DNA from: Brevibacillus brevis
Lineage (GTDB): Bacteria; Bacillota; Bacilli; Brevibacillales; Brevibacillaceae
Length of the DNA: 64,000 nt
Assembly: GCF_900637055.1 (NCBI RefSeq)
Contig: NZ_LR134338.1
Coordinates: 351,501 to 415,500 of the forward strand
Direction: 5' to 3'
Shown in pieces: positions 1 through 64,000 of this stretch (positions are counted from its first letter, which is position 1; each line of letters begins with the position of its first letter). The translations under genes were made by a program, and so were the position numbers. The notes below the pieces were generated by a model. That model did no database searches, was not told where the DNA came from, and saw only the letters and a program-made list of their open reading frames with translations.

Positions 1-155
1 GGAGAAGTTGCTATTTGGGAATGGGAAGCCAAATTAAAGGTGATCTTACATTGGAAGACTACTGTTTAGTTGGTATGGGAAGTAATGTATTGGATGATGT
101 GGCAACGAGAACGGTAGTTGCGGGAAACCCTGCGAGAATATTAAAAGGAACTTAA
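1..155 (+). CDS. Hexapeptide-repeat acetyltransferase, C-terminal fragment
   Basis: Open from the window edge in the frame starting at base 3, ending at a TAA at 153-155. The roughly 50 visible residues show left-handed beta-helix hexapeptide spacing (YLGMGS, YCLVGMGS, VLDDV) and the closing AGNPAR motif typical of LbH-fold acetyltransferases of the NeuD/serine-acetyltransferase-like type that modify nucleotide sugars or glycans. It lies 35 bases before the nucleotide-sugar dehydrogenase gene on the same strand, so it probably belongs to the same glycan locus. The N-terminal part and substrate cannot be seen. Confidence 0.8.
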   Translation, partial: RSCYLGMGSQIKGDLTLEDYCLVGMGSNVLDDVATRTVVAGNPARILKGT

Positions 156-190
156 TGTTAATCTAATTTGATCGACAAGGGTGATAGAGT

Positions 191-1531
191 ATGTCTCCTT
201 TCACAGAGATTTTAACAGATAACTTAACAGATATTTTAATAGACAAAATAAAATTGCGAAAAGCATCTTTAGGCGTCATTGGTCTCGGCTATGTAGGTCT
301 CCCGTTGGCTGTTGAAAAAGCGAAAGCAGGTTACCGCGTATTTGGTTTCGACATTCAGCAAAAAAGAGTAGATATGGTCAATCAAGGCATCAATTATATT
401 GGGGATGTTGTAGAAAACGAATTAAGAGAATTGGTCCAGACAGGCATGATAACCGCAACGACAGATTACTCTTTCATTCGCGATCTGGATGTCATTTCGA
501 TTTGCGTGCCTACTCCGTTAGATTCATACCAACAGCCTGACATTACATATGTTAAAGCTTCTGCTGAGGCAGTAGCTGCGCACATGCACCCTGGAATGCT
601 CGTTGTACTGGAAAGCACCACATATCCAGGAACGACAGAGGAAATCGTCTTACCAATCCTCGAAGAAACTGGTTTAAAATGCGGTGTAGATTTTTACTTG
701 GCGTACTCACCTGAAAGGGTAGATCCAGGAAACCGCGTATATAATACGAAAAATACTCCAAAAGTAGTCGGAGGCATTACAAAGGATTGCACGCAAGTTG
801 CCGCCATGCTCTATGAACAAGTTTTAGAGGGGAAGGTTCACCAGGTATCCAGCCCTGCAGTAGCGGAGATGGAAAAAATTCTGGAGAATACGTTCCGTAA
901 TATCAACATTGCTCTAGTAAACGAGATGGCAATTCTATGCAATCGAATGGGCATAGACATTTGGGAAGTAATTGATGCGGCTAGCACAAAACCCTATGGT
1001 TTTATGCCCTTCTATCCAGGTCCAGGTCTCGGAGGACACTGCATCCCGGTAGATCCTTGGTACCTGACATGGAAAGCAAGAGAATTCAACTATCACACCC
1101 GGCTTATCGAAGTCGCAGGGGAAATTAACAATAGCATGCCAGAATTTGTTGTGGAAAGAATCGGCGGCATATTGAACCAATTTTGCAAGCCGATTAATGG
1201 TTCAACAGTATATTTGCTAGGGATCGCATATAAAAAAGATATTGATGATTACAGGGAGTCTCCAGTAATAAAAATCATTGAGATACTTAAGCAAAAAGGT
1301 GCTCATGTTGTGTTTAGTGACCCTAAAATTCCGCATTTTAGTTACAAAGGTACGGATTACGAAGGAATAGAAGTATCAGAAGAAAATCTACGCTCTGCTG
1401 ATATTGTGGTTTTAACTACGGATCACTCCGATTATGATTACAAGCTGATTGGAGAATATGCGGAAGTGTTGTTTGATACGCGAAATGCAATGCAGGCCAT
1501 TGAACATAAAAACCACTATTTCCGGTTATAA
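191..1531 (+). CDS. UDP-N-acetylglucosamine 6-dehydrogenase-like nucleotide sugar dehydrogenase (WbpA type)
   Basis: 446 residues, the usual size of UDP-glucose/UDP-HexNAc 6-dehydrogenases, which oxidise the C6 hydroxyl of a UDP-sugar to a carboxylate with two NAD+. An N-terminal Rossmann motif GLGYVGLPLA follows residue 32; the central GPGLGGHCIPVDP segment carries the catalytic cysteine; the C-terminal UDP-binding domain has the LGIAYKKDIDDYRESP signature. The next three genes are an oxidoreductase, an acetyltransferase and an aminotransferase, matching the WbpA-B-D-E pathway, so UDP-GlcNAc is the likely substrate. This is inferred from neighbours; related enzymes use UDP-ManNAc or UDP-glucose. 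Confidence 0.88.
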   Translation: MSPFTEILTDNLTDILIDKIKLRKASLGVIGLGYVGLPLAVEKAKAGYRVFGFDIQQKRVDMVNQGINYIGDVVENELRELVQTGMITATTDYSFIRDLDVISICVPTPLDSYQQPDITYVKASAEAVAAHMHPGMLVVLESTTYPGTTEEIVLPILEETGLKCGVDFYLAYSPERVDPGNRVYNTKNTPKVVGGITKDCTQVAAMLYEQVLEGKVHQVSSPAVAEMEKILENTFRNINIALVNEMAILCNRMGIDIWEVIDAASTKPYGFMPFYPGPGLGGHCIPVDPWYLTWKAREFNYHTRLIEVAGEINNSMPEFVVERIGGILNQFCKPINGSTVYLLGIAYKKDIDDYRESPVIKIIEILKQKGAHVVFSDPKIPHFSYKGTDYEGIEVSEENLRSADIVVLTTDHSDYDYKLIGEYAEVLFDTRNAMQAIEHKNHYFRL

Positions 1532-1553
1532 AAAAGTTGGGAAGTGTAAGGAA

Positions 1554-2534
1554 ATGCAAAAAGTTATAGTTGTAGGGGCAGGGCATTGGGGGATTAATCA
1601 TGTGAAAACATTTTACGAACTAGGTGCGCTTGCTGGTGTAGTAGAAACTAATGTTAGTTCACATGTAGAGTTGATAAAGGAATATCCTGATGTATCAATA
1701 TTCTCTTCACTTGAGGAAGGACTTGCAGTTGAAGCCAATGGGGTTGTGATTGCAACTCCTGCGCCTACTCATTATACATTAGCGGTACAGGCGATGCTCG
1801 CTGGCAAAGATGTACTGGTAGAAAAGCCTATGACACTTTCTATGAAAGAGGCTAAATCACTGGTTGAGGTCGCCAAAAATACAGATCGAATTCTAATGGT
1901 CGGACATCTTTTGCTGTATCAACCGGCTATTCAGAAAATGAAAGAGCTTCTAGACCAAAATGTAATCGGCAAAGTTTGCTCCATTCATCAAGAGCGCATG
2001 AAGCTTGGAAGAGTTCGTTCCGTGGAAAATGTGCTGTGGAGCTTCGGTGTCCATGACATTGCTGTTCTCTTGTATTTAATTGGGAAAGAGCCTGTTTCTA
2101 TACAAGTAAACGGCCAAAGCATCGTTCAACCGACTGTCGAAGACGATACGCATCTTCATTTGAACTTTGCAAATGGTATCCAAGCACATTTACGTACATC
2201 CTGGCTCTGGCCAATACAGAAGAGATCAATGGTTATTACCGGAACGGAAGGGTTTCTGGTATATGAAGAAGATAAACAGATCGTTACCTTATACAAAAAG
2301 GGTGTAGGAAGCGATTTACAAAACTGGTCTACCGGAGAGGAAATCGTTTACCAGGGTGGTACGGAAAATCCGCTAAAAAACGAATGTGAACATTTTCTTG
2401 CTTGCATACAAAGCCGAGCACTACCTCTATCAGATGGAAAGAATGGAATGGAAGTTGTTCGTATTTTGGAGCAAGCATCCAGACTCCTTGAAAAGGAGGA
2501 GAATAGCATTGAGCGACGAGTTCTTCAAGCATGA
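1554..2534 (+). CDS. Gfo/Idh/MocA-family oxidoreductase (WbpB-like)
   Basis: 326 residues from the ATG at 1554. The frame stays open upstream, but the Rossmann fold begins immediately at [13 protein letters not shown], so the internal ATG is chosen; it lies 22 bases after the dehydrogenase stop. VEKPMTLS is the family EKP motif whose lysine takes part in catalysis, and FGVHDIAVL follows in the C-terminal domain. In the WbpABDE pathway this enzyme oxidises C3 of UDP-GlcNAcA to a 3-keto sugar. The function is assigned by family plus operon context. The 3' end overlaps the next gene by 26 bases. Confidence 0.85.
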
Positions 2535-3120
2535 GTCAGCATACGTCGATGAAGGGGCCAAGGTCGGAAAAGGAACACGGATTTGGCATTTCTCTCATGT
2601 TATGGGTAAAGCAGAAATTGGTGAAGGATGTAATCTTGGACAAAATGTCTTTGTTGCGAATCATACACGAGTAGGAAATCATGTTAAAATCCAGAATAAC
2701 GTTTCATTATATGAAGGGGTGATTTTGGAGGACTATGTGTTTTGTGGTCCAAGCATGGTTTTTACAAACGTCAAAACACCGCGTTCGGCTTTTCCACGCA
2801 ACACGAGCGACGATTATTATGAAACAACAATCAAGTACGGAGCTTCTATTGGAGCCAATGCAACTATTGTATGTGGCGTAACGATTGGGAAATGGGCGTT
2901 CGTAGCAGCTGGTGCGGTTGTTACAAAAAATGTACCTGATTATGCTTTAGTGGCAGGAGTACCTGCAAGAATTATTGGCTGGGTATGCCAGTGTGGTGAA
3001 GCTTTGGCGGTTACTGCTGATTCGGAGACCGCAAAGTGTGCTAGCTGCAATCGGACCTATCGAAAAGCGGAAAGTGGAGAAATGGATATCTATCATGAAG
3101 AAGCGGAAGTGGGACAATGA
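2509..3120 (+). CDS. UDP-3-amino-sugar N-acetyltransferase, hexapeptide family (WbpD-like)
   Basis: 203 residues from a TTG at 2509, chosen because AAAAGGAGGA ends 8 bases upstream and homologous sequence ([16 protein letters not shown]) starts just after. Repeated hexapeptides ([30 protein letters not shown]) form a left-handed beta-helix, closed by [11 protein letters not shown]. Expected role: acetylating the 3-amino group of UDP-GlcNAc(3NH2)A with acetyl-CoA. The last 40 residues contain CQCGE followed by CASCNRTY, a four-cysteine zinc-ribbon-like tail. It overlaps the preceding gene by 26 bases and the aminotransferase by an ATGA, consistent with translational coupling. Confidence 0.87.
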
Positions 3121-4223
3121 GCAAAATTCCTATTCTTGACTTACAGCAAGAAATACAATTCCTTCGTGAAAAGTTGTTCACAGCATTTGAAGATGTTCTG
3201 CAATCAGGGCAGTTCATTATGGGACCACAAGTAAAAGCATTGGAGTCTGAACTAGCAGATTTTTTAGGTGTTAAGCATGCGATTACACTTAATTCTGGTA
3301 CAGATGCATTGGTTATAGGATTGAGGGCACTAGGGATTGGGGAAGGGGATGAAGTGATAACGACACCCTTCACGTTTTATGCAACGGCAGAAGCGATTCA
3401 ACATGTCGGTGCTAGCACAGTTTTTGCAGATATCGATCCTGTCACTTTCAATATTAAAGTAGACGGTTTGGAAGAAAAAATAACAAATAAAACGAAAGCA
3501 ATCATACCAGTTCATTTGTTTGGACAAGCTGTGCAAATGGATGCACTTATGAGCTTAGCTAAAAAGTATGATTTGAAAATCATAGAGGATGTGGCCCAAG
3601 CATTTGGAGGTACATTTGGGGATTCCATGCTAGGGACTGTAGGCGATGTTGGGTGCTTCTCTTTCTTTCCTTCCAAAAATCTCGGAGCCTATGGTGACGG
3701 AGGATTGCTCACTACAAATGATGACAAAGTGGCTGAAGTCGCGAAAATGCTTCGATCTCACGGCTCGAAAAAGAAATATTACAACGAACTGGTGGGTTAT
3801 AACTCGCGACTCGATGAAATGCAAGCGGCAATCCTTCGGGTAAAATTGCCGTACATAAAGGAGTGGAACGGAAAAAGAAGGCAGGCAGCTTCGTATTATA
3901 CAGCTGCATTAAAGGACTTGCCCGGAATTGTAACGCCGGAAGAGAGTCCTCAATGCACTCATGTTTTTCATCAATATACGATTCGGGTTTCCGATGATCA
4001 AAGAGAATTGCTAAAGACTTACTTAGAGGAGCAAGGAATTAGCACAATGGTCTATTACCCTACACCAGTGCATAAACTTCCGATTTTTAGCGAGATTCAT
4101 GAGTCTTACTCTGAGTCTGAGCAAGCTGCTGCAGAAGTGCTGAGCCTTCCTATATGGCCAAATATTCAAACCGAAGTTCAAGATCAAGTAATTACGGCAA
4201 TTAAGAACTTTTTCAAACGATGA
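3117..4223 (+). CDS. DegT/DnrJ/EryC1 aminotransferase (WbpE-like)
   Basis: 368 residues, standard for PLP-dependent sugar aminotransferases. N-terminal LDLQQEI, then LNSGTDAL near residue 60, the DVAQAFGG aspartate region that contacts the PLP ring, and [14 protein letters not shown] with the PLP-binding lysine at residue 187. In the Wbp route it transaminates the C3 ketone made by the WbpB-like enzyme, giving the amine acetylated by the WbpD-like enzyme. The start overlaps the acetyltransferase stop (ATGA). It is the last gene of the unit; a strong hairpin terminator follows at once. No 2-epimerase (WbpI type) is seen, so the pathway in this window stops at the gluco-configured sugar. Confidence 0.9.
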
Positions 4224-4229
4224 GAAATT

Positions 4230-4259
4230 AGCCCTATTGATATAGGGCTGATTTTTTTG
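4230..4259 (+). terminator. Rho-independent terminator of the diacetamido-sugar operon
   Basis: AGCCCTAT (4230-4237) and ATAGGGCT (4242-4249) form an 8-bp stem with a 4-base loop, followed by seven T residues at 4252-4258. It separates the sugar genes from the flagellar operon. Confidence 0.9.
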
Positions 4260-4271
4260 TTATCGAACCAG

Positions 4272-4299
4272 TAAACCTTTCCTACACGTATGCCGATAT
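4272..4299 (+). promoter_or_regulatory. Sigma-D flagellar promoter for flaG-fliD-fliS-fliT
   Basis: TAAA at 4272-4275 and GCCGATAT at 4292-4299, 16 bases apart, match the Bacillus sigma-D (SigD/FliA) consensus at all 12 positions. The -10 ends 36 bases before the flaG start. Confidence 0.85.
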
Positions 4300-4335
4300 C
4301 AATAGTAAAGATATTCCGCTGGGGGGAGAAAGGGA

Positions 4336-4692
4336 ATGGATATAAAAGGGATAAATGATCCTGGAAGAGGTGCAGTTGGTTTAGAGTTGAAAAATGCAGG
4401 GGAACAGAGTACAAAGGACAATAAAACAGCTGATTCGGCAGATACGTACGGGAATGAAAAGAAGTACTCAAAAAAGGAACTGGAGAAAGAAGTAGATTCT
4501 CTCAATGATTTTTTGAAGGGAAGCACGACACATCTAAAGTTCAAATTGCATGAAAAGCTGGGTGAGTATTACGTACAGGTGGTCAATGACCAGTCCAATG
4601 AGGTTGTCAGAGAAATACCTTCAAAGAAAATGTTGGACGTTGTAGCCAAAATGTATGAAATGGTAGGAATATTGGTTGACGAAAAAAGATAG
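4336..4692 (+). CDS. flaG: FlaG-family flagellar protein
   Basis: 118 residues from an ATG preceded by GGGGGGAGAAAGGGA. The first 55 residues are polar and probably disordered; the conserved FlaG core follows (LNDFLKGSTTHLKFKLHEKLGEYYV, then VVREIPSKKMLDVVAKMYEMVG). FlaG proteins act in filament assembly and length control and sit before fliD in Bacillales (yvyC in Bacillus subtilis). First gene behind the sigma-D promoter, 12 bases from fliD. Confidence 0.88.
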   Translation: MDIKGINDPGRGAVGLELKNAGEQSTKDNKTADSADTYGNEKKYSKKELEKEVDSLNDFLKGSTTHLKFKLHEKLGEYYVQVVNDQSNEVVREIPSKKMLDVVAKMYEMVGILVDEKR

Positions 4693-4704
4693 AGGTGAGT
4701 AAAA

Positions 4705-6228
4705 GTGGCAATTAATCGTATTTCAGGTATGGCCAGTGGTATGGATACGGAAACAATGGTTAAAGACCTGATGAAAGCTGAACGAAAGCCCTTAGACAAT
4801 TTATTACGAAAAAAACAATTGGATGAATGGAAGCGCGATGACTATCGTGATATGAATTTGTTGCTTGCTACGTTTCGTGACACGACGATGCGCGATATGC
4901 GGATGCAATCTACGTACTTGAAAAAGACTGTCAGTTCTACTAACGATGCCATTGTGACAGCAAAGCAAAAAGGAAATCCTAGCTTGCCATCTTATGTCGT
5001 CGAAAATGTTCAACTAGCAATAGCTGGGAAACCTCATGCAAAAACATTTGATGCTACTGGAGTAAGTAATCCTGAGGCCTCATTAGGAAATAAATTTGAG
5101 CTTAAAATTGCTGGTGACTCAGGTGTAGAAAAGACGATTCAAGTGGCATCAACCGATTCTATGAATAGCATTATTAGTAAGATTAATAGTGTTTCCAAAG
5201 ACACTGGAGTTGTCGCGAGTTTCAATCCTACCGACAAAAAATTGGTGTTTACTGCTACAAAGACTGGCGAGACAAATATGAAGTTAACCGTGGACACTAC
5301 AAATGGCGGAACGAACACAATTGGTTTGGTGAACTACCAAGGCAAAAGTGGAGTAGCAGACATACCAGGAAAAGCAACCATAAATGGGACTGAACTTAGC
5401 ATCCCAAGCAACATTTTTACATATGACGGGATGGAATTCAATTTTAAGCAAAGCACAGCACCTGGACAGAATTACACCATTACTTCTAATCCTGATGAGG
5501 ATGCAATATTTAAATCCATTACGAAGTTTGTTGAAGATTACAATACACTAATTGATAAGCTTAACAAAAAAATATCGCAAGCTCGTTATAAAGACTATCA
5601 TCCACTTTCTGATGAAGAAAAAGCGGCAATGGATGAGAAAGTAATTGAGAAATGGGAAGAAAAAGCGAAAAGTGGTTTGCTTCGTCGTGACCCCATGATT
5701 ACAGAAACGCTTAATCAAATGCGTGGGGCTATCTTTAACCCTGTTTCGGATGTAAATAAAAAGTTTGACTTGCTAACAGAAGTGGGGATTTCTACTACCC
5801 GTCCAGGTGCTGAAGGTTCTGCAACTAACTATCTGGACAAGGGAAAATTGTATATAGACGAAACAAAATTGCGTAAAGCAATCCGTGAAAACGGTACAGA
5901 TGTAATGGATCTCTTCACGAAAACCAGCTCTTCGACCGATCCTAAAACCAAGTTTGAGGAAAGTGGAATCGCTCAGAGACTATATAGTACATTAGGCGAA
6001 ATTACAACGAAGATCACGAAAAAAGCCGGTTCAGTTGGCATGACAGATGAATCCGAATATTTTACAATGGGAAAAGACATGAAGAATTTAAAAGATCAAA
6101 TTAAGCAATGGGAAAGACGCATGGATAAAATAGAGGATCGCTACTGGAGAAAGTTTACTGCACTTGAAAATGCGATGAACAAAATGAACTCTCAAAGTGC
6201 GTGGCTCGCACAGCAACTTGGTGGATGA
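4705..6228 (+). CDS. fliD: Flagellar hook-associated protein 2 (filament cap) FliD
   Basis: 507 residues from a GTG start with AGAGGTGAG upstream. The N-terminal IxGMASGMDTETMVKDLMKAER is diagnostic of FliD, and the C-terminal region ends in a long amphipathic helix (MKNLKDQIKQWERRMDKIEDRY) rich in the coiled-coil heptads seen in cap proteins. FliD pentamers cap the growing filament outside the cell and promote flagellin insertion; FliT-like chaperones bind it in the cytosol. The middle (about residues 100-260) is a variable beta-rich domain. Co-transcribed with flaG and fliS. Confidence 0.95.
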   Translation: MAINRISGMASGMDTETMVKDLMKAERKPLDNLLRKKQLDEWKRDDYRDMNLLLATFRDTTMRDMRMQSTYLKKTVSSTNDAIVTAKQKGNPSLPSYVVENVQLAIAGKPHAKTFDATGVSNPEASLGNKFELKIAGDSGVEKTIQVASTDSMNSIISKINSVSKDTGVVASFNPTDKKLVFTATKTGETNMKLTVDTTNGGTNTIGLVNYQGKSGVADIPGKATINGTELSIPSNIFTYDGMEFNFKQSTAPGQNYTITSNPDEDAIFKSITKFVEDYNTLIDKLNKKISQARYKDYHPLSDEEKAAMDEKVIEKWEEKAKSGLLRRDPMITETLNQMRGAIFNPVSDVNKKFDLLTEVGISTTRPGAEGSATNYLDKGKLYIDETKLRKAIRENGTDVMDLFTKTSSSTDPKTKFEESGIAQRLYSTLGEITTKITKKAGSVGMTDESEYFTMGKDMKNLKDQIKQWERRMDKIEDRYWRKFTALENAMNKMNSQSAWLAQQLGG

Positions 6229-6256
6229 CAGATGACAGTAAAGGGGCGGTAATGAT

Positions 6257-6634
6257 ATGAGTATTAATGCAGCGCAAGCATATCAAACGAATCAAGTTAC
6301 AACAGCTCCGCCTGAAGAACTAACCTTAATGTTATACAACGGCGGTATTAAATTCCTTCGTTTGGCGAAGGTAGCGCTTCAAGAAAAAAAACTGGATAAG
6401 ACGCATGAGAATGCAATGAAAGTCCAAGCTATTTTGGGAGAACTCTCTAGCACTCTCAATCTTTCCTATCCGGTTGGTGAGCAAATGGCTGCTATGTATG
6501 AATATATGTTGCATAGGACTATTGAAGCCAATATGAAAAAAGATGCTGAAATTTTTGATGAAGTAGAGGACTTCTTTACACAATTTCGTGACACATGGAA
6601 GCAAGCAATTGCTTTGAACAAGAATAAGGGATGA
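6257..6634 (+). CDS. fliS: Flagellar export chaperone FliS
   Basis: 125 residues. AYQTNQVTTAPPEELTLMLYNGGIKFL is the conserved FliS N-terminus, and the remainder is helical, as in the four-helix bundle that binds the disordered C-terminus of flagellin and prevents early polymerisation. The ATG lies 10 bases after AAGGGGCGG. It follows fliD by 28 bases and overlaps the next gene by four bases. Confidence 0.95.
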   Translation: MSINAAQAYQTNQVTTAPPEELTLMLYNGGIKFLRLAKVALQEKKLDKTHENAMKVQAILGELSSTLNLSYPVGEQMAAMYEYMLHRTIEANMKKDAEIFDEVEDFFTQFRDTWKQAIALNKNKG

Positions 6635-7014
6635 GAGATGATATGAAGGAATGGACGGAAGTCTCATCTCTATTGGAGCAATTGCTTTCAGCATCGAAAG
6701 AACTTCGTAACAAAATATTTGCAGACGATGATGATATTGAAGGATGGACAGGCTTGATTGATCAAAGAGAGGATATTATTAAACAGATTTCCAAGTTGCA
6801 AAATCAGGGTGCCATTGTAACAAATGAGGATAAGGAACGTTATCTCCAAAAAGTGTATGAGATCGATCTGCAAGTTTTTCCTTTGCTAGAGAAAAAGTAT
6901 GATAATTTGGATAGACAATCGAAGAACATCCAAAAGAGTATTATGGTAGGAGCAAAATATGGATCTTACGGAAATATAAATCCATATGGGGCTTACTTCG
7001 ATAAGAGGAACTAA
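6631..7014 (+). CDS. fliT: FliT-like flagellar chaperone
   Basis: 127 residues, all predicted helical and highly charged, with the short-bundle pattern of FliT-type proteins (WTEVSSLLEQLLSASKEL, then GLIDQREDIIKQISKL). The position after fliS is that of fliT in Bacillus, where it is a FliD chaperone. Sequence conservation in this family is low, so the assignment rests on size and synteny. The start may be the ATG at 6631 (overlapping the fliS stop) or the ATG at 6643; neither has a perfect ribosome binding site. Confidence 0.75.
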   Translation: MRDDMKEWTEVSSLLEQLLSASKELRNKIFADDDDIEGWTGLIDQREDIIKQISKLQNQGAIVTNEDKERYLQKVYEIDLQVFPLLEKKYDNLDRQSKNIQKSIMVGAKYGSYGNINPYGAYFDKRN

Positions 7015-7019
7015 AGGTT

Positions 7020-7062
7020 CAAAGGCCTGTAAAAACTGAACTTCAGTTTTTACAGGCCTTTG
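7020..7062. terminator. Long perfect hairpin, bidirectional terminator between fliT and the YjfB-like gene
   Basis: A 20-bp perfect stem (7020-7039 with 7043-7062) around a 3-base loop, containing an A5 run in one arm and a T5 run in the other. It sits between convergent genes 6 bases after the fliT stop and can serve both strands. Confidence 0.75.
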
Positions 7063-7068
7063 ATCGTA

Positions 7069-7260
7069 CTATACACTAATATCTATTTGCTTTCCTAATG
7101 TAGGATGAGAAGCCTGTACTGTGGCTTGGGCTTTTGAAAAATCATCCAACATTACGGTAGCTCCAGCTGCTTGTGATGCTTGAGCCATGTTCATGATACT
7201 AAGGCTTACGGTGTGCTGGAGTTGGCTTAATTGCCCACTCATGATTGAATTGATGTCCAT
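7069..7260 (-). CDS. YjfB-family putative motility protein
   Basis: 63 residues on the minus strand. MDINSIMS, a helical segment with SIMNMAQASQAAGATVM, and a short polar tail match the small YjfB family found in motile Bacillales; the biochemical role is unknown. The ribosome binding site is GAAAGGAG just upstream. Placement between fliT and a stator pair supports a motility link. A weak sigma-D-like match (TATA, 15 bases, TCCGATAA) lies on the minus strand near 7301-7327. Confidence 0.72.
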   Translation of the reverse strand: MDINSIMSGQLSQLQHTVSLSIMNMAQASQAAGATVMLDDFSKAQATVQASHPTLGKQIDISV

Positions 7261-7326
7261 AGTTTATATCTCTCCTTTCTATAGGGACTATTTCATTACT
7301 ATTATCGGATTGGAAAACCTTTGCTA

Positions 7327-7354
7327 TAATATTAAAATTCAAAACAGCCGATAT
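7327..7354 (+). promoter_or_regulatory. Sigma-D-like promoter for the MotA/MotB-type pair
   Basis: TAAT at 7327-7330, 16 bases, then a perfect GCCGATAT at 7347-7354: 3 of 4 and 8 of 8 consensus matches with the same 16-base spacing as the flaG promoter. It lies 66 bases before the TTG start at 7421. A vegetative-like TATAAT overlaps at 7325-7330. Confidence 0.65.
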
Positions 7355-7420
7355 ACCAAAAGAAAACCTATTTCACTGCTAACAGTTACAAAGGAAGAAA
7401 ACCAGGAAGGTGAATCACTT

Positions 7421-8230
7421 TTGTCCACAAAACGCCGCTCACTCGTCTTAATCGGAGCCGTCCTCCTCATCTTCATACACGCGGTCTACCTAAACGGAAC
7501 CCTATCGGACCTCCTCAACGTAACCGCCATTGAGCTAGTCGCGCTCTCCGTAGTCATGTCATACGCAGTCAAACGCAAGCATCTCGACTTGAAAAAAATC
7601 TGGCGCTTGCTCATCCACGGTCGTCAAAGCAACGTCGAAGAAACGATCAAGCGCTTCTACTACTACGCGCTCGTCCAGAAGGAACAGGGCTATATCGCGC
7701 TCGAAAAGGAGCTGCAACAGGAAACCGATTCGTTTGTCCAACGAGGATGCCTGCTGGCGATCGAGGGTGTTCCAGAAGAAGAACTGCGCTTGATCCTGGA
7801 GAACGAGCTCAAGGGTGAGCAGTATCGCTACCAACAGTCAGCAGGTTTCTTCCGCCTCATCAGCTTGCTTGCGCCGGGGATGGGGCTGGTCGGTACGCTC
7901 TTGGGGATGACGGGCGTACTGAAGTCGCTTGAAGACATGGCCTTGACCGGACACAGTCTGAGCGCAGCGGTCGTAGCGACGCTGTATGGCGCGCTCTTGG
8001 CGAACTTGTTCGCGTTGCCATGCTACTACCGCCTGATGGATCTGTACGACCGGGAAATGTTTGAAAAGCGTCTTTTTATCGAGGGTTGTGTTGGTCTCCA
8101 GCGCATGGAGACACCACGCTTATTGTTTGAAAAGCTGAACTCATTCTTGCCAGGTGACCAAAAGCTGGTGCTGATTAAAGAGGCAGGCAGCATGAAGGGC
8201 ACGATTGAAAGGCAGGACCGCTATGCATGA
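7421..8230 (+). CDS. MotA-type flagellar stator / MotA-TolQ-ExbB proton channel family protein
   Basis: 269 residues from a TTG at 7421 placed 8 bases after AGGAAGGTG; the frame is open upstream but is not protein-like there. Two N-terminal membrane segments (LVLIGAVLLIFIHAVYL and the next helix), a cytoplasmic helical domain, then two more membrane segments: LLAPGMGLVGTLLGMTGVL with the conserved proline-glycine pair of the channel, and AAVVATLYGALLANLFALP. It overlaps the MotB-like gene by 8 bases, and with the sigma-D-like promoter this points to a torque-generating stator. Whether it uses H+ or Na+ cannot be decided here. Confidence 0.88.
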   Translation: MSTKRRSLVLIGAVLLIFIHAVYLNGTLSDLLNVTAIELVALSVVMSYAVKRKHLDLKKIWRLLIHGRQSNVEETIKRFYYYALVQKEQGYIALEKELQQETDSFVQRGCLLAIEGVPEEELRLILENELKGEQYRYQQSAGFFRLISLLAPGMGLVGTLLGMTGVLKSLEDMALTGHSLSAAVVATLYGALLANLFALPCYYRLMDLYDREMFEKRLFIEGCVGLQRMETPRLLFEKLNSFLPGDQKLVLIKEAGSMKGTIERQDRYA

Positions 8231-9008
8231 CGAACGGTTATACGACGAAAAGGAACTAGAAAAAAGCTGGCTGCTCAGTTACAGTGACCTGATTACGCTG
8301 TTGTTCGTGATCGTGATTATTATCGCGGCGATGCAGACGAAGAGCATTCAGTCACAAAAGGAAGAGGTCCAAAAGGAAAAAGCGAGCTTGGAGCAGGTGC
8401 ATGAGAGTCTCGACCTGCTCAACCTGCAAAAGCTGGAGCTGCAGCGAGAGGTCTACCAATTGGAGGCCCGCCAGAAGGAGCTCAAAGGCGAAAAAGAAAA
8501 AGAAGGCTCCGAAGACACCGTAAACATGCCGAAGCCGCCAATGGGCATGTCTGACTCGAGTGAGCGCGATATGGAGACGGTGCGCAACCAGCTATCCTCC
8601 GCTTTGGCTGAGCTGAATCTCGACTACGAGGAGAGCGAAGAAGGTTTGCGTATCCGTTTGCCGGAAACGATTTTGTTTACGAGTGGTTCGGCAGACTTAC
8701 AGCCCCAAGGGAAGCAAGTCGTTGGGACGGTAGCAGGGGTTTTGAAGCGCTTTGAGCACAAGGTGCGAATCGAGGGTTATACGGATGATGTGCCGATATC
8801 TCGCAGTTCTTACCAATCGAACTGGGAGCTGTCCTCGGCGCGCGCTATTTCAGTCATGCGTGAAATGGTTGATGCGCACTCCTTGCCAGCGTCTCGTTTT
8901 ACAGTGGCAGGCTTGGGCGAATACAAACCGCTTGTGGACAACTCCAACGCGGAGAACCGCGCGAAGAACCGCCGGGTAGAGATCGTGATTTTGGGGGAAA
9001 AAGAATAA
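8223..9008 (+). CDS. MotB-type stator protein with OmpA-like peptidoglycan-binding domain
   Basis: 261 residues from the ATG at 8223 (AGGCAGGAC upstream). A short cytoplasmic N-terminus precedes a single membrane helix containing SYSDLITLLFV; Asp22 corresponds to the ion-carrying aspartate of MotB. A coiled-coil linker (about 45-110) leads to an OmpA/MotB domain with LFTSGSADL, IEGYTDD and NWELSSARA, ending NRRVEIVI. It binds the wall and anchors the stator formed with the preceding protein. The two starts and stops overlap, so translation is coupled. Confidence 0.92.
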   Translation: MHDERLYDEKELEKSWLLSYSDLITLLFVIVIIIAAMQTKSIQSQKEEVQKEKASLEQVHESLDLLNLQKLELQREVYQLEARQKELKGEKEKEGSEDTVNMPKPPMGMSDSSERDMETVRNQLSSALAELNLDYEESEEGLRIRLPETILFTSGSADLQPQGKQVVGTVAGVLKRFEHKVRIEGYTDDVPISRSSYQSNWELSSARAISVMREMVDAHSLPASRFTVAGLGEYKPLVDNSNAENRAKNRRVEIVILGEKE

Positions 9009-9029
9009 TTCATTATTTTCAGATAAAAG

Positions 9030-9087
9030 CAGGATTTTTATATGCAGGGTAGAACTATATCCCGTATATATGAATCCTGTTTTTTTG
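9030..9087 (+). terminator. Probable terminator after the stator pair
   Basis: CAGGATT (9030-9036) pairs with AATCCTG (9073-9079) across a long loop with a small internal GGG/CCC helix, followed by seven T residues. The long loop makes it less certain than others here. Confidence 0.5.
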
Positions 9088-9162
9088 CTGCTATACCTAC
9101 TTATACTCCCCATTCGTTCCCCTTACTTTCGTACTAAAGTGGCAGAATATACAGGAAAATAG

Positions 9163-9249
9163 TTATACCCAGCTTGTGCACAAGGTCATGTGGATAATGT
9201 GGATAACTCTGTGGAGAACGCAAAAAATCCGTGATTTTCATGTGGACAT
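9163..9249. promoter_or_regulatory. Cluster of DnaA-box-like nonamers
   Basis: TGTGGATAA, the exact complement of the DnaA box TTATCCACA, occurs twice in tandem at 9189-9197 and 9198-9206. A one-mismatch copy, TGTGGAGAA, follows at 9210-9218. Weaker matches flank them: TTATACCCA at 9163, TTGTGCACA at 9174 and TGTGGACAT at 9241. The cluster fills the intergenic region before the amino-acid ABC transporter. dnaA, dnaN and other origin genes are not present, so it is more likely a DnaA-binding cluster than oriC. Confidence 0.6.
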
Positions 9250-9297
9250 CGCTGGGGACAAAATGGGCAGATAGAGAGACACAAGGGGGATTTCGAA

Positions 9298-10089
9298 ATG
9301 CGTATCGGGACAAATTGGTTCAAATCGCTCGCGTTGGTCGTCGGTGTGGGGGTACTCCTCGCAGGCTGTGGATCGGGTGGTCAGCAAACGTCTGGCAGTG
9401 GCGGTTCGGGTGACAAGGTGTACGTAGTCGGTACAGATGCGGCATATCCACCGTTCCAAATGCTTGAGGCAGACAAGATTAGTGGCCACGACATCGATGT
9501 GATGAACGCGATCGCGGAAGCTGGCGGATTCAAGATCGAGTGGAAAAACACCGGGTGGGACCCGCTTTTTGATGGACTGGACAAAGGGACGGTTGATATT
9601 GGAATCTCGTCTATTACGATCACGGAGAAGCGCAAGGAGAAATACGATTTTTCGGACTCATACTTTGAAGCGAATCAACTCATTCTGGTAGCGGAAGATT
9701 CTCCAGTGACGAAGCTTGCGGATTTGAAAGGCAAGAAGATCGGGGTTCAAGCTGCGACCACGGGTGAAGAAGTGGTCAAAAAAGCGTTTGGAGATACGTA
9801 CGAAGGCTTGAAAGGCTATGACGACATGCCATCCTCCGTCGATGACTTCTTTAATGGGCGGGTCGATGCAGTGATTGGTGACAATGGCGTTTTGTCCTAC
9901 TACGTGAATAAAGTAAAAGATAAGAAGTTTAAGCTCATTAAAGATGATACCTTTGAAAAAGAATTTTACGGAATTATCGTGAAAAAGGGCAATACCGATG
10001 CGATGAACAAAATCAACGATGGATTGAAAAAGATAAAAGAAAATGGAAAGCTGCAGGAAATTTACACCCAGTACTTTGGCAATAAGTAG
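9298..10089 (+). CDS. Amino-acid ABC transporter substrate-binding lipoprotein
   Basis: 263 residues. A signal peptide ends in the lipobox LLAGC (Cys24), followed by a glycine/serine linker, so the protein is a membrane-anchored lipoprotein outside the cell. The family 3 solute-binding domain shows GTDAAYPPF, GHDIDVMNAIAEAGG, DIGISSITITEKRKEKYDFSD and KGKKIGVQAATTGEE, as in receptors for glutamine, histidine, arginine or cystine. The ATG follows AAGGGGG by 8 bases. A permease gene follows after a hairpin; no ATPase gene is nearby. The exact ligand is not determinable. Confidence 0.92.
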   Translation: MRIGTNWFKSLALVVGVGVLLAGCGSGGQQTSGSGGSGDKVYVVGTDAAYPPFQMLEADKISGHDIDVMNAIAEAGGFKIEWKNTGWDPLFDGLDKGTVDIGISSITITEKRKEKYDFSDSYFEANQLILVAEDSPVTKLADLKGKKIGVQAATTGEEVVKKAFGDTYEGLKGYDDMPSSVDDFFNGRVDAVIGDNGVLSYYVNKVKDKKFKLIKDDTFEKEFYGIIVKKGNTDAMNKINDGLKKIKENGKLQEIYTQYFGNK

Positions 10090-10100
10090 GCAGTAAAATG

Positions 10101-10129
10101 GCCGGGTGCGTCCTTACGACGTAGCCGGC
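10101..10129 (+). promoter_or_regulatory. Intercistronic stem-loop between binding protein and permease
   Basis: A 12-bp stem with one mismatch and one wobble, loop CTTAC, and no long T tract. Such hairpins often protect the binding-protein message and lower downstream permease expression; that role is inferred. Confidence 0.5.
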
Positions 10130-10176
10130 GTTTGTTCGCAACTTGGCTTGCTGACATAAGAAGGGAGGATTAGCCA

Positions 10177-10851
10177 TTGGACTGGAGTGTCATCTACGAC
10201 TATCGAGAGCTGTTTATCCGAGGCATTATTAATACGATTTTACTAACGGCAGTGGCTACGGTTTGCGGAACATTTTTGGGGTTGTTCATCAGCTTGGGCA
10301 AAATGTCCTCCAAGCGAATCTTGCGTTGGACCTGTTCGATTTACGTAGAGCTGTTTCGGGGAACACCGATGTTGGTCCAAATTTTGCTGATTCATTTTGC
10401 GGTGATTCCGTCGATTTGGGGTATTCTGTATCCGGGAGCGAGCAGCCCGGAAGCAATTTATTCAGGCTTCGTCGCGCTATCGCTCAATGCGGCTGCCTAT
10501 ATGGCGGAAATCTTTCGGGCTGGCATCCAATCCATTGATCCGGGGCAAATGGAAGCGGCACGATCACTTGGCATGAACAAGGGCCTTGCGATGCGCCAAA
10601 TTATACTTCCGCAAGCGTTTACACGAATGCTGCCTGCGATCGGAAATGAGTTTATTGCTCTCTTGAAAGATTCGTCCCTTCTGGCAGTGATTGCGACACC
10701 GGAATTGAACTACGCAGCCATGAACGTGGCGAAAAGTACATTTGAGCGCTACCCCCCGTATTTAACGGAAGCGGCGGTTTACCTGGTACTTACGTTGTTC
10801 TTGTCCCGTGTAGTCGTGAGAGGACTTGAGAAAAAATACTCCACACGGTAA
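10177..10851 (+). CDS. Amino-acid ABC transporter permease (HisM/GlnP type)
   Basis: 224 residues from a TTG at 10177 with AAGGGAGGAT 6 bases upstream. About five membrane helices, the N-terminal GIINTILLTA of polar amino-acid permeases, YVELFRGTPMLVQ, and the ATPase-docking loop EAARSLGMNKGLAMRQIILPQA. It partners with the preceding binding lipoprotein. An ATP-binding subunit normally completes this operon but the next gene is a cold-shock protein, so the ATPase must come from elsewhere. A TCCACACG/CGTGTGGA hairpin spans the stop codon (10840-10863). Confidence 0.92.
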   Translation: MDWSVIYDYRELFIRGIINTILLTAVATVCGTFLGLFISLGKMSSKRILRWTCSIYVELFRGTPMLVQILLIHFAVIPSIWGILYPGASSPEAIYSGFVALSLNAAAYMAEIFRAGIQSIDPGQMEAARSLGMNKGLAMRQIILPQAFTRMLPAIGNEFIALLKDSSLLAVIATPELNYAAMNVAKSTFERYPPYLTEAAVYLVLTLFLSRVVVRGLEKKYSTR

Positions 10852-10932
10852 TGAGCGTGTGGAATGAATCGCCTGAATCAGGGAAAGCTAAACGTGATTT
10901 TATTTTCACAAAAGAAAGGGTTGTGCTGTTTC

Positions 10933-11130
10933 ATGCAAGGCAAAGTAAAATGGTTTAATGCAGAAAAAGGCTTTGGCTTTATTGAACGAGAAGACGGTGA
11001 TGACGTATTCGTCCATTTTTCGGCGATTCAGTCGGATGGGTTTCGTTCGTTAGATGAGGGACAGGCTGTAGAATTCGACATTGTAGAAGGGGACCGAGGT
11101 CCACAAGCGGCGAACGTCGTGAAGTTATAA
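10933..11130 (+). CDS. Cold-shock protein, CspA/CspB family
   Basis: 65 residues, the canonical size. It contains RNP1 KGFGFIE and RNP2 VFVHFSAI within a single OB-fold domain (MQGKVKWFN start, ending [10 protein letters not shown]). These proteins bind single-stranded nucleic acids and act as RNA chaperones during cold shock or growth transitions. The internal ATG at 10933 is chosen because the family begins exactly here, although GAAAGGG is 12 bases away. It is followed by a strong terminator. Confidence 0.95.
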
Positions 11131-11145
11131 ACGAAACAATAGCAA

Positions 11146-11187
11146 AATCCCCCTGTTTCCTTGATAGGACAGGGGGATTCGTTTTTT
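11146..11187. terminator. Terminator of the cold-shock gene
   Basis: AATCCCCCTGT (11146-11156) pairs with ACAGGGGGATT (11169-11179), extended by a CCT/AGG pair inside the loop, with a T6 run at 11182-11187. Convergent to the HD-GYP gene and may serve both. Confidence 0.88.
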
Positions 11188-11195
11188 CCACGTGT

Positions 11196-12248
11196 TTAAC
11201 TGATCATTCTTTGAATGCTTAGGGAACGCTGCAATCTCAGGTCTATAAAATCATTACCTCTACGAACGAGAGGGCGCATAGGCTCATCAGTATGAATCAT
11301 AATGATTTCGACGTGGTCGCCATTGTTCAAAAGCGCATGGGAGCCGACGTAAAGTAAGATAATGTAATGGATAAAACGAGATACAATCATCGGATTTAAT
11401 TGGCCTGAACAAGCTAACTCCCACAGAACATTCGCGGCTTCAAAGGGAGAGGTTCCCTTCCGATACACGCGATCTGCGCATATTGCATCAAATACGTCTG
11501 CGACACTGATGATTTGGCATTCTAAAGGGATGCCATCTTTTTTTCGTCCAAGGGGATATCCACTTCCATCCCAACGTTCGTGGTGCATCAGAGCGCATTG
11601 TGCCAGCAAATTGTCGGCATCGTCCATCTTGCGCAGGAGCTCGTAGCCGTATACGGTATGCTTTTTCATAATCGTATACTCTTCGTCTGTCAAACGCTCT
11701 GGCTTGGACAGCACCTCATCGGGAATTTTCATTTTGCCGATGTCATGGAGAAGACCTGCAAGGCCCAAAAAATGAACATCACGTTGTGGCAATCCTATGA
11801 TTTTTCCGATTAAGGCTGCCACGATACCTACATGCAGGGAGTGGCGATACGTATAACTTTCTATTCCTTCATTCAAATAAATGAAGCGCAGAAATCTCAT
11901 GTGATGAAGAACTTGATCGAGCATAGGATGAACAGCGTCGCTAAATTGTTGCAGTCGGGGGGTATCCCCATTTGCGAGCTGGTTAAATAAATACTCGGTT
12001 TTTTGTACGGCTACCATATAAGCCTTTGCAGCCTCTGCCTCACTCCAATGAAGGAGAGGAAAAGGCATTTCGGGTGCTTCCGAGTCAGTAGTGACGTGTA
12101 CGGCTTCCACCTGGTGAGCCTCTAAGAGTCGTATATCACTTAGATGAAGGATTGCACCAGCGGGTAATAAAAGCAGGCCGTACTCGTTGTAGACGTCTTG
12201 AGCGAGCGTTGTTCCGATAAGTGAATGGGAAGGTTTTACCTCGGCCAT
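11196..12248 (-). CDS. HD-GYP domain protein, putative cyclic-di-GMP phosphodiesterase
   Basis: 350 residues on the minus strand, no membrane segment. The HD-GYP domain has HVGIVAALIGKIIG, GLLHDIGKMKIPDEVL with the metal-binding His-Asp, KHTVYGYELL, and MHHERWDGSGYP with the GYP triad, followed by VADVFDAICADRVYRKG. Such domains hydrolyse cyclic-di-GMP. The first 120 residues resemble a small sensory or beta-strand domain seen in Bacillales homologues. The start has GGAGGAATCCTC just upstream. It is a single-gene unit between the csp terminator and hpf. Confidence 0.88.
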   Translation of the reverse strand: MAEVKPSHSLIGTTLAQDVYNEYGLLLLPAGAILHLSDIRLLEAHQVEAVHVTTDSEAPEMPFPLLHWSEAEAAKAYMVAVQKTEYLFNQLANGDTPRLQQFSDAVHPMLDQVLHHMRFLRFIYLNEGIESYTYRHSLHVGIVAALIGKIIGLPQRDVHFLGLAGLLHDIGKMKIPDEVLSKPERLTDEEYTIMKKHTVYGYELLRKMDDADNLLAQCALMHHERWDGSGYPLGRKKDGIPLECQIISVADVFDAICADRVYRKGTSPFEAANVLWELACSGQLNPMIVSRFIHYIILLYVGSHALLNNGDHVEIIMIHTDEPMRPLVRRGNDFIDLRLQRSLSIQRMIS

Positions 12249-12399
12249 GAGGATTCCTCCAGTGCGATGTACGACCGCGATATAAGATAGGATGACTACC
12301 TCTCCTATTATAGCATAGGGAATCTAGTAAGTATTGGTAAAATAATGTCGGATATTGATGGTTTGTAAAAGATTTGCAAAGATTTTTTTAAGCTGAGTG

Positions 12400-12426
12400 G
12401 AAGGATTATTTACAGAAGTGCCGAAT
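12400..12426 (+). promoter_or_regulatory. Candidate sigma-H promoter for hpf
   Basis: GAAGGATTA at 12400-12408 and CGAAT at 12422-12426, 13 bases apart, approximate the sigma-H consensus RWAGGANNT-N(12-14)-HGAAT. In Bacillus subtilis hpf (yvyD) is known to be driven by sigma-B and sigma-H, which supports the call. No clear sigma-B match was found. Confidence 0.45.
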
Positions 12427-12457
12427 ACGTATGTATAGACGGAAGGAGGTTGGAACC

Positions 12458-13021
12458 ATGAAATTTAACATTCGTGGAGAAAACATTCAAGTCACCGCTG
12501 CGCTTAGAGAATATGTCGAAAAGAAAGTCGGCCGTCTGGAAAAGTATTTTGAAACTCCACAGCCTACAGAAGTACAAGTCACCATGCATGTACATCGCGG
12601 AGAAGGCACGATCGAGGTAACTATCCCACTTAGTGGGGTCATTATCCGAGCGGAGGAAACGCACGAAGATATGTATGCTGCTATCGATCTGGTAGTAGAA
12701 AAGCTGGAACGTCAGATTCGCAAACACAAGACGAAGCTGATGCGGAAGCTGCGAGTGGATTCGACAGGAAGAATCGCACAGCGCGAGAGTCAACCAGTAG
12801 CAGTCATGATCCCGGATGTGGATGAAGAGGATATCGACATTGACATCGATATCGTTCGAACCAAACGCTTCGATCTGAAGCCGATGGATGCACAGGAAGC
12901 GGTCATGCAGATGGATATGCTGGGACACAGCTTCTTCGTTTTCCAAAACAGTGACACCAATGACGTCAGTGTGGTGTATCGCCGAAATGATGGGCGTTAC
13001 GGATTAATTGAACCAAAATAA
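12458..13021 (+). CDS. hpf: Ribosome hibernation-promoting factor, long form
   Basis: 187 residues, the long-HPF length of Firmicutes. N-terminal ribosome-binding domain MKFNIRGENIQVTAALREYVEKKVGRLEKYF, an acidic linker (DEEDIDIDIDI), and a C-terminal dimerisation domain (MDAQEAVMQMDMLGHSFFVFQN, then VVYRRNDGRYGLIEP). It dimerises 70S ribosomes into inactive 100S particles in stationary phase. The ATG at 12458 has GGAAGGAGG 8 bases before it. It immediately precedes secA, as in Bacillus subtilis. Confidence 0.96.
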   Translation: MKFNIRGENIQVTAALREYVEKKVGRLEKYFETPQPTEVQVTMHVHRGEGTIEVTIPLSGVIIRAEETHEDMYAAIDLVVEKLERQIRKHKTKLMRKLRVDSTGRIAQRESQPVAVMIPDVDEEDIDIDIDIVRTKRFDLKPMDAQEAVMQMDMLGHSFFVFQNSDTNDVSVVYRRNDGRYGLIEPK

Positions 13022-13054
13022 CGAAACTTTACACATTCTCATTCGTATAAGACT

Positions 13055-13082
13055 AGGGAGTTGCTATTGGCAACTCCCTTTA
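13055..13082 (+). terminator. Probable terminator after hpf
   Basis: AGGGAGTTGC (13055-13064) and GCAACTCCCT (13070-13079) form a 10-bp stem with a 5-base loop. The T tract is only three bases, so some readthrough into secA is possible. Confidence 0.6.
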
Positions 13083-13220
13083 CTTGTGTAGAGGATGCTC
13101 TATTTGATAAAATATCTTTTTAGAAAGTATTATTTTCGTAGAATCGGTATTTTTTTTTATTATCTGGACTCATGCCGGCTTGTGCATTTTTGTTTGGCAG
13201 CATATGGAAGGGGTGTCCTC

Positions 13221-15740
13221 ATGTTAGGACTCGTTAAAAAGATATTTGGCGATAGCAATGAACGTGAAGTAAAGAAGATGTTTAAGCGTGTAGAAAGTAT
13301 CAACGCGCTGGAACCAACGATTAAGGCACTCTCGGATGACCAATTGCGGGAGAAAACAGCTGAGTTTAAGGCTCGCTTGGCAAATGGAGAAGAACTGGAC
13401 AAAATTTTGAATGAAGCGTTTGCCGTTGTACGTGAAGCATCGATCCGTGTACTGGGTATGCGTCACTTCGACGTCCAGATGATTGGTGGTATGGTTCTTC
13501 AGGAAGGCCGTATCTCCGAGATGAAGACGGGTGAAGGTAAAACGCTGGTTGCGACACTGGCGACATACCTGAACGCCTTGATGGGAAAAGGCGTCCACGT
13601 CGTTACCGTGAACGAATACTTGGCTGAGCGTGACTCGACTATCATGGGTAGGCTGTATAACTTCCTCGGACTGACAGTTGGTTTGAACAAGAATGGACTG
13701 AGCCCGGAAGAAAAACGCGAAGCATACGCGTGTGATATTACGTATGGTACGAACAATGAGTTTGGTTTCGATTACCTGCGTGACAATATGGTTCTGTACA
13801 AGGAACAAATGGTGCAACGTCCGCTCTTCTTCGCTATCATCGACGAGGTGGACAGCATTTTGATTGACGAAGCACGTACGCCGTTGATCATCTCCGGTTC
13901 TGCTAACAAATCGACAGAGCTGTACTACATCTGCTCGCATTTTGTGAAACGATTGGAAGAAGAAAAAGATTTCACCATCGATGAGAAGCTGAAAATCGTC
14001 AACCTCACAGATGAAGGTGTGAGCAAAGTCGAACAGGCATTCAACATTGACAACCTGTACGATACGGCACATATCACTTTGAACCACCACATTACGGCGG
14101 CATTGAAAGCACAAGTGCTGTTCAAGCGCGATGTCGATTATGTGGTGCAGGAAGGCGAAGTGGTGATCGTTGACGAGTTCACCGGACGTCTAATGGTTGG
14201 ACGTCGTTACAGCGATGGCTTGCATCAAGCGATTGAAGCCAAAGAAGGTCTGCGTGTCCAAAGCGAGAGCATGACACTGGCGACCATTACTTTGCAAAAC
14301 TACTTCCGTATGTACGAGAAGCTGGCGGGTATGACAGGTACAGCGAAGACGGAAGAAGAAGAGTTCAAAAAGATTTACGGTCTTGATGTTGTGGTGATTC
14401 CAACGAATAAGCCTGTACAGCGTATCGATTCACCTGACCTTGTTTTCAAAACAGAGGCAGCCAAATATCGTGCGGTTGTAAACGACATTGTCGAGCGCCA
14501 CAAAAAGGGCCAACCGATCCTGGTAGGTACCATTTCCATCGAAAACTCGGAGCGTTTGTCTCAAATGCTGAAGCAAAAAGGCGTACCGCATAACGTATTG
14601 AACGCGAAGCAGCATGAACGCGAGGCGGAAATCGTTGCACGTGCAGGTGTGTACGGAGCGGTTACCATTGCGACAAACATGGCGGGTCGCGGTACGGACA
14701 TTCAGCTTGGCGAAGGTGTTGCGGAGCTGGGCGGTCTTCATATTATCGGTACAGAACGCCACGAGAGCCGTCGGATTGACAATCAGCTGCGCGGTCGTGC
14801 CGGTCGTCAGGGGGACCCGGGTTCATCCCAGTTCTTCCTCTCGATGCAAGATGAGCTGATGCGTCGTTTCGGTGCGGACAATATCATGAATATGATGGAT
14901 CGTTTGGGGATGGAAGAGGATATGCCGATCGAGAGCCGCCTGGTTACTCGTGCGGTAGAATCCGCGCAGAAGCGTGTAGAGGGATCGAACTTCGATGCAC
15001 GTAAAGGCGTTCTCCAGTACGACGATGTGATGAATCAGCAGCGTCTGGTTGTCTACAAACAGCGTAAAGACATCCTGGAACAGGAAAATCTCAGCGATGT
15101 TGCTTTGAATATGATCTATGCAGTGGTGGAGCGTGCAGTGTCTCTGCATTGTCCAAAAGAAGAGGTACCAGAGGATTGGGATCTGCAAGCAATGGCCGAT
15201 GCTGCCAATAATGGGTTCCTCCATGAAGAAACGATTACGGCTAAAATGCTGAAAGGCATGGAAGCAGAAGAAATTCTCGAGTTGTTGAAGGCAGAAGTCG
15301 ATAAGCAGTACAAACAGCGTGAAGAAGAAATCGGCGAATCGATTCGCGAGTTTGAAAAAGTCGTCATTCTGCGTGCTGTCGACAGCAAGTGGATGGATCA
15401 CATCGATGCGATGGATCAGTTGCGTCAAGGGATTCACCTGCGCGCCTACGCACAGAACGACCCGCTTCGTGAGTACCAGTTCGAAGGATACGAAATGTAT
15501 CAAGGTATGCTGGCTGCTGTTCAGGAAGAAGTCGCTATGTATATCATGAAGGCTGAAGTCAGCCAAAACCTGGAGTGTCAGGATGTCATTCGCGGTCAAG
15601 GAATCGACCCGGACAACTTGCAAACTTCCGGACCATCTGATCGTCCAGATCCAGAGACCTCCGGTGATGCTGATCCAAAGAACCGTGCACAGCGTCGCGC
15701 TCAGGAGCAAGAACGCAAACGCCAAAATAAGAAACAATAG
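13221..15740 (+). CDS. secA: Preprotein translocase ATPase SecA
   Basis: 839 residues from the ATG at 13221 (GGAAGGGG upstream); the open frame before it is not SecA-like. Walker A MKTGEGKT at residues 101-108, DEVD at 208-211, the preprotein-binding and two nucleotide-binding domains, the conserved [12 protein letters not shown] and [14 protein letters not shown] motifs, and the helical scaffold ([30 protein letters not shown]). SecA drives post-translational export through SecYEG. The C-terminus ends in a basic [19 protein letters not shown] tail and lacks the usual zinc-binding CxCxSGKKYKxCH motif. Confidence 0.97.
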
Positions 15741-15749
15741 CAATGACAG

Positions 15750-15798
15750 AACATTCTTCTCGTATCGGCAAATTCGGTACGAGGGGAATGTTTTTTTC
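15750..15798 (+). terminator. Terminator of secA
   Basis: ACATTC and CTCGTA (15751-15764) pair with TACGAG and GAATGT (15778-15791) around a small internal loop, then seven T residues. Confidence 0.85.
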
Positions 15799-15984
15799 TT
15801 GCCCATTCCTAATGCCTTGACAGTATTCGTCCTCATCTATTCTTCCTCGTCTAATATAAACGATCTATTTGTCTAACACTGGTAAATGTGATCGAACGAT
15901 TCAAGTGGTAATTATCTGAAAAATAAATAGAATCGTAAGTACAACACTTTTACCAAAAATTCACGAAGACGGGGGAATGAACAA

Positions 15985-16446
15985 ATGAGAACGTCAGTGA
16001 ACGTGATGGGGATACAAACGAAGAATATTATGGAGCGCATTTCCGTTACTTTAAAAGCAGTCCTAAAGACAGGAAAAGAAAATAAAAAAGTACAGCTCAT
16101 TGAAAAGGAGGAGGGAATCGAATTACCGAGAGTCATCTCAGCGCAAGACCCGGTCTTTGAGGACAAGCGACTGATGGAGGAAATTCCGGAGCCGAATTGG
16201 AATGAGGCTTTGATCGCACCGCCGAATGGCATGGTGGATCGAACGCGTGAAAGTCCGCTAGCCAAAAAATATCGGAAAACGCACAACTGGAAGCGACAAG
16301 CTGTCATCAAGCAAGCTTACCAGCTGAGAGCAAGCGAAGCTCGGCGTACCCATCTCCATCTGGTTACTGCACCACAGGCGGAAAATAAACAACCACATGA
16401 AATCCGAGACCTGAGATCCTCGCCATCACCACCGGTGGCAACGTGA
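15985..16446 (+). CDS. Hypothetical basic protein
   Basis: Not recognised. 153 residues from an ATG preceded by ACGGGGGAATGAACAA, a plausible ribosome binding site. No signal peptide or membrane helix. The middle holds an acidic, proline-containing stretch (EEIPEPNWNEALIAPPNG) and the C-terminal half is rich in arginine, lysine and histidine (KKYRKTHNWKRQAVIKQAY), ending in a low-complexity proline/serine tail. It lies alone between secA and prfB and could be a lineage-specific gene. Coding status rests on ribosome binding site and length only. Confidence 0.5.
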   Translation: MRTSVNVMGIQTKNIMERISVTLKAVLKTGKENKKVQLIEKEEGIELPRVISAQDPVFEDKRLMEEIPEPNWNEALIAPPNGMVDRTRESPLAKKYRKTHNWKRQAVIKQAYQLRASEARRTHLHLVTAPQAENKQPHEIRDLRSSPSPPVAT

Positions 16447-16560
16447 TAAAGTGTAGCGGCGAAGTCCCTTTTCTAAATGCGACAAGCTGCCGTATTTGCG
16501 CATCTGGCAAATTACGTTACAATAAAACATAGCTTACGTAAAGAGAAGGTGATTCGCAAC

Positions 16561-17674
16561 ATGGCATTAATCGATATTGCGGACATCAAACAAGAGATGT
16601 CTAGCATGGCTAAGCGTTTAGCGGATATCAGGGGGTCTCTTTGACCTCCCAGTAAAACAGGAACGAATCGGTGAACTGGAAGAGCGCATGCTGGCACCCG
16701 ATTTTTGGGATGACAATGATGCCGCGCAGAAGACGATCAGTGAACTGAATGCAATCAAAAGCCTCGTAGAGACGATGAGCAAGCTGGATTCTCAGTACGA
16801 GGATCTCCAAGTGATGCTGGAGCTCGTCATCGAGGAAGGGGATTCGTCCCTCATTCAAGATCTGTATGACAGTACGCAGGAGCTGCGGAAGTCATTTGAG
16901 AGCTTTGAGCTGGAATTGCTTTTGAGTGATGAATACGACAAAAACAACGCCATTCTGGAGCTGCATCCGGGCGCGGGTGGTACAGAGTCCCAGGACTGGG
17001 CGTCCATGCTTCTGCGTATGTATACACGTTGGGGGGATGCCAAAGGCTTCAAGGTTGAGACATTGGATTATTTGCCTGGCGATGAAGCCGGTGTAAAAAG
17101 TGTTACTCTCCTCATTAAGGGTTACAATGCGTATGGCTACCTCAAATCAGAAAAAGGGGTTCATCGTCTTGTGCGGATATCTCCGTTTGATGCCTCTGGA
17201 CGTCGTCACACATCGTTTGTGTCTTGCAACGTCCTGCCGGAGATCGAAGACGATAATGCGGTAGACATACGTACAGAAGACCTGAAAATCGATACGTATC
17301 GTTCCAGTGGTGCGGGTGGTCAGCATATCAACACGACTGACTCCGCTGTACGGATTACTCACTTGCCTTCTGGAATTGTGGTGACGTGTCAAACAGAACG
17401 CTCCCAGATTAAAAATCGGGAGCGCGCGATGAAGATGCTGACGGCACGACTGTTTGAGAAAAAACGGGAAGAACAAGAGAAAACGTTGGCCGCTATTCAA
17501 GGGGAACAAAAAGATATTGCATGGGGCAGCCAAATTCGTTCCTATGTTTTCCACCCATACAGTCTGGTAAAAGACCACCGGACCAATATGGAGGTAGGAA
17601 ACGTTCAAGCAGTCATGGATGGTGATATTGATTCGTTTATCGATGCCTATTTGCGCGCGCAGATTAATCGTTAA
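16561..17674 (+). CDS. prfB: Peptide chain release factor 2, with programmed +1 frameshift
   Basis: The first 27 codons run from the ATG at 16561 (AGAGAAGGTG upstream) to CTT at 16639-16641, followed by an in-frame TGA (16642-16644). The internal Shine-Dalgarno AGGGGG at 16630-16635 and the CTT TGA C slippery context are the classic RF2 autoregulatory site: low RF2 lets the ribosome shift +1 to GAC at 16643 and read on to 17674. The product has 370 residues, with the stop-recognition SPF motif ([15 protein letters not shown]) and GGQ at 252-254, which triggers peptidyl-tRNA hydrolysis at UGA and UAA. The 3' end overlaps the convergent kinase gene by 11 bases. Confidence 0.97.
16630..16644 (+). 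promoter_or_regulatory. Programmed +1 frameshift site of prfB
   Basis: Internal Shine-Dalgarno AGGGGG (16630-16635), slip codon CTT (16639-16641) and TGA with a following C (16642-16645). Spacing and sequence match the RF2 recoding element conserved across bacteria. Confidence 0.97.
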
Positions 17675-19097
17675 ACGAAACAATAGGCTTCAAGGCTTTT
17701 GGTATGGAAATCGATACGGTGGTTCCTTTGCCGACATCACTGGCGATGTCGATTGTACCGCCGTGATCGCGAATGATTTTTGAGCTTACCATTAACCCCA
17801 GGCCAGTTCCTGTTTCTTTTGTACTATAAAAAAGCTCTCCTAATCGGGGAAGCAGCTCGGCAGGGATGCCTTGTCCTTGATCGCTGATTCGGATGATTAC
17901 ATCGGAAGAGCGCTCTACAACCTTGATTGTGAGATTTCCACCTGACGGCATGGCTTCCATGCCGTTTTTTATGATGTTTATGAAGACTTGCTTGATTTGA
18001 TATTCCTCACACAATATGAGGGACGTGACTTGAGGAAAATCAGTGAGAATGGACACATTTTTAAGAAGTGCTTGCGGTTCCAAAAGTTTAATGACAGACG
18101 AAAGCAATGGCAAAAGGCCGTTGGGAGCAAATCGCAACGCTTGCGGCTTCGCCATTATCAAAAGCTCACTGGTAATCGTAGTGATCCGATCGATTTCGGA
18201 TCGCATAATTTGCAAGTATTGCTGATTGGCAAACTTGTCCCCTTCCATGAGTTGAATAAATCCTTTCAAGGCCGTAAGTGGATTGCGAATTTCATGGGCG
18301 ATCCCCGCGGCAAGCTCACCTAGAACGGACAGCTTGTCAGAGTAACGAAGCAATTCTTCTGATTGCCGACGTTCTGTAATATCACGTGCGACAAAAACCG
18401 TGCTGAGAATACGACCGTTCGAACAAATATCAGGTGTTCCTTTCACATCGAACAGCAACATTCTACCGTCTGGGTGCAGGTAATGGTACTCGGCGTCGAG
18501 TGTGATCTTCTGCTTCATCATTTGAGCAAAATCGTTCTTGGCGTTGGCTACTTGCTCAGGATGAACCAAGATCGAAAAATGCTGGTTGATCACTTGATCA
18601 ATCGTGAGGCCACTAACCGCCTGAACAGAAGGGGAAGCGTAGGTAATAATTCCATCCACATTTACGATAAAAATCAAATCCATAATGTTTTCGGATATTA
18701 ACCGAAAGTTCTCTTGCATTTGGTGAAGAGCCTCTTCCATTTTCTTTTGCTGCGTGATGTTTTTGGCAATGGAATAGCGACTGATGATTTCGCCGTTTTG
18801 AAAAATGGGAAAGCTGGAAGCGATAATATCCACAACCTGCCCGTTTTTATGAAGCAATTGGTAATACTTATTTTTTCTGATTCCTGCAGAGAGGATTTGT
18901 TGTTTCTTACTGTCGAGACCTTCAGTAGAAGCGAGAATTTCCCAAATTTGCATGCGCAGCAATTCTTGAGAGGTGTATCCTACCAATGCTTCACCAGCAG
19001 CGTTTACGCCTGTGAATCTGCCCTGCATATCGAACATGAAAACAGCGTCAGGATTGTTGTGGAAGAGAGATGTATATAACTGTATCTGCGTGTCCAT
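17664..19097 (-). CDS. PAS-domain sensor histidine kinase (sporulation-kinase type)
   Basis: 477 residues, no membrane helix. Two PAS domains (about 3-115 and 124-240), a HisKA domain with [21 protein letters not shown] (phospho-accepting His268), and a HATPase_c domain with [16 protein letters not shown] (N box), ISDQGQGIP (G1) and [13 protein letters not shown] (G2). The layout matches soluble KinA/KinE-like kinases of spore formers that feed Spo0F, and no response regulator is adjacent, as is usual for those orphans. The target is inferred. GAGAGGCGGATAGGT precedes the ATG. It overlaps prfB tail-to-tail with no terminator between. Confidence 0.9.
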
Positions 19098-19164
19098 ACC
19101 TATCCGCCTCTCTGTTGCTACTTGCTACCTTTGAATCGTTCGCTGTAGAAAGGAAAAATCCTAC

Positions 19165-19199
19165 CAGACTAAAGTCTGTATTCATAATTATGTTATACT
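19165..19199 (+). promoter_or_regulatory. Candidate extended -10 promoter with upstream dyad for the YciI-like gene
   Basis: TGT-TATACT at 19191-19199 is an extended -10. CAGACT-AA-AGTCTG at 19165-19178 is a perfect 6-bp dyad close to the expected -35 position, a possible operator. The region also serves the divergent kinase gene. Confidence 0.4.
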
Positions 19200-19239
19200 T
19201 CATGAAAGAATAAGGTCATGAAAAAGGAGAGAAACCGTC

Positions 19240-19509
19240 ATGTTGTATGCCGCATTTTTGCCAATCGTGAATCAAGAGCTGAATGCTCAAGTAAGACCTG
19301 CGCATCTTACGTATATCAATGATTTGTACAAGCAGGGAAAAGTGCTCATGGCAGGACCCTTCACAGATAAGCTTGGCGGATTGGTTATTTACAAAGCGGA
19401 TTCTCTGGAAGAAGCTCGTCAATTGGCTGAGGCTGATCCAGTTGTCGTGGAAGGTGCACGGACGTTGGAGTTACGTGAATGGAGCCCGTTGGAATTTCCT
19501 CTGTCCTAA
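19240..19509 (+). CDS. YciI-like family protein
   Basis: 89 residues, a single ferredoxin-like alpha/beta domain of the YciI/dimeric alpha-beta barrel type (MLYAAFLPIVNQ; GKVLMAGPFTDKLGGLVIYKADSLEEARQLAEADPVV). The conserved GP(F/L) and the D-P pair near the end fit the family. Biochemical role unknown in most members. AAAGGAGAG lies 8 bases before the ATG. It precedes cccB by 76 bases. Confidence 0.85.
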   Translation: MLYAAFLPIVNQELNAQVRPAHLTYINDLYKQGKVLMAGPFTDKLGGLVIYKADSLEEARQLAEADPVVVEGARTLELREWSPLEFPLS

Positions 19510-19585
19510 ATGGTTGTAGCAAGAATGAGAAGTGGTAGTCGGAGGCATACTTAGCGAAGAAATCCGAATAAAGGAGGGAACAGCC

Positions 19586-19963
19586 TTGAAACGTATTCCA
19601 CTCGTTTTGACAGCGGCTGTACTCGCATTCTCGCTAAGTGCCTGTGGCGGAAATCAGCAAACACAGCCGCCAGCCAACCAACCAGCAACAGAGGCTCCGG
19701 CTACAGAAACTCCGTCAACCACGGCACCATCTGGCGGCTATGATGCAGCAACTGCAGAAACCATGTACAAAAATACCTGTTCAGGCTGCCACGGACAGAC
19801 GTTGGAAGGGGCAGTTGGACCGAACTTGCAAAAGATCGGCAGCCAGTTGAACAAGGACGAGATCATGGGCATTTTGGAAAAAGGAAAAGGATCAATGCCT
19901 CCGGGTCTCGTCACCGGAAAAGATGCAGAAAACATCGCTGCATGGTTAGCGGACAAAAAGTAA
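19586..19963 (+). CDS. cccB: Lipoprotein cytochrome c-551, CccB-like
   Basis: 125 residues from a TTG at 19586 with AAAGGAGGGAA just upstream. Signal peptide with lipobox LSAC (Cys20), then a proline/threonine-rich linker and a small class I cytochrome c domain: CSGCH at 65-69 for covalent haem and the methionine in KGSMPPGL as probable sixth ligand. Anchored outside the membrane, it carries electrons to the terminal oxidase. In Bacillus subtilis cccB also lies between prfB and ftsE. Confidence 0.92.
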   Translation: MKRIPLVLTAAVLAFSLSACGGNQQTQPPANQPATEAPATETPSTTAPSGGYDAATAETMYKNTCSGCHGQTLEGAVGPNLQKIGSQLNKDEIMGILEKGKGSMPPGLVTGKDAENIAAWLADKK

Positions 19964-19978
19964 ACAGGGCAAGAAACC

Positions 19979-20006
19979 AGCGCTCGAGCAATCGGGTGCT
20001 TTTTTC
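19979..20006 (+). terminator. Terminator after cccB
   Basis: AGCGCTCG (19979-19986) pairs with CGGGTGCT (19993-20000) with two G-T wobbles, followed by six T residues. Confidence 0.8.
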
Positions 20007-20027
20007 TTTGGACGTAAAAAAGTTTTT

Positions 20028-20056
20028 TTGTTGTATTCTAAATGGATTTTTATTAT
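20028..20056 (+). promoter_or_regulatory. Candidate sigma-A promoter of argC
   Basis: TTGTTG at 20028-20033 and TATTAT at 20051-20056 with 17-base spacing. The -35 is weak. A dyad at 20063-20076 sits over the expected transcription start. Confidence 0.5.
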
Positions 20057-20062
20057 TATTCA

Positions 20063-20076
20063 TGTATAAAAATACA
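20063..20076 (+). promoter_or_regulatory. Candidate arginine-repressor (ArgR/AhrC) box of argC
   Basis: TGTAT-AAAA-ATACA is a perfect 5-4-5 inverted repeat 23 bases before the argC start. It has the layout of ARG boxes (TGAAT-N4-ATTCA type), and the same dyad recurs before carA. Confidence 0.65.
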
Positions 20077-20099
20077 GTATGGAATAAAGGGGAGAGAGC

Positions 20100-21140
20100 A
20101 TGGTTCGGGTCGGGATTGTTGGAGCAACGGGTTATGGTGGCGCGGAGTTGATCCGTCTTTTGGCTGGGCATCCGCATGTTGAGATTGCCAATTTATATTC
20201 AAGTTCATCAGAAGGAGAAGGCTTGGAAAAATCGTTTCCACATGCAGCAGGACTCGGGTTGCCCACATTGTCACCAATTGATGCAGACAGCATGAGCGGT
20301 GTGAACGATTTGATCTTCCTCGCTACGCCTGCGGGAGTAAGTAGCGGGCTATCTCCGAAGTTGGTCGAAAAAGGTGTAAAGGTCATTGATTTATCGGGGG
20401 ATTTTCGTCTGGAAAATGGTGCGGTCTACAAAACGTGGTACAAACATGAGCCGGCCCCTTCCCAATGGGTAGAAGCAGCGGTTTACGGTTTAACTGAGTG
20501 GAATCAAGAGCAAGTGGCGGGGGCCAGTCTCATAGCAAATCCAGGGTGCTATCCCACTGCTACGCTCCTCGCCTTGCTACCGCTGGTGAAGACAGGTTGG
20601 GTACAGTCAGATAGTTGGATCGTCGATGCCAAATCAGGTGTGTCCGGCGCTGGACGTGGAGTATCGCTCGGTGTTCATTACAGCGAGATTAATGAAAGCA
20701 TTCATGCTTATAAAGTGGCGAGTCATCAGCATACACCAGAGATTGAACAGGAGCTGCAAAAACAGAGCGGGGAAGAGACGCTTGTTCAATTTACGCCGCA
20801 TCTGGTGCCGATGACCCGAGGGATTTTAGTCACAGCTTACGGACAACTTACCACTGATGTCACACAAGCGCAAATTCAGGAGCTATACGAAGCTGCTTAT
20901 GCGGATAAGCCATTTGTGCGCGTACGTCCTGCAGGCAGTCATCCACATACGAAAGAAGTTTATGGCTCCAATTATTGCGATATCGCCATCCATGTTGATC
21001 AGCGCACGAAGCGTGTCATCTTGCTGTCGGTAATCGATAATATGATGAAGGGCGCAGCCGGTCAAGCCGTACAAAACATGAATGTCATGTTTGATTTGCC
21101 TGAAAAAACGGGTTTGCCACTCGTACCTGTATACCCGTAG
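20100..21140 (+). CDS. argC: N-acetyl-gamma-glutamyl-phosphate reductase
   Basis: 346 residues. NADP-binding GATGYGGAELIRLL at the N-terminus, and NPGCYPTA with the active-site Cys150 that forms the thioester during reduction of acetylglutamyl phosphate to the semialdehyde. HPHTKEVYGSN lies in the C-terminal part. The ATG follows AAGGGGAGAG. First gene of the arginine cluster, behind a candidate ArgR box; argB follows after 13 bases. Confidence 0.96.
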   Translation: MVRVGIVGATGYGGAELIRLLAGHPHVEIANLYSSSSEGEGLEKSFPHAAGLGLPTLSPIDADSMSGVNDLIFLATPAGVSSGLSPKLVEKGVKVIDLSGDFRLENGAVYKTWYKHEPAPSQWVEAAVYGLTEWNQEQVAGASLIANPGCYPTATLLALLPLVKTGWVQSDSWIVDAKSGVSGAGRGVSLGVHYSEINESIHAYKVASHQHTPEIEQELQKQSGEETLVQFTPHLVPMTRGILVTAYGQLTTDVTQAQIQELYEAAYADKPFVRVRPAGSHPHTKEVYGSNYCDIAIHVDQRTKRVILLSVIDNMMKGAAGQAVQNMNVMFDLPEKTGLPLVPVYP

Positions 21141-21153
21141 AGGAGGAGAGCAG

Positions 21154-21951
21154 ATGCAAGGAATTGTCGTGATCAAATGTGGCGGAAGCACCATGGATCA
21201 GCTGCCTGACTCCTTCTTTCAGGCGATTGCCGGACTGCAGGCACAGGGACAAGAGATCGTCATCGTCCATGGGGGCGGACCTGCCATTAACAGTATGCTC
21301 GATCGAGTTCAGATCACTCCGCAATTTGTCGATGGGCTTCGTGTTACCTGCGAGGACACGCTGCGTGTTGTAGAGATGGTCTTGTGCGGCAGTATCAACA
21401 AGGCGCTGGTAAAAAGGCTGACACAGGCAGGAGCCAAGGCTTGGGGAGTTAGTGGCATCGATGGTCAGACTCTTTTAGCAACAAAAACACCCAAGCCACT
21501 CGGATGGGTAGGAGAAATCAAAAAGGCTGATACGACCATTCCGAAAGCGATTCTTGGGCAGGGCTACGTCCCGGTGATTGCTCCCCTTTCCGTTAGTGAA
21601 GATGGCACAGAGACATTTAATGTCAATGCTGATGTAGCCGCAGGAGCGATTGCAGCAGCACTCAGCGCCGAAAAGCTGATCATGGTGACAGACGTTCCGG
21701 GCATTATGCAGCCACAGCCAGACGGAACCAAGGCAGTAGTGCCAGCAACAAGTGCAGAAGAGATACAGGAAATGATTCGGGCAGAGATTATTACTGGCGG
21801 AATGATTCCGAAGGTTCAGGCAGCTCTCGACGCTCTCGGACAGGGCGTGGAGCAGGTTGTCATCTGCCGGGGAACCGCTGATGATCTGCTCGGTGTTTGT
21901 GCGGGGCAGGCAGTTGGGACAACAGTCCGTATGAATGTCAATTACGTTTAG
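21154..21951 (+). CDS. argB: Acetylglutamate kinase
   Basis: 265 residues from the ATG at 21154 (GAGGAGGAG upstream). Amino-acid kinase fold: VIKCGGS at the N-terminus binds ATP phosphates, IVHGGGPAIN binds acetylglutamate, and TDVPGIM and GGMIPKVQAAL follow. It phosphorylates N-acetylglutamate, the step before ArgC. In Bacillus argJ lies between argC and argB, but here they adjoin directly. Confidence 0.96.
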   Translation: MQGIVVIKCGGSTMDQLPDSFFQAIAGLQAQGQEIVIVHGGGPAINSMLDRVQITPQFVDGLRVTCEDTLRVVEMVLCGSINKALVKRLTQAGAKAWGVSGIDGQTLLATKTPKPLGWVGEIKKADTTIPKAILGQGYVPVIAPLSVSEDGTETFNVNADVAAGAIAAALSAEKLIMVTDVPGIMQPQPDGTKAVVPATSAEEIQEMIRAEIITGGMIPKVQAALDALGQGVEQVVICRGTADDLLGVCAGQAVGTTVRMNVNYV

Positions 21952-21969
21952 GTGAGGAGGGAAATGAAT

Positions 21970-23151
21970 ATGCATACAACAACAGCGCCTGTACATCTCA
22001 TGAATAACTATGCGAGATGGCCAATCAGTTTGGTAAAAGGACAAGGAAACCAGGTGTGGGATGATCAAGGCAAGCAATATCTCGATTTTACCTCAGGAAT
22101 TGCTGTGACCTCGTTAGGGCATGTTCCGCCAAAAGTAACGGCAAAGCTGCACGAGCAGCTCGATACGTTGTGGCATTGCTCGAATTTGGTGCATGTTCCT
22201 CAGCAAGAGATTTTGGCGGAAAAGCTGAGCCGTCTGTCTGGACTGGATCAGGCTTTTTTCTGCAACAGTGGAGCGGAGGCGAATGAAGGCTTGATCAAGC
22301 TCGCCCGCCGCTATGCACAAAAAGTAAAAGGGACCGATCGTTACGAAATCATCAGCTTTGAACAGTCTTTTCATGGACGGACATTGGCTACCCTGACGGC
22401 TACCGGACAGGAAAAGGTGAAGGACGGATTCGCGCCATTGCCGCAAGGATTTGTCACCGTTCCTTACAACGACCTTGATGCAGTCAAGTCAGCAATTACA
22501 GACAAGACATGCGCGATCATGCTGGAGCTGGTTCAGGGAGAAGGCGGTGTACATCCAGCGGAAGAGGCGTGGGTGAAGGCGCTGCGTGAATTGTGCGATA
22601 CACACGGATTGCTGCTACTGGTAGATGAGATACAGACGGGGATTGGGCGCACGGGTACATGGTTTGCCTTCCAGCACTATGACGTGAAGCCAGATGCGAT
22701 TTCATTGGCAAAAGGCTTGGGAAGTGGTTTCCCGATTGGAGCGGTAGTCGCGACCAAAGAAGTAGCAGAAGCGTTTGCTCCAGGTACGCATGGCACTACT
22801 TTTGGCGGGAATCCATTGGCAGCAACCGCTGGAATCGCGACGCTTGCGACGATGGAAGAGGAGCAGATTTTGGAGCGGGTAGCCCATATCCATGACGTAT
22901 TGATCAAAGAGCTGGAGAAGCTCAAGGCAGAGCATCCAGACAAAGTGGTTACGGTTCGGGGAAAAGGGTTGCTTCTCGGTGTGGAGCTAACGATTCCTGC
23001 TGGTGAGCCGGTCGCGTATGCACGGGAAAAAGGAGTCATTCTGCTGATGGCTGGCCCGCAGGTAGTGAGACTCTTGCCTTCGTTTGTGACGACAGATGCT
23101 GAAATAAAGCAAGCCATTACTGTATTAAGCGAGGCGCTGTCGCAGGTTTAG
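21970..23151 (+). CDS. argD: Acetylornithine aminotransferase
   Basis: 393 residues from the ATG at 21970, 9 bases after AGGAGG; a GTG at 21952 and an ATG at 21964 are in frame but poorly spaced. Class III PLP aminotransferase: FCNSGAEANE, LVDEIQTGIGRTG with the PLP-contacting Asp, ISLAKGLGSGFPIGA with PLP lysine 248, and TTFGGNPLA. It converts acetylglutamate semialdehyde to acetylornithine. It follows argB directly, and a terminator and a second promoter separate it from carA. Confidence 0.95.
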   Translation: MHTTTAPVHLMNNYARWPISLVKGQGNQVWDDQGKQYLDFTSGIAVTSLGHVPPKVTAKLHEQLDTLWHCSNLVHVPQQEILAEKLSRLSGLDQAFFCNSGAEANEGLIKLARRYAQKVKGTDRYEIISFEQSFHGRTLATLTATGQEKVKDGFAPLPQGFVTVPYNDLDAVKSAITDKTCAIMLELVQGEGGVHPAEEAWVKALRELCDTHGLLLLVDEIQTGIGRTGTWFAFQHYDVKPDAISLAKGLGSGFPIGAVVATKEVAEAFAPGTHGTTFGGNPLAATAGIATLATMEEEQILERVAHIHDVLIKELEKLKAEHPDKVVTVRGKGLLLGVELTIPAGEPVAYAREKGVILLMAGPQVVRLLPSFVTTDAEIKQAITVLSEALSQV

Positions 23152-23167
23152 ATAAAAAAAGCATAAG

Positions 23168-23208
23168 ATGCAACGAGTGGAAGTGGTCAAAAACTCGTTG
23201 CATTTTTA
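23168..23208 (+). terminator. Terminator between argD and carA
   Basis: ATGCAACGAGT (23168-23178) pairs with ACTCGTTGCAT (23193-23203), an 11-bp perfect stem, then five T residues. It splits the arginine cluster into two units. Confidence 0.85.
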
Positions 23209-23226
23209 TAATCCCAAATGTATATT
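23198..23226 (+). promoter_or_regulatory. Promoter of carA-carB-argF
   Basis: TTGCAT (23198-23203), 17 bases, TATATT (23221-23226). The -35 lies inside the descending arm of the argD terminator and the -10 inside the ARG-box-like dyad. Confidence 0.55.
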
Positions 23227-23232
23227 AATACA
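23219..23232 (+). promoter_or_regulatory. Candidate arginine-repressor box of carA
   Basis: TGTAT-ATTA-ATACA, the same 5-4-5 dyad as before argC, placed over the -10 of the carA promoter, where a bound repressor would block RNA polymerase. Confidence 0.65.
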
Positions 23233-23300
23233 AAAGGTTGCATAAATTTTCGGTAAAGAGCGATCAGGCCGGTGCCCATTGGAGAGGAGTGGATTCATAG

Positions 23301-24407
23301 ATGGATAGAGAGAATCAATCGTTAGGAACAGGATATTTAACGCTGGAGAGCGGCGAGGTTTTTACAGGAAAGCTGTATGGCGCCCCCATTAACGGATTCG
23401 GAGAAGTGGTTTTTCATACAGGAATGACGGGATACCAAGAGGTGATGACAGACCCTTCTTTTGCAGGGCAAATCGTTACCTTCACGTATCCCTTGATCGG
23501 AAACTACGGGATCAACGAAAAGGATTATGAGGCAGCCAAGCCAGCGTTGACAGGGATGATTGTCAGCGAGCTATGCACGGAACCAAGCCATTACGAATCA
23601 AACATGACGTTGGCCCAAGCGGCAGAAGCATTTGGATTCCCGATCCTTGCGGGGATTGATACGCGAACGATTACCAAGCGCGTCCGTCAAGACGGTACGG
23701 TATTCGGGGTCATTTCCGATCAGCCTATGCAGGTAGAGGAAGTGGTGTCGCTGCGCTACAAGCACGCCAAGAAATCATTAGTTGCCAACGTATCCAGACA
23801 ACAAGTGGAACGTTATCCGGGAACAGGCGAGCATGTCGTCTTGATTGACCTCGGCATGAAGCAATCGATTTTGGATGCCCTTCTCCAACAGGGCTGCCGT
23901 GTCACGGTCGTTCCCTTTGATACGAGTTTTGCCCAAATCAATGCTCTCGCACCAGACGGCTTACTGTTTTCGAATGGGCCTGGCGATCCGGAGCACTTGC
24001 TTGCGTATTGCAGCGAATGGCGCAAAGCCGTGGAGCAGTACCCGACATTGGGCATTTGTTTGGGGCATCAAGTATTGGCGTTGATGTATGGCGGCAAGAC
24101 AGAAAAGCTCGCATACGGTCACCGCGGCAGCAATCATCCAGTCAAGGATCTGATGACTGGCAAAGTATATATGAGTTCACAAAATCATGGGTATGTGGTC
24201 AAGGAAGAATCTCTGGATAAACGTCAGTTAACGGTTTCCTATCGCAATGTCAATGACGGTTCAGTCGAAGGACTGCGTCACGTCAGTTTGCCTGTTTTCA
24301 GTGTCCAGTTCCATCCGGAAGCACATCCGGGCCCGAGTGATACATCCCACATTTTCCACCAATTCTTGCAGTCGATGCGCGTAGTAGGAGCGAAGAGATA
24401 TGCCTAA
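23301..24407 (+). CDS. carA: Carbamoyl-phosphate synthase small chain (glutaminase)
   Basis: 368 residues. The N-terminal small-subunit domain (VFHTGMTGYQEVMTDPSF) is followed by a class I glutamine amidotransferase domain with LGICLGHQ (nucleophile Cys253) and VQFHPEAHPGP. It releases ammonia from glutamine and channels it to CarB. Its place among arg genes and under an ARG-box-like operator suggests the arginine-specific enzyme; a separate pyrimidine-linked copy would lie outside this window. It overlaps carB by 8 bases. Confidence 0.96.
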   Translation: MDRENQSLGTGYLTLESGEVFTGKLYGAPINGFGEVVFHTGMTGYQEVMTDPSFAGQIVTFTYPLIGNYGINEKDYEAAKPALTGMIVSELCTEPSHYESNMTLAQAAEAFGFPILAGIDTRTITKRVRQDGTVFGVISDQPMQVEEVVSLRYKHAKKSLVANVSRQQVERYPGTGEHVVLIDLGMKQSILDALLQQGCRVTVVPFDTSFAQINALAPDGLLFSNGPGDPEHLLAYCSEWRKAVEQYPTLGICLGHQVLALMYGGKTEKLAYGHRGSNHPVKDLMTGKVYMSSQNHGYVVKEESLDKRQLTVSYRNVNDGSVEGLRHVSLPVFSVQFHPEAHPGPSDTSHIFHQFLQSMRVVGAKRYA

Positions 24408-27400
24408 ATTGCCACACATTCATAAAGTATTGGTCATTGGTTCTGGCCCGATCGTCATCGGGCAGGCAGCGGAGTTTGATTATGCAGGCGCACAGGCTTG
24501 CCTTTCCCTAAAAGAAGCTGGCGTGCAGGTCGTGCTGGTGAATAACAATCCGGCAACGATTATGACAGACGAACAAGTAGCGGACAAAGTATATCTGGAG
24601 CCGCTCACGGTGGAATCCGTGACAGCTATTATCGCAAAAGAGCGTCCCGATGGCCTCTTGCCTACGCTAGGCGGCCAAACGGGACTTAATCTTGCTGTTT
24701 CGCTGGCAGAAGCGGGCGTGCTGGAAACGTACAGCGTCCAACTGTTGGGTACGCCGCTGGCTGCCATTCAAAACGGGGAAGACCGTGAGCTGTTCAAGCA
24801 ATTGATGCAACAAATCGGAGAGCCTGTTCCTGAGAGCGATACAGTCGAATCTGTAGAAGCAGCCATCGAGTTTGCGAACGCTATCGGCTATCCAGTGATC
24901 GTGCGTCCTGCTTATACACTCGGAGGAGCAGGTGGCGGGATCGCAGGAGATGAAGCGACCTTGCGAAAGGTTGCAGCCGGTGGCATTGCGGCTAGCCCAA
25001 TCGGTCAGGTACTGATTGAGCGCAGTGTAAAAGGCTGGAAAGAGATTGAATACGAGGTCATGCGGGACGCAAATGATACCTGCATGATTGTGTGCAATAT
25101 GGAAAATTTGGATCCGGTAGGGATTCATACGGGAGACAGTATTGTCGTCGCGCCATCTCAGACGCTGACAGATCGCCAGTACCAAATGCTGCGCAGCGTA
25201 TCAACGAAAGTAATTCGTTCGCTTGGGGTAGTCGGCGGTTGCAATATTCAATTTGCGCTTGATCCGAATTCTGATCGGTATGTGCTGATCGAAGTAAATC
25301 CGCGGGTAAGCCGTTCAAGTGCGTTGGCGTCCAAAGCAACAGGCTATCCAATCGCGCGGATCGCCGCCAAGCTCGCATTGGGCTACGGACTGGATGAGGT
25401 ACTCAATCCAATCACGGGATATACGTACGCTAGCTTTGAACCAGCGTTGGACTACATCGTTGTCAAAATCCCGCGCTTCCCGTTTGACAAATTCCCACTG
25501 GCAGACCGCAAGCTGGGAACGCAAATGAAAGCGACTGGCGAGGTCATGTCGATCGCCCGCAATCTGGAAGCAGGACTTTTGAAGGCAGTTCGTTCTCTAG
25601 AACAGGGCTGCACACATTTGACTCGACCAGAGCTGGCATCCTGGACGCATGAGGAGCTTGCACATTCCTTGCAGGAAGCAACTGATATCAGACTGTTTGT
25701 TTTTGCCGAGGCGATCCGCAAAGGCTTTACAGAAAGTGAGCTGCACAGCCTGACTGGTGTCGATCCGTTTTTCTTGCGGAGCTTGCGTAAAATCGTGGAC
25801 TTGGAAGTAGAGCTGTCTTGCCACGACAGGAAAACACTGACCCCAGAGCTGTTGTTGGAAGCAAAGCGTCGCGGGTTTGCCGATGAAACCATCGCTTCAC
25901 TGGTTGGTGCAACACCTGCCGAAATCAAATCACTTCGTCAAGAATCGGGCATTACGCCTACTTATAAAATTGTGGACACTTGTGCAGCAGAATTCGACGC
26001 CCAAACCCCTTACTACTATTCGGATTGGCAAGGAATAGATGAGGTCGAGCCACTGTCTGGCCGAAAAGTATTGGTACTTGGCTCAGGTCCCATTCGCATC
26101 GGTCAGGGTATCGAGTTTGACTACTGCTCCGTGCATGCAGCCAAAGCGCTTCAGGCAAGCGGTATTGCGGCTGTCGTTGTGAACAACAATCCAGAGACGG
26201 TCAGCACTGATTATGAAACTGCCGACCATCTTTATTTTGAACCGCTTCACGTAGAAGACGTGCTGCATATCGCAGAACGCGAACACGTTGAGGGCGTCAT
26301 GGTTCAGTTCGGGGGTCAAACCGCGATCAATCTGGCGGCCAAGCTGGAGCATGCGGGGCTGAAAGTAATGGGGACGTCACTTACAGCCATCGAACGCGCG
26401 GAGGATCGCGAGCTGTTCTACGCCATGCTGCGCAAGCTGGACATTCCGCATATCCCTGGTAAAGGAGTCTCGTCCTTGGAGGATGCGACCGCGATTGCGG
26501 AGGAAATCGGCTTCCCTGTTTTGATGCGACCTTCGTACGTCATCGGCGGGCAAGGCATGGTAGTCGTCCACAATATCGAGGAGCTGCAAGCTACTATTCA
26601 CGACTGGTTGAACCATCCGGACATGAGCATGTTTTTCCCACTCCTCGTGGATAAATACGTTCCAGGCAAGGAAGCAGAAGTAGATGCGGTATGCGACGGA
26701 CAATCTGTCATCATCCCAGGGATTTTCCAGCATGTGGAGAGAGCGGGCATCCACTCAGGCGACAGTGTAGCCTTGTTCCCGGCTCCTCAGCTGACGGATG
26801 ACATCAAGCACAAAATCGCCAGCTATACAGAAGCAATCGCGAGGGAAATGGAAGCGGTCGGGTTAATCAATATCCAGTTTGTCATTGATGGCGAAACGGT
26901 TTATGTACTGGAGGTCAATCCTCGTGCTTCACGGACCGTACCGATTACGAGCAAAGTGACTGGCATCCCGATGGTTCAACTGGCAGTTCGCGCACAATTG
27001 GGTGAAAAGCTGTCGGAGATGGGCTACGGTACAGGGCTTTTGCCAGAGATTCCTTTTGCAGTGGTCAAGGCACCGGTTTTCTCCACGATCAAGCTGAACG
27101 GCGTAGACCCGGTACTAGGTCCAGAGATGAAATCGACGGGGGAAGTCCTCGGCTTGGGGCATTCTTTCGAAGAGGCAGCAGGCAAAGCCTTTGCTTTCAA
27201 GGACAATTTGTACGGCGACTGGCAAAAAGGTCAGTTGGTCATGATTTCTCTGGCAGATGGAGATAAGCAGGACGGCGTAAAAGAATCAATCGGACAAATT
27301 CAAGCAGACGGTGCCAAACTGGCGGCGACTCCGGGAACGGCCGAGTGGCTTGAAGCCGAAGGAATTGGCGTGAAGCACATCGTGGCAGATGAAGCGGCGT

Positions 27401-27642
27401 GGATCGAGCTGTTGCAAAAAGAAGAAGCGGCTTTCGCTCTCGTTACTGCGACGAAAGGCAATCGTCAGGGCCGGACAGGATTTGCTCTGCGAAGCCGTAT
27501 GGTGCAACAAGGTGTGCCATTGTTCTCCGCTGTCGATACGTTCGAGTTATATGTGAAGTCTATTATGAAGAAAAGAGGTGGCTCGCATGCAGCCAGTGAA
27601 GATATTGGAACACTTTCAAAACTTGCCGTTACAAAAGCATAA
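24400..27642 (+). CDS. carB: Carbamoyl-phosphate synthase large chain
   Basis: 1080 residues with the duplicated layout: two ATP-grasp synthetase halves (VIGSGPIVIGQAAEFDYAG near residue 12 and its repeat VLGSGPIRIGQGIEFDYCS near 557), each with a GGQT motif (LPTLGGQTGLNLA, VQFGGQTAINLA), an oligomerisation domain between, and a C-terminal allosteric MGS-like domain. It makes carbamoyl phosphate from bicarbonate, ammonia and two ATP. The 3' end overlaps argF by 56 bases, a strong coupling signal. Confidence 0.96.
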   Translation: MPKLPHIHKVLVIGSGPIVIGQAAEFDYAGAQACLSLKEAGVQVVLVNNNPATIMTDEQVADKVYLEPLTVESVTAIIAKERPDGLLPTLGGQTGLNLAVSLAEAGVLETYSVQLLGTPLAAIQNGEDRELFKQLMQQIGEPVPESDTVESVEAAIEFANAIGYPVIVRPAYTLGGAGGGIAGDEATLRKVAAGGIAASPIGQVLIERSVKGWKEIEYEVMRDANDTCMIVCNMENLDPVGIHTGDSIVVAPSQTLTDRQYQMLRSVSTKVIRSLGVVGGCNIQFALDPNSDRYVLIEVNPRVSRSSALASKATGYPIARIAAKLALGYGLDEVLNPITGYTYASFEPALDYIVVKIPRFPFDKFPLADRKLGTQMKATGEVMSIARNLEAGLLKAVRSLEQGCTHLTRPELASWTHEELAHSLQEATDIRLFVFAEAIRKGFTESELHSLTGVDPFFLRSLRKIVDLEVELSCHDRKTLTPELLLEAKRRGFADETIASLVGATPAEIKSLRQESGITPTYKIVDTCAAEFDAQTPYYYSDWQGIDEVEPLSGRKVLVLGSGPIRIGQGIEFDYCSVHAAKALQASGIAAVVVNNNPETVSTDYETADHLYFEPLHVEDVLHIAEREHVEGVMVQFGGQTAINLAAKLEHAGLKVMGTSLTAIERAEDRELFYAMLRKLDIPHIPGKGVSSLEDATAIAEEIGFPVLMRPSYVIGGQGMVVVHNIEELQATIHDWLNHPDMSMFFPLLVDKYVPGKEAEVDAVCDGQSVIIPGIFQHVERAGIHSGDSVALFPAPQLTDDIKHKIASYTEAIAREMEAVGLINIQFVIDGETVYVLEVNPRASRTVPITSKVTGIPMVQLAVRAQLGEKLSEMGYGTGLLPEIPFAVVKAPVFSTIKLNGVDPVLGPEMKSTGEVLGLGHSFEEAAGKAFAFKDNLYGDWQKGQLVMISLADGDKQDGVKESIGQIQADGAKLAATPGTAEWLEAEGIGVKHIVADEAAWIELLQKEEAAFALVTATKGNRQGRTGFALRSRMVQQGVPLFSAVDTFELYVKSIMKKRGGSHAASEDIGTLSKLAVTKA

Positions 27643-28558
27643 AGGAAAAGATTTCTTGCGCGTCGATGAATTCAACGGGGAAGAATTGATGGAGCTGCTC
27701 CATCTGTCTGCTCACGTCAAGCAATTGCAAAAGCTGGGACAGCCATTCCAGCCTTTGCAAGGCAAGACGTTGGGGATGATCTTTGACAAGGCTTCGACCC
27801 GCACGCGCGTCTCCTTTGAAGTAGGGATGCATCAGTTGGGCGGCTTGGGGATGTTCATGAGTGGAAAAGAGCTACAGCTCGGACGCGGGGAGCCGATCAG
27901 CGACACAGCGAAAGTTCTCTCTCGGTACGTGGATGCCATCATGATTCGCACCTTTTCCCACTCCTATGTAGAAGAGCTTGCTGAGCACGCGTCGATCCCT
28001 ATTATCAATGGCTTGACCGATCTGTACCATCCTTGCCAGGCGTTGGCTGATCTGCTGACGATCTGGGAGCATAAAGGCAAGCTGAAAGGAGTCAAGCTCG
28101 CCTATGTAGGAGATGGCAACAACGTGGCGAACTCACTGGTGCTGGGCGCAGCTCTGCTAGGCCTGGATGTGAGAGTGGCGACTCCGGCAGGCTACGAAAT
28201 GGATGCAGCAATTGTCGCAAAAGCTACAGAATATGCGAAACAAAGCGGTGGAAAAATGATGGTGACCACCGATCCGACAGAGGCTGTCATGGGGGCAGAT
28301 GCTGTATACACGGACGTTTGGACTAGTATGGGTTTTGAAGAAGAAAATGAGATACGATTGAAAGCATTTGCCGACTATCAAGTGAACGAAAAATTGGTAG
28401 CAGCGGCAAATCGTGATTATCTCTTCTTGCACTGCTTGCCAGCGCATCGTGGGGAAGAAGTGACAACCGGGGTCATCGACGGATCGCGCTCTGTTATTTT
28501 TGATCAGGCTGAAAATAGATTGCACGCACAAAAGGCGATATTGGCGGCGCTGGTGTGA
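27587..28558 (+). CDS. argF: Ornithine carbamoyltransferase
   Basis: 323 residues from the ATG at 27587 (AAAAGAGGTG upstream); an in-frame GTG at 27578 is less likely. Carbamoyl-phosphate binding STRTR in KASTRTRVSFE, YHPCQALADL, and the ornithine-specific HCLPAHRGEE near the C-terminus, which separates it from aspartate carbamoyltransferases. It forms citrulline for ArgG. The start lies 56 bases inside carB. A TAGTTCTA/TAGAACTA hairpin (28562-28583) follows without a T tract. Confidence 0.95.
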   Translation: MQPVKILEHFQNLPLQKHKGKDFLRVDEFNGEELMELLHLSAHVKQLQKLGQPFQPLQGKTLGMIFDKASTRTRVSFEVGMHQLGGLGMFMSGKELQLGRGEPISDTAKVLSRYVDAIMIRTFSHSYVEELAEHASIPIINGLTDLYHPCQALADLLTIWEHKGKLKGVKLAYVGDGNNVANSLVLGAALLGLDVRVATPAGYEMDAAIVAKATEYAKQSGGKMMVTTDPTEAVMGADAVYTDVWTSMGFEEENEIRLKAFADYQVNEKLVAAANRDYLFLHCLPAHRGEEVTTGVIDGSRSVIFDQAENRLHAQKAILAALV

Positions 28559-28618
28559 ACATAGTTCTAGTTAAATAGAACTAGCTGTAATTAAATCGAA
28601 TAGACTATGAATCTATGA

Positions 28619-28648
28619 TTGCCGAATTTTGTCACTTATGTGTAAAAT
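28619..28648 (+). promoter_or_regulatory. Candidate promoter of the tandem RNA / small peptide unit
   Basis: TTGCCG at 28619-28624 and TAAAAT at 28643-28648, 18 bases apart, just before the first RNA repeat. A moderate match to sigma-A. Confidence 0.45.
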
Positions 28649-28672
28649 AAAGGTAGGAAAGAAGCAAGGAAG

Positions 28673-28724
28673 TACGGACTGTATCTGGTCGCTTGGTCCG
28701 TATGGAGCCAGTAGCGAATCCAAC
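28673..28724 (+). repeat. RNA motif copy A
   Basis: 7-bp stem TACGGAC/GTCCGTA, loop TGTATCTGGTCGCTTG, then the box CAGTAGCGAATCCAAC (28709-28724). Loop and box each match copy B at 14 of 16 positions. Confidence 0.85.
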
Positions 28725-28752
28725 CTTTTCCGTAATGGAAAAGGAAAGGGGA

Positions 28753-28808
28753 GCAGGGGCTGTACTTGGTCGCTTGGCCTCTGCATCACGGACAGTAGCG
28801 AAGCCAGC
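28753..28808 (+). repeat. RNA motif copy B
   Basis: 8-bp stem GCAGGGGC/GCCTCTGC with one G-U pair, loop TGTACTTGGTCGCTTG, then the box CAGTAGCGAAGCCAGC (28793-28808). Offset from copy A is 81 bases for the loop and 84 for the box. Confidence 0.85.
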
Positions 28809-28841
28809 TTTCTCCACTATGCCTGAAGGGGGGAAAAGAAA

Positions 28842-28919
28842 ATGAAAAAATGGTTCGCAGCAATTATGATGGTGGTAGCAATCGTAGCAGCTACTTCTGC
28901 AAACTTCCATATTGGATAA
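28842..28919 (+). CDS. 25-residue secreted-peptide-like ORF
   Basis: Not recognised as a known family. The ATG at 28842 lies 8 bases after AGGGGGG, one of the strongest ribosome binding sites here. The peptide starts MKKWFAAIMM, continues as a hydrophobic alanine/valine helix and ends ATSANFHIG: a miniature signal peptide with an A-x-A-like ATSA site that would leave a short NFHIG tail. The design resembles Phr-type signalling precursors, and several Phr precursors carry a similar F-H-I/V near the processing site; no Rap-like receptor gene is present. A membrane micropeptide or a purely regulatory leader ORF are alternatives. A terminator follows 22 bases later. Confidence 0.6.
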   Translation: MKKWFAAIMMVVAIVAATSANFHIG

Positions 28920-28940
28920 ATAAGCGTAATGGAGAAACAA

Positions 28941-28968
28941 ACACCGCTTGGCTGAGTGGTGTTTTTTC
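28941..28968 (+). terminator. Terminator after the 25-codon ORF
   Basis: ACACCGCT (28941-28948) pairs with AGTGGTGT (28955-28962) with one G-T wobble, then a run of six T residues. It closes the RNA/peptide unit 22 bases before the DUF5317 gene. Confidence 0.85.
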
Positions 28969-28989
28969 TTCAAGCTTGGAGGAAACAAC

Positions 28990-29541
28990 ATGCTATTGGA
29001 TGTAATTGCCCTATCTTTTCTCGTAGCATTGCTGCGAGGGGGAAGAATCAAAGAATTACCTAAATTCAACCAAATGAAACTTCTTATCGTTACTATATTG
29101 CTGCAGGCTTGTGCAGTCTTCTTCCCTACGATCGGTGGCATTTTCATATCGATCGCGTATGTGTTTATTTTGGCCTTCCTCGTTTTTAATCGAGAATTTG
29201 AAGATATGCGGATTTTTTTAATCGGCTGGTTTCTGAATGCGATTGCAATTTGGTCTAACAATGGAAAAATGCCAATCGATTTAGTTCAAGCAGCAAAGCT
29301 TCCTTATGATTTAGAGCCAGTTATAAACGGGACGAATTTCAAGCATAGTGTATTGACGGAAAGTTCAAATTTTCCGTTTTTGACGGATGTCATTTACATG
29401 CCATCTTTCATTCCTCGGATTATTAGCATCGGCGATATTTTTATTATGTTAGGTGCCTTTTTACTTGTTCAGCGATTGATGAATAAACCGATTTCATTAC
29501 TACAACTTCGCGAAGGTAAAAGTTATGCGACAAAAAACTGA
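28990..29541 (+). CDS. DUF5317-type integral membrane protein
   Basis: 183 residues from the ATG at 28990 (TTGGAGGAAAC upstream). Four or more hydrophobic segments (LLDVIALSFLVALLRGGR; LLIVTILLQACAVFFPTIGGIFI; IAYVFILAFLVF; FIMLGAFLLVQRLM) and an extracytoplasmic SNNGKMPI segment typical of this uncharacterised Firmicutes family. Function unknown. It overlaps the membrane HD-GYP gene by 17 bases, so the two are likely co-translated and may work together. It sits just after the terminator of the tandem-RNA unit and may be expressed by readthrough. Confidence 0.75.
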   Translation: MLLDVIALSFLVALLRGGRIKELPKFNQMKLLIVTILLQACAVFFPTIGGIFISIAYVFILAFLVFNREFEDMRIFLIGWFLNAIAIWSNNGKMPIDLVQAAKLPYDLEPVINGTNFKHSVLTESSNFPFLTDVIYMPSFIPRIISIGDIFIMLGAFLLVQRLMNKPISLLQLREGKSYATKN

Positions 29542-30862
29542 TTATGCGGTTTGGATAAAAGGGATTGTTGTACAGGTTGGATTTGTCATTGCAGCAATCT
29601 ATATTTTTTACACATCTTCATCTGAATGGGCTGCTCGTGAGCATTGGGGGGTATTATCTACCTACACCCTCCTGACCATTTTTTCCTGTTTTGCTCCCGT
29701 GCGTATATCTAATACGATTTTAACAGTGAACAATGCTGTAATCTTTTCGGGTATCTTGTTGTACGGAGTCTGGGTCGGAGTATGGGCTGCTGTTATTGAA
29801 TCTTTAATCATTGCTTTCCTGGTAAGGTTTAATCCGCTAAAAGCTATTATTAACATTGGGCAATTGTTAATGACAATATGGACAGTAGCGTTTTTGAAGG
29901 ATTGGATCGAGGGCTTCGGAACTGTTTCTCCCATTATTAGCGATTTGTTTTTGGCTGTTGTGTATTGGTTTGTGAACCTGACTTTATGTGGATTGGGTAT
30001 CTCCTATTTTCATCAAATGACATGGGCGCGAACCGTAAAGATGATGGCAAAAGGCTTTACCTCGACTTACTTGTTGCTTTTAATTCTAGCCGGAGTAGGT
30101 TCACGATTAGTAGAGTTATATGGTCCGTTAACGCTAATTCCTATGATGATTGCGTTTATTACGATCAGCTACGTCTTTCATCATTACTATGACAATCTTC
30201 AAAGGCTTCAGCAAAAAGTAGAAGAGGTCAAATCATTCAATCACAACTTCTTAACGACGATGGCTGCTTCCATTGACGCACGAGATCGATACACAAGTGG
30301 ACATTCTCAGCGTGTAGCTTACTGGGGAAGAGAAATTGCGAGAGATATTGGTTTGGCCGAACGAAAAGTGGAGGATGTTTATATCGGGGGAATCCTGCAC
30401 GACATTGGAAAAATCGGCATCGAAGACGAAATTCTCAATAAAAAAGGAAAGCTGACCCCGGAAGAGTACGACAAGATCAAGCAGCACACGGTCATTGGCT
30501 ACGAAATTATTTTGCAAGCAGGGATGTTCAATGAATTGCTTCCTGCGATCCGCTCCCATCATGAGCGAATAGACGGAAGGGGATATCCGGATGGTTTAGC
30601 CGGGGATGAGATTCCGCTGATGGCGAGAATTTTAGCCATTTCAGATGCTTTCGATGCGATGGTCGCGGACAGGCCATATCGAAAAGGTTTGCCTGTGGAG
30701 GAAGCGCTTCAAGAAATCAGACGGGGCTCCGGTACCCAATTTGATCCGATATTGGCGGAGCATTTTATCAGAATCGTTCAGCGACTGCCGTACGAAGAGT
30801 TGCAGAGCATTATCGGAATAGAGTCCATCCCACAAAAACAGTTACAGGAGGCAATGAGATGA
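29525..30862 (+). CDS. Membrane-bound HD-GYP protein, putative cyclic-di-GMP phosphodiesterase
   Basis: 445 residues. The N-terminal 210 residues hold about six to seven membrane helices (an MASE-like sensory region), then a short coiled linker and an HD-GYP domain: GHSQRVAYWGREIA, GILHDIGKIGIEDEIL with His292-Asp293, HHERIDGRGYP with His345-His346 and GYP at 353-355, and DAFDAMVADRPYRKG. All metal ligands expected for cyclic-di-GMP hydrolysis are present. The start overlaps the DUF5317 gene and has only a weak AAGG ribosome binding site, consistent with coupling. Confidence 0.9.
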   Translation: MRQKTDYAVWIKGIVVQVGFVIAAIYIFYTSSSEWAAREHWGVLSTYTLLTIFSCFAPVRISNTILTVNNAVIFSGILLYGVWVGVWAAVIESLIIAFLVRFNPLKAIINIGQLLMTIWTVAFLKDWIEGFGTVSPIISDLFLAVVYWFVNLTLCGLGISYFHQMTWARTVKMMAKGFTSTYLLLLILAGVGSRLVELYGPLTLIPMMIAFITISYVFHHYYDNLQRLQQKVEEVKSFNHNFLTTMAASIDARDRYTSGHSQRVAYWGREIARDIGLAERKVEDVYIGGILHDIGKIGIEDEILNKKGKLTPEEYDKIKQHTVIGYEIILQAGMFNELLPAIRSHHERIDGRGYPDGLAGDEIPLMARILAISDAFDAMVADRPYRKGLPVEEALQEIRRGSGTQFDPILAEHFIRIVQRLPYEELQSIIGIESIPQKQLQEAMR

Positions 30863-30885
30863 ACTGCCCCTTGTAACTGTTTTTA
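30836..30885. terminator. Bidirectional terminator between HD-GYP and phosphatase genes
   Basis: AAACAGTTACA (30836-30846) pairs with TGTAACTGTTT (30872-30882); flanking A and T runs serve both strands. The stem includes the last codons of the HD-GYP gene. Confidence 0.8.
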
Positions 30886-30890
30886 TTCGT

Positions 30891-31430
30891 TTACGACCAT
30901 ATGCGGACGAGCTCTCTGGTTTCTAAATGGCAGGTAAGCTTGAATACATCTGGATTGCTTAATTTCTCCCAATCGTGAAAGCCAAAGCGGTCATCAATTG
31001 ATTTCATGAGCAAGGCCAGCAGGCATCCATGGCTAACAAGCACAATTTCTTTATGCGTATCTGCCAAAATCTCAGTGAGCAACGAATTTGCCCGATTTAT
31101 AGCAGTAAGACTGGATTCGCCCCCTTCGAATGCAAGAGTCAAGTCATCGAACGTATCGCGCAGTCGCTCGAACCAATCCTCACGTGGTATTTCGCTAAGG
31201 ACGCGCTCGACCAAACGCGTGTCTTCTTCAACTACGATTCCGCGTTCCTGTGCAAGTGGCTGGATGCTGGCAATTGCCCGATGATACGGACTCGAAATGA
31301 TTCGATCAATGTGGGAACTTGCGAAGAAGGAGGCAAGCTCCCGAGCTTGTACTTCTCCCTTTTCCGTGAGCAGGGCTTCGGGTTCTTGGCCAGCAGCCTG
31401 ACAATGACGTACCAAATAAATTGTTTTCAT
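30891..31430 (-). CDS. Histidine phosphatase / phosphoglycerate mutase family protein
   Basis: 179 residues on the minus strand, start at the ATG read from 31430 with GGAGGGA three bases upstream; the longer frame has no ribosome binding site. The RHG-type motif LVRHCQA carries the catalytic histidine, though glycine is replaced by cysteine (RHC instead of RHG). ISSPYHRAIAS and VLVSHGCLLALL complete the active-site set. Substrate unknown; family members include phosphoserine and sugar-phosphate phosphatases. It is divergent from argG. Confidence 0.88.
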   Translation of the reverse strand: MKTIYLVRHCQAAGQEPEALLTEKGEVQARELASFFASSHIDRIISSPYHRAIASIQPLAQERGIVVEEDTRLVERVLSEIPREDWFERLRDTFDDLTLAFEGGESSLTAINRANSLLTEILADTHKEIVLVSHGCLLALLMKSIDDRFGFHDWEKLSNPDVFKLTCHLETRELVRIWS

Positions 31431-31519
31431 AAATCCCTCCAACAGACTTCTCCTATGTAATTCCTCCTTTCATTCATTCTCTATCTTGGATAAGTTTCCC
31501 TTTCAAACGCGCAACGTTT

Positions 31520-31593
31520 ATGCATAAACAGATGATGAGTATGCATAAAAACAAGATACTCTTTATGCGAGAAATGCATAATTTCTTTGCATT
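31520..31593. repeat. ATGCATAA repeats upstream of argG
   Basis: ATGCATAA occurs at 31520-31527, 31541-31548 and 31574-31581; the first two are exactly 21 bases apart. The third is part of an inverted repeat, AATGCA-N9-TGCATT (31573-31593). Arrays with 21-base spacing are known for tandem ARG boxes, so these are candidate regulator sites. Confidence 0.45.
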
Positions 31594-31638
31594 CCTGTTT
31601 TTGTCTGTGAATTCACAAGAAATATACAAGAAAAATAG

Positions 31639-31667
31639 TTGTATTTTTATTAGTTCATTTGTATAAT
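31639..31667 (+). promoter_or_regulatory. Sigma-A promoter of argG-argH
   Basis: TTGTAT (31639-31644), 17 bases, TATAAT (31662-31667). The -35 overlaps a half-conserved ARG-like dyad, TGTAT-TTTT-ATTAG (left arm perfect). Confidence 0.7.
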
Positions 31668-31704
31668 TACTCGCATAAGAGAAACTTCGAAACGGGGAGA
31701 GAGA

Positions 31705-32967
31705 ATGATGGCAAAAGATAAAATTGTGTTGGCCTACTCAGGCGGTTTAGATACATCGGTAGCAATTAAATGGCTGCAAGATACGTATAACTACGATGTC
31801 ATTGCAGTGGCATTGGATGTAGGGGAAGGGAAAGACCTCGATTTCGTACAGAAAAAAGCATTGCAGGTAGGGGCATTGAAATCAATCGTAGTGGATGCAA
31901 AGGAAGCATTCGCAGAGGAATTCGTATTGCCAGCTCTGAAGGCAAACGCGATGTACGAAGGGAAGTATCCGCTGGTGTCTGCACTGTCGCGTTACCTGAT
32001 TTCGCGCGTGCTGGTTGAAATCGCGGAAAAAGAAGGCGCGGTAGCTGTCGCACACGGTTGCACAGGAAAAGGAAACGACCAGGTGCGTTTCGATGTTTCC
32101 TTCACAGCGCTGAACCCGGATATCAAAATCGTGGCGCCGGTTCGTGAATGGGGCTGGACGCGTGACGAAGAGATTGAATATGCGAAAAAGAACAATATCC
32201 CGATCCCAATCGATCTGGACAATCCATACAGCATTGACCAAAACCTGTGGGGCAGAAGCTGCGAGTGCGGTGTTCTGGAAGATCCATGGGCTGCTCCTCC
32301 AGAAGGTGCATACGATCTGACGAAGTCGATCATGGATGCTCCAGACGAGGCAGAAGAAATCGAAATCACTTTCGTGCAAGGGAAGCCAACTGCATTGAAC
32401 GGCGAAGAGCTTCCACTGGCTGAGCTGATCCTTAAGCTGAACAAAATCGCTGGTAACCATGGCGTAGGTCGTATCGACCATGTGGAAAACCGTTTGGTGG
32501 GCATCAAATCTCGCGAAGTTTACGAGACACCGGCTGCGACTACTTTGATTTTGGCTCACCGTGAGCTGGAATTCTTGACGCAACCTCGTGAGGTCGCTCA
32601 GTTTAAACCGATCGTTGAGCAAAAACTGGCGCAAGTGATTTACGAGGGTCTCTGGTATTCGCCAATTCGCAATGCTGTCCAGGCATTCATTGAAGAAACG
32701 CAAAAACACGTAACGGGTGTTGTACGCGTGAAGCTGCACAAAGGACATGCGATCGTTGTAGGCCGCACCTCTGCATCGTCTCTCTACAGCCATGAGCTGG
32801 CGACTTACAATGCAGGTGACCAATTCGACCACAAAGCAGCACTCGGTTTTATCAAGCTGTGGGGTCTGCCTACAAAGGTATACGCACAGGTAAACGAGGG
32901 TGTACTGCACGAGAATAAAAACACTGCCATTAAGATTTTGGATGAAAAGGATGCGATCAAGCAATGA
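31705..32967 (+). CDS. argG: Argininosuccinate synthase
   Basis: 420 residues. [16 protein letters not shown] near residue 10 is the PP-loop ATP motif; [13 protein letters not shown] and [10 protein letters not shown] are family hallmarks. It joins citrulline and aspartate with ATP. Two adjacent ATGs (31705 and 31708) follow ACGGGGAGAGAGA; the second has better spacing and would give 419 residues. It overlaps argH by four bases. Confidence 0.96.
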
Positions 32968-34409
32968 AACTCTGGGGAGGACGCTTCACGAAGCCGACGA
33001 ATCAACTCGTAGAAGAGTATACTGCTTCTATTTCTTTCGACCAGAAAATGTGGCGACAGGACATCGTCGGAAGCCTGGCTCATGTTGCCATGTTGGGCAA
33101 GTGCGGCATCCTGCCGATGGAGGAAGTAAGACAGATCATCGCTGGCTTGAAAAAAGTAAAAGAGAAAATTGAGCGCGGGCAAGCTGAGTTTCTCGTTGCG
33201 CACGAAGATGTGCATATGAATATTGAAAAGATGCTGATCGAAGAGATCGGTCCGGTGGGAGGCAAACTCCACACCGGCCGCAGCCGCAATGATCAGGTTG
33301 CGTTGGATATGCATCTGTACCTCAGAGAAAAGCTGATGGAGATTATCCAATTGGCGATGTATTTGCAAGAGGCATTGCTTGAGCAAGCGAGCCAGCATCT
33401 CGATACGGTCATGCCAGGTTATACACATTTGCAGCGTGCGCAGCCCGTATTGTTCGGCTATCACCTGATGGCGTATGTGTCCATGCTGCAACGCGATATC
33501 GAACGGATGACCGAGACGTGGAAGCGCGTGAATGTGCTGCCGCTTGGGGCAGGTGCCCTCGCAGGTACGACATTCCCGATCGACCGCACGTTTGTAGCGG
33601 AATTGCTGCAATTTGACGGTATCTATCAAAACAGCATGGATGCAGTGAGTGACCGTGACTTCATCGTCGAATTTTTGGCAGACGCTTCTTTGGTCATGAC
33701 CCATCTTTCCCGTCTGTGCGAAGAGCTCGTCATCTGGAGCAGTCAGGAATTCTCCTTTGTGGAGCTGGACGATGCATTTTGCACGGGGTCCAGTATCATG
33801 CCGCAAAAGAAAAATCCTGATGTAGCAGAGCTGGTGCGCGGAAAAACAGGGCGTGTTTACGGCAATCTGTTTGGATTGTTGACCGTATTGAAAGGTTTGC
33901 CGCTGGCGTACAACAAGGACATGCAGGAAGATAAAGAAGGCATGTTCGATACGGTCGCTACCATTCATGGTGCACTGGCTTTGCTCACGCCGATGATTAA
34001 GACGATGCAAGTCAAAACAGATCGCATGCGTCAAGCCGTTACCAACGATTTTTCTAATGCGACAGACTTGGCAGATTACTTGGTTCGCAAAGACATGCCG
34101 TTCCGACAGGCACATGAAGTCGTAGGGAGAACCGTCTTGTACTGCATCGAGCAGCAAAAATATCTTCTCGATTTGACCTTGGAAGAATTTCAGAGCTTCT
34201 CAGAGGCTATTGGGGCCGATGTGTATGACGCTCTAGCTGTTGAGACAGTTGTCAATGCGCGCAACGTGTTGGGTGGGACTGCTCGTAATCAGGTAGAAGT
34301 CCAAATTGATTGGTACCGCAAGCAACTGGTGGAAACACATGCTTGGGTGGACAAAAACAGTCAAAAGGTCATGATTGAATCCCTGATCGATGTCGGTTCA
34401 CCTGCATAA
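32964..34409 (+). CDS. argH: Argininosuccinate lyase
   Basis: 481 residues. N-terminal [26 protein letters not shown], and the fumarase/aspartase-superfamily signature [12 protein letters not shown] at 275-286 with the catalytic serine. It cleaves argininosuccinate to arginine and fumarate. Coupled to argG by an ATGA overlap and followed by a strong terminator. Compared with family members it carries a C-terminal extension of about 20 residues. Confidence 0.96.
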
Positions 34410-34430
34410 AAATGTGTATGTATGAAAAGC

Positions 34431-34458
34431 AAAAACCCCAAGCTTTGGGGGTTTTTTT
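34431..34458. terminator. Terminator after argH
   Basis: AAAAACCCCAA pairs with TTGGGG and the following T run through a one-base bulge; seven T residues at 34452-34458. Convergent genes on both sides. Confidence 0.88.
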
Positions 34459-34469
34459 GCGTTCTATCC

Positions 34470-35381
34470 TTATCTGCCGACTATTTTCGAATCAAAGCCT
34501 ACTGCGGTTGCGTACGCAAGAGGCAACTCCATGCGGGCAGTCTTTAAAGGATCGACGACCTGACAAATACGCAAATCCCCCGCAGCGGAGAGCAGGAAGG
34601 CGGCTTCGGTCTTTTCTACGCCCAGCTCTTCGTGTAGAAATTGCACCATGTTGATTACTGCTCGATCCGCAGCCTTGTCCAGCTCTTTTTCCGACGCAAT
34701 CGTGATCAAGTGCTCTTGGTTGATTGCCATCGGTAACGGCCACTGCTTGCCTTTTATCACATCGAGCTTTACGGTTACTTCTCCTGCAATTTCCACACCG
34801 CATACAGCTACTTCACCGTCAGCCATTGCAGCATGAAGGTCACCCAGGGCAAATAATGCGCCAGGAACATTTACGGGTAAAAGCAATGTCGTACCTTCAC
34901 GCATTTGCTTGCAGTCCATATTGCCGCCGTGATCGCCCGGCGTACCGCATGAAATGGCTTCGTTGGCAGGAGCTGTTCCAATTACGCCAATCATGGGATT
35001 GATCGGAACCTGAAGCTTGTCTGACAACACAGCTTTTCCATCTTGTATCGGAATCATTTTGATCACATTTTCTTGCAAGTCGAATCCCATTACACCCAGT
35101 TCAGGTCCAGTAACCATTACGCCTTGGTTTTTAATCGTAATTTTCTGAATATGAACAACCAAAATATCGCCTGGTTCTGTTCCTACTATATAAATGGGGC
35201 CGGAAGCAGGGTTGATCCGATTCCAATCAAGCTCCTGAAATACGGTGTCAGCCGTTTGGATTTGGTCCTCGAAGCAATCGCAGGTTTCAAACGTTACGAT
35301 ACTGCCTGCTTCCACCTTCAAGACCGGCCGATTCTCAGGAGACATGGCATAAATCACGTCCTGCTTTTTTACTCTGTACAT
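34470..35381 (-). CDS. Acetamidase/formamidase family protein
   Basis: 303 residues on the minus strand. The ATG read from 35381 is used because GGAGGA lies 8 bases upstream. The conserved family features are visible: an N-terminal beta-rich domain with GPIYIVGTEPGDILVVHI, the central CGTPGDHGGNMDCKQ with candidate metal and catalytic residues, LLPVNVPGALFALGDLHAAMADGE, and CGVEIAGEVTV. Members hydrolyse short amides to ammonia and acid. Single-gene unit; physiological substrate unknown. Confidence 0.9.
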   Translation of the reverse strand: MYRVKKQDVIYAMSPENRPVLKVEAGSIVTFETCDCFEDQIQTADTVFQELDWNRINPASGPIYIVGTEPGDILVVHIQKITIKNQGVMVTGPELGVMGFDLQENVIKMIPIQDGKAVLSDKLQVPINPMIGVIGTAPANEAISCGTPGDHGGNMDCKQMREGTTLLLPVNVPGALFALGDLHAAMADGEVAVCGVEIAGEVTVKLDVIKGKQWPLPMAINQEHLITIASEKELDKAADRAVINMVQFLHEELGVEKTEAAFLLSAAGDLRICQVVDPLKTARMELPLAYATAVGFDSKIVGR

Positions 35382-35520
35382 GGTTGCAGTCCTCCAGTCC
35401 ATTTCAGAATTTACATATATTTCTTTATCATAGCATGAAATGCCTATGTGTTTAGCGCCGAATCATGGAGGAAATAATTGTACAAAGGGATCGAAGGCTT
35501 AAAGAGAGCAGGGAGCAAGC

Positions 35521-36621
35521 ATGCAAGAGAGCTACAAGATCAGTCCCCGTCAACTATTGATGCTCGTCACCCTTGTTACCATTGGGGACTCCGTTCTCGT
35601 CCTGCCTGGCATGACGGCTGCACTCGCTAAACAGGATGCGTGGATATCCGTCCTAGTCGGGCTTGTGGTGGGACTGCTCAATATTGTCTTACTCATAACT
35701 GTGGGGAAGCTTTATCGGGATCAAAGCTTTTTCACCTTCATTGATCAAACCCTTGGAAGAGTGTTGGGAACGATCATTACACTCTCGTTTATTAGCTATA
35801 CCTTGTTTTCAGCAGGGGCGCATGTGATGGAAATTGGCGACTTTGTTGGCACGCATCTATTGATCTCGACTCCAAGATTCGCGATACAGCTATTGTTTGT
35901 CATTGTGATTATGTTTGGTGTGAGATTGGGGCTGCAAACAGTCGCAGAATCGGCAGAAATCTATTTTGTCTGGTTCTTTTTCTTTTTTGGTTTACTCATG
36001 ATTACTCTATTTCCACAGGCGGAAATGTCGAGAATTCAACCTGTATTTGAAAACGGGTGGAAGCCTATTTTGCAGGGATCTACAGCGGCAATTGCCTTTC
36101 CTTTTTCAGAGCTCGTCATTTTTATGGCGGTTCTTCCGTTTGTCTCGCCCATCCAAAAACGGATGAGATCTTTTTTTATGGGGACATTGCTTGGGGGAAT
36201 TGTGCTGTTTATCATCATGGTGATGTGCATCCTTGTTTTGGGGGCAGATCAGACTGCGCGGCATTTTTATCCGACCTACGTCCTCATCAAACAGCTGAAG
36301 CTCGGGGATTTCATTCAGCGGCTAGAGGCGATTATCGCGGTGATCTGGTTTATCGCGGTGAGCGTCAAAATTACACTGTATTGCTTGTTTTTTCATTTGG
36401 GGATTCGTCACGTCTTTCGAATCGACAACTTCAAGGTTCTAATCTTTCCGTACATCATTTTGCTCATGGTAATGTCTACAATTTTCTCGCCCAATATTGT
36501 CGTCTATGGCGGCATCATTGCGAAGTACTGGCCATTCTATGATTTTACCTATAGCATCGGTGTACCGTTGGTGCTGTTATGCGGAAATCTAATTCGGAAA
36601 AAATGGCTGAATCAAAACTGA
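35521..36621 (+). CDS. Spore germination permease, GerAB/GerKB family (orphan)
   Basis: 366 residues with about ten membrane helices. The N-terminus ISPRQLLMLVTLVTIGDSVLVLPG and the APC-superfamily layout mark the GerAB family, the inner-membrane germinant-sensing subunit of spore receptors. GerA- and GerC-type partner genes, usually adjacent, are missing: neighbours are an acetamidase and an alcohol dehydrogenase. AGGGAG lies 5 bases before the ATG. It presumably joins partners encoded elsewhere. Confidence 0.88.
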   Translation: MQESYKISPRQLLMLVTLVTIGDSVLVLPGMTAALAKQDAWISVLVGLVVGLLNIVLLITVGKLYRDQSFFTFIDQTLGRVLGTIITLSFISYTLFSAGAHVMEIGDFVGTHLLISTPRFAIQLLFVIVIMFGVRLGLQTVAESAEIYFVWFFFFFGLLMITLFPQAEMSRIQPVFENGWKPILQGSTAAIAFPFSELVIFMAVLPFVSPIQKRMRSFFMGTLLGGIVLFIIMVMCILVLGADQTARHFYPTYVLIKQLKLGDFIQRLEAIIAVIWFIAVSVKITLYCLFFHLGIRHVFRIDNFKVLIFPYIILLMVMSTIFSPNIVVYGGIIAKYWPFYDFTYSIGVPLVLLCGNLIRKKWLNQN

Positions 36622-36628
36622 CGAAAGT

Positions 36629-36670
36629 AACAAACGCCGTACTCCCATTTCTGGAAGGCGGCGTTTGTTT
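36629..36670. terminator. Bidirectional terminator
   Basis: AACAAACGCCG (36629-36639) and CGGCGTTTGTT (36659-36669), an 11-bp perfect stem, between the convergent germination permease and alcohol dehydrogenase genes. Confidence 0.75.
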
Positions 36671-36674
36671 GTGC

Positions 36675-37832
36675 TTACAAAGACATGCGAAGAATCTGTG
36701 CCACATCATCACTCGTCAACGTTTTGAATTGGCCGATCGGGCCAAACGGAGTAGCTTTTTCGGCCATGAGCTGCAAATGCTCGTCGGTGATACCGTAATC
36801 AGCCAAGCGAGTAGGGGCACCGATACGCGCAAAGAAAGCTTCTGTAGCGGCAATCCCTTCCAAGGCGATCTCATCATCTGTCTTGCCGGAAGGATCGACA
36901 TTCCATACCTCTGTTGCGAAGCGCACGAAGCGAGCGACGTTTTCACGGTACACATAGCGCATCCATTTCGGGAAGATGATCGCCAGACCGCCGCCGTGCG
37001 GGATGTCGTAAACCGCACTGACAGCATGCTCAATGGAGTGGGTTGCCCAGTCTGTTGTGACGCCAACCGGGAGAGTGCCGTTCAATGCCATTGTTCCGCA
37101 GTACAGGATGTTGGCGCGGGCATCGTAGTCTTCCGGATTGGTAAGGACGCGTTCTGCATTTTCGATGACGGTCTTCATGATTGACTCGGCAAAACGTGTT
37201 TGTAATGGGATTTCGGTTGTATGCGTGAAATATTGCTCGAATACATGGGACAAAATGTCGCTGATTCCGTAGATCGTTTGGTCGCGAGGTACGCTAAACG
37301 TATGCTCTGGGTCCAGAATCGAAAACGCCGGAAACGTCGTTCCAGCTCCATGCTTTTCTTGTGTCTCCCAGTTCGTGACGACACTTCCCCGATTCATTTC
37401 CGAACCAGTAGCAGCAAGCGTCAGGACGGTACCGAGGGGCAGAGCCTCTTGTGCGACCGCTTTACGGGTATAAAAATCCCATACATCTCCCTCATAAGGC
37501 ACACCAATCGCGACTGCTTTGGCCGCGTCAATTACACTGCCACCACCAACAGCGAGTATCCAATTGACGCCCTCTTGACGGCATAGCTCAATTCCTTTGT
37601 TCACGGTACTCAGACGTGGATTTGGCTCGACTCCTGCCAACTCATGCACGCTACAGCCCGCAGACTGGAGGAGGGAAATCACTTTGTCGTAGAGTCCGGT
37701 TCGCTTTATACTGCCACCACCATATACCAAAAGAACAGTGGGACCTAGCTGTCTTGCTTTTTCCTCGAGCTGGGCCAATTGACCCCGTCCAAAAATCAGC
37801 TGTGTCGGGTTATGGTAAACAAAATTTTCCAC
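36675..37832 (-). CDS. Iron-containing alcohol dehydrogenase (YugJ/YugK, butanol-dehydrogenase type)
   Basis: 385 residues on the minus strand from a GTG read at 37832, with AAAAGGAGC upstream; the open frame before it lacks homology. N-terminal [19 protein letters not shown](P)-binding GGGS repeats ([23 protein letters not shown]), and the metal-binding segments [20 protein letters not shown] with its histidines. NAD(P)H-dependent reduction of aldehydes is expected. Single-gene unit with a bidirectional terminator. Confidence 0.92.
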
Positions 37833-38163
37833 GTTATAACCAGCTCCTTTTCCATGATGACGTCTTGTCACACTCATTGTAGCCAACTGTTTTCCATGAT
37901 GCTAGGCGGGAATGTGCAATCTTATTTTCTCCCTAATTCGTGACAGTTGTTAACAATCGAAGCTGTTTCGACAAGAAATGAGAGATTTAGTGGATACCAT
38001 CCGTGAATCGTGATGGTATAATGGATAAGATGGGAATTCCCGCTGTTTTTCAACAAGGTATGGCAGCGGTTGCTAGTGGGTAGAGGGGTTTTGTCGATTT
38101 TTACTTTAAAATTCAGGATCAAGATACATAGACAAGGATCTGACGAAGTAGGATGTGATTGGC
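37833..38163. promoter_or_regulatory. Long intergenic region with dyad and extended -10 before ftsE
   Basis: 331 bases without a convincing gene. TATAAT at 38017-38022 is preceded by TGG (extended -10). ATACCATC (37994-38001) and GATGGTAT (38012-38019) form an 8-bp inverted repeat whose right arm overlaps the -10. A GGGAATTCCC palindrome (38032-38041) and a CCGCTG/CAGCGG hairpin lie in the leader. These suggest a regulated ftsE promoter. Confidence 0.5.
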
Positions 38164-38850
38164 TTGATCGAAATGTTCGATGTGTGGAAAACATACCCGA
38201 ATGGAACGAATGCTTTGAAAGGTATCAACATTCGGATTGAGAAAGGTGAATTTGTGTACGTAGTAGGCCCCAGTGGTGCGGGTAAATCTACGTTTATCAA
38301 ATTGATGTACCGTGAAGAGAAGCCGACGAAAGGACAAATTTTTTTGGGTGGCTTCAATGTCAGCAGAATCAAAGAGCGACAAATTCCATTGGTCCGCCGC
38401 AGTATCGGTGTCGTGTTCCAGGACTTCAAGCTGCTGCCGACGTTGACTGTTTTCGAAAACGTCGCATTTGCGATGGAAGTAATCGAGAGCAACCCGAAAC
38501 AAATCAAGCCGCGCGTGATGGATGTTTTGGGACTGGTAAAGCTCAAGCATAAAGCAAAAATGCTGCCAAGCGAGTTGTCCGGTGGTGAGCAGCAACGTGT
38601 TGCCTTGGCGCGTGCACTGGTGAATAGTCCGGGAATTATTATCGCGGACGAGCCGACGGGGAACTTGGACCCTGAGACCTCTTGGGAAATCATGAAGCTG
38701 TTTGAAGAAATCAATCAGCGTGGCACGACAGTCGTCATGGCTACCCACAATAGAGAAATTGTCAACACCATGAGAAAACGGGTGATTGCGATCGAAGCAG
38801 GCCAAATTGCCCGTGATGAGCAGAGAGGGGAATACGGTTATGAAGATTAG
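38164..38850 (+). CDS. ftsE: Cell-division ABC transporter ATPase FtsE
   Basis: 228 residues from the TTG at 38164, giving the family start MIEMFDVWKTYPNG, with AGGATGTG 7 bases upstream; an in-frame GTG at 38155 is the alternative. Walker A GPSGAGKST, signature LSGGEQQRVALARAL, Walker B IIIADEPTGNLD, H-loop MATHN. With FtsX it controls a cell-wall hydrolase across the membrane. It overlaps ftsX by 11 bases. Confidence 0.95.
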   Translation: MIEMFDVWKTYPNGTNALKGINIRIEKGEFVYVVGPSGAGKSTFIKLMYREEKPTKGQIFLGGFNVSRIKERQIPLVRRSIGVVFQDFKLLPTLTVFENVAFAMEVIESNPKQIKPRVMDVLGLVKLKHKAKMLPSELSGGEQQRVALARALVNSPGIIIADEPTGNLDPETSWEIMKLFEEINQRGTTVVMATHNREIVNTMRKRVIAIEAGQIARDEQRGEYGYED

Positions 38851-39736
38851 AACGCTGGGACGCCATGTCCGTGAAGGGGTCAAAAACCTCGGGCGGAACG
38901 GCTGGATGTCGTTCGCTTCTATTAGCGCCGTGACCATTACTCTCTTTATTTTGGGCGTTTTCCTCATCCTGGCGATGAACGTCAATTACTTTGCGCAAAC
39001 CGTAGAAAAACAAGTAGAAATTCGCGTCTTTATGGACTTGCTGGCGACGAAAGAAAACATCACGCAGGTTGAGAATAACATCAAGAAGCTTCCGCAAGTG
39101 GAGTCCGTTTCATTTATACCGAAAGACGAGGGGCTGAAGCAGTTTAAAGAGAGTCTTGGTGAAAAAGCGTACTTGTTTGAAGGATTGGAGGAAAGCAATC
39201 CTCTGCCGGATGCGTTTGTCGTGAAAACGAAGCAACCGCAAGACACTGCTGCTGTTGCCGCTCAAATTAAAAATCTTCAGTATGTCAAAAGCCTGACCTA
39301 CGGGGAAGGCACTGTGGAAAAGCTGTTTTCCTTGACAGGAGCAGTCCGTAATGTCGGGATTGCCTTTATTATTGGACTTGGCTTTACAGCGATGTTCTTG
39401 ATTGCCAACACGATTAAGCTGACAATTGTGGCACGTCGCAGAGAGATTGAAATCATGAAGCTGGTTGGTGCCACGAACTGGTTTATCCGTTGGCCATTCT
39501 TTGTGGAAGGGCTCATGATGGGTGTGGCAGGAGCATTGATTCCGACCATTATGTTAACGGTTGGATATTACTACCTCCTGGATGCCATTCACTCCAGCTT
39601 TGAAGCTTCCCAACTGTTTAAACTGTTGCCGCTATTCCCGCTCGTGTATCAAGTTGCGTTGGCTTTGCTGGCGATTGGTGCATTCATCGGGATTTGGGGA
39701 AGTTTGGTGTCCGTACGTCGCTTCTTGCGAGTTTAA
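38840..39736 (+). CDS. ftsX: Cell-division protein FtsX
   Basis: 298 residues from the ATG at 38840, after GAGGGG. Cytoplasmic N-terminus, one membrane helix (ASISAVTITLFILGVFLILA), a large extracytoplasmic domain of about 110 residues, then three helices with the FtsX-family RRREIEIMKLVGATNWFIRWPF segment. It transmits ATP hydrolysis by FtsE to an external hydrolase. The M23 protein 27 bases downstream is the likely partner. Confidence 0.95.
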   Translation: MKIRTLGRHVREGVKNLGRNGWMSFASISAVTITLFILGVFLILAMNVNYFAQTVEKQVEIRVFMDLLATKENITQVENNIKKLPQVESVSFIPKDEGLKQFKESLGEKAYLFEGLEESNPLPDAFVVKTKQPQDTAAVAAQIKNLQYVKSLTYGEGTVEKLFSLTGAVRNVGIAFIIGLGFTAMFLIANTIKLTIVARRREIEIMKLVGATNWFIRWPFFVEGLMMGVAGALIPTIMLTVGYYYLLDAIHSSFEASQLFKLLPLFPLVYQVALALLAIGAFIGIWGSLVSVRRFLRV

Positions 39737-39763
39737 TAATTTGAAGAGCGTGGGAGGAGTATC

Positions 39764-40966
39764 ATGAGAAAGAGAATCCTGCTAGCACTCGTAATCACTG
39801 GGCTTGTAGTCGGTACTGTGATCCCGACGAATGTGAGCTTGGCAGCGCCTAGTAAGGCTTCTTTGGACAAGATTAATCGAGAGCTAAAAGAAATCCAAAA
39901 GAAGAAGAAAAGCCAGCAGCAGCAATTGAAGAAGACCGAACAACAGATCAATGTCGTGCAAAAAGAGAAAAAGGGCTTGGAAACGCAATTGATGCAAATC
40001 GATTTGCGTCGCAACGATACACAGAGAAAGCTGGACAAGCTTGAGCAGCAAATGGATGATACCAAGGAAAAAGCAGCACACGCGCAGGATCAGCTGGATG
40101 AGGCAAAAGACCGCGTGGCGAAAAGGGATGCCTTGCTCAGAACACGCGTGACTTCCATGTATGAACGCGGTACGATCTCCTATTTGGATGTACTTCTCGG
40201 TTCCTCTGACTTTGGGGACTTTTTGACGCGTATGCAGGCCTTGCAGCTTATTTTGGAGCAGGACACGCGTATTTTAGAGGATAACATTCGTGATAAGGAA
40301 ACTATTGAGACCAAAAAGAAAGAAATTGATCATCAGCTGACTGTGTACGCCGGGATGTTCGATGAGGCTGAGGAGCTCAAAGTCGAATTGGACAGGCAGT
40401 ACAAGCAAAGTATGGTGGTCAAGGCTGAATTGGAAAAGAAAGAATCCGCCCTTCAAGAAGATTTTGTTCAGTATGGACAGGAGCTTTTGACGATCACTAA
40501 AATGGAATCAGCTAAATACGCCGAGCGGGTACGAGCAATGAGTTCTTCCAGTACAGCCTACAAGGGCGGAAAGTTTGCTTTACCAGTAGCGAGTGGTCAG
40601 TTTCGCTTCACTTCTGGTTTTGGTGTACGAAAGGACCCGTTTACAGGGAGATCTGCTGGGCATAATGGTTTAGATATGGCAGCACGAAAAGGAACTCCAA
40701 TCATGGCAGCGGCTGACGGAATAGTGATCTATGCCGGATATTCCAACGGCTACGGGAATACTGTAATGATCAAGCATAACTCGGAATATACCACCCTGTA
40801 CGGTCATATTCGCGAGGGCGGAATCAAGGTGTCTGCTGGCCAGTCCGTATCGAGGGGTCAAAAGATAGCGGAGGTAGGCTCTACCGGTCGCTCAACTGGG
40901 AATCACTTGCATTTTACCGTCTATAAAAACGATGTTGAGGTCAACCCAATGCCGTACTTGAAGTAG
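39764..40966 (+). CDS. Secreted coiled-coil murein hydrolase, M23 family (EnvC/PcsB-like)
   Basis: 400 residues. Signal peptide ending near VSLAAP, a long coiled coil (about 30-250) with the RVTSMYERGTISYLDVLLGSSDFGDFLTRM segment typical of FtsX-controlled hydrolases and activators, then an M23 domain. His300 and Asp304 in GHNGLD, and His381/His383 in HLHF, are the zinc ligands and base, so it should be an active endopeptidase. Its position after ftsX and the coiled-coil architecture suggest regulation by FtsEX. GGGAGGAG precedes the ATG. Confidence 0.92.
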   Translation: MRKRILLALVITGLVVGTVIPTNVSLAAPSKASLDKINRELKEIQKKKKSQQQQLKKTEQQINVVQKEKKGLETQLMQIDLRRNDTQRKLDKLEQQMDDTKEKAAHAQDQLDEAKDRVAKRDALLRTRVTSMYERGTISYLDVLLGSSDFGDFLTRMQALQLILEQDTRILEDNIRDKETIETKKKEIDHQLTVYAGMFDEAEELKVELDRQYKQSMVVKAELEKKESALQEDFVQYGQELLTITKMESAKYAERVRAMSSSSTAYKGGKFALPVASGQFRFTSGFGVRKDPFTGRSAGHNGLDMAARKGTPIMAAADGIVIYAGYSNGYGNTVMIKHNSEYTTLYGHIREGGIKVSAGQSVSRGQKIAEVGSTGRSTGNHLHFTVYKNDVEVNPMPYLK

Positions 40967-41058
40967 ACCCTCGTGCGACCAGACAAATATTGTTAACGGA
41001 ACATGCATACACTAGCAGCATATCTTTTTCCGGTAGCACAAAGGATGGTGACGTAACA

Positions 41059-42528
41059 GTGAGATGGAAAGGACGTACCGTAATCGCGCTTGTACTCATC
41101 TCGATGGTAGCCAGCAGTTTTGTTACGATGGCAATCATGAAGACATCGGCTAGCGCTAGTTCAAGTCAAGGTGGGGCTTTAACAGCATCCAGCATGGCGC
41201 TGTTTTCTGGGAGCGGAGATTATCCGAAAGAGTTCCAGAAGCTGTACGAGGCGTTTTCAGCAATCAAGAAAGATTACATCCAAAATGTCACCAATGAGCA
41301 GTTAGTAGAGGGTGCAATTGGCGGAATGGTCGGGTCGCTCGAAGATCCGTACAGTGATTACATGGACCCTCGTTCTGCTGAGGAGTTCACATCTACCCTA
41401 CACTCGACTTTCCAAGGGATCGGGACAGAGGTAACGATGCAAAATGGTCGGGTAACGGTTGTTTCGCCATTCAAAAACTCTCCAGCTGAGCGTGCAGGGC
41501 TACGGCCAAACGACCAAATTTTGAGTGTAAATGATGAATCCCTTGAAGGATTGGATCTGCATCAGGCAGTGACGAAGATTCGTGGTCCAAAAGGAACGAA
41601 GGCGGTTCTCAAAGTAGTGAGGGCCGGAGTGCCAGAGCCTCTTACTATCGTGTGTGTACGTGACGATATTCCGATTGAGACGGTGAACAGTCAGATCATC
41701 GAGAAGAACGGTGTTAAAGTAGGTGTGATCAACCTTACCCAATTCTCGACAGACACAGCTAAGCACTTCAAAGAACAGCTGGCTGCTCTCGAGCAGAAGG
41801 GGATTGGTGGTCTGGTTATTGACGTTCGGGGCAATCCGGGCGGGTATTTGCTGGCTGTGAAAGAAATCGGAGAAATCCTCGTACCGAATAAAGGCAAGAT
41901 CGTGCAAATCGAGTATGGAAATGGCGGACAGCAAAAAGAAGAGTATTTCTCGACTACAGAAGCTGCGAAGCCTTACCCAATCTCGGTACTGATTAATGGC
42001 GGAAGCGCCAGTGCTTCGGAGATTCTCGCAGGTGCTCTGCGGGATAGCGGCAACTACAAGCTGGTCGGTGAGAAGACCTTTGGTAAAGGAACCGTTCAGA
42101 GTACAATGGAAATGAACGACAAGAGCCAATTGAAGCTGACGATTGCCAAGTGGGTCACGCCGAAGGGTGAATGGGTCCATAAAAAAGGCATTACGCCAGA
42201 CTTTGCAGTCAAGCAACCAGACTATTTCAACGCGACTCTGTTGCCGGCAGACAAAGTATTGCAGCGCGATATGGCTGGCACTGACGTGAAAAACCTGCAG
42301 CTCATCTTAAAGGGCTTGAATCTGTCCCCAGGACGAGAAGATGGCTATTTTGATGAAAAGACAGAGGACGCAATCAAGCAGTTCCAATCCTCCAACAAAC
42401 TGGAGGTAACTGGCAAAGTAGACGCGAAGACACGCTCTTCGCTGGAAGAAAGTCTCCGTAAAACGATGACGAAGCCAGAGAATGACCTGCAATTGCAAAA
42501 AGCTCTGGATGTCGTCACGGGCAAGTAA
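41059..42528 (+). CDS. ctpB: Carboxyl-terminal processing protease, S41 family (CtpB-like)
   Basis: 489 residues from the GTG at 41059 (AAAGGATGGTG upstream); the frame before it is not homologous. One N-terminal membrane helix or signal, a helical cap, a PDZ domain (VVSPFKNSPAERAGLRPNDQILSVNDESLEG), the S41 core with serine in GGSASASEILAGAL and lysine in GEKTFGKGTVQ, and a C-terminal peptidoglycan-binding domain (NLQLILKGLNL...EDAIKQFQSSNKLEVTGKVD). In Bacillus subtilis CtpB cleaves SpoIVFA during sporulation. Position between ftsX and minJ matches. Confidence 0.92.
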   Translation: MRWKGRTVIALVLISMVASSFVTMAIMKTSASASSSQGGALTASSMALFSGSGDYPKEFQKLYEAFSAIKKDYIQNVTNEQLVEGAIGGMVGSLEDPYSDYMDPRSAEEFTSTLHSTFQGIGTEVTMQNGRVTVVSPFKNSPAERAGLRPNDQILSVNDESLEGLDLHQAVTKIRGPKGTKAVLKVVRAGVPEPLTIVCVRDDIPIETVNSQIIEKNGVKVGVINLTQFSTDTAKHFKEQLAALEQKGIGGLVIDVRGNPGGYLLAVKEIGEILVPNKGKIVQIEYGNGGQQKEEYFSTTEAAKPYPISVLINGGSASASEILAGALRDSGNYKLVGEKTFGKGTVQSTMEMNDKSQLKLTIAKWVTPKGEWVHKKGITPDFAVKQPDYFNATLLPADKVLQRDMAGTDVKNLQLILKGLNLSPGREDGYFDEKTEDAIKQFQSSNKLEVTGKVDAKTRSSLEESLRKTMTKPENDLQLQKALDVVTGK

Positions 42529-42581
42529 TGAATAATCAAGAAAATGGAAGCAGGTAATTACCTTCTATCCGTAGAAATGAT

Positions 42582-42612
42582 AACCACGGCAAATCAAATG
42601 CCGTGGTTTTTC
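42582..42612 (+). terminator. Terminator after ctpB
   Basis: AACCACGGCA (42582-42591) pairs with TGCCGTGGTT (42599-42608), followed by a T5 run. It lies 25 bases before the minJ start. Confidence 0.88.
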
Positions 42613-42636
42613 TTTCTTTTAGTTGAGGTGAGGCAA

Positions 42637-43905
42637 TTGGCGATACAGGCAGATATGCTTACCATTGCATATGGCTTTGCCGCATTTTTTATCAATCCTG
42701 TCTTCTATCTCTTTCTGGTATTTATTTATTTGCATTATCGCAGACAGATGAATCTGGAAAGACAGCTTTTTGCTGCACGCATTCAGTCCCCCTTGCTCTC
42801 GACGATACGGACTGTAGGAATGGGCTTGGTGGGAGGCTTGCTTATCTCTCTTCTTAGTGCAGGTCTCGGCGTGGTCGTGCAAGCACAGGATTTGTGGATA
42901 CTATGGGGATTGGCGCTCATCTTGGCGCTGATTCGTTTACGGTTTCTCTGTTTCGCATATGCTGCAGGGATTTTGGCGATTTTACACGCGATCACACAGG
43001 TCATTCCACCGGTTACGGATGTTCCTGGATTGAGCTATGTCTGGGAAATGATTCGTCAGGCGAAACCTTTGCCGTTGCTTGCGTTAGTTGCGGTCATGCA
43101 TCTGATTGAAGCGATGCTCGTACGCTGGAATGGCGGGCGGGACGCTTCTCCGCTGTTTGTGGAAGGGCAGCGTGGTCGGATCGTCGGTGCCTATTTGCTT
43201 CATTCTTTTTGGCTGACACCAGCCGTGCTGTTCGTACAGATGGAGCCAGGTGCTATCAGTGGTGCGTTGTATCCAGGGTGGCCGTTCTTTTCGCCGGAAG
43301 CGGCTTCATTTGGACTGATGCTTTTGCCGACGGTGACCGGATTCTCCGATATGACGCAAACGATGACACCTTATAGAAAAGCAACGCAGGTTGCGAAAAA
43401 TTTGACGCTGTATGCGATCGGGTTGTTGGGTTTGTGCGCTCTGACTGTATGGTTTTATCCGTTGGTCTTGCTGGCTGCGATTTTTGCGCTATTCGGTCAT
43501 GAGGCGTTGTTTTTCTGGAGTCAGTATCAAGAAAGAAAGCGTTCGCCTTATTTCATTCAGTCTTCGCGTGGTGTAAAAGTAATGGGTGTCATTCCGGGTA
43601 CGAGAGCAGAGGAGATCGGCATCACGCCCGGTGAGATTATCGTGAAAGTAAATGGCATTTCAGTGCGGGAAAAAGAAGATTTATATCCAGCACTACAAGC
43701 CAATCCTGCCTTTTGCAAAATGGAAGTACTCACGCGTGAAGGCGAGCTGAAGTTCGTACAGTGTGCGGTCTATGCGGGCAATCATCACCAACTGGGGATC
43801 ATTGTGGTTCCGGATGCAAATACCCGTGCATTTGTTGATTTGAAACGCGCCAGTGTAGTCGAGCTGATCAAGCAAAAGCTGGAGAAGCTGAATGTGGGAG
43901 CATAA
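42637..43905 (+). CDS. minJ: PDZ-containing membrane protein, MinJ-like division topology factor
   Basis: 422 residues from a TTG at 42637 with GAGGTGAGG 3 bases upstream. About seven to eight membrane helices across residues 10-310, then a C-terminal PDZ domain (SSRGVKVMGVIPGTRAEEIGITPGEIIVKVNGI). In Bacillus subtilis MinJ bridges DivIVA and MinD to restrict division near poles, and its gene lies in this position after ctpB. Family similarity in the membrane part is modest, so the call relies partly on synteny. Confidence 0.82.
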   Translation: MAIQADMLTIAYGFAAFFINPVFYLFLVFIYLHYRRQMNLERQLFAARIQSPLLSTIRTVGMGLVGGLLISLLSAGLGVVVQAQDLWILWGLALILALIRLRFLCFAYAAGILAILHAITQVIPPVTDVPGLSYVWEMIRQAKPLPLLALVAVMHLIEAMLVRWNGGRDASPLFVEGQRGRIVGAYLLHSFWLTPAVLFVQMEPGAISGALYPGWPFFSPEAASFGLMLLPTVTGFSDMTQTMTPYRKATQVAKNLTLYAIGLLGLCALTVWFYPLVLLAAIFALFGHEALFFWSQYQERKRSPYFIQSSRGVKVMGVIPGTRAEEIGITPGEIIVKVNGISVREKEDLYPALQANPAFCKMEVLTREGELKFVQCAVYAGNHHQLGIIVVPDANTRAFVDLKRASVVELIKQKLEKLNVGA

Positions 43906-43917
43906 GGATAGTAGGGG

Positions 43918-43956
43918 AGAAGGTATGCAGACAAAAGTGCATACCTTCTTTTTTTC
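43918..43956 (+). terminator. Terminator after minJ
   Basis: AGAAGGTATGCA (43918-43929) pairs with TGCATACCTTCT (43938-43949), a 12-bp perfect stem, then T7. Confidence 0.92.
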
Positions 43957-44035
43957 GAGAAAGGCTTGTCTATTCGGTAACTTACTGGTGGCTGTTGCGT
44001 CTCAATGGAGGAGGAAATAAGGGGGAGTGGGTTCG

Positions 44036-45730
44036 GTGTTCAAAGTAAAAAGAACGGTCTCGTGGTTTTTGTCGGGTACATTAGCTGCCGCCACAGTTTT
44101 TGCCGGCCCCTTATCAGGAGCAGTCGCAACGAGTCCTGTGAATGTAGCGCAGGCTCAATCGGTTGTGGCAGTGCCGATGCATGTGACGAAAGGTGTCCAA
44201 AAGCTAGTCAAGCTTTTACCGGAGCTGTCTTCGCGCTATGTCGTTTACGGTGGGGATGTGGATGGACCCGGTGTTAGCGGGGTGGTAGTCACGTTTGCAC
44301 AGTCTGCTGCTGAGGCTGAATCGTCCATGGATGATGCAATTTTTGACGGACAGACAGGGGAGTTGCTCAGACTGAATCTGACTCCAAAAGCAGCAACAAA
44401 GCCTGCCTACCCGACTGAGCAGCAGGCTAAAACACGTGCGCTGGCTTTTGTCGCTGGTTTGCAGGGAACAGGTAACACCTATCAAACGAGAGAGGTTTAT
44501 AAAAATAAGGACCTATTGACGGTTCGACTGGTACGAGTCCTGAATAATGTGGTGCTCGATGACGACTATGATTGTCTCGTCAGTTTTGATGCAGCGGGAA
44601 GAATCGTTTGGTTTTCTACGTTTGATGGCAGATTATACGAAAAAGTAAGTCCCTCTTCACTCCCATCTCCGCAGCGCGTCATCTCCTCCGAACAAGCTGT
44701 ACGAAAGTGGCAAGAAAGCCGGCCATTGGAACTCGTTTATTTATTGCCCATTCGTAATCAAAGCGATCAGGTAGAAGCAAAGCTCGCTTATGTCCTGAAA
44801 AATGGAATCATAACACAACAACATACAGGTAGTGCATTGGATGCCTTCAGTGGCAAACGATTGGTAACAAAGAATACCCAAGCGACAACCACCCCGTCTC
44901 AGACTATCCATGTGACTGGAACAGGTGAGAAGTGGGTAGCGCAAACAGAGACGCAAGCGCGTGATTTGTTACGCATGCTGTTTAGAATCGAAACAGAAAA
45001 GCTGCCACTGTCCATCTACGAGGCGAGTTACGATGATGGTCGAGCCATTCGTTATTTCATATGGGGAAATTTTGACGAGGGGGTTCCCGATGCTGAAAAG
45101 ATAACTCGAATGACTGCCTTTCCTGAGGGAAGCAGTAACGGTGAGCAACGTCATCTCCTTGTAACAGATGCAAAAACTGGTGAACTGCTTGAATTTTCCA
45201 CGAGGGTGAACAATCCGCAATGGTCTAACGTGAAAACAGATAAGAAGCGGGATCGAATGGAAGCGGATAAGCTTTTGAAAAGACTGACTCCGTCCGGAAG
45301 AAATCAAATCCAAATAACGGAGGATGGAGATGAAAGGTACACCTCGCTCATAGCTGATCCCCTTGTGAACGGAATTCCGGTATATGGGATCAATCAGAGT
45401 GTGGAACAGGGGATGTATACGATTCGAATTGATTCATGGACGGGTACATGGGATCAGGTGAGCATAAACAAACCGGCCAGTGTTAAATACCCGGCCCGTT
45501 CCCAAGCACTTAAAGAACAAGTGGCCATGACCCGGTTACTGCAAACCTTTCCACTTGAGTTGACCTACATCCACCAGCCAGATTATAAAAAAGACACGAT
45601 TACCTGGAAGCTCGGCTATGACCTTTCGTTTCGTCAAACTCGCTCGCATTGCTTCTGCGGGGGAGCATTTAAAGTAGATGATACGTTTTATGTGGATGCG
45701 ATAACCGGAAAAGTGATTGTAAACGAATAG
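44036..45730 (+). CDS. Secreted YcdB/YcdC-domain (PepSY-like) protein
   Basis: 564 residues from the GTG at 44036, 9 bases after GGGGGA; GTG at 44027 is in frame. Signal peptide (FLSGTLAAATVFAGPLSGAVA), then repeated PepSY/YcdB-like modules. Typical elements are DGQTGELLRLNL, VSFDAAGRIVWFS, EQAVRKWQE, DAFSGKRLV, VTDAKTGELLEF, IDSWTGTWDQV and YVDAITGKVIVNE: a strand ending in D-x-x-(T/S)-G, a mark of PepSY folds often linked to protease inhibition or cell-surface processes. Exact function unknown. Single-gene unit with terminators on both sides. Confidence 0.8.
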   Translation: MFKVKRTVSWFLSGTLAAATVFAGPLSGAVATSPVNVAQAQSVVAVPMHVTKGVQKLVKLLPELSSRYVVYGGDVDGPGVSGVVVTFAQSAAEAESSMDDAIFDGQTGELLRLNLTPKAATKPAYPTEQQAKTRALAFVAGLQGTGNTYQTREVYKNKDLLTVRLVRVLNNVVLDDDYDCLVSFDAAGRIVWFSTFDGRLYEKVSPSSLPSPQRVISSEQAVRKWQESRPLELVYLLPIRNQSDQVEAKLAYVLKNGIITQQHTGSALDAFSGKRLVTKNTQATTTPSQTIHVTGTGEKWVAQTETQARDLLRMLFRIETEKLPLSIYEASYDDGRAIRYFIWGNFDEGVPDAEKITRMTAFPEGSSNGEQRHLLVTDAKTGELLEFSTRVNNPQWSNVKTDKKRDRMEADKLLKRLTPSGRNQIQITEDGDERYTSLIADPLVNGIPVYGINQSVEQGMYTIRIDSWTGTWDQVSINKPASVKYPARSQALKEQVAMTRLLQTFPLELTYIHQPDYKKDTITWKLGYDLSFRQTRSHCFCGGAFKVDDTFYVDAITGKVIVNE

Positions 45731-45747
45731 CATCCTGCAAAAGAAAG

Positions 45748-45784
45748 AGCCGCCTTCTCCGTTTTTGGAGAGTTGCGGCTTTTA
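45748..45784. terminator. Terminator between YcdB-like gene and flgD
   Basis: AGCCGC (45748-45753) pairs with GCGGCT (45775-45780), with an inner CTCC/GGAG helix and a T4 tail. Convergent genes. Confidence 0.75.
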
Positions 45785-45793
45785 ACTATGCTT

Positions 45794-46726
45794 CTAGGCA
45801 GTTGCTTCGAATCCTGTGATTTGATTGAGAGCGACTTTTTTATCATCCTTGAGGACGAATTCTACTACTCCGTTTTTCATGCTGACAGCTTTAACCACTC
45901 CGGTAAGAGGAGTATTAGTAGTGGTGCCGTCCGGATTCGTTTGAGACTGGTTGTACGTGATGTTGTAGCCGATCATTTGCGCGTAGGCAAGAGAGTTGCC
46001 CATTGTTCTGTTTTCAGGTTTCACCGTCATGCCTACGATTTCTTCGGCTTTTACGGTTGATCCATTATCCAGTTGGAATTGTGCGGTACCGTTTTTGGTG
46101 GTAAAGCCAGTGATGACGCCATTCAAGATTTCATCAACTTTGGAAACGTCGTGTGTGGTAGCTGGATTGCCATCCCGGTCGACTTCCTTGGTTACTTTAT
46201 AGGAAATCTCTCGACCGATCATTTCCATGTACTTCACGCTGTTATCAAGCGTATTGCCAGCCAGACCTTGCGATTCCAGTCCGGAGACGTCTGCCAGCGG
46301 AATCGGTGTCGATTCGCCTGCGATACGGAAGTAGATTTTGCCTTGATCCATGTAGACGGCATCAAGTACGCCTTCTTTCTGCTCCGTCGAAGTTTCTCCC
46401 GTCATTTCGTCTTTTGTAGTAAGGGAATACGAGGCTGTACGACCTACCAGCTTTTCATACTTTTCCAAAGTGACCATGCTGTTGTTCGATTGCTCCATCA
46501 GCGTGGTCATTTTTGTGATTTTTTCTACCATGGTCAGCATACTTGTTTGCTGGATGAACTGAGAGTTGTCCATTGGGGACATAGGGTCTTGATGCTTTAA
46601 CTGCTCCAGCATGAGCTTCATAAAGGCATTTTGGTCGAGCTCGGTGGAGAATTCCTTTTTGCCTTTATAGCTCATATGCGGTTGTATATAAGGGTTATTT
46701 TTGACGGTTGTTCCGGTATCTGACAT
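45794..46726 (-). CDS. flgD: Flagellar hook-capping protein FlgD, orphan copy with triple C-terminal repeat
   Basis: 310 residues on the minus strand, AGGGAGGA before the ATG. The N-terminal region has the FlgD hallmark LDQNAFMKLMLEQLKHQDPMSPMDNSQFIQQTSMLTMVEK (residues 30-69, cited by position and key residues). FlgD caps the growing hook. The C-terminal two thirds are three related units: about 86-150 (LVGRTASY, GVLDAV), 162-232 (MIGREISY, GVITGF) and 244-306 (MIGYNITY, GVVKAV), each ending in a hydrophobic-x-G motif. It lies far from the usual fla/che operon. No hook gene is adjacent. Confidence 0.88.
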   Translation of the reverse strand: MSDTGTTVKNNPYIQPHMSYKGKKEFSTELDQNAFMKLMLEQLKHQDPMSPMDNSQFIQQTSMLTMVEKITKMTTLMEQSNNSMVTLEKYEKLVGRTASYSLTTKDEMTGETSTEQKEGVLDAVYMDQGKIYFRIAGESTPIPLADVSGLESQGLAGNTLDNSVKYMEMIGREISYKVTKEVDRDGNPATTHDVSKVDEILNGVITGFTTKNGTAQFQLDNGSTVKAEEIVGMTVKPENRTMGNSLAYAQMIGYNITYNQSQTNPDGTTTNTPLTGVVKAVSMKNGVVEFVLKDDKKVALNQITGFEATA

Positions 46727-46784
46727 GTCAATCCTCCCTGAAGGTGGCGAGTCTATCTGCGTATGTTTGTTCTTCCTTCATCTT

Positions 46785-46811
46785 ATATCGGAGAAATCGG
46801 CGGGAAGATGA
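46785..46811 (-). promoter_or_regulatory. Weak sigma-D-like promoter of flgD
   Basis: On the minus strand TCCGATAT (46792-46785) matches 7 of 8 bases of the sigma-D -10, with TCAT 15 bases upstream matching the -35 poorly. It is 58 bases before the flgD start. Confidence 0.35.
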
Positions 46812-46814
46812 AGA

Positions 46815-46828
46815 CAAACATTTGTTCG
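46815..46828 (+). promoter_or_regulatory. LexA/DinR (SOS) box of uvrB
   Basis: CAAAC-ATTT-GTTCG differs at one base from the Bacillus SOS consensus CGAAC-N4-GTTCG. It lies 31 bases upstream of TATAAT (46860-46865), the probable uvrB -10. uvrBA is a classic SOS operon. Confidence 0.75.
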
Positions 46829-46906
46829 AATTTTGGGCTTAAACTAGCCGGAATTGTGTTATAATGGAAGTAGAAACAGTCATGCTATGAGGAGATGAAC
46901 GAGGGA

Positions 46907-48883
46907 ATGGAGCGTTTTGAATTGGTATCGGAGTTTCAACCGTCCGGTGACCAGCCGACCGCCATTGCCGAGCTGGTGGCAGGGTTAAAGGCTGGCAAGC
47001 GACACCAGACATTGCTGGGTGCGACGGGAACGGGAAAGACTTATACGGCTGCCCAGGTAATTGCTCAGGTGAACAGGCCAACACTCGTGATGGCACACAA
47101 CAAAACTCTGGCAGCTCAGCTTTGTGCAGAGTTTAAGGAGTTTTTCCCGAACAACGCGGTGGAATACTTCGTCAGCTACTACGATTACTATCAACCCGAA
47201 GCATACATTCCCCAATCGGATACGTTTATTGAAAAAGACTCGAGCATTAACGACGAGATCGACAAGCTCCGTCACTCGGCTACCAGTGCTTTGTTCGAAC
47301 GTCGAGATGTCATCATTGTTGCCTCCGTCTCCTGCATTTACGGATTAGGTTCACCTGAAGAGTACCGTGAATTGCTCTTGTCTTTGCGTGTTGGCATGGA
47401 AACAGGACGGGACGAGATTTTGCATCGTCTGGTCGATATCCAGTACACACGCAACGACATCAACTTCACGCGCGGTACGTTCCGTGTGCGGGGTGACGTC
47501 GTGGAGATTTTCCCTGCCTCAGAGAGTGAGCAGGCGATTCGCGTTGAGTTTTTTGGAGATGAAATAGAGCGGATTACTTCGATTGACGTACTGACCGGCG
47601 AGATTTTGGGACAGCGTGATCACATTGCTATTTTCCCTAAATCTCACTACGTGACGCGCGAAGAGAAAATGAAGCTGGCTGTCCAAAGCATCGAGGCCGA
47701 GCTGGAAGAAAGATTGAAAGAATTCCGTGATGCGGGCAAGCTCTTGGAAGCACAGCGACTCGAGCAACGTACACGGTACGATATTGAGATGATGCTGGAG
47801 ATGGGCTTTTGCTCCGGTATCGAAAACTACTCGCGCCATCTGACAGGACTGCCTGCCGGGCATGCTCCGTATACCTTGCTGGATTACTTTCCAGAAGATT
47901 TTATCGTCATGATGGATGAGTCTCATATGACCTTGCCGCAGGTTCGGGGGATGTATAACGGTGACCGCGCACGGAAGGATGTACTGGTCGATCACGGATT
48001 CCGTCTGCCTTCTGCGCGCGATAACCGTCCACTCAAGTTCGAGGAGTTTGAAGCAAAGCTGAAACAAGCGATCTATATTTCAGCTACGCCTGGTCCTTAT
48101 GAGCTGGAGCACAGCCCGGAAATGGTGCAGCAGGTGATTCGTCCGACAGGCTTGATTGACCCAACGGTTACGGTACGTCCGATCAAGGGACAGATAGACG
48201 ATTTGATTGGCGAAATTCAAGCCACGATTGCGAAAAATGAGCGAGTTCTCGTCACGACTCTGACGAAGAAAATGTCTGAGGATTTGACGGACTATCTGAA
48301 AGAAATCGGAATCAAGGTCCGCTATCTTCACTCGGATATTAAAACGATTGAGCGGATGCAGATTTTACGTTCATTGCGCTTGGGCGAGTTTGATGTGCTG
48401 GTCGGGATTAACCTCTTGCGGGAAGGTCTAGACTTGCCGGAGGTATCGCTTGTGGCGATTTTGGATGCAGACAAGGAAGGCTTCCTGCGCAATGAGCGCT
48501 CTCTGATTCAGACGATCGGTCGGGCTGCGCGGAACGCAGAGGGACGCGTTATCATGTACGCGGACAAAATGACAGATTCGATGACCTCTGCGATTCGAGA
48601 GACAGAACGTCGTCGTTCCATTCAGATGGCTTACAATGAAAAGCACGGCATCACGCCGCAAACCGTGAAAAAGTCCGTCCGCGAAGTGATCGAGGCGACC
48701 AAGGTAGCGGAGGAAAAAGCAGATTACTTGCCACATGCAGACTTCAAGAAAATGCCGAAGAAGGATCGCGTGGCTGTCATAGAACGTATGGAAGAAGAAA
48801 TGAAGGAAGCGGCACGCAACCTCATGTTCGAGCGTGCGGCCGAATTGCGTGATTTGATTCTTGAACTGAAGGCGGAACTCTAA
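46907..48883 (+). CDS. uvrB: Excinuclease ABC subunit B
   Basis: 658 residues. The ATG at 46907 gives the family start [20 protein letters not shown]; an in-frame ATG at 46895 is too close to GAGGAG. Walker A GATGTGKT at 38-45, the beta-hairpin region [12 protein letters not shown] that inserts between DNA strands, DESHMTLPQ, helicase motif [14 protein letters not shown], and the C-terminal UVR motif ([24 protein letters not shown], positions by key residues) that binds UvrC. It verifies damage in nucleotide excision repair. It is followed by uvrA after 15 bases. Confidence 0.97.
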
Positions 48884-48898
48884 GGAGAGGTTTTTTTC

Positions 48899-51766
48899 AT
48901 GCCATTAGAACATATTGTCGTAAAGGGTGCACGTGCCCACAACCTGAAAAATGTTGATGTAGTCATTCCGAGGGACAAATTCGTCGTTTTGACGGGTTTG
49001 TCTGGCTCGGGTAAGTCCTCGCTCGCTTTTGACACGATTTACGCAGAGGGACAACGACGCTATGTCGAGTCTCTGTCTGCATACGCCCGTCAATTTCTCG
49101 GGCAGATGGACAAGCCGGACGTGGATTCGATTGAGGGACTTTCCCCTGCGATCTCGATTGACCAGAAAACGACGAGCCGCAACCCTCGCTCCACGGTAGG
49201 GACGGTTACGGAAATCTACGACTATTTGCGCCTTTTGTATGCGCGTGTCGGTAGAGCGGTTTGCCCGGAGCATGGTATCGAGATCCAATCCCAGACCATT
49301 GAACAAATGGTTGATCGACTATTGGAGTATCCTGAGCGCACGAGAATGCAGATTCTAGCTCCCATGGTACAAGGTCGTAAGGGAGAGCACGTCAAGCTGC
49401 TCGAGGACATCCGCAAGCAAGGCTTCGTCCGTGTGCGGGTCAATGGTGAAATTACCGATTTGTCCGAAGACATCAAGCTGGAAAAGAACAAGAAGCATAA
49501 CATTGAGGTTGTCGTTGACCGGATTGTCGTAAAGCCGGATGTACAGTCTCGTCTGGCAGACTCCTTGGAAACGGCACTTCGTTTAGCAGATGGCAAGGTC
49601 ATCGTCGATGTGATGGAGCAAGAAGAGCTGCTGTTCAGTGAAAAGCATGCTTGCCCGGTATGCGGATTCTCCATCGGAGAGCTGGAGCCGCGGATTTTCT
49701 CCTTTAACAGCCCGTTTGGTGCTTGCTCGGAGTGCGACGGATTGGGTGTCAAGCTGGAGGTAGACCCGGATATGGTCGTTCCCGATGCGACGAAGACGCT
49801 CGATGACGGGGCGATTGGCGCATGGGAGCCGAAGACTTCTACTTACTATCAACAATTGCTGGAATCGGCTTGTCGCCATTTTAACATTCGGATGGATGTG
49901 CCATATGAGGAGCTCACGGCAGCGCACCGACAAATCTTGATGTACGGCAGTGAAGGCGAAAAAATTCACTTCCGTTATGAGAACGAGTTCGGGCAAGTGC
50001 GCGAGGCAGTCGTACCGTTCGAGGGTGTCGTCATCAACCTGCAACGACGTCATCTGGAGACCAGCTCGGATTACATCCGCGAGCAAATCGAAGGATTTAT
50101 GAGCCAAAAGGCGTGTCCTGTCTGCAAAGGCCAACGTTTGCGTCAGGAGAGCTTGGCGGTAAAGGTCGGGGAGCGGAGCATTTCCGAGCTGACTACGCTG
50201 TCGATTCTCGATGCACATCAGTTTGTCGATGGGCTGGAACTGACAGAGCGGGAAACGAAGATCGCGAACCTGATCGTAAAAGAAATCAAGGCGCGACTGA
50301 ACTTCTTGATTGATGTCGGACTGGATTACCTGACACTGAGCCGGGCGGCGGGAACACTGTCCGGGGGAGAAGCGCAGCGGATTCGATTAGCTACACAGAT
50401 CGGTTCTAGCCTGATGGGCGTTCTCTACATTTTGGATGAGCCGAGTATCGGATTGCATCAGCGGGATAACGCCCGTCTGATCAAGACGTTGGAGCATATG
50501 ACCAAGCTGGGGAATACATTGATCGTCGTCGAGCATGACGAGGATACGATGATGGCCTGCGATTATATTATCGATATTGGCCCGGGCGCTGGCATACATG
50601 GCGGTCAAATCGTAGCGGCAGGAACCCCGGAAGAAGTCATGAAGGACCCTAACTCCTTGACGGGTGCTTATTTGAGCGGGCGCAAATTCATCCCCGTACC
50701 GATGGAGCGTCGCAAGCCTTCGGACAAATGGATCAAGATTGAGGGCGCGAAGGAAAACAACCTGAAAAACGTCACTGCGAAGCTTCCTCTAGGCGTTTTT
50801 GTTGCCGTAACAGGTGTATCTGGCTCAGGAAAAAGTACGCTGATCAATGAAATTTTGCAAAAGACACTGGCTCGTGATTTGAATAAGGCAAAGGTGAAGC
50901 CAGGTGAGCATCGTCGCATCCTGGGACTGGAGCATCTGGATAAGGTGATCGACATCGATCAATCTCCAATTGGTCGTACACCACGTTCCAATCCGGCGAC
51001 GTATACAGGTGTTTTTGACGACATTCGCGACCTGTTTGCTTCCACCAATGAAGCCAAAGTGCGCGGCTATAAAAAAGGACGCTTCAGCTTTAACGTCAAG
51101 GGCGGCCGTTGTGAAGCGTGCAGCGGTGATGGGATCATTAAAATCGAGATGCACTTTTTGCCGGATGTGTATGTGCCTTGCGAAGTTTGCCATGGCAAGC
51201 GCTACAACCGCGAGACGCTCGATGTGAAATACAAAGGCAAGAGCATTGCTGATGTCTTGGAAATGACGATCGAGGATGGGGTAGAGTTTTTCCGCAATCT
51301 GCCGAAGATTGAGCGCAAGCTACAGACCATCGTCGACGTAGGACTGGGATATATGAAGCTTGGACAGCCTGCTACCACGCTCTCTGGCGGTGAAGCACAA
51401 CGCGTCAAGCTGGCCTCCGAGCTGTATCGACGCAGCACTGGACGTACCTTGTACATTTTGGATGAACCGACAACCGGTCTGCATACAGATGATATCGATC
51501 GTTTGCTGAAGGTACTGCAACGATTGGTAGAAAACGGCGATACAGTGCTGGTCATCGAGCACAATCTGGATGTCATCAAAACGGTGGATTACATCGTGGA
51601 TTTGGGGCCGGAGGGTGGTACCCGTGGCGGAGAAATTGTCGGAACGGGAACACCGGAAGAAGTGGCAAAAATGGAAGGCTCTTATACGGGTATCTATTTG
51701 AAGCCGATTTTGGAACGTGATAGAGAACGGACGAATGCCAAGCTAGAGCAATTCGTTTCGAAGTAA
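48899..51766 (+). CDS. uvrA: Excinuclease ABC subunit A
   Basis: 955 residues, full length. Two ABC ATPase modules: Walker [10 protein letters not shown] (about 31) and GVSGSGKST, signatures [12 protein letters not shown] and [12 protein letters not shown], and two zinc modules of the CPVC-x-C and CEAC-x-C type ([21 protein letters not shown] region; [11 protein letters not shown]). It scans DNA for bulky lesions and loads UvrB. AAGGAGAGG precedes the ATG. Operon with uvrB, under the SOS box. Confidence 0.97.
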
Positions 51767-51776
51767 TCGAGAGACA

Positions 51777-51797
51777 GCCTCCCTGATTCAGGGGGGC
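51777..51797 (+). terminator. Possible weak terminator or hairpin after uvrA
   Basis: GCCTCCCTG (51777-51785) and CAGGGGGGC (51789-51797) form a 9-bp stem with a wobble and a 3-base loop. Only a short T stretch follows. Confidence 0.45.
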
Positions 51798-51832
51798 ATC
51801 TTTGCTAGGTGGACGCAAAGGGGGAGGAAAAG

Positions 51833-52462
51833 ATGGATTACGTGAAGGATTCTCTTGCCGCATTACCTGCCGATCTGGTGGCAGAAGCACAGAGGTGCTT
51901 TGATGGACAAGATCCTGCTCACGATTGGCAGCATAATTTGCGTGTGATGGCGATGTGTGAGCGAATTGGCCGCGAGGAAGGGGCAGATATGGAAGTGCTG
52001 CGCCTCGCTGCTTTGCTGCATGATATCGGGAGAGCAGAAGAACGGCAAACAGGTGAGTGCCATGCCGAAATCAGCGCGAGACTAGCAGGAGAATGGCTCT
52101 CCGAACGCAGTATGACGGAAGCATTCATCTCACGTGTACAGTCTGCCATTCTCGCCCATCGTTTTCGTAAAGACCGACCTCCACATTCCTTGGAAGAAAA
52201 GATCCTGTTTGATGCTGACAAGCTGGATTCGATTGGGGCTATTGGAGTGGCTCGGGTTTTTGCTTATACTGGGGTTATTGGGCAGCCCATACAATCGGAT
52301 GACCCGAATCAGCATACACCTTATAAAGAATACACGTGGAAGCTGCAACGCATCAAAGACAAGCTCTTCACCAAGACTGCCCAGAAAATCGCCGAAGACA
52401 GGCATCGATTTATGACAACGTTTTTTGAGCAATGGGAATGGGAAGTAACGGGGATTCGTTAA
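51833..52462 (+). CDS. HD-domain metal-dependent phosphohydrolase
   Basis: 210 residues from the ATG at 51833, after GGGGGAGG. An HD domain with HDWQHNLRVM, LAALLHDIGRAEER (His-Asp pair), SAILAHRFRKDRPP and FDADKLDSIGAIGVARVF, the arrangement of small YpgQ/YedJ-type hydrolases, some of which act on nucleoside triphosphates. The physiological substrate is unknown. It lies between uvrA and a YvlD-like gene on the same strand. Confidence 0.85.
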   Translation: MDYVKDSLAALPADLVAEAQRCFDGQDPAHDWQHNLRVMAMCERIGREEGADMEVLRLAALLHDIGRAEERQTGECHAEISARLAGEWLSERSMTEAFISRVQSAILAHRFRKDRPPHSLEEKILFDADKLDSIGAIGVARVFAYTGVIGQPIQSDDPNQHTPYKEYTWKLQRIKDKLFTKTAQKIAEDRHRFMTTFFEQWEWEVTGIR

Positions 52463-52502
52463 TCGTTGCGCGAAGGCAAGACTGTTACAGGGGGAATGCA
52501 CC

Positions 52503-52871
52503 ATGAGCCGCTGGATAATCAAAATGCTTTTAAATGGGGCTGCGCTGCTTTTGATCAGCAATTGGTTCCATTCCATTTATGTCGCGAATTTCACAGTAGC
52601 ACTATGGGCTACGTTGATTTTGGGGATGGTCAACACAGTGATTCGACCGATTCTGCTGTTTTTTACTTTTCCCTTGCAAGTATTGACGATCGGATTGTTC
52701 TGGTTTGTCATTAATGCCGTGACGTTTGCGTTGACTGCCTACTTTATTGATGGATTTGAAGTGGGGCCATGGCCTGACAACATTGGTACTGTCATCGTGG
52801 CTGCAGCACTGATGAGTATTTTTGGCTACCTCATTGAAGTGGTGGTAGGGATGAAAAAAGAAAAGAGGTAG
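52503..52871 (+). CDS. YvlD-like four-helix membrane protein (phage holin family 4)
   Basis: 122 residues, about four membrane helices (WIIKMLLNGAALLLISNWF; LWATLILGMVNTVIRPILLFF; VLTIGLFWFVINAVTFALTAYF; IVAAALMSIFGYLIEVVV). The NTVIRPIL and TFPLQVLTIGLFW pattern is diagnostic for the PF04020-type family, which includes YvlD. Despite the holin name there is no phage context. AGGGGGAATGC precedes the ATG. A strong terminator follows. Confidence 0.88.
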   Translation: MSRWIIKMLLNGAALLLISNWFHSIYVANFTVALWATLILGMVNTVIRPILLFFTFPLQVLTIGLFWFVINAVTFALTAYFIDGFEVGPWPDNIGTVIVAAALMSIFGYLIEVVVGMKKEKR

Positions 52872-52878
52872 TATATTC

Positions 52879-52921
52879 GCAAAAGCCCCGTATTCTCTCA
52901 AACGAGTCGCGGGGCTTTTGC
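52879..52921 (+). terminator. Terminator after the YvlD-like gene
   Basis: GCAAAAGCCCCG (52879-52890) and CGGGGCTTTTGC (52910-52921), a 12-bp perfect stem with U-rich 3' arm. Confidence 0.8.
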
Positions 52922-52947
52922 CTAAAAAGATGCGAGGTCTTATTAGG

Positions 52948-52977
52948 TTGTCGTAAGTACAGAGGTTTCGATACAAT
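52948..52977 (+). promoter_or_regulatory. Candidate sigma-A promoter of hprK
   Basis: TTGTCG (52948-52953), 18 bases, TACAAT (52972-52977), 48 bases before the hprK start. Confidence 0.55.
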
Positions 52978-53025
52978 AGAGACACAACCATAGGGACGGA
53001 AAATCCCATGTGAGGGGGAAGCTTC

Positions 53026-53961
53026 ATGCGTAAGACGAATGTGAGCCATTTAGTGGACCATTTCAATATGACGATCTTGAGCGGGGAAGAGGGCTTGGGG
53101 CGTGAGATTACCGTAACGGATTTGAGTCGTCCCGGCCTGCAATTAGCCGGTTACTATTCGTACTATGCGGAAGAGCGGATTCAATTGTTCGGCTTGACGG
53201 AAATCAACTTTTTTCAAACGCTGACTCCAGAGGAACGGCTGGAACGGATGAATTTTCTCATGCAAAGCCAGGTTCCTTGCTTCTGTGTGACCCGTAATCA
53301 GATGGTGCCTGAAGAGATGATTGACGTTTCCAATCGGTTGGGGGTACCTGTCCTTCAGTCCCCGCTGGCAACGACGACGCTAGTCGGGAAAGTGACCAAC
53401 TTTCTGGAGAATCGTCTTGCACCAACGACGACGATTCATGGGGTACTCACAGACATTTACGGCGTCGGCGTTTTGATTATGGGATCGAGCGGGATCGGGA
53501 AGAGTGAGGCTGCACTTGAGCTTGTAAAGCGCGGACACCGACTCGTAGCAGATGACGCAGTGGAGATTAAGCAGACTCAGGGCGGGCAGCTAAGCGGTAG
53601 TGCTCCTGAGCTGATTCAGCATCTCTTGGAAATCCGCGGTGTGGGGATTATCAACATTATGACGATGTTTGGTGCAGGTGCCGTGCGCAATGTGAAAAAC
53701 ATCGAGATGGTTGTTCAGCTAGAGCTATGGGAGCCTCATAAAATGTACGAGCGGTTGGGGCTCGATGAGGAAACATTGAAGATCATGGATACCGAAATTC
53801 CGATTATTACCGTTCCTGTTCGACCAGGACGAAACTTGGCAGTCATCATTGAGGTTGCAGCGATGAACTTCCGTTTGAAACGGATGGGTTACAACGCAGC
53901 GATGCACTTCACACGTAAACAGTCGAATGCCATTTTGGAAGATGCCGATTCTGACTTGTAG
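53026..53961 (+). CDS. hprK: HPr kinase/phosphorylase
   Basis: 311 residues. An N-terminal domain of about 130 residues, then the catalytic domain with P-loop GSSGIGKS at 153-160, ADDAVEIKQ, the HPrK signature [22 protein letters not shown] (positions about 201-222) and a C-terminal amphipathic tail. It phosphorylates Ser46 of HPr in response to fructose-1,6-bisphosphate, setting catabolite repression through CcpA. GAGGGGGAAGC precedes the ATG. In Bacillus subtilis lgt follows; here yvoF does. Confidence 0.96.
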
Positions 53962-53976
53962 GAGAAAGAGACGCAT

Positions 53977-54480
53977 ATGAGGAAGACAACACGTTATCCC
54001 GTAAATGGGGTAAACCCGCTTTGGCACATGTATCGAACGGTAAGCTTCTGGAAAGTCATGAAAAATTTCATCGTCATCCAACTTTCGCGATATACGCCGA
54101 TCGTTTCGTGGAAGAACTGGATGTACCGCACATTTTTGCGTATGGAAGTAGGGCAGCATAGTGCGGTTGCGTTGATGGTGATGATGGATATCATGTTTCC
54201 CGAGAAAATCAAGATCGGTCGTAATTGCGTGATCGGGTACAATACGACCATACTTGCCCATGAATATTTGATAGATGAATACCGCTTGGGAGAAGTGATT
54301 ATTGAGGATGCTGTCCTGGTGGGGGCCAACACTACCATTTTGCCGGGAGTAACAATTGGCAAAGGGGCCATTGTCGCAGCGGGTACGGTTGTTCATAAAG
54401 ATGTTCCGCCTGGTGCCTTTGTAGGTGGGAATCCCATGCAGCTCATTCGAACGAAAGCTTCAGAAGAAGAAGGCATGTAG
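53977..54480 (+). CDS. yvoF: YvoF-like hexapeptide acetyltransferase
   Basis: 167 residues, ATG after GGAGAAAGAGAC, 15 bases beyond hprK. The C-terminal half has left-handed beta-helix hexapeptides (IKIGRNCVIG, VLVGANTTIL, VTIGKGAIV) and closes with GGNPMQLIR. The N-terminal 60 residues are basic and helical, as in YvoF of Bacillus subtilis, which lies between the hprK cluster and hisZ. Acceptor unknown. Confidence 0.85.
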   Translation: MRKTTRYPVNGVNPLWHMYRTVSFWKVMKNFIVIQLSRYTPIVSWKNWMYRTFLRMEVGQHSAVALMVMMDIMFPEKIKIGRNCVIGYNTTILAHEYLIDEYRLGEVIIEDAVLVGANTTILPGVTIGKGAIVAAGTVVHKDVPPGAFVGGNPMQLIRTKASEEEGM

Positions 54481-54500
54481 CGCCTCTTCCCTTTTGATCA

Positions 54501-54531
54501 GCCGTCAGGTGTTTATCCTGGCGGTTTTTTG
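54501..54531 (+). terminator. Terminator of hprK-yvoF
   Basis: CCGTCAGG (54502-54509) and CCTGGCGG (54517-54524) with one wobble, then T6. Confidence 0.85.
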
Positions 54532-54566
54532 TTTTGGGTGAAATTTTCCGACTATTCTCATCTTGG

Positions 54567-54595
54567 TTGACCTAAGATTCTCGACGTGGTAATCT
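54567..54595 (+). promoter_or_regulatory. Candidate promoter of the histidine operon
   Basis: TTGACC (54567-54572), 17 bases, TAATCT (54590-54595), about 66 bases before the hisZ start. No T-box or his-leader peptide was seen in the short leader. Confidence 0.5.
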
Positions 54596-54661
54596 TCTTC
54601 ATAACACTTTAGTTTGTTACCATATTAGCAGAGTAAAGCGAATGTGATGGAGGGAACAAGG

Positions 54662-55837
54662 ATGGCAAAGCCGTTGGGATTCGAAAAGCCGCTCGGGATG
54701 CGGGACATACTGCCGGAATCACTGGTGAAACAACGGCACTTGGAGCGGGAGCTGCGGCAGTGTATCGAGAGATGGGGCTATGAGGAAATATCCACACCCT
54801 CTCTGGAGTACTTCGACACGGTAGGAGCAGCAAGTGCGACACTCACAGACCGGATGTTTCGCCTCCTGGATAAACAAGGCCACACCGTAGTCCTGCGTCC
54901 GGATATGACGACGCCAATTGCGAGGGTTGTTTCCTCCCTTTATAAAGATGTTCCATTGCCGATTCGGTTGTATTACCAGGCAAATGTGTTTCGGGCACAA
55001 GAAAAGGAAGCGGGACGGAATGCAGAGTTTTCACAAACCGGAATCGAGCTGATTGGAGATGCGTCTGTCGATGCGGATGCGGAAGCCATTGCGCTTGCTG
55101 TGTTTTGCTTGCGGGCAGCGGGTGTGGAAACGTTTCGCATTGCCATTGGACATGTCGATTTTGTCGACGGTCTTTTGGAGGAAGAGATTGAGGATGGGCA
55201 TGTTCGCAATCAATTCCGCCAGTTTTTGTACGAGCGGGACTTCGTTGGCTTCCGGCAGCTACTTGCGACAGTAGACATCCCTATGGAGGCAAAAAGTCGA
55301 TTGGAATCCTTGTTGCGCCTGCAAGGGGGAAAAGGGAAGATTGAGGTCGCCCGCGATCTGGCAGGCAACGGAAAGGCACGAAGGGCAGTCGAGACGATTG
55401 CTTCCTTGTGGGAGTCATTAGAAGCCTACGGGGTAACGGAAGATTTGTTGATCGATTTCAATCTGATCATCAATTTGAACTACTATACAGGCGTCGTTTT
55501 CGAAGGATACGCCGCAGATTTGGGCTCTCCGCTTTTGGGCGGAGGACGCTACGATCAATTGCTCTCCCAATTTGGGCGTGCTGCATCCGCCACAGGCTTT
55601 GCGATCAAGATGGATCGGCTGCTTCAGGTCACTCCTTTTGTAAAAAGGCAAGCATCTGCGCGAGTTTTGCTTGTTTACACGGAGGATTGCCGCAGCGCCG
55701 CTTTGGCAGAGGCACAGCAATTGCGTGAAGACGGGCTCGTAGTAGTGACACGTCTCGTTTCCAGAAGCGATGAGAAACAGGTTGGACAAGAAGCGGGATA
55801 TACCAAGGTCATTTGCATGACACAACAGGAGGAGTAG
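54662..55837 (+). CDS. hisZ: ATP phosphoribosyltransferase regulatory subunit HisZ
   Basis: 391 residues from the ATG at 54662 (GGAGGG 7 bases upstream). A histidyl-tRNA-synthetase-like paralogue: GMRDILPE, VVLRPDMTTPIARVV, RLYYQANVFRAQ and LLGGGRYDQLLSQFG, without the tRNA anticodon-binding activity. It combines with the short HisG to give an active, feedback-sensitive ATP phosphoribosyltransferase, consistent with the short hisG that follows by 3 bases. Confidence 0.95.
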   Translation: MAKPLGFEKPLGMRDILPESLVKQRHLERELRQCIERWGYEEISTPSLEYFDTVGAASATLTDRMFRLLDKQGHTVVLRPDMTTPIARVVSSLYKDVPLPIRLYYQANVFRAQEKEAGRNAEFSQTGIELIGDASVDADAEAIALAVFCLRAAGVETFRIAIGHVDFVDGLLEEEIEDGHVRNQFRQFLYERDFVGFRQLLATVDIPMEAKSRLESLLRLQGGKGKIEVARDLAGNGKARRAVETIASLWESLEAYGVTEDLLIDFNLIINLNYYTGVVFEGYAADLGSPLLGGGRYDQLLSQFGRAASATGFAIKMDRLLQVTPFVKRQASARVLLVYTEDCRSAALAEAQQLREDGLVVVTRLVSRSDEKQVGQEAGYTKVICMTQQEE

Positions 55838-55840
55838 GAG

Positions 55841-56488
55841 ATGGCACTCACGAAAAACGACCAAAAGCTGACGATCGCCATGCCAAAAGGGCGGATTTTT
55901 GAAGAGGCCGTCCACTTCCTCCAGCAAGCTGGCTTGCAGGTCACTGCGGATCTACAAGATTCTCGTAAACTGATCATCCCTGTGGAAAATGCCAAGCTTG
56001 AATTCATTATGGCAAAGCCTACCGATGTTCCTACTTATGTAGAGTATGGGGTGGCTGACGTTGGCGTGGTCGGCAAGGATGTTTTATTGGAAGAAGAACG
56101 AGATGTTTACGAGCTGTTGGATTTGCATATCGGCTATTGTCGAATGATGGTAGCGGGTCTGCCAGATTGGAAACCGACGGAAGCACTGCGTGTTGCGACG
56201 AAATATCCGAAGATTGCGTCACGTTATTTTCGTGAGCAAGGACAGCAGGTTGAGGTAATCAAGCTGAATGGTTCAGTAGAGCTTGCACCGATGATTGGAC
56301 TGGCTGATCGTATTGTGGATATTGTCTCAACAGGCAGGACATTGCGGGAAAATGGATTGGTTGAACTGGAGAGCATCTGTGAAATTACCACGAGACTGAT
56401 TGCCAATCGAGCCAGCTATCGGATGAAAAGTGAAGCGGTGGACGAGATTGCCGGAAAATTTTTAGAGGTCATTCCTCGCGGGAACTAG
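55841..56488 (+). CDS. hisG: ATP phosphoribosyltransferase catalytic subunit, short form
   Basis: 215 residues, the HisG-short length lacking the regulatory C-terminal domain. [15 protein letters not shown] at the start, [13 protein letters not shown] and the PRPP-binding [16 protein letters not shown]. It catalyses the first step of histidine synthesis together with HisZ. CAGGAGGAGTAGG precedes the ATG. Confidence 0.96.
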
Positions 56489-56507
56489 AGAAAAAGGGGA
56501 GACAGCT

Positions 56508-57806
56508 ATGCGTATCATGTCAGCCAGCCAGTATGACGGAAAACGATCGGTAGACGCAGGGACGAGAGAACAGCAAGAGGCGGTGAAGGCGATTCTCACC
56601 TCGGTTCGCCAGCAAGGGGACGAAGCGCTGCGCTATTACACGGAACGATTTGATCGTGTGCTTCTACAAAACTTCCGCGTGAGCGAAGGCGAATTTGCTG
56701 AAGCAAGTGAGCTCGTTTCTCCACATGTCAAAGCGGCATTGGAAGAAGCAGCCGAAAATATTCGGGCGTTTCACGAGCGACAAGTGCGTCAGTCCTGGTT
56801 TACCACCAAAGAGAGTGGCACATTGCTGGGCCAGCTGATACGTCCATTGCAGCGCGTTGGATTGTATGTACCAGGAGGAACGGCAGCTTATCCTTCCAGT
56901 GTATTGATGAATGCCATCCCTGCCAAAATCGCAGGTGTTCCACAAGTCGTCATTACGACACCACCAGGAGCGGATGGGAAAATTAATCCGGCGATCCTCG
57001 TGGCGGCCCAAATTGCAGGTGTGACCGAGATATACAAGGTAGGCGGAGCACAGGCGATTGCGGCACTGACCTACGGAACGGAGCAAATCAAAGCGGTTGA
57101 TAAAATCGTTGGCCCCGGCAATATTTTCGTGGCACTGGCAAAGCGAGAAGTTTTCGGATTGGTCAGTATCGACATGGTGGCAGGGCCTAGTGAAATTGCG
57201 GTGATCGCAGATGAGACGGCCAACCCGCAATACGTCGCGGCAGACCTGCTGTCTCAGGCCGAGCATGATCCGATGTCAGCCGCTATATTGGTTACGACAT
57301 CACAATCGTTGGCGGAGCAGGTGTCACAGGAAGTCGAGCGACAGCTTTCCGATCTTCCACGCAAATCGATTGCGGAAGCGGCGATACGCGACTACGGCGC
57401 TATTTTACTCGTCGACGATTTGGACGAAGGTTTTGCCGTCATCAACCGTATCGCCCCCGAGCATTTGGAAATCATGGTGGCGGAGCCGTTTGAGTATCTC
57501 GGCAAAGTGGAAAATGCAGGCGCGATTTTCCTAGGCCCATACAGCTCAGAGCCAGTCGGTGATTATTTTGCCGGTACCAATCATGTGATTCCTACGAATG
57601 GAACGGCGCGATTTTCCTCGCCATTATCCGTCGATGATTTTATCAAGAAGTCGAGTGTTGTTTCCTACAGCAAGCGAGATTTGCGAGACAATGGACATAA
57701 AATTGTGACACTGGCCGAGCAGGAAGGATTGTCTGGGCACGGTCGAGCGATCCTTGCGCGATTGCGAGATTTTGAGACCGAAGAGCAGGAGAGTGAAAAG
57801 AGATGA
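56508..57806 (+). CDS. hisD: Histidinol dehydrogenase
   Basis: 432 residues. GLYVPGGTAAYPSSVLMN, VGGAQAIAALTYGT, the dehydrogenase signature VDKIVGPGNIFVALAKREV, DMVAGPSEIAVIAD and QAEHDPMSAAIL with zinc-binding His. It performs the last two oxidations of the pathway. GGGGAGACAG precedes the ATG; the stop overlaps hisB by four bases. Confidence 0.97.
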   Translation: MRIMSASQYDGKRSVDAGTREQQEAVKAILTSVRQQGDEALRYYTERFDRVLLQNFRVSEGEFAEASELVSPHVKAALEEAAENIRAFHERQVRQSWFTTKESGTLLGQLIRPLQRVGLYVPGGTAAYPSSVLMNAIPAKIAGVPQVVITTPPGADGKINPAILVAAQIAGVTEIYKVGGAQAIAALTYGTEQIKAVDKIVGPGNIFVALAKREVFGLVSIDMVAGPSEIAVIADETANPQYVAADLLSQAEHDPMSAAILVTTSQSLAEQVSQEVERQLSDLPRKSIAEAAIRDYGAILLVDDLDEGFAVINRIAPEHLEIMVAEPFEYLGKVENAGAIFLGPYSSEPVGDYFAGTNHVIPTNGTARFSSPLSVDDFIKKSSVVSYSKRDLRDNGHKIVTLAEQEGLSGHGRAILARLRDFETEEQESEKR

Positions 57807-58402
57807 GTGAAGGGAAACAACGTGCAGCACAGATCGAACGCAATACGAATGAGACGCAGATCGCGCTTTTCTTTGGGGTAGACGGCGCGGGTGAGAGCAA
57901 GCAAAATTCGGGTGTACCATTTTTGGATCACATGTTAGACCTGTTTACCCGACACGGACATTTTGATCTGACTGTCAAGGCAAAGGGAGATATCGAAATC
58001 GACTATCACCACACGGTGGAGGATATCGGGATTTGTCTTGGGCATGCTCTGCGGGAAGCGTTGGGAGACAAGAAAAGCATCAAGCGTTATGGAAATGCGT
58101 TTGTCCCCATGGATGACGCGCTCGCGCAGGTCGTGATTGACATTAGCAATCGCCCTCATCTGGAATATCGCGCTGCGTACCCCACAAATATGGTTGGTCA
58201 ATTTCCGACGGAGCTGGTGCACGAATTTTTATGGAAACTCGCACTGGAGGCGCGGATCAATCTGCATGTGATCCTGCACTACGGTCACAATACGCATCAC
58301 ATGATCGAGGCGATTTTCAAAGCGCTGGGCCGTGCACTGGATGAAGCGACGACGATCGATCCGCGTGTAAAAGGGGTCCCGTCAACAAAAGGGGTTTTGT
58401 AA
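57803..58402 (+). CDS. hisB: Imidazoleglycerol-phosphate dehydratase
   Basis: 199 residues, the monofunctional form without the phosphatase domain found in enterics. Duplicated metal motifs VPFLDHMLDLFTRHGHFD and DYHHTVEDIGICLG, and later YGHNTHHMIEAIFKALGRAL. A histidinol phosphatase must therefore be encoded elsewhere. Coupled to hisD by ATGA. Confidence 0.97.
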   Translation: MSEGKQRAAQIERNTNETQIALFFGVDGAGESKQNSGVPFLDHMLDLFTRHGHFDLTVKAKGDIEIDYHHTVEDIGICLGHALREALGDKKSIKRYGNAFVPMDDALAQVVIDISNRPHLEYRAAYPTNMVGQFPTELVHEFLWKLALEARINLHVILHYGHNTHHMIEAIFKALGRALDEATTIDPRVKGVPSTKGVL

Positions 58403-58403
58403 C

Positions 58404-59018
58404 ATGATCGGCATCATCGATTACGGCATGGGGAATTTGTACAGCTTGAGCAAGGCGTTGGAAAGGCTGGGCTATTCGTATGAGTTCGTATCTCAGGCAG
58501 AGCGTCTGCAAAAATATAGCGGGTTGATTTTGCCGGGAGTTGGGGCGTTCGGAGATGCTATCGCCAACATACGTGAGCTTGGATTAGAGCAAGCAATCAA
58601 GGGATACGCAGTATCTGGTCGTCCGATCTTGGGCATTTGTCTCGGCATGCAGCTTTTATTTGAGAAAAGTGCGGAGCATGGCGCGCATACGGGCTTGGGA
58701 CTGCTCGGTGGTGAGGTCGTTCGTTTTCACGGGGATTACAAGGTACCGCACATGGGCTGGAACCAACTGATGATAAAGCAAAAGCAACCGTTACTAAACG
58801 GTGTGCAGGATGGCGATTACGTCTATTTTGTCCATTCGTATCATGTCTTGTGCGAGTCTGATGTCTTGCTTGCGACGAGTGACTATCACCAGGAGGTCAC
58901 AGCCATTGTGAATCGTGACAACGTATACGGTATGCAGTTTCACCCGGAAAAGAGCGGAGAGACAGGAATGCTGCTACTGCGCAACTTTGCCGTTCAATGC
59001 GAGGGGGTTTTGACATGA
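58404..59018 (+). CDS. hisH: Imidazole glycerol phosphate synthase, glutaminase subunit
   Basis: 204 residues. Class I amidotransferase: GVGAFGDA oxyanion region, LGICLGMQLL with nucleophile Cys79, and the C-terminal QFHPEKSG His-Glu. It supplies ammonia to HisF. It starts one base after the hisB stop and overlaps hisA by ATGA. Confidence 0.96.
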   Translation: MIGIIDYGMGNLYSLSKALERLGYSYEFVSQAERLQKYSGLILPGVGAFGDAIANIRELGLEQAIKGYAVSGRPILGICLGMQLLFEKSAEHGAHTGLGLLGGEVVRFHGDYKVPHMGWNQLMIKQKQPLLNGVQDGDYVYFVHSYHVLCESDVLLATSDYHQEVTAIVNRDNVYGMQFHPEKSGETGMLLLRNFAVQCEGVLT

Positions 59019-59764
59019 GCTTTATCGTTTATCCGGCGATCGATATTCGCGGGGGCAAGTGCGTTCGACTTTTCCAAGGAGATTACGGGCAAGAGACCGT
59101 GTACGCTGATTCACCGCTCGCGATGGCGAAGCGCTGGGTAGAGCAAGGCGCGTCCTGGGTTCATCTCGTAGATTTGGACGGGGCAAAGGAAGGCAAGCCT
59201 GCAAATGCAGCGCTCATCAAGGAGATAGCGCGCTCGATCCCTGTACCCGTGCAGGTAGGAGGCGGTATTCGAACAGAAGAGCAGATCGCGGACTATTTGG
59301 AAGCGGGTGTCGCGCGCGTGATCGTCGGGACTGCTGCTATCGAAGACGAGCCTTTTACGAAGCGGATTCTTCAAAGCTATGGGGACAAAATCGCGATTGG
59401 TCTGGACTGCCGGAATGGGCTGGTGGCTACCAGAGGTTGGTTGACCACGACAGAAGTGCAAGCAACAGAGCTTGCCAAGCGGTTGGTTACGTATGGCGCC
59501 GAGACGTTTATTTACACCGATATCGCCCGTGATGGCACGATGACAGGACCCAATGTAGAAGAAATTGCAGCGTTGGCGACGGCTACAGGTAAATCGGTGA
59601 TTGCCTCGGGAGGCGTTAGCCAACTGGATGACTTGTTGACGCTGGCTGCCCATGCTTCGGACGGAGTCTCTGGCGCCATTGTTGGCAAAGCACTCTACAC
59701 GGACGCTTTTATATTGGAAGAAGCGCTCCAGCGTATGGAGGGGCGTGAATCGCATGCTGGCTAA
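59015..59764 (+). CDS. hisA: Phosphoribosylformimino-5-aminoimidazole carboxamide ribotide isomerase
   Basis: 249 residues from the ATG at 59015 that overlaps the hisH stop. A TIM barrel starting [17 protein letters not shown] with the catalytic Asp in [13 protein letters not shown] and the [13 protein letters not shown] segment with the second acidic residue. An Amadori isomerase. It overlaps hisF by 11 bases. Confidence 0.96.
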
Positions 59765-60512
59765 ACGAATCATCCCGTGTCTCGATGTAAAAGACGGACG
59801 GGTGGTAAAAGGCGTGCAGTTCGTCGGACTTCGCGATGCAGGAGATCCGGTTGAACTGGCAAAAAAATATAGCGAAGAGAGAGCGGACGAGCTGATCTTT
59901 CTCGATATTTCTGCGTCCCACGAAGGGCGCAAGACGATGGTGGATGTCATAGAAAAAACGGCTGCAAACATTACGATTCCTTTCACGGTGGGTGGTGGCA
60001 TTAACAGCGTAGACGATATGAAAAGGATATTGCGTGCGGGTGCGGACAAAATCTCGTTGAATACAGCGGCTGTTTTGCGTCCGGAATTGATCCGCGAGGG
60101 AGCGACGGTCTTCGGCTCACAATGTATCGTCGTGGCGATCGACGCGAGAAGTGTTGGGGAAGATCGCTGGGAAGTGTATACCCACGGTGGACGGAATGCG
60201 ACGGGGAGAGACGTCATCCGTTGGGCACAGGAGGCAGAAGCGCTCGGAGCGGGTGAAATCCTTTTGACCAGCATGGACGACGATGGAGAAAAGAAAGGCT
60301 TTGGACTCGAATTGACCAAGCGAGTATCAGAAGCGGTTGGAATTCCGGTCATTGCTTCTGGGGGAGCGGGCTCGAGGGAGCATTTTTACGATGTGCTGAC
60401 GCAAGGAAAGGCAGATGCCGCGTTGGCCGCTTCCATTTTTCACTATGACGAAACGTCGATTCACTCGGTGAAAGAGTATTTGCAAACCAAAGGAGTTGTC
60501 GTACGACCATGA
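59754..60512 (+). CDS. hisF: Imidazole glycerol phosphate synthase, cyclase subunit
   Basis: 252 residues from the ATG at 59754 inside the end of hisA (GGAGGGGCG upstream). [23 protein letters not shown] with catalytic Asp11, [21 protein letters not shown], and [15 protein letters not shown] with the second catalytic Asp. It works with HisH to give imidazole glycerol phosphate and AICAR. Confidence 0.97.
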
Positions 60513-61153
60513 CAGGAGCAGAAGCGTTTGCAGTGGAAAAATTGCGTTTTGACGAAAAGGGCTTGATCCCTGTCATCGTGCAGGATGCCGGGAGCAAGAC
60601 AGTCTTGACGCTTGCCTATATGAATGAAGAATCGCTACAAAAGTCATTGGCGACCAAAGAAACATGGTTTTGGAGCCGTTCCCGACAACAGTTGTGGCAC
60701 AAGGGTGAGACTTCGGGTCATATACAGCGGATCGTCTCTATGCGGTATGATTGCGACGGAGATGCACTGGTTGTGATGGTCGAGCCGAATGGGCCTGCTT
60801 GTCATACGGGAGCTTACAGCTGTTTCTCGCAGGAAGTTCTCTCGCATACAGATGGTGAGCCGGTACAAGCAGATCGGTTTGCGATCCTGGGCGAGCTCGA
60901 AGAACTGATTGCTGCGCGGGAGGCAGAGCGCCCGGAAGGCTCCTACACCACGTACTTGTTCGAAAAAGGCGTAGACAAAATCCTGAAAAAGGTCGGGGAA
61001 GAGACTGCCGAGGTCATTATTGCCGCGAAAAATCGAAGTCGTGAGGAACTGCGGTACGAGGCATCTGATTTGATCTTTCACTTGATGGTTCTGTTACGGG
61101 AGCAAAAGCTGCCGCTGGATGAAGTACTGACGGAGCTTCAAAGGCGTCGTTAA
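60509..61153 (+). CDS. hisI: Bifunctional phosphoribosyl-AMP cyclohydrolase / phosphoribosyl-ATP pyrophosphatase
   Basis: 214 residues. The N-terminal HisI domain has [27 protein letters not shown] and the metal-binding cysteines in YDCDGDAL and [12 protein letters not shown]; the C-terminal HisE domain has [21 protein letters not shown] and VIIAAKN. Steps 2 and 3 of the pathway are thus fused, as in Bacillus subtilis. Last gene of the operon, coupled to hisF by ATGA. Confidence 0.96.
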
Positions 61154-61166
61154 CAGATAAAGTAAT

Positions 61167-61199
61167 AACCACCTCTGTTTCCAGAGCGTGGTTTTTTTG
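61167..61199 (+). terminator. Terminator of the histidine operon
   Basis: AACCAC (61167-61172) with GTGGTT (61188-61193), inner TCTG/CAGA helix, and T7. Confidence 0.88.
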
Positions 61200-61239
61200 T
61201 TAGAATAATCGGTATCTTATTGCGAGAGGTGTGGTGACC

Positions 61240-61350
61240 ATGAACAAATTCAAGCTCACTTCACTTGCAGCTGGATACGACGGGCAGTATTACGACACCA
61301 TCATGATAGGTCTACTGCGCGAAGAGTTTTACCAGCAAGCAAAGAAATAG
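61240..61350 (+). CDS. Hypothetical 36-residue protein
   Basis: Not recognised. The ATG at 61240 follows GAGAGGTGTGGTG. The product begins MNKFKLTSLAAGYDG, has a tyrosine-rich centre (QYYDTIM) and a basic helical end (LLREEFYQQAKK); no membrane helix. It lies between the his terminator and the sensor kinase gene, 48 bases ahead of the latter, and could be co-transcribed with it. Short length leaves the coding status open. Confidence 0.5.
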   Translation: MNKFKLTSLAAGYDGQYYDTIMIGLLREEFYQQAKK

Positions 61351-61398
61351 ATCTCTGTTTATTTTTCACTAGCGGCATTTGCATAAGGAGGGATGGAT

Positions 61399-63330
61399 TT
61401 GGGTTACAAAAGAGGGCATTGGCTTCTCTTCTTGCTTTTCTTGATCGGTTTTTTTCCCGAGATGGTCAAAGCGGAGGAGAAGATCGTACGGGTTGCCTTT
61501 GACAAATCTCTCCCCCCTTTTTCCTCGATGGAACCAGATGGAGAGTTTACGGGTTTTACGATTGATCTCATCAGGGCGATTGCAAGCCAAAATGACTGGA
61601 AGCTGGAATACGTGCCGCTGGAATGGGAAGAGGCAGTTGGTGCTTTACATGCAGGTAAGGTGGACGTGCTGTTGGGAATGAAGTACACCAATCGATACGA
61701 TCAAGTATTTGATTTTAGTGAGTCGTTTTTTACGATGTCTGAGGTGCTGCTCGTCCCGCGTGATGATCAAGGGATATACACCTTGAACCAGCTGTCGGAA
61801 AAGGTAGTGGCTGTACAGCGGGCCCACACGAGCATGGATTTGCTCGAAAGTGTCAGAAGAGTGAAAATGATCGTTTCATTCAGTCAACCAGAGGCGCTGG
61901 CGAATCTGACGCGCGGGCGTGCTGATGCGTTCCTCGGAAATCGCTGGACGGCGGAGTATATTTTGCGCAAAGAGAATCGTTGGGAAGACTATTCGATGCG
62001 CTCTGGACTCATTAATCCGACTGATTACGCATTCGCCGTGAGAGAAGGACATTCGGAGCTGTTGGACAAGCTCAATGAGGGTCTGAATCAGCTCTATCGT
62101 GATGGAACCTATACGCGCTTGTACAGTCACTATTTTGAACCATATTCGCCTCATTTAACGGATTGGTGGCGGAAGCTAGTCATCGGATTGCTACTCGTTT
62201 TGGCAGTTGGGATCGTGTCTTTGCTCACCTTTTTTCTGTGGAACAAAAGGCTGCAGGCAGAAGTGAAAAGACGGACGGCAGAATTGGCTGACGTGATGGT
62301 TTTTCAGCGGAAGGTGCTGGATCATACGGATAGTGCGATTTTATCACTCGACACCCAAGGGTACATCACATTGGTCAACCAAGTGGCGATCACCATGCTC
62401 CCCATACGGAAAGAAATGTTGGGACGCCATATCCTCGATGTCCTTCCTCAACTGCCGTGGGATGCATGCTGTTTGGATCGCAGACGTCAATATGAGGGTG
62501 AAATCCATGATGAGCGATCCTTTGTTTTTCATTATTATGTGGCCCCCTTTCTCAACGCCATGTCCGAGCATGTGGGGTGGATTGTCACTGTCCAGGATCG
62601 AACCGAACAAAAAAGAATGCAGACAAGACTGATCTCTCAAGAGAAGATGCACGCATTGGGGCAATTAGTGGCGGGAATCGCACATGAGTTGCGCAATCCG
62701 TTGACAGCGGTAAAAACATTCATTGAGCTATTGCCCAAAAAGGTGGATGACCCGCGCTTTCGCTCTGAATTGCTTCGCTTTGTGCCCGAGGAATTGGAGA
62801 GGATGAATCGCATTGTCGAGGAACTGCTTGATTATTCCCGTTCCAAGCCACTTCTCATTGAGAGCACGAGCGTGGCAGACTTGGTCTATTCGGTCGTCGG
62901 ACTGTTTGTCCGACGATTTGAGAGTGAACAGGTGAATATTGTCGTAGATATCTCCGATCAGCTGGAACTACAGGTAGATCGGGGCAGAATCAAGCAGGTG
63001 CTGATCAACCTGATGCTCAATGCGCTGGAGGCGATGGCGGGGAGCACTGAAAAGCAGTTGCAGATAAAGGCTGGCAAGAAGAGAGACGGTGTATGGATCA
63101 CGATCTCAGACACGGGTGAAGGCATGCAAAAAGAACAGCAGTCGCGCCTGTTCGAACCGTTTTATACAACGAAGTCGCAAGGGATTGGCCTCGGCTTGTA
63201 CGTAAGTCAAAAAATAATGCGTGAACATAGCGGACAGTTGGAGGTAAGCAGTGTTACGCGAGTAGGTACGACATTTACACTGCGTTTTGGACAGGAGGAT
63301 CACGATGCAGAAGCTGTTGATCGTCGATGA
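61399..63330 (+). CDS. Sensor histidine kinase with extracytoplasmic solute-binding domain
   Basis: 643 residues from the TTG at 61399, 6 bases after AGGAGGG; an ATG at 61393 directly abuts that site. Signal sequence, then a family 3 solute-binding domain (VRVAFDKSLPPFSSMEPDGEFTGF; GKVDVLLGMKYTNRYDQVFDFSESFF) outside the cell, one membrane helix (LVIGLLLVLAVGIVSLLTFFL), a PAS domain, HisKA with QLVAGIAHELRNPLTAVKTF (His429), and HATPase_c with LINLMLNALEAM, ISDTGEGM and GIGLGLYVSQKI. It probably senses an amino acid or related ligand directly. It overlaps the response regulator gene by 26 bases. Confidence 0.92.
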   Translation: MGYKRGHWLLFLLFLIGFFPEMVKAEEKIVRVAFDKSLPPFSSMEPDGEFTGFTIDLIRAIASQNDWKLEYVPLEWEEAVGALHAGKVDVLLGMKYTNRYDQVFDFSESFFTMSEVLLVPRDDQGIYTLNQLSEKVVAVQRAHTSMDLLESVRRVKMIVSFSQPEALANLTRGRADAFLGNRWTAEYILRKENRWEDYSMRSGLINPTDYAFAVREGHSELLDKLNEGLNQLYRDGTYTRLYSHYFEPYSPHLTDWWRKLVIGLLLVLAVGIVSLLTFFLWNKRLQAEVKRRTAELADVMVFQRKVLDHTDSAILSLDTQGYITLVNQVAITMLPIRKEMLGRHILDVLPQLPWDACCLDRRRQYEGEIHDERSFVFHYYVAPFLNAMSEHVGWIVTVQDRTEQKRMQTRLISQEKMHALGQLVAGIAHELRNPLTAVKTFIELLPKKVDDPRFRSELLRFVPEELERMNRIVEELLDYSRSKPLLIESTSVADLVYSVVGLFVRRFESEQVNIVVDISDQLELQVDRGRIKQVLINLMLNALEAMAGSTEKQLQIKAGKKRDGVWITISDTGEGMQKEQQSRLFEPFYTTKSQGIGLGLYVSQKIMREHSGQLEVSSVTRVGTTFTLRFGQEDHDAEAVDRR

Positions 63331-64000
63331 TGAACCTTCTATTTGCGTATCGTTGTCGTTTGCGTTAGAGGATGACTACCATATATGGACGGCGAACGAT
63401 GCTGAGACGGCCAGGGCAATCGTTCAGGCAGAAGAAATTTATTGTGTGCTTCTGGACCAGAGTCTGGGAACTGCCAGTGGTTTGGTGTTGTTGCCCCAAT
63501 TAAAGGCGACACGTCCACAGATCACCGTCATTATGATGACGGCATATGGCACGATCGAGTCCTCTGTAGCAGCGATGAAGGCAGGGGCCTATCATTATTT
63601 AACCAAGCCTTTGCATTTGGAAGAGGTCAAGCTCTTGCTGAATAAAGCGATGGAGCATCAGTATTTGCAGCGACAAGTACAAACTTTACGCGAGCAAATT
63701 CACCAAAAGCAATCGTACGCAGGAATTCTCGGCAAAAGTCCGCGAATGGAAAAGCTGTTTCACTTGATCGAAAAGGTAAAGGATATCTCTTCCAGTATTT
63801 TAATCACAGGGGAGAGCGGTACGGGAAAGGAGCTAGTGGCTCGGGCGATTCATCATGAGGGGAACCGCAGGCATGCACCTTTTTCTGTCATTAACTGTGC
63901 GACAATCCCTGAAGCCTTGCTGGAAAGTGAGCTGTTTGGATATGAAAAAGGGACGTTTACCGGAGCCTATCAAAGTAAAAAGGGATTGTTCGAACGTTCG
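63305..64000 (+). CDS. NtrC-family sigma-54 response regulator, 3' end outside window
   Basis: 232 residues visible, open at the window edge. Receiver domain with acidic DDE at 9-11, phospho-acceptor Asp51 in VLLDQSLG, MMTAYG and LTKPLH; then a sigma-54 interaction AAA+ domain starting ILGKSPRMEKLF with Walker A GESGTGKE at 169-176. The sigma-54 contact loop reads GTFTGA (216-221) instead of the canonical GAFTGA. A Fis-type DNA-binding domain is expected beyond the edge. It forms a two-component pair with the overlapping kinase. Confidence 0.93.
   Translation, partial: MQKLLIVDDEPSICVSLSFALEDDYHIWTANDAETARAIVQAEEIYCVLLDQSLGTASGLVLLPQLKATRPQITVIMMTAYGTIESSVAAMKAGAYHYLTKPLHLEEVKLLLNKAMEHQYLQRQVQTLREQIHQKQSYAGILGKSPRMEKLFHLIEKVKDISSSILITGESGTGKELVARAIHHEGNRRHAPFSVINCATIPEALLESELFGYEKGTFTGAYQSKKGLFERS

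Follow-up and report, generated by a model that had tools for sequence, protein, structure and literature searches.

A tandem relative of the c-di-GMP-II riboswitch precedes a candidate peptide-signal gene and a membrane HD-GYP protein in Brevibacillus

A 25-codon ORF of Brevibacillus brevis is preceded by a tandem RNA which, judged from its sequence, is a variant or relative of the known c-di-GMP-II riboswitch and no new class. The ORF lies in a stretch of 64,000 nucleotides (contig NZ_LR134338.1, positions 351,501 to 415,500; hereafter the window), upstream of genes for a DUF5317 protein and a membrane HD-GYP protein. Comparison between genomes established the family of the first RNA copy, the conservation of the tandem, the selection acting on the ORF as coding sequence, the co-variation of the peptide tail with DUF5317 and with the membrane part of the HD-GYP protein, and the presence of similar modules elsewhere. 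We read these comparisons as pointing to a peptide system of pherotype-like character that would act through c-di-GMP; the model as a whole, in which a tandem c-di-GMP-II-type switch is combined with a peptide signal read by the HD-GYP protein, seems to us reasonably probable.

The features of the locus are listed in Table 1. The two RNA copies, A and B, share a loop (TGTATCTGGTCGCTTG at 28680-28695 versus TGTACTTGGTCGCTTG at 28761-28776) and a box (CAGTAGCGAATCCAAC at 28709-28724 versus CAGTAGCGAAGCCAGC at 28793-28808), each 14/16 identical; their stems are unlike in sequence and still paired. The 8-bp linker hairpin is perfect (CCTTTTCC, 28724-28731, with GGAAAAGG, 28737-28744) and reuses the 3' strand of copy A stem P1, and CTTTCTCC (28808-28815) is able to pair with GGGGAAAAG (28830-28838) at 7/8 positions, as an anti-Shine-Dalgarno (anti-SD) strand. 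Promoter-like and terminator-like sites (the latter at 28939-28964) flank the tandem RNA and the ORF in a compact unit, the promoter consensus being weak by itself (4 sites in the region versus 3.0 expected). The loops, boxes, paired stems, linker hairpin, SD pairing and compact unit had been described in an earlier note made from the letters of the window, and its observations are confirmed here. By eye, the promoter motif also stands before the cassette in relatives, including a locus devoid of the RNA (L197), and a terminator stem with a T-run follows the ORF in 34/35 relatives, all but G379. The promoter spacer, TTGCCGAAAATTGT and then a sequence like TGTAAAAT, appears to be kept as well, even in L197; it may contain a regulator site, and we take its TGCCGAA to be Spo0A-box-like.

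Table 1. Coordinates of the features described in the text (window positions, save in the last line)
Feature	Position	Strand	Basis
Promoter-like site, TTGCCG, 18 nt, TAAAAT	28619..28648	+	consensus scan
Copy A, full c-di-GMP-II-type aptamer	28654..28734	+	RF01786 covariance model; pairs counted in 25 genomes
Copy A pseudoknot	28687-28692 with 28714-28717 and 28720-28721	+	RF01786 alignment
Copy A pocket letters (positions 69, 70, 73)	A28718, U28719, A28722	+	our alignment
Linker hairpin CCUUUUCC/GGAAAAGG, exclusive with copy A stem P1	28724..28744	+	pairs in 25 genomes
Copy B, read here as a second, shortened aptamer	28743..28815	+	covariation; full-length counterparts in L202, L203
Copy B hairpin	28753-28759 with 28778-28784	+	pairs in 25 genomes
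Copy B pseudoknot	28768-28773 with 28798-28801 and 28804-28805	+	100% of cells paired
Copy B pocket letters	A28802, G28803, A28806	+	alignment
CUUUCUCC, 3' strand of copy B stem P1 and anti-SD	28808..28815	+	pairing in 25 genomes
Shine-Dalgarno region of the small ORF, ending 3 nt before ATG	28825..28838	+	sequence
25-codon ORF, MKKWFAAIMMVVAIVAATSANFHIG, candidate pre-peptide, variable tail NFHIG	28842..28919	+	order genomes, pN/pS
Intrinsic terminator between peptide ORF and DUF5317	28939..28970	+	terminator scan; relatives by eye
DUF5317, predicted membrane protein	28990..29541	+	PF17248 E 1.3e-28
Membrane HD-GYP protein	29525..30862	+	PF13487 E 8e-39; HHERIDGRGYPDG motif
c-di-GMP-I-GGC riboswitches before DUF5317 operons	L348 2838-2920; L349 1875-1959; L351 4139-4224		

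Copy A aligns to the c-di-GMP-II model RF01786 over its whole length (1-84 of 84) with 50.5 bits, i.e. an E-value of 2.2e-10 when 361 bases are searched and of 3e-9 when 5 kb are. The score is 3 bits below the gathering score of 53.5, which 7/25 genus copies A exceed (canonical single copies set aside). The loop and box shared by A and B are the RF01786 pseudoknot strands, GG-UCGC with GCGA-xx-CC. In a phylum-wide sample of 85 RF01786 matches, G-C, U-A and A-U are all found as first pseudoknot pair, so that the U-A type of the window is ordinary for the family. In the window no Rfam family is found above its gathering score, and copy B gives no RF01786 match up to E 10; 6/25 copies B reach E 0.1 in the genus. 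The interpretation of the earlier note is thus partly supported. It had seen here a possible undescribed riboswitch without match to the cyclic-di-GMP-II core, a view that the alignment of copy A contradicts, and it had itself named an Rfam hit as counting against it: copy A gives one, under the gathering score, and copy B gives none in the window. What stands is a real cis-regulatory RNA before the 25-codon ORF, tandem and covarying, with an anti-SD strand and a competing linker hairpin.

A wide DNA pattern scan found the same pseudoknot letters in several phyla. Its 111 loci are not usable as counts, c-di-GMP-II members being mixed with chance matches. Six of them, picked for shortness, were checked against covariance models: four match c-di-GMP-II below the gathering score, one matches c-di-GMP-II-GAG just above its own, and L050 matches neither. 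Two other candidates were discarded: a GcvB match at 28811-28970 as due to chance (21.5 bits versus a gathering score of 42), and a shifted register of the box giving a three-pair pseudoknot, where position 39 would face A, C, U or G, by eye without pairing support.

Pairing was assessed on 25 aligned genus leaders, the rows of which are related. The drawn structure, with both pseudoknots, has 95.7% of its cells paired, versus 38.9-43.2% when slid by 1-3 columns. Nine of its pairs are changed on both sides, a figure matched by 5/500 shuffles, and no shuffle out of 500 reaches the covariation score, so that the structure is more than a chance one; further pair types are in no excess over shuffles (458/500 reach their number). 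The weakest helix is copy A stem P1 (79.6% and 76.0% of cells paired). In the copy B hairpin 5/7 pairs are changed on both sides, with 95.8% of cells paired. The pseudoknot pairs scarcely vary within the genus, the six of copy A being kept, and invariant, in 25/25. The alternative pairings are maintained too: the linker hairpin has 92.3% of its cells paired and 5/8 pairs changed on both sides, and CUUUCUCC, paired with its upstream strand in 95.2% of cells in the drawn structure, pairs with the SD in 86.9%. The alternative set as a whole (linker hairpin plus CUUUCUCC/SD) reaches 89.7%, and still 58.7-79.0% when slid because its strands are purine and pyrimidine runs. Both sets are kept, which is consistent with a switch.

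Folding was computed without pseudoknots, then with the pseudoknot strands held out. The mean pairing probability of CUUUCUCC went from 0.46 with the SD and 0.33 upstream in the first run to 0.32 and 0.50, respectively, in the second. The freedom of the SD rose by more than 0.1 in 11/25 leaders, fell in one and shifted less in 13. The anatomy fits a translational ON switch, to which the folding lends weak support.

Within the genus, all 26 genomes have an RF01786 match at E 0.1 and 25 have the A+B tandem locus; the cassette is also present in named Brevibacillus records. In the exception, G017, the small ORF has no RNA before it, and the canonical aptamer of this genome lies at another place. 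Canonical single c-di-GMP-II aptamers (L005-L008, around 1501-1584; 63.8-68.8 bits) occur in four genus genomes including G017; a terminator-like stem follows them by eye, and the ORF after the L005 aptamer (1721 onward) presumably resembles a globin-coupled chemotaxis transducer. In other genera of the order the small ORF is found in nine genomes. Two full aptamers precede it in G384 and G385, and one in G381 and G383, all with matches under the gathering score. G382 (L200) has a single degenerate aptamer whose pseudoknot pairs poorly by eye, perhaps a decaying riboswitch, and G373, G374, G378 and G379 have none at the ORF. In L202 and L203 full c-di-GMP-II-like aptamers stand at the place of copy B, and the B. 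fulvus locus shows a compensatory change in its first aptamer, where the pseudoknot GG/CC is replaced by GA/UC. By eye, relatives with one aptamer or two full ones have a pyrimidine strand at the aptamer 3' end able to pair with the SD. A limited literature search returned nothing joining c-di-GMP, riboswitch and Brevibacillus, nor c-di-GMP-II riboswitch, variant and Brevibacillus.

As other genera of the order carry none, one or two full aptamers, copy B is most readily seen as a second aptamer that has been shortened. There is nevertheless a nearly even chance that it has ceased to be an aptamer and serves as a decoy expression platform, the pseudoknot strands of A and B being exchangeable. 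Copy B is without the 5' part of the family's internal loop; the linker before its box varies between species in length and letters, the loop, the box and CUUUCUCC being almost invariant; and few copies B resemble RF01786 in the genus, as seen above. Such a decoy accounts less well for a hairpin kept by compensatory changes and for the retention of the pseudoknot strands.

According to a passage of the review PMC7288161, the contacts made with the ligand in the solved c-di-GMP-II aptamer include A69, A70 and G73. Numbering copies A and B by our own alignment, we found A-U-A instead of A-A-G at 69/70/73 in copy A of the window. Genus copies A read A-U-G (16/25) or A-U-A (9/25): position 70 is always U, and position 73 is divided between G (16) and A (9). 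Genus copies B read A-G-A (16), A-A-A (6), A-U-A (2) or A-U-G (1). Position 69 is A in 25/25 copies A and 25/25 copies B, not the G of the c-di-GMP-II-GAG consensus; the names of such Rfam variants presumably derive from pocket positions. The 85 RF01786 matches of the phylum sample comprise 67 A-A-G, 7 G-A-G, 4 A-C-A, 2 A-U-G, 1 A-G-A and 4 others, so that the pocket is unusual, yet not unique in the family. With letters that depart from the usual A-A-G, c-di-GMP is a probable, not certain, ligand; since 18/85 family members are also without A-A-G, the change weakens the claim on the ligand more than that on the family. Another ligand, such as 3',3'-cGAMP or another dinucleotide, would explain why positions 70 and 73 have changed, and the GAG variant, with its difference at 69, adds some weight to that idea. 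We regard it as rather unlikely: the same changes of the pocket (A-C-A, A-U-G, A-G-A) are found inside the family, L202, whose second aptamer also precedes this peptide gene, has a plain A-A-G there, and the operon encodes an HD-GYP enzyme.

The small ORF itself is present in 35/39 genomes of the order and in 7/7 genera; among 398 phylum genomes a profile search found it in one, that of the window. It is exactly 25 codons long in 34/35 cases and 26 in the other. The pN/pS ratio, 0.23 over 20 distinct genus ORFs and 0.29 over 29 of the whole order, indicates that it is selected as a protein. It thus has the makings of a peptide pheromone gene, namely a conserved small candidate pre-peptide gene under protein-level selection. 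The peptide body is kept through IVAATSA, with one change (in G017), and the last five residues are variable (NFHIG, NYNIG, NWTSW, NYHIG and others). Among 57 same-tail pairs, 29 have synonymous differences in the tail codons, a sign that selection acts on the tail itself. Against our reading of the locus, the peptide occurs without riboswitch in G017, G373, G374, G378 and G379, and a terminator stands between the ORF and DUF5317. The window peptide matches no Pfam family, and no NCBIfam family above cut-off; for it and eight phylum peptides taken together, the best pheromone-named match was PhrK (E 0.12, 12.7 versus 35 bits). A link to arginine, suggested by the position of the element between argF and a gene that we take to be argG-like, was dropped: neither was found in the 4.6 kb next to the peptide gene of G017.

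Gene order is constant. DUF5317 comes next after the peptide ORF in 35/35 loci and the HD-GYP gene then follows in 34, the remaining locus (L031) ending inside DUF5317. The AlphaFold model of DUF5317 (mean pLDDT 87.3) has long helices round a mixed segment, and we read it as a membrane protein; its fold found nothing in the PDB with E <0.001, and a limited literature search gave no paper on this domain. The HD-GYP protein has a membrane part (about 1-240) and then an HD-GYP domain of c-di-GMP phosphodiesterase type, with H292, D293, H345, H346, E347, G353, Y354 and P355 invariant in 24/24 sequences. Its model is of middling confidence (mean pLDDT 76.1, pTM 0.52). The catalytic part matches the fold of the c-di-GMP-bound HD-GYP 9rbz (E 2.4e-8) and also 4mcw; by motif and modelled fold, the protein is a predicted c-di-GMP phosphodiesterase of HD-GYP type. 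The membrane part is weakly like ECF S-components, with a best E of about 0.2, a probability near 1 and a TMt of about 0.5-0.7, and like MASE9 (PF20972), a membrane input or sensor domain, at E 0.014 and below the cut-off (15.7 versus 24.3 bits). Among the papers listed by a limited literature search on HD-GYP with peptide signals, none was judged relevant by its title. The genome of the window has 14 GGDEF matches and one DUF5317; at G000:C1:2951357-2951726 two partial GGDEF matches adjoin in different frames, perhaps a broken gene. In L202 (G384), the HD-GYP frame at about 1736-3061 is open for 330 residues only and the membrane part is cut, indicative of a broken gene or an assembly error.

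We then compared the distances between peptide tails with those between neighbouring sequences, as partial correlations given the argF distance (2000 permutations), in 24 genomes, in 14 dereplicated ones and in all 33. For the HD-GYP membrane part (HD-N) the partial r was 0.92 in the 24 genomes and 0.85 in the 14 (0/2000 permutations each), and for DUF5317 0.90 and 0.82. The catalytic part (HD-C) gave 0.17 (117/2000) and -0.03 (1063/2000). Over the 33 genomes the values were 0.73 for HD-N, 0.66 for DUF5317 and 0.36 for HD-C (2/2000). Sequences nearer to the tail gave 0.08 (RNA leader, 455/2000), 0.32 (peptide codons 1-20, 11/2000) and 0.66 (60 nt after the stop, 0/2000), and the 350 bases upstream of the leader, mostly 3' DNA of argF, still gave 0.31 (6/2000) after correction. 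The correlation is not simply with nearness. In the genus, the peptide end co-varies with the putative input (membrane) part and not with the output (catalytic) part, as would be expected of a peptide pheromone.

Single pairs display the same pattern. For G003 (NWTSW) versus G025 (NYHIG), argF is 93% alike, HD-C 97% and HD-N 45%; G003 and G020, both NWTSW, are 78% alike in argF and 66% in HD-N. For the pair G000/G002, 90-base windows are 0.91-1.00 identical between -495 and the start of the ORF; at codon 22 the identity falls to 0.50-0.83, and from about 1575 bases onward, within the HD domain, it returns to 0.94-0.99. The G003/G025 pair is similar, with a break at codon 20-21; the older pair G020/G000 is less sharp, and no break is seen in the same-tail pairs G000/G023 and G002/G011. 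In quick trees, with groups chosen for AU tests after the identities were seen, HD-N rejects G003+G025 (AU p 8e-7), which HD-C and argF join (support 99). The NWTSW group including G003 has a support of 100 with HD-N and is rejected by argF (p 1e-85) and HD-C (p 5e-5); the NYNIG group has an HD-N support of 83 only and is rejected by HD-C (0.007) and argF (4e-6). The match between tails and candidate sensors is not clean: NYHIG is common to G025 and G015, whose HD-N parts are 54% identical, and the HD-N parts of G001 and G013, with tails one residue apart, are 95% identical.

Because tail, DUF5317 and HD-N are immediate neighbours, block transfer can yield such a correlation without recognition. 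Block travel, or else co-evolution of a contact surface, would also be the explanation if the small protein were not secreted and acted in cis as a membrane subunit of an HD-GYP/DUF5317 complex. An N-terminal KK followed by a hydrophobic body suits one membrane helix, gene order is constant, and DUF5317 correlates as well as HD-N. We give this possibility about the same modest credit as that of another ligand. A block replaced between species with abrupt DNA breakpoints is more like self/non-self signalling, tails are kept by synonymous change within a type, and the nearer spacer and peptide body correlate less well. Much less plausible still is a bacteriocin-like toxin with DUF5317 or HD-GYP as immunity partner: a small hydrophobic product does stand beside membrane proteins that vary with it, but the catalytic residues of HD-GYP are all kept, enzymes of this type change a second messenger, and the peptide is present in nearly all genomes of the order. 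We know of no immunity role for HD-GYP enzymes.

Beyond the order, DUF5317 is present in 100/348 phylum genomes. One rule, applied to modules and controls alike, was used to look for an upstream small ORF (18-45 codons, SD, early K/R, hydrophobic body); the peptides are thus recognized by where they lie and how they are built, and profile similarity to that of Brevibacillus plays no part. ORFs of this plan were found at 41/59 DUF5317 modules; the 218 other ORF starts of that DNA gave five, of which three are peptides placed after DUF5317 of such modules. By eye, one of the 41, in L347, looks false, and the rule misses the peptides of L333, L344, L346 and L347. These figures replace a former count of 48/60 versus 2/163, for which modules were also searched downstream (4/48) and controls were extra-filtered. 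Many of the peptide bodies end in AGGA or AGGG, then a short tail; none of eight peptides searched is above the NCBIfam cut-off.

In the closest pairs of three other genera, g58, g110 and g90, peptide bodies are near-identical, tails differ, and the proteins are 91-97% alike in the catalytic and 58-64% in the membrane part. The membrane part is likewise less conserved in g57 and g18, where same-tail pairs are scarcely nearer to each other in that part than different-tail pairs, with 0.73 versus 0.67-0.74 (g57) and 0.54 versus 0.49-0.51 (g18); G180/G028 differ little (0.87 and 0.92). Outside the genus, where comparisons were made without a flanking gene as species control, the direction is seen, though not in every group. 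In G136, G137 and G366, from three genera, a c-di-GMP-I-GGC riboswitch stands before the DUF5317 module (Table 1); the operons of L348, L349 and L351 have a small peptide, MKKVFFWLTV..., placed after DUF5317. Among the loci scanned for riboswitches in this part of the work, none gave a c-di-GMP-II match at the gathering score. On the whole, we incline slightly towards a phylum-wide, unnamed signalling family, in which the HD-GYP membrane part, partnered by DUF5317, would read the variable tail of a 24-34 residue pre-peptide, and tails and sensors would be swapped between species as pherotype alleles. In Brevibacillaceae a c-di-GMP-II-type riboswitch would govern translation of the pre-peptide and so link cell-cell signal and second messenger in a loop; a c-di-GMP-I-type one precedes such an operon, independently, in three other genomes from three genera.

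How does the locus compare with known systems? The comQXP and agr systems have a short pre-peptide with a variable end, a variable neighbour, and a receptor with a variable membrane part and a conserved catalytic part. By analogy the present locus resembles them in all these respects, with the difference that the candidate receptor is an HD-GYP phosphodiesterase and not a histidine kinase, and the neighbour is DUF5317, not ComQ or AgrB. On the RNA side, c-di-GMP-II (RF01786, clan CL00127) shares with copy A the hairpin, the pseudoknot and two unpaired letters before CC; here, unlike there, pocket positions 70/73 are changed, a shortened second copy is present and the P1 3' strand is an anti-SD for a 25-codon ORF. 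The c-di-GMP-II-GAG variant (RF03169) has the same UCGC/GCGA pseudoknot letters but G69 where A69 is found, and RF01786 is the better match for copy A. Tandem c-di-GMP-II riboswitches are already known: text of PMC9481103 reports 59 doublets and 9 triplets, most of them before surface-anchor genes in Paraclostridium and relatives, and Brevibacillus is not named in its main text. As far as described there, these tandems, like ours, place two aptamers of the same class in a single leader; ours stands apart by its shortened second copy, shared translational platform and peptide target. A new class unrelated to c-di-GMP-II can practically be dismissed: the window has no family above its gathering score, but copy A aligns end to end with RF01786, and the pseudoknot is maintained within the family by paired exchanges of letters.

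The mechanism that we favour, a tandem switch controlling a peptide signal, derives for its riboswitch half from family membership and anatomy, and for its peptide half from comparative genetics. Copy A would be a complete aptamer and copy B a shortened one that has come to belong to the switch; the two states would have five purine or pyrimidine strands in common. In the absence of ligand, the P1 3' strand of copy A would pair with the linker and CUUUCUCC with the SD, so that the ORF is off. Binding of a cyclic dinucleotide, most likely c-di-GMP, would let copy A stem P1 form and free the linker strand, which would then close copy B stem P1 by taking up CUUUCUCC; the ORF would be translated (ON). 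The pre-peptide so made, 25 residues long, would have a hydrophobic body of signal-like character, followed by a tail in which about five residues vary. This tail would be the signal, read outside by the membrane part of HD-GYP, which with DUF5317 would act as receptor or partner; HD-GYP would then alter c-di-GMP, and the riboswitch would read c-di-GMP back. The identity of the ligand, the ON direction, secretion, the receptor role and the effect on c-di-GMP are the steps that we infer.

The RNA alone would be a modest extension of a known class; its target matters more. If the model is true, a peptide signal of Gram-positive bacteria would be coupled directly to c-di-GMP, without a histidine kinase as intermediary, and DUF5317, a conserved domain of unknown function, would be given a role. 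The reading of such a signal would also offer a reason why a riboswitch guards an ORF of only 25 codons.
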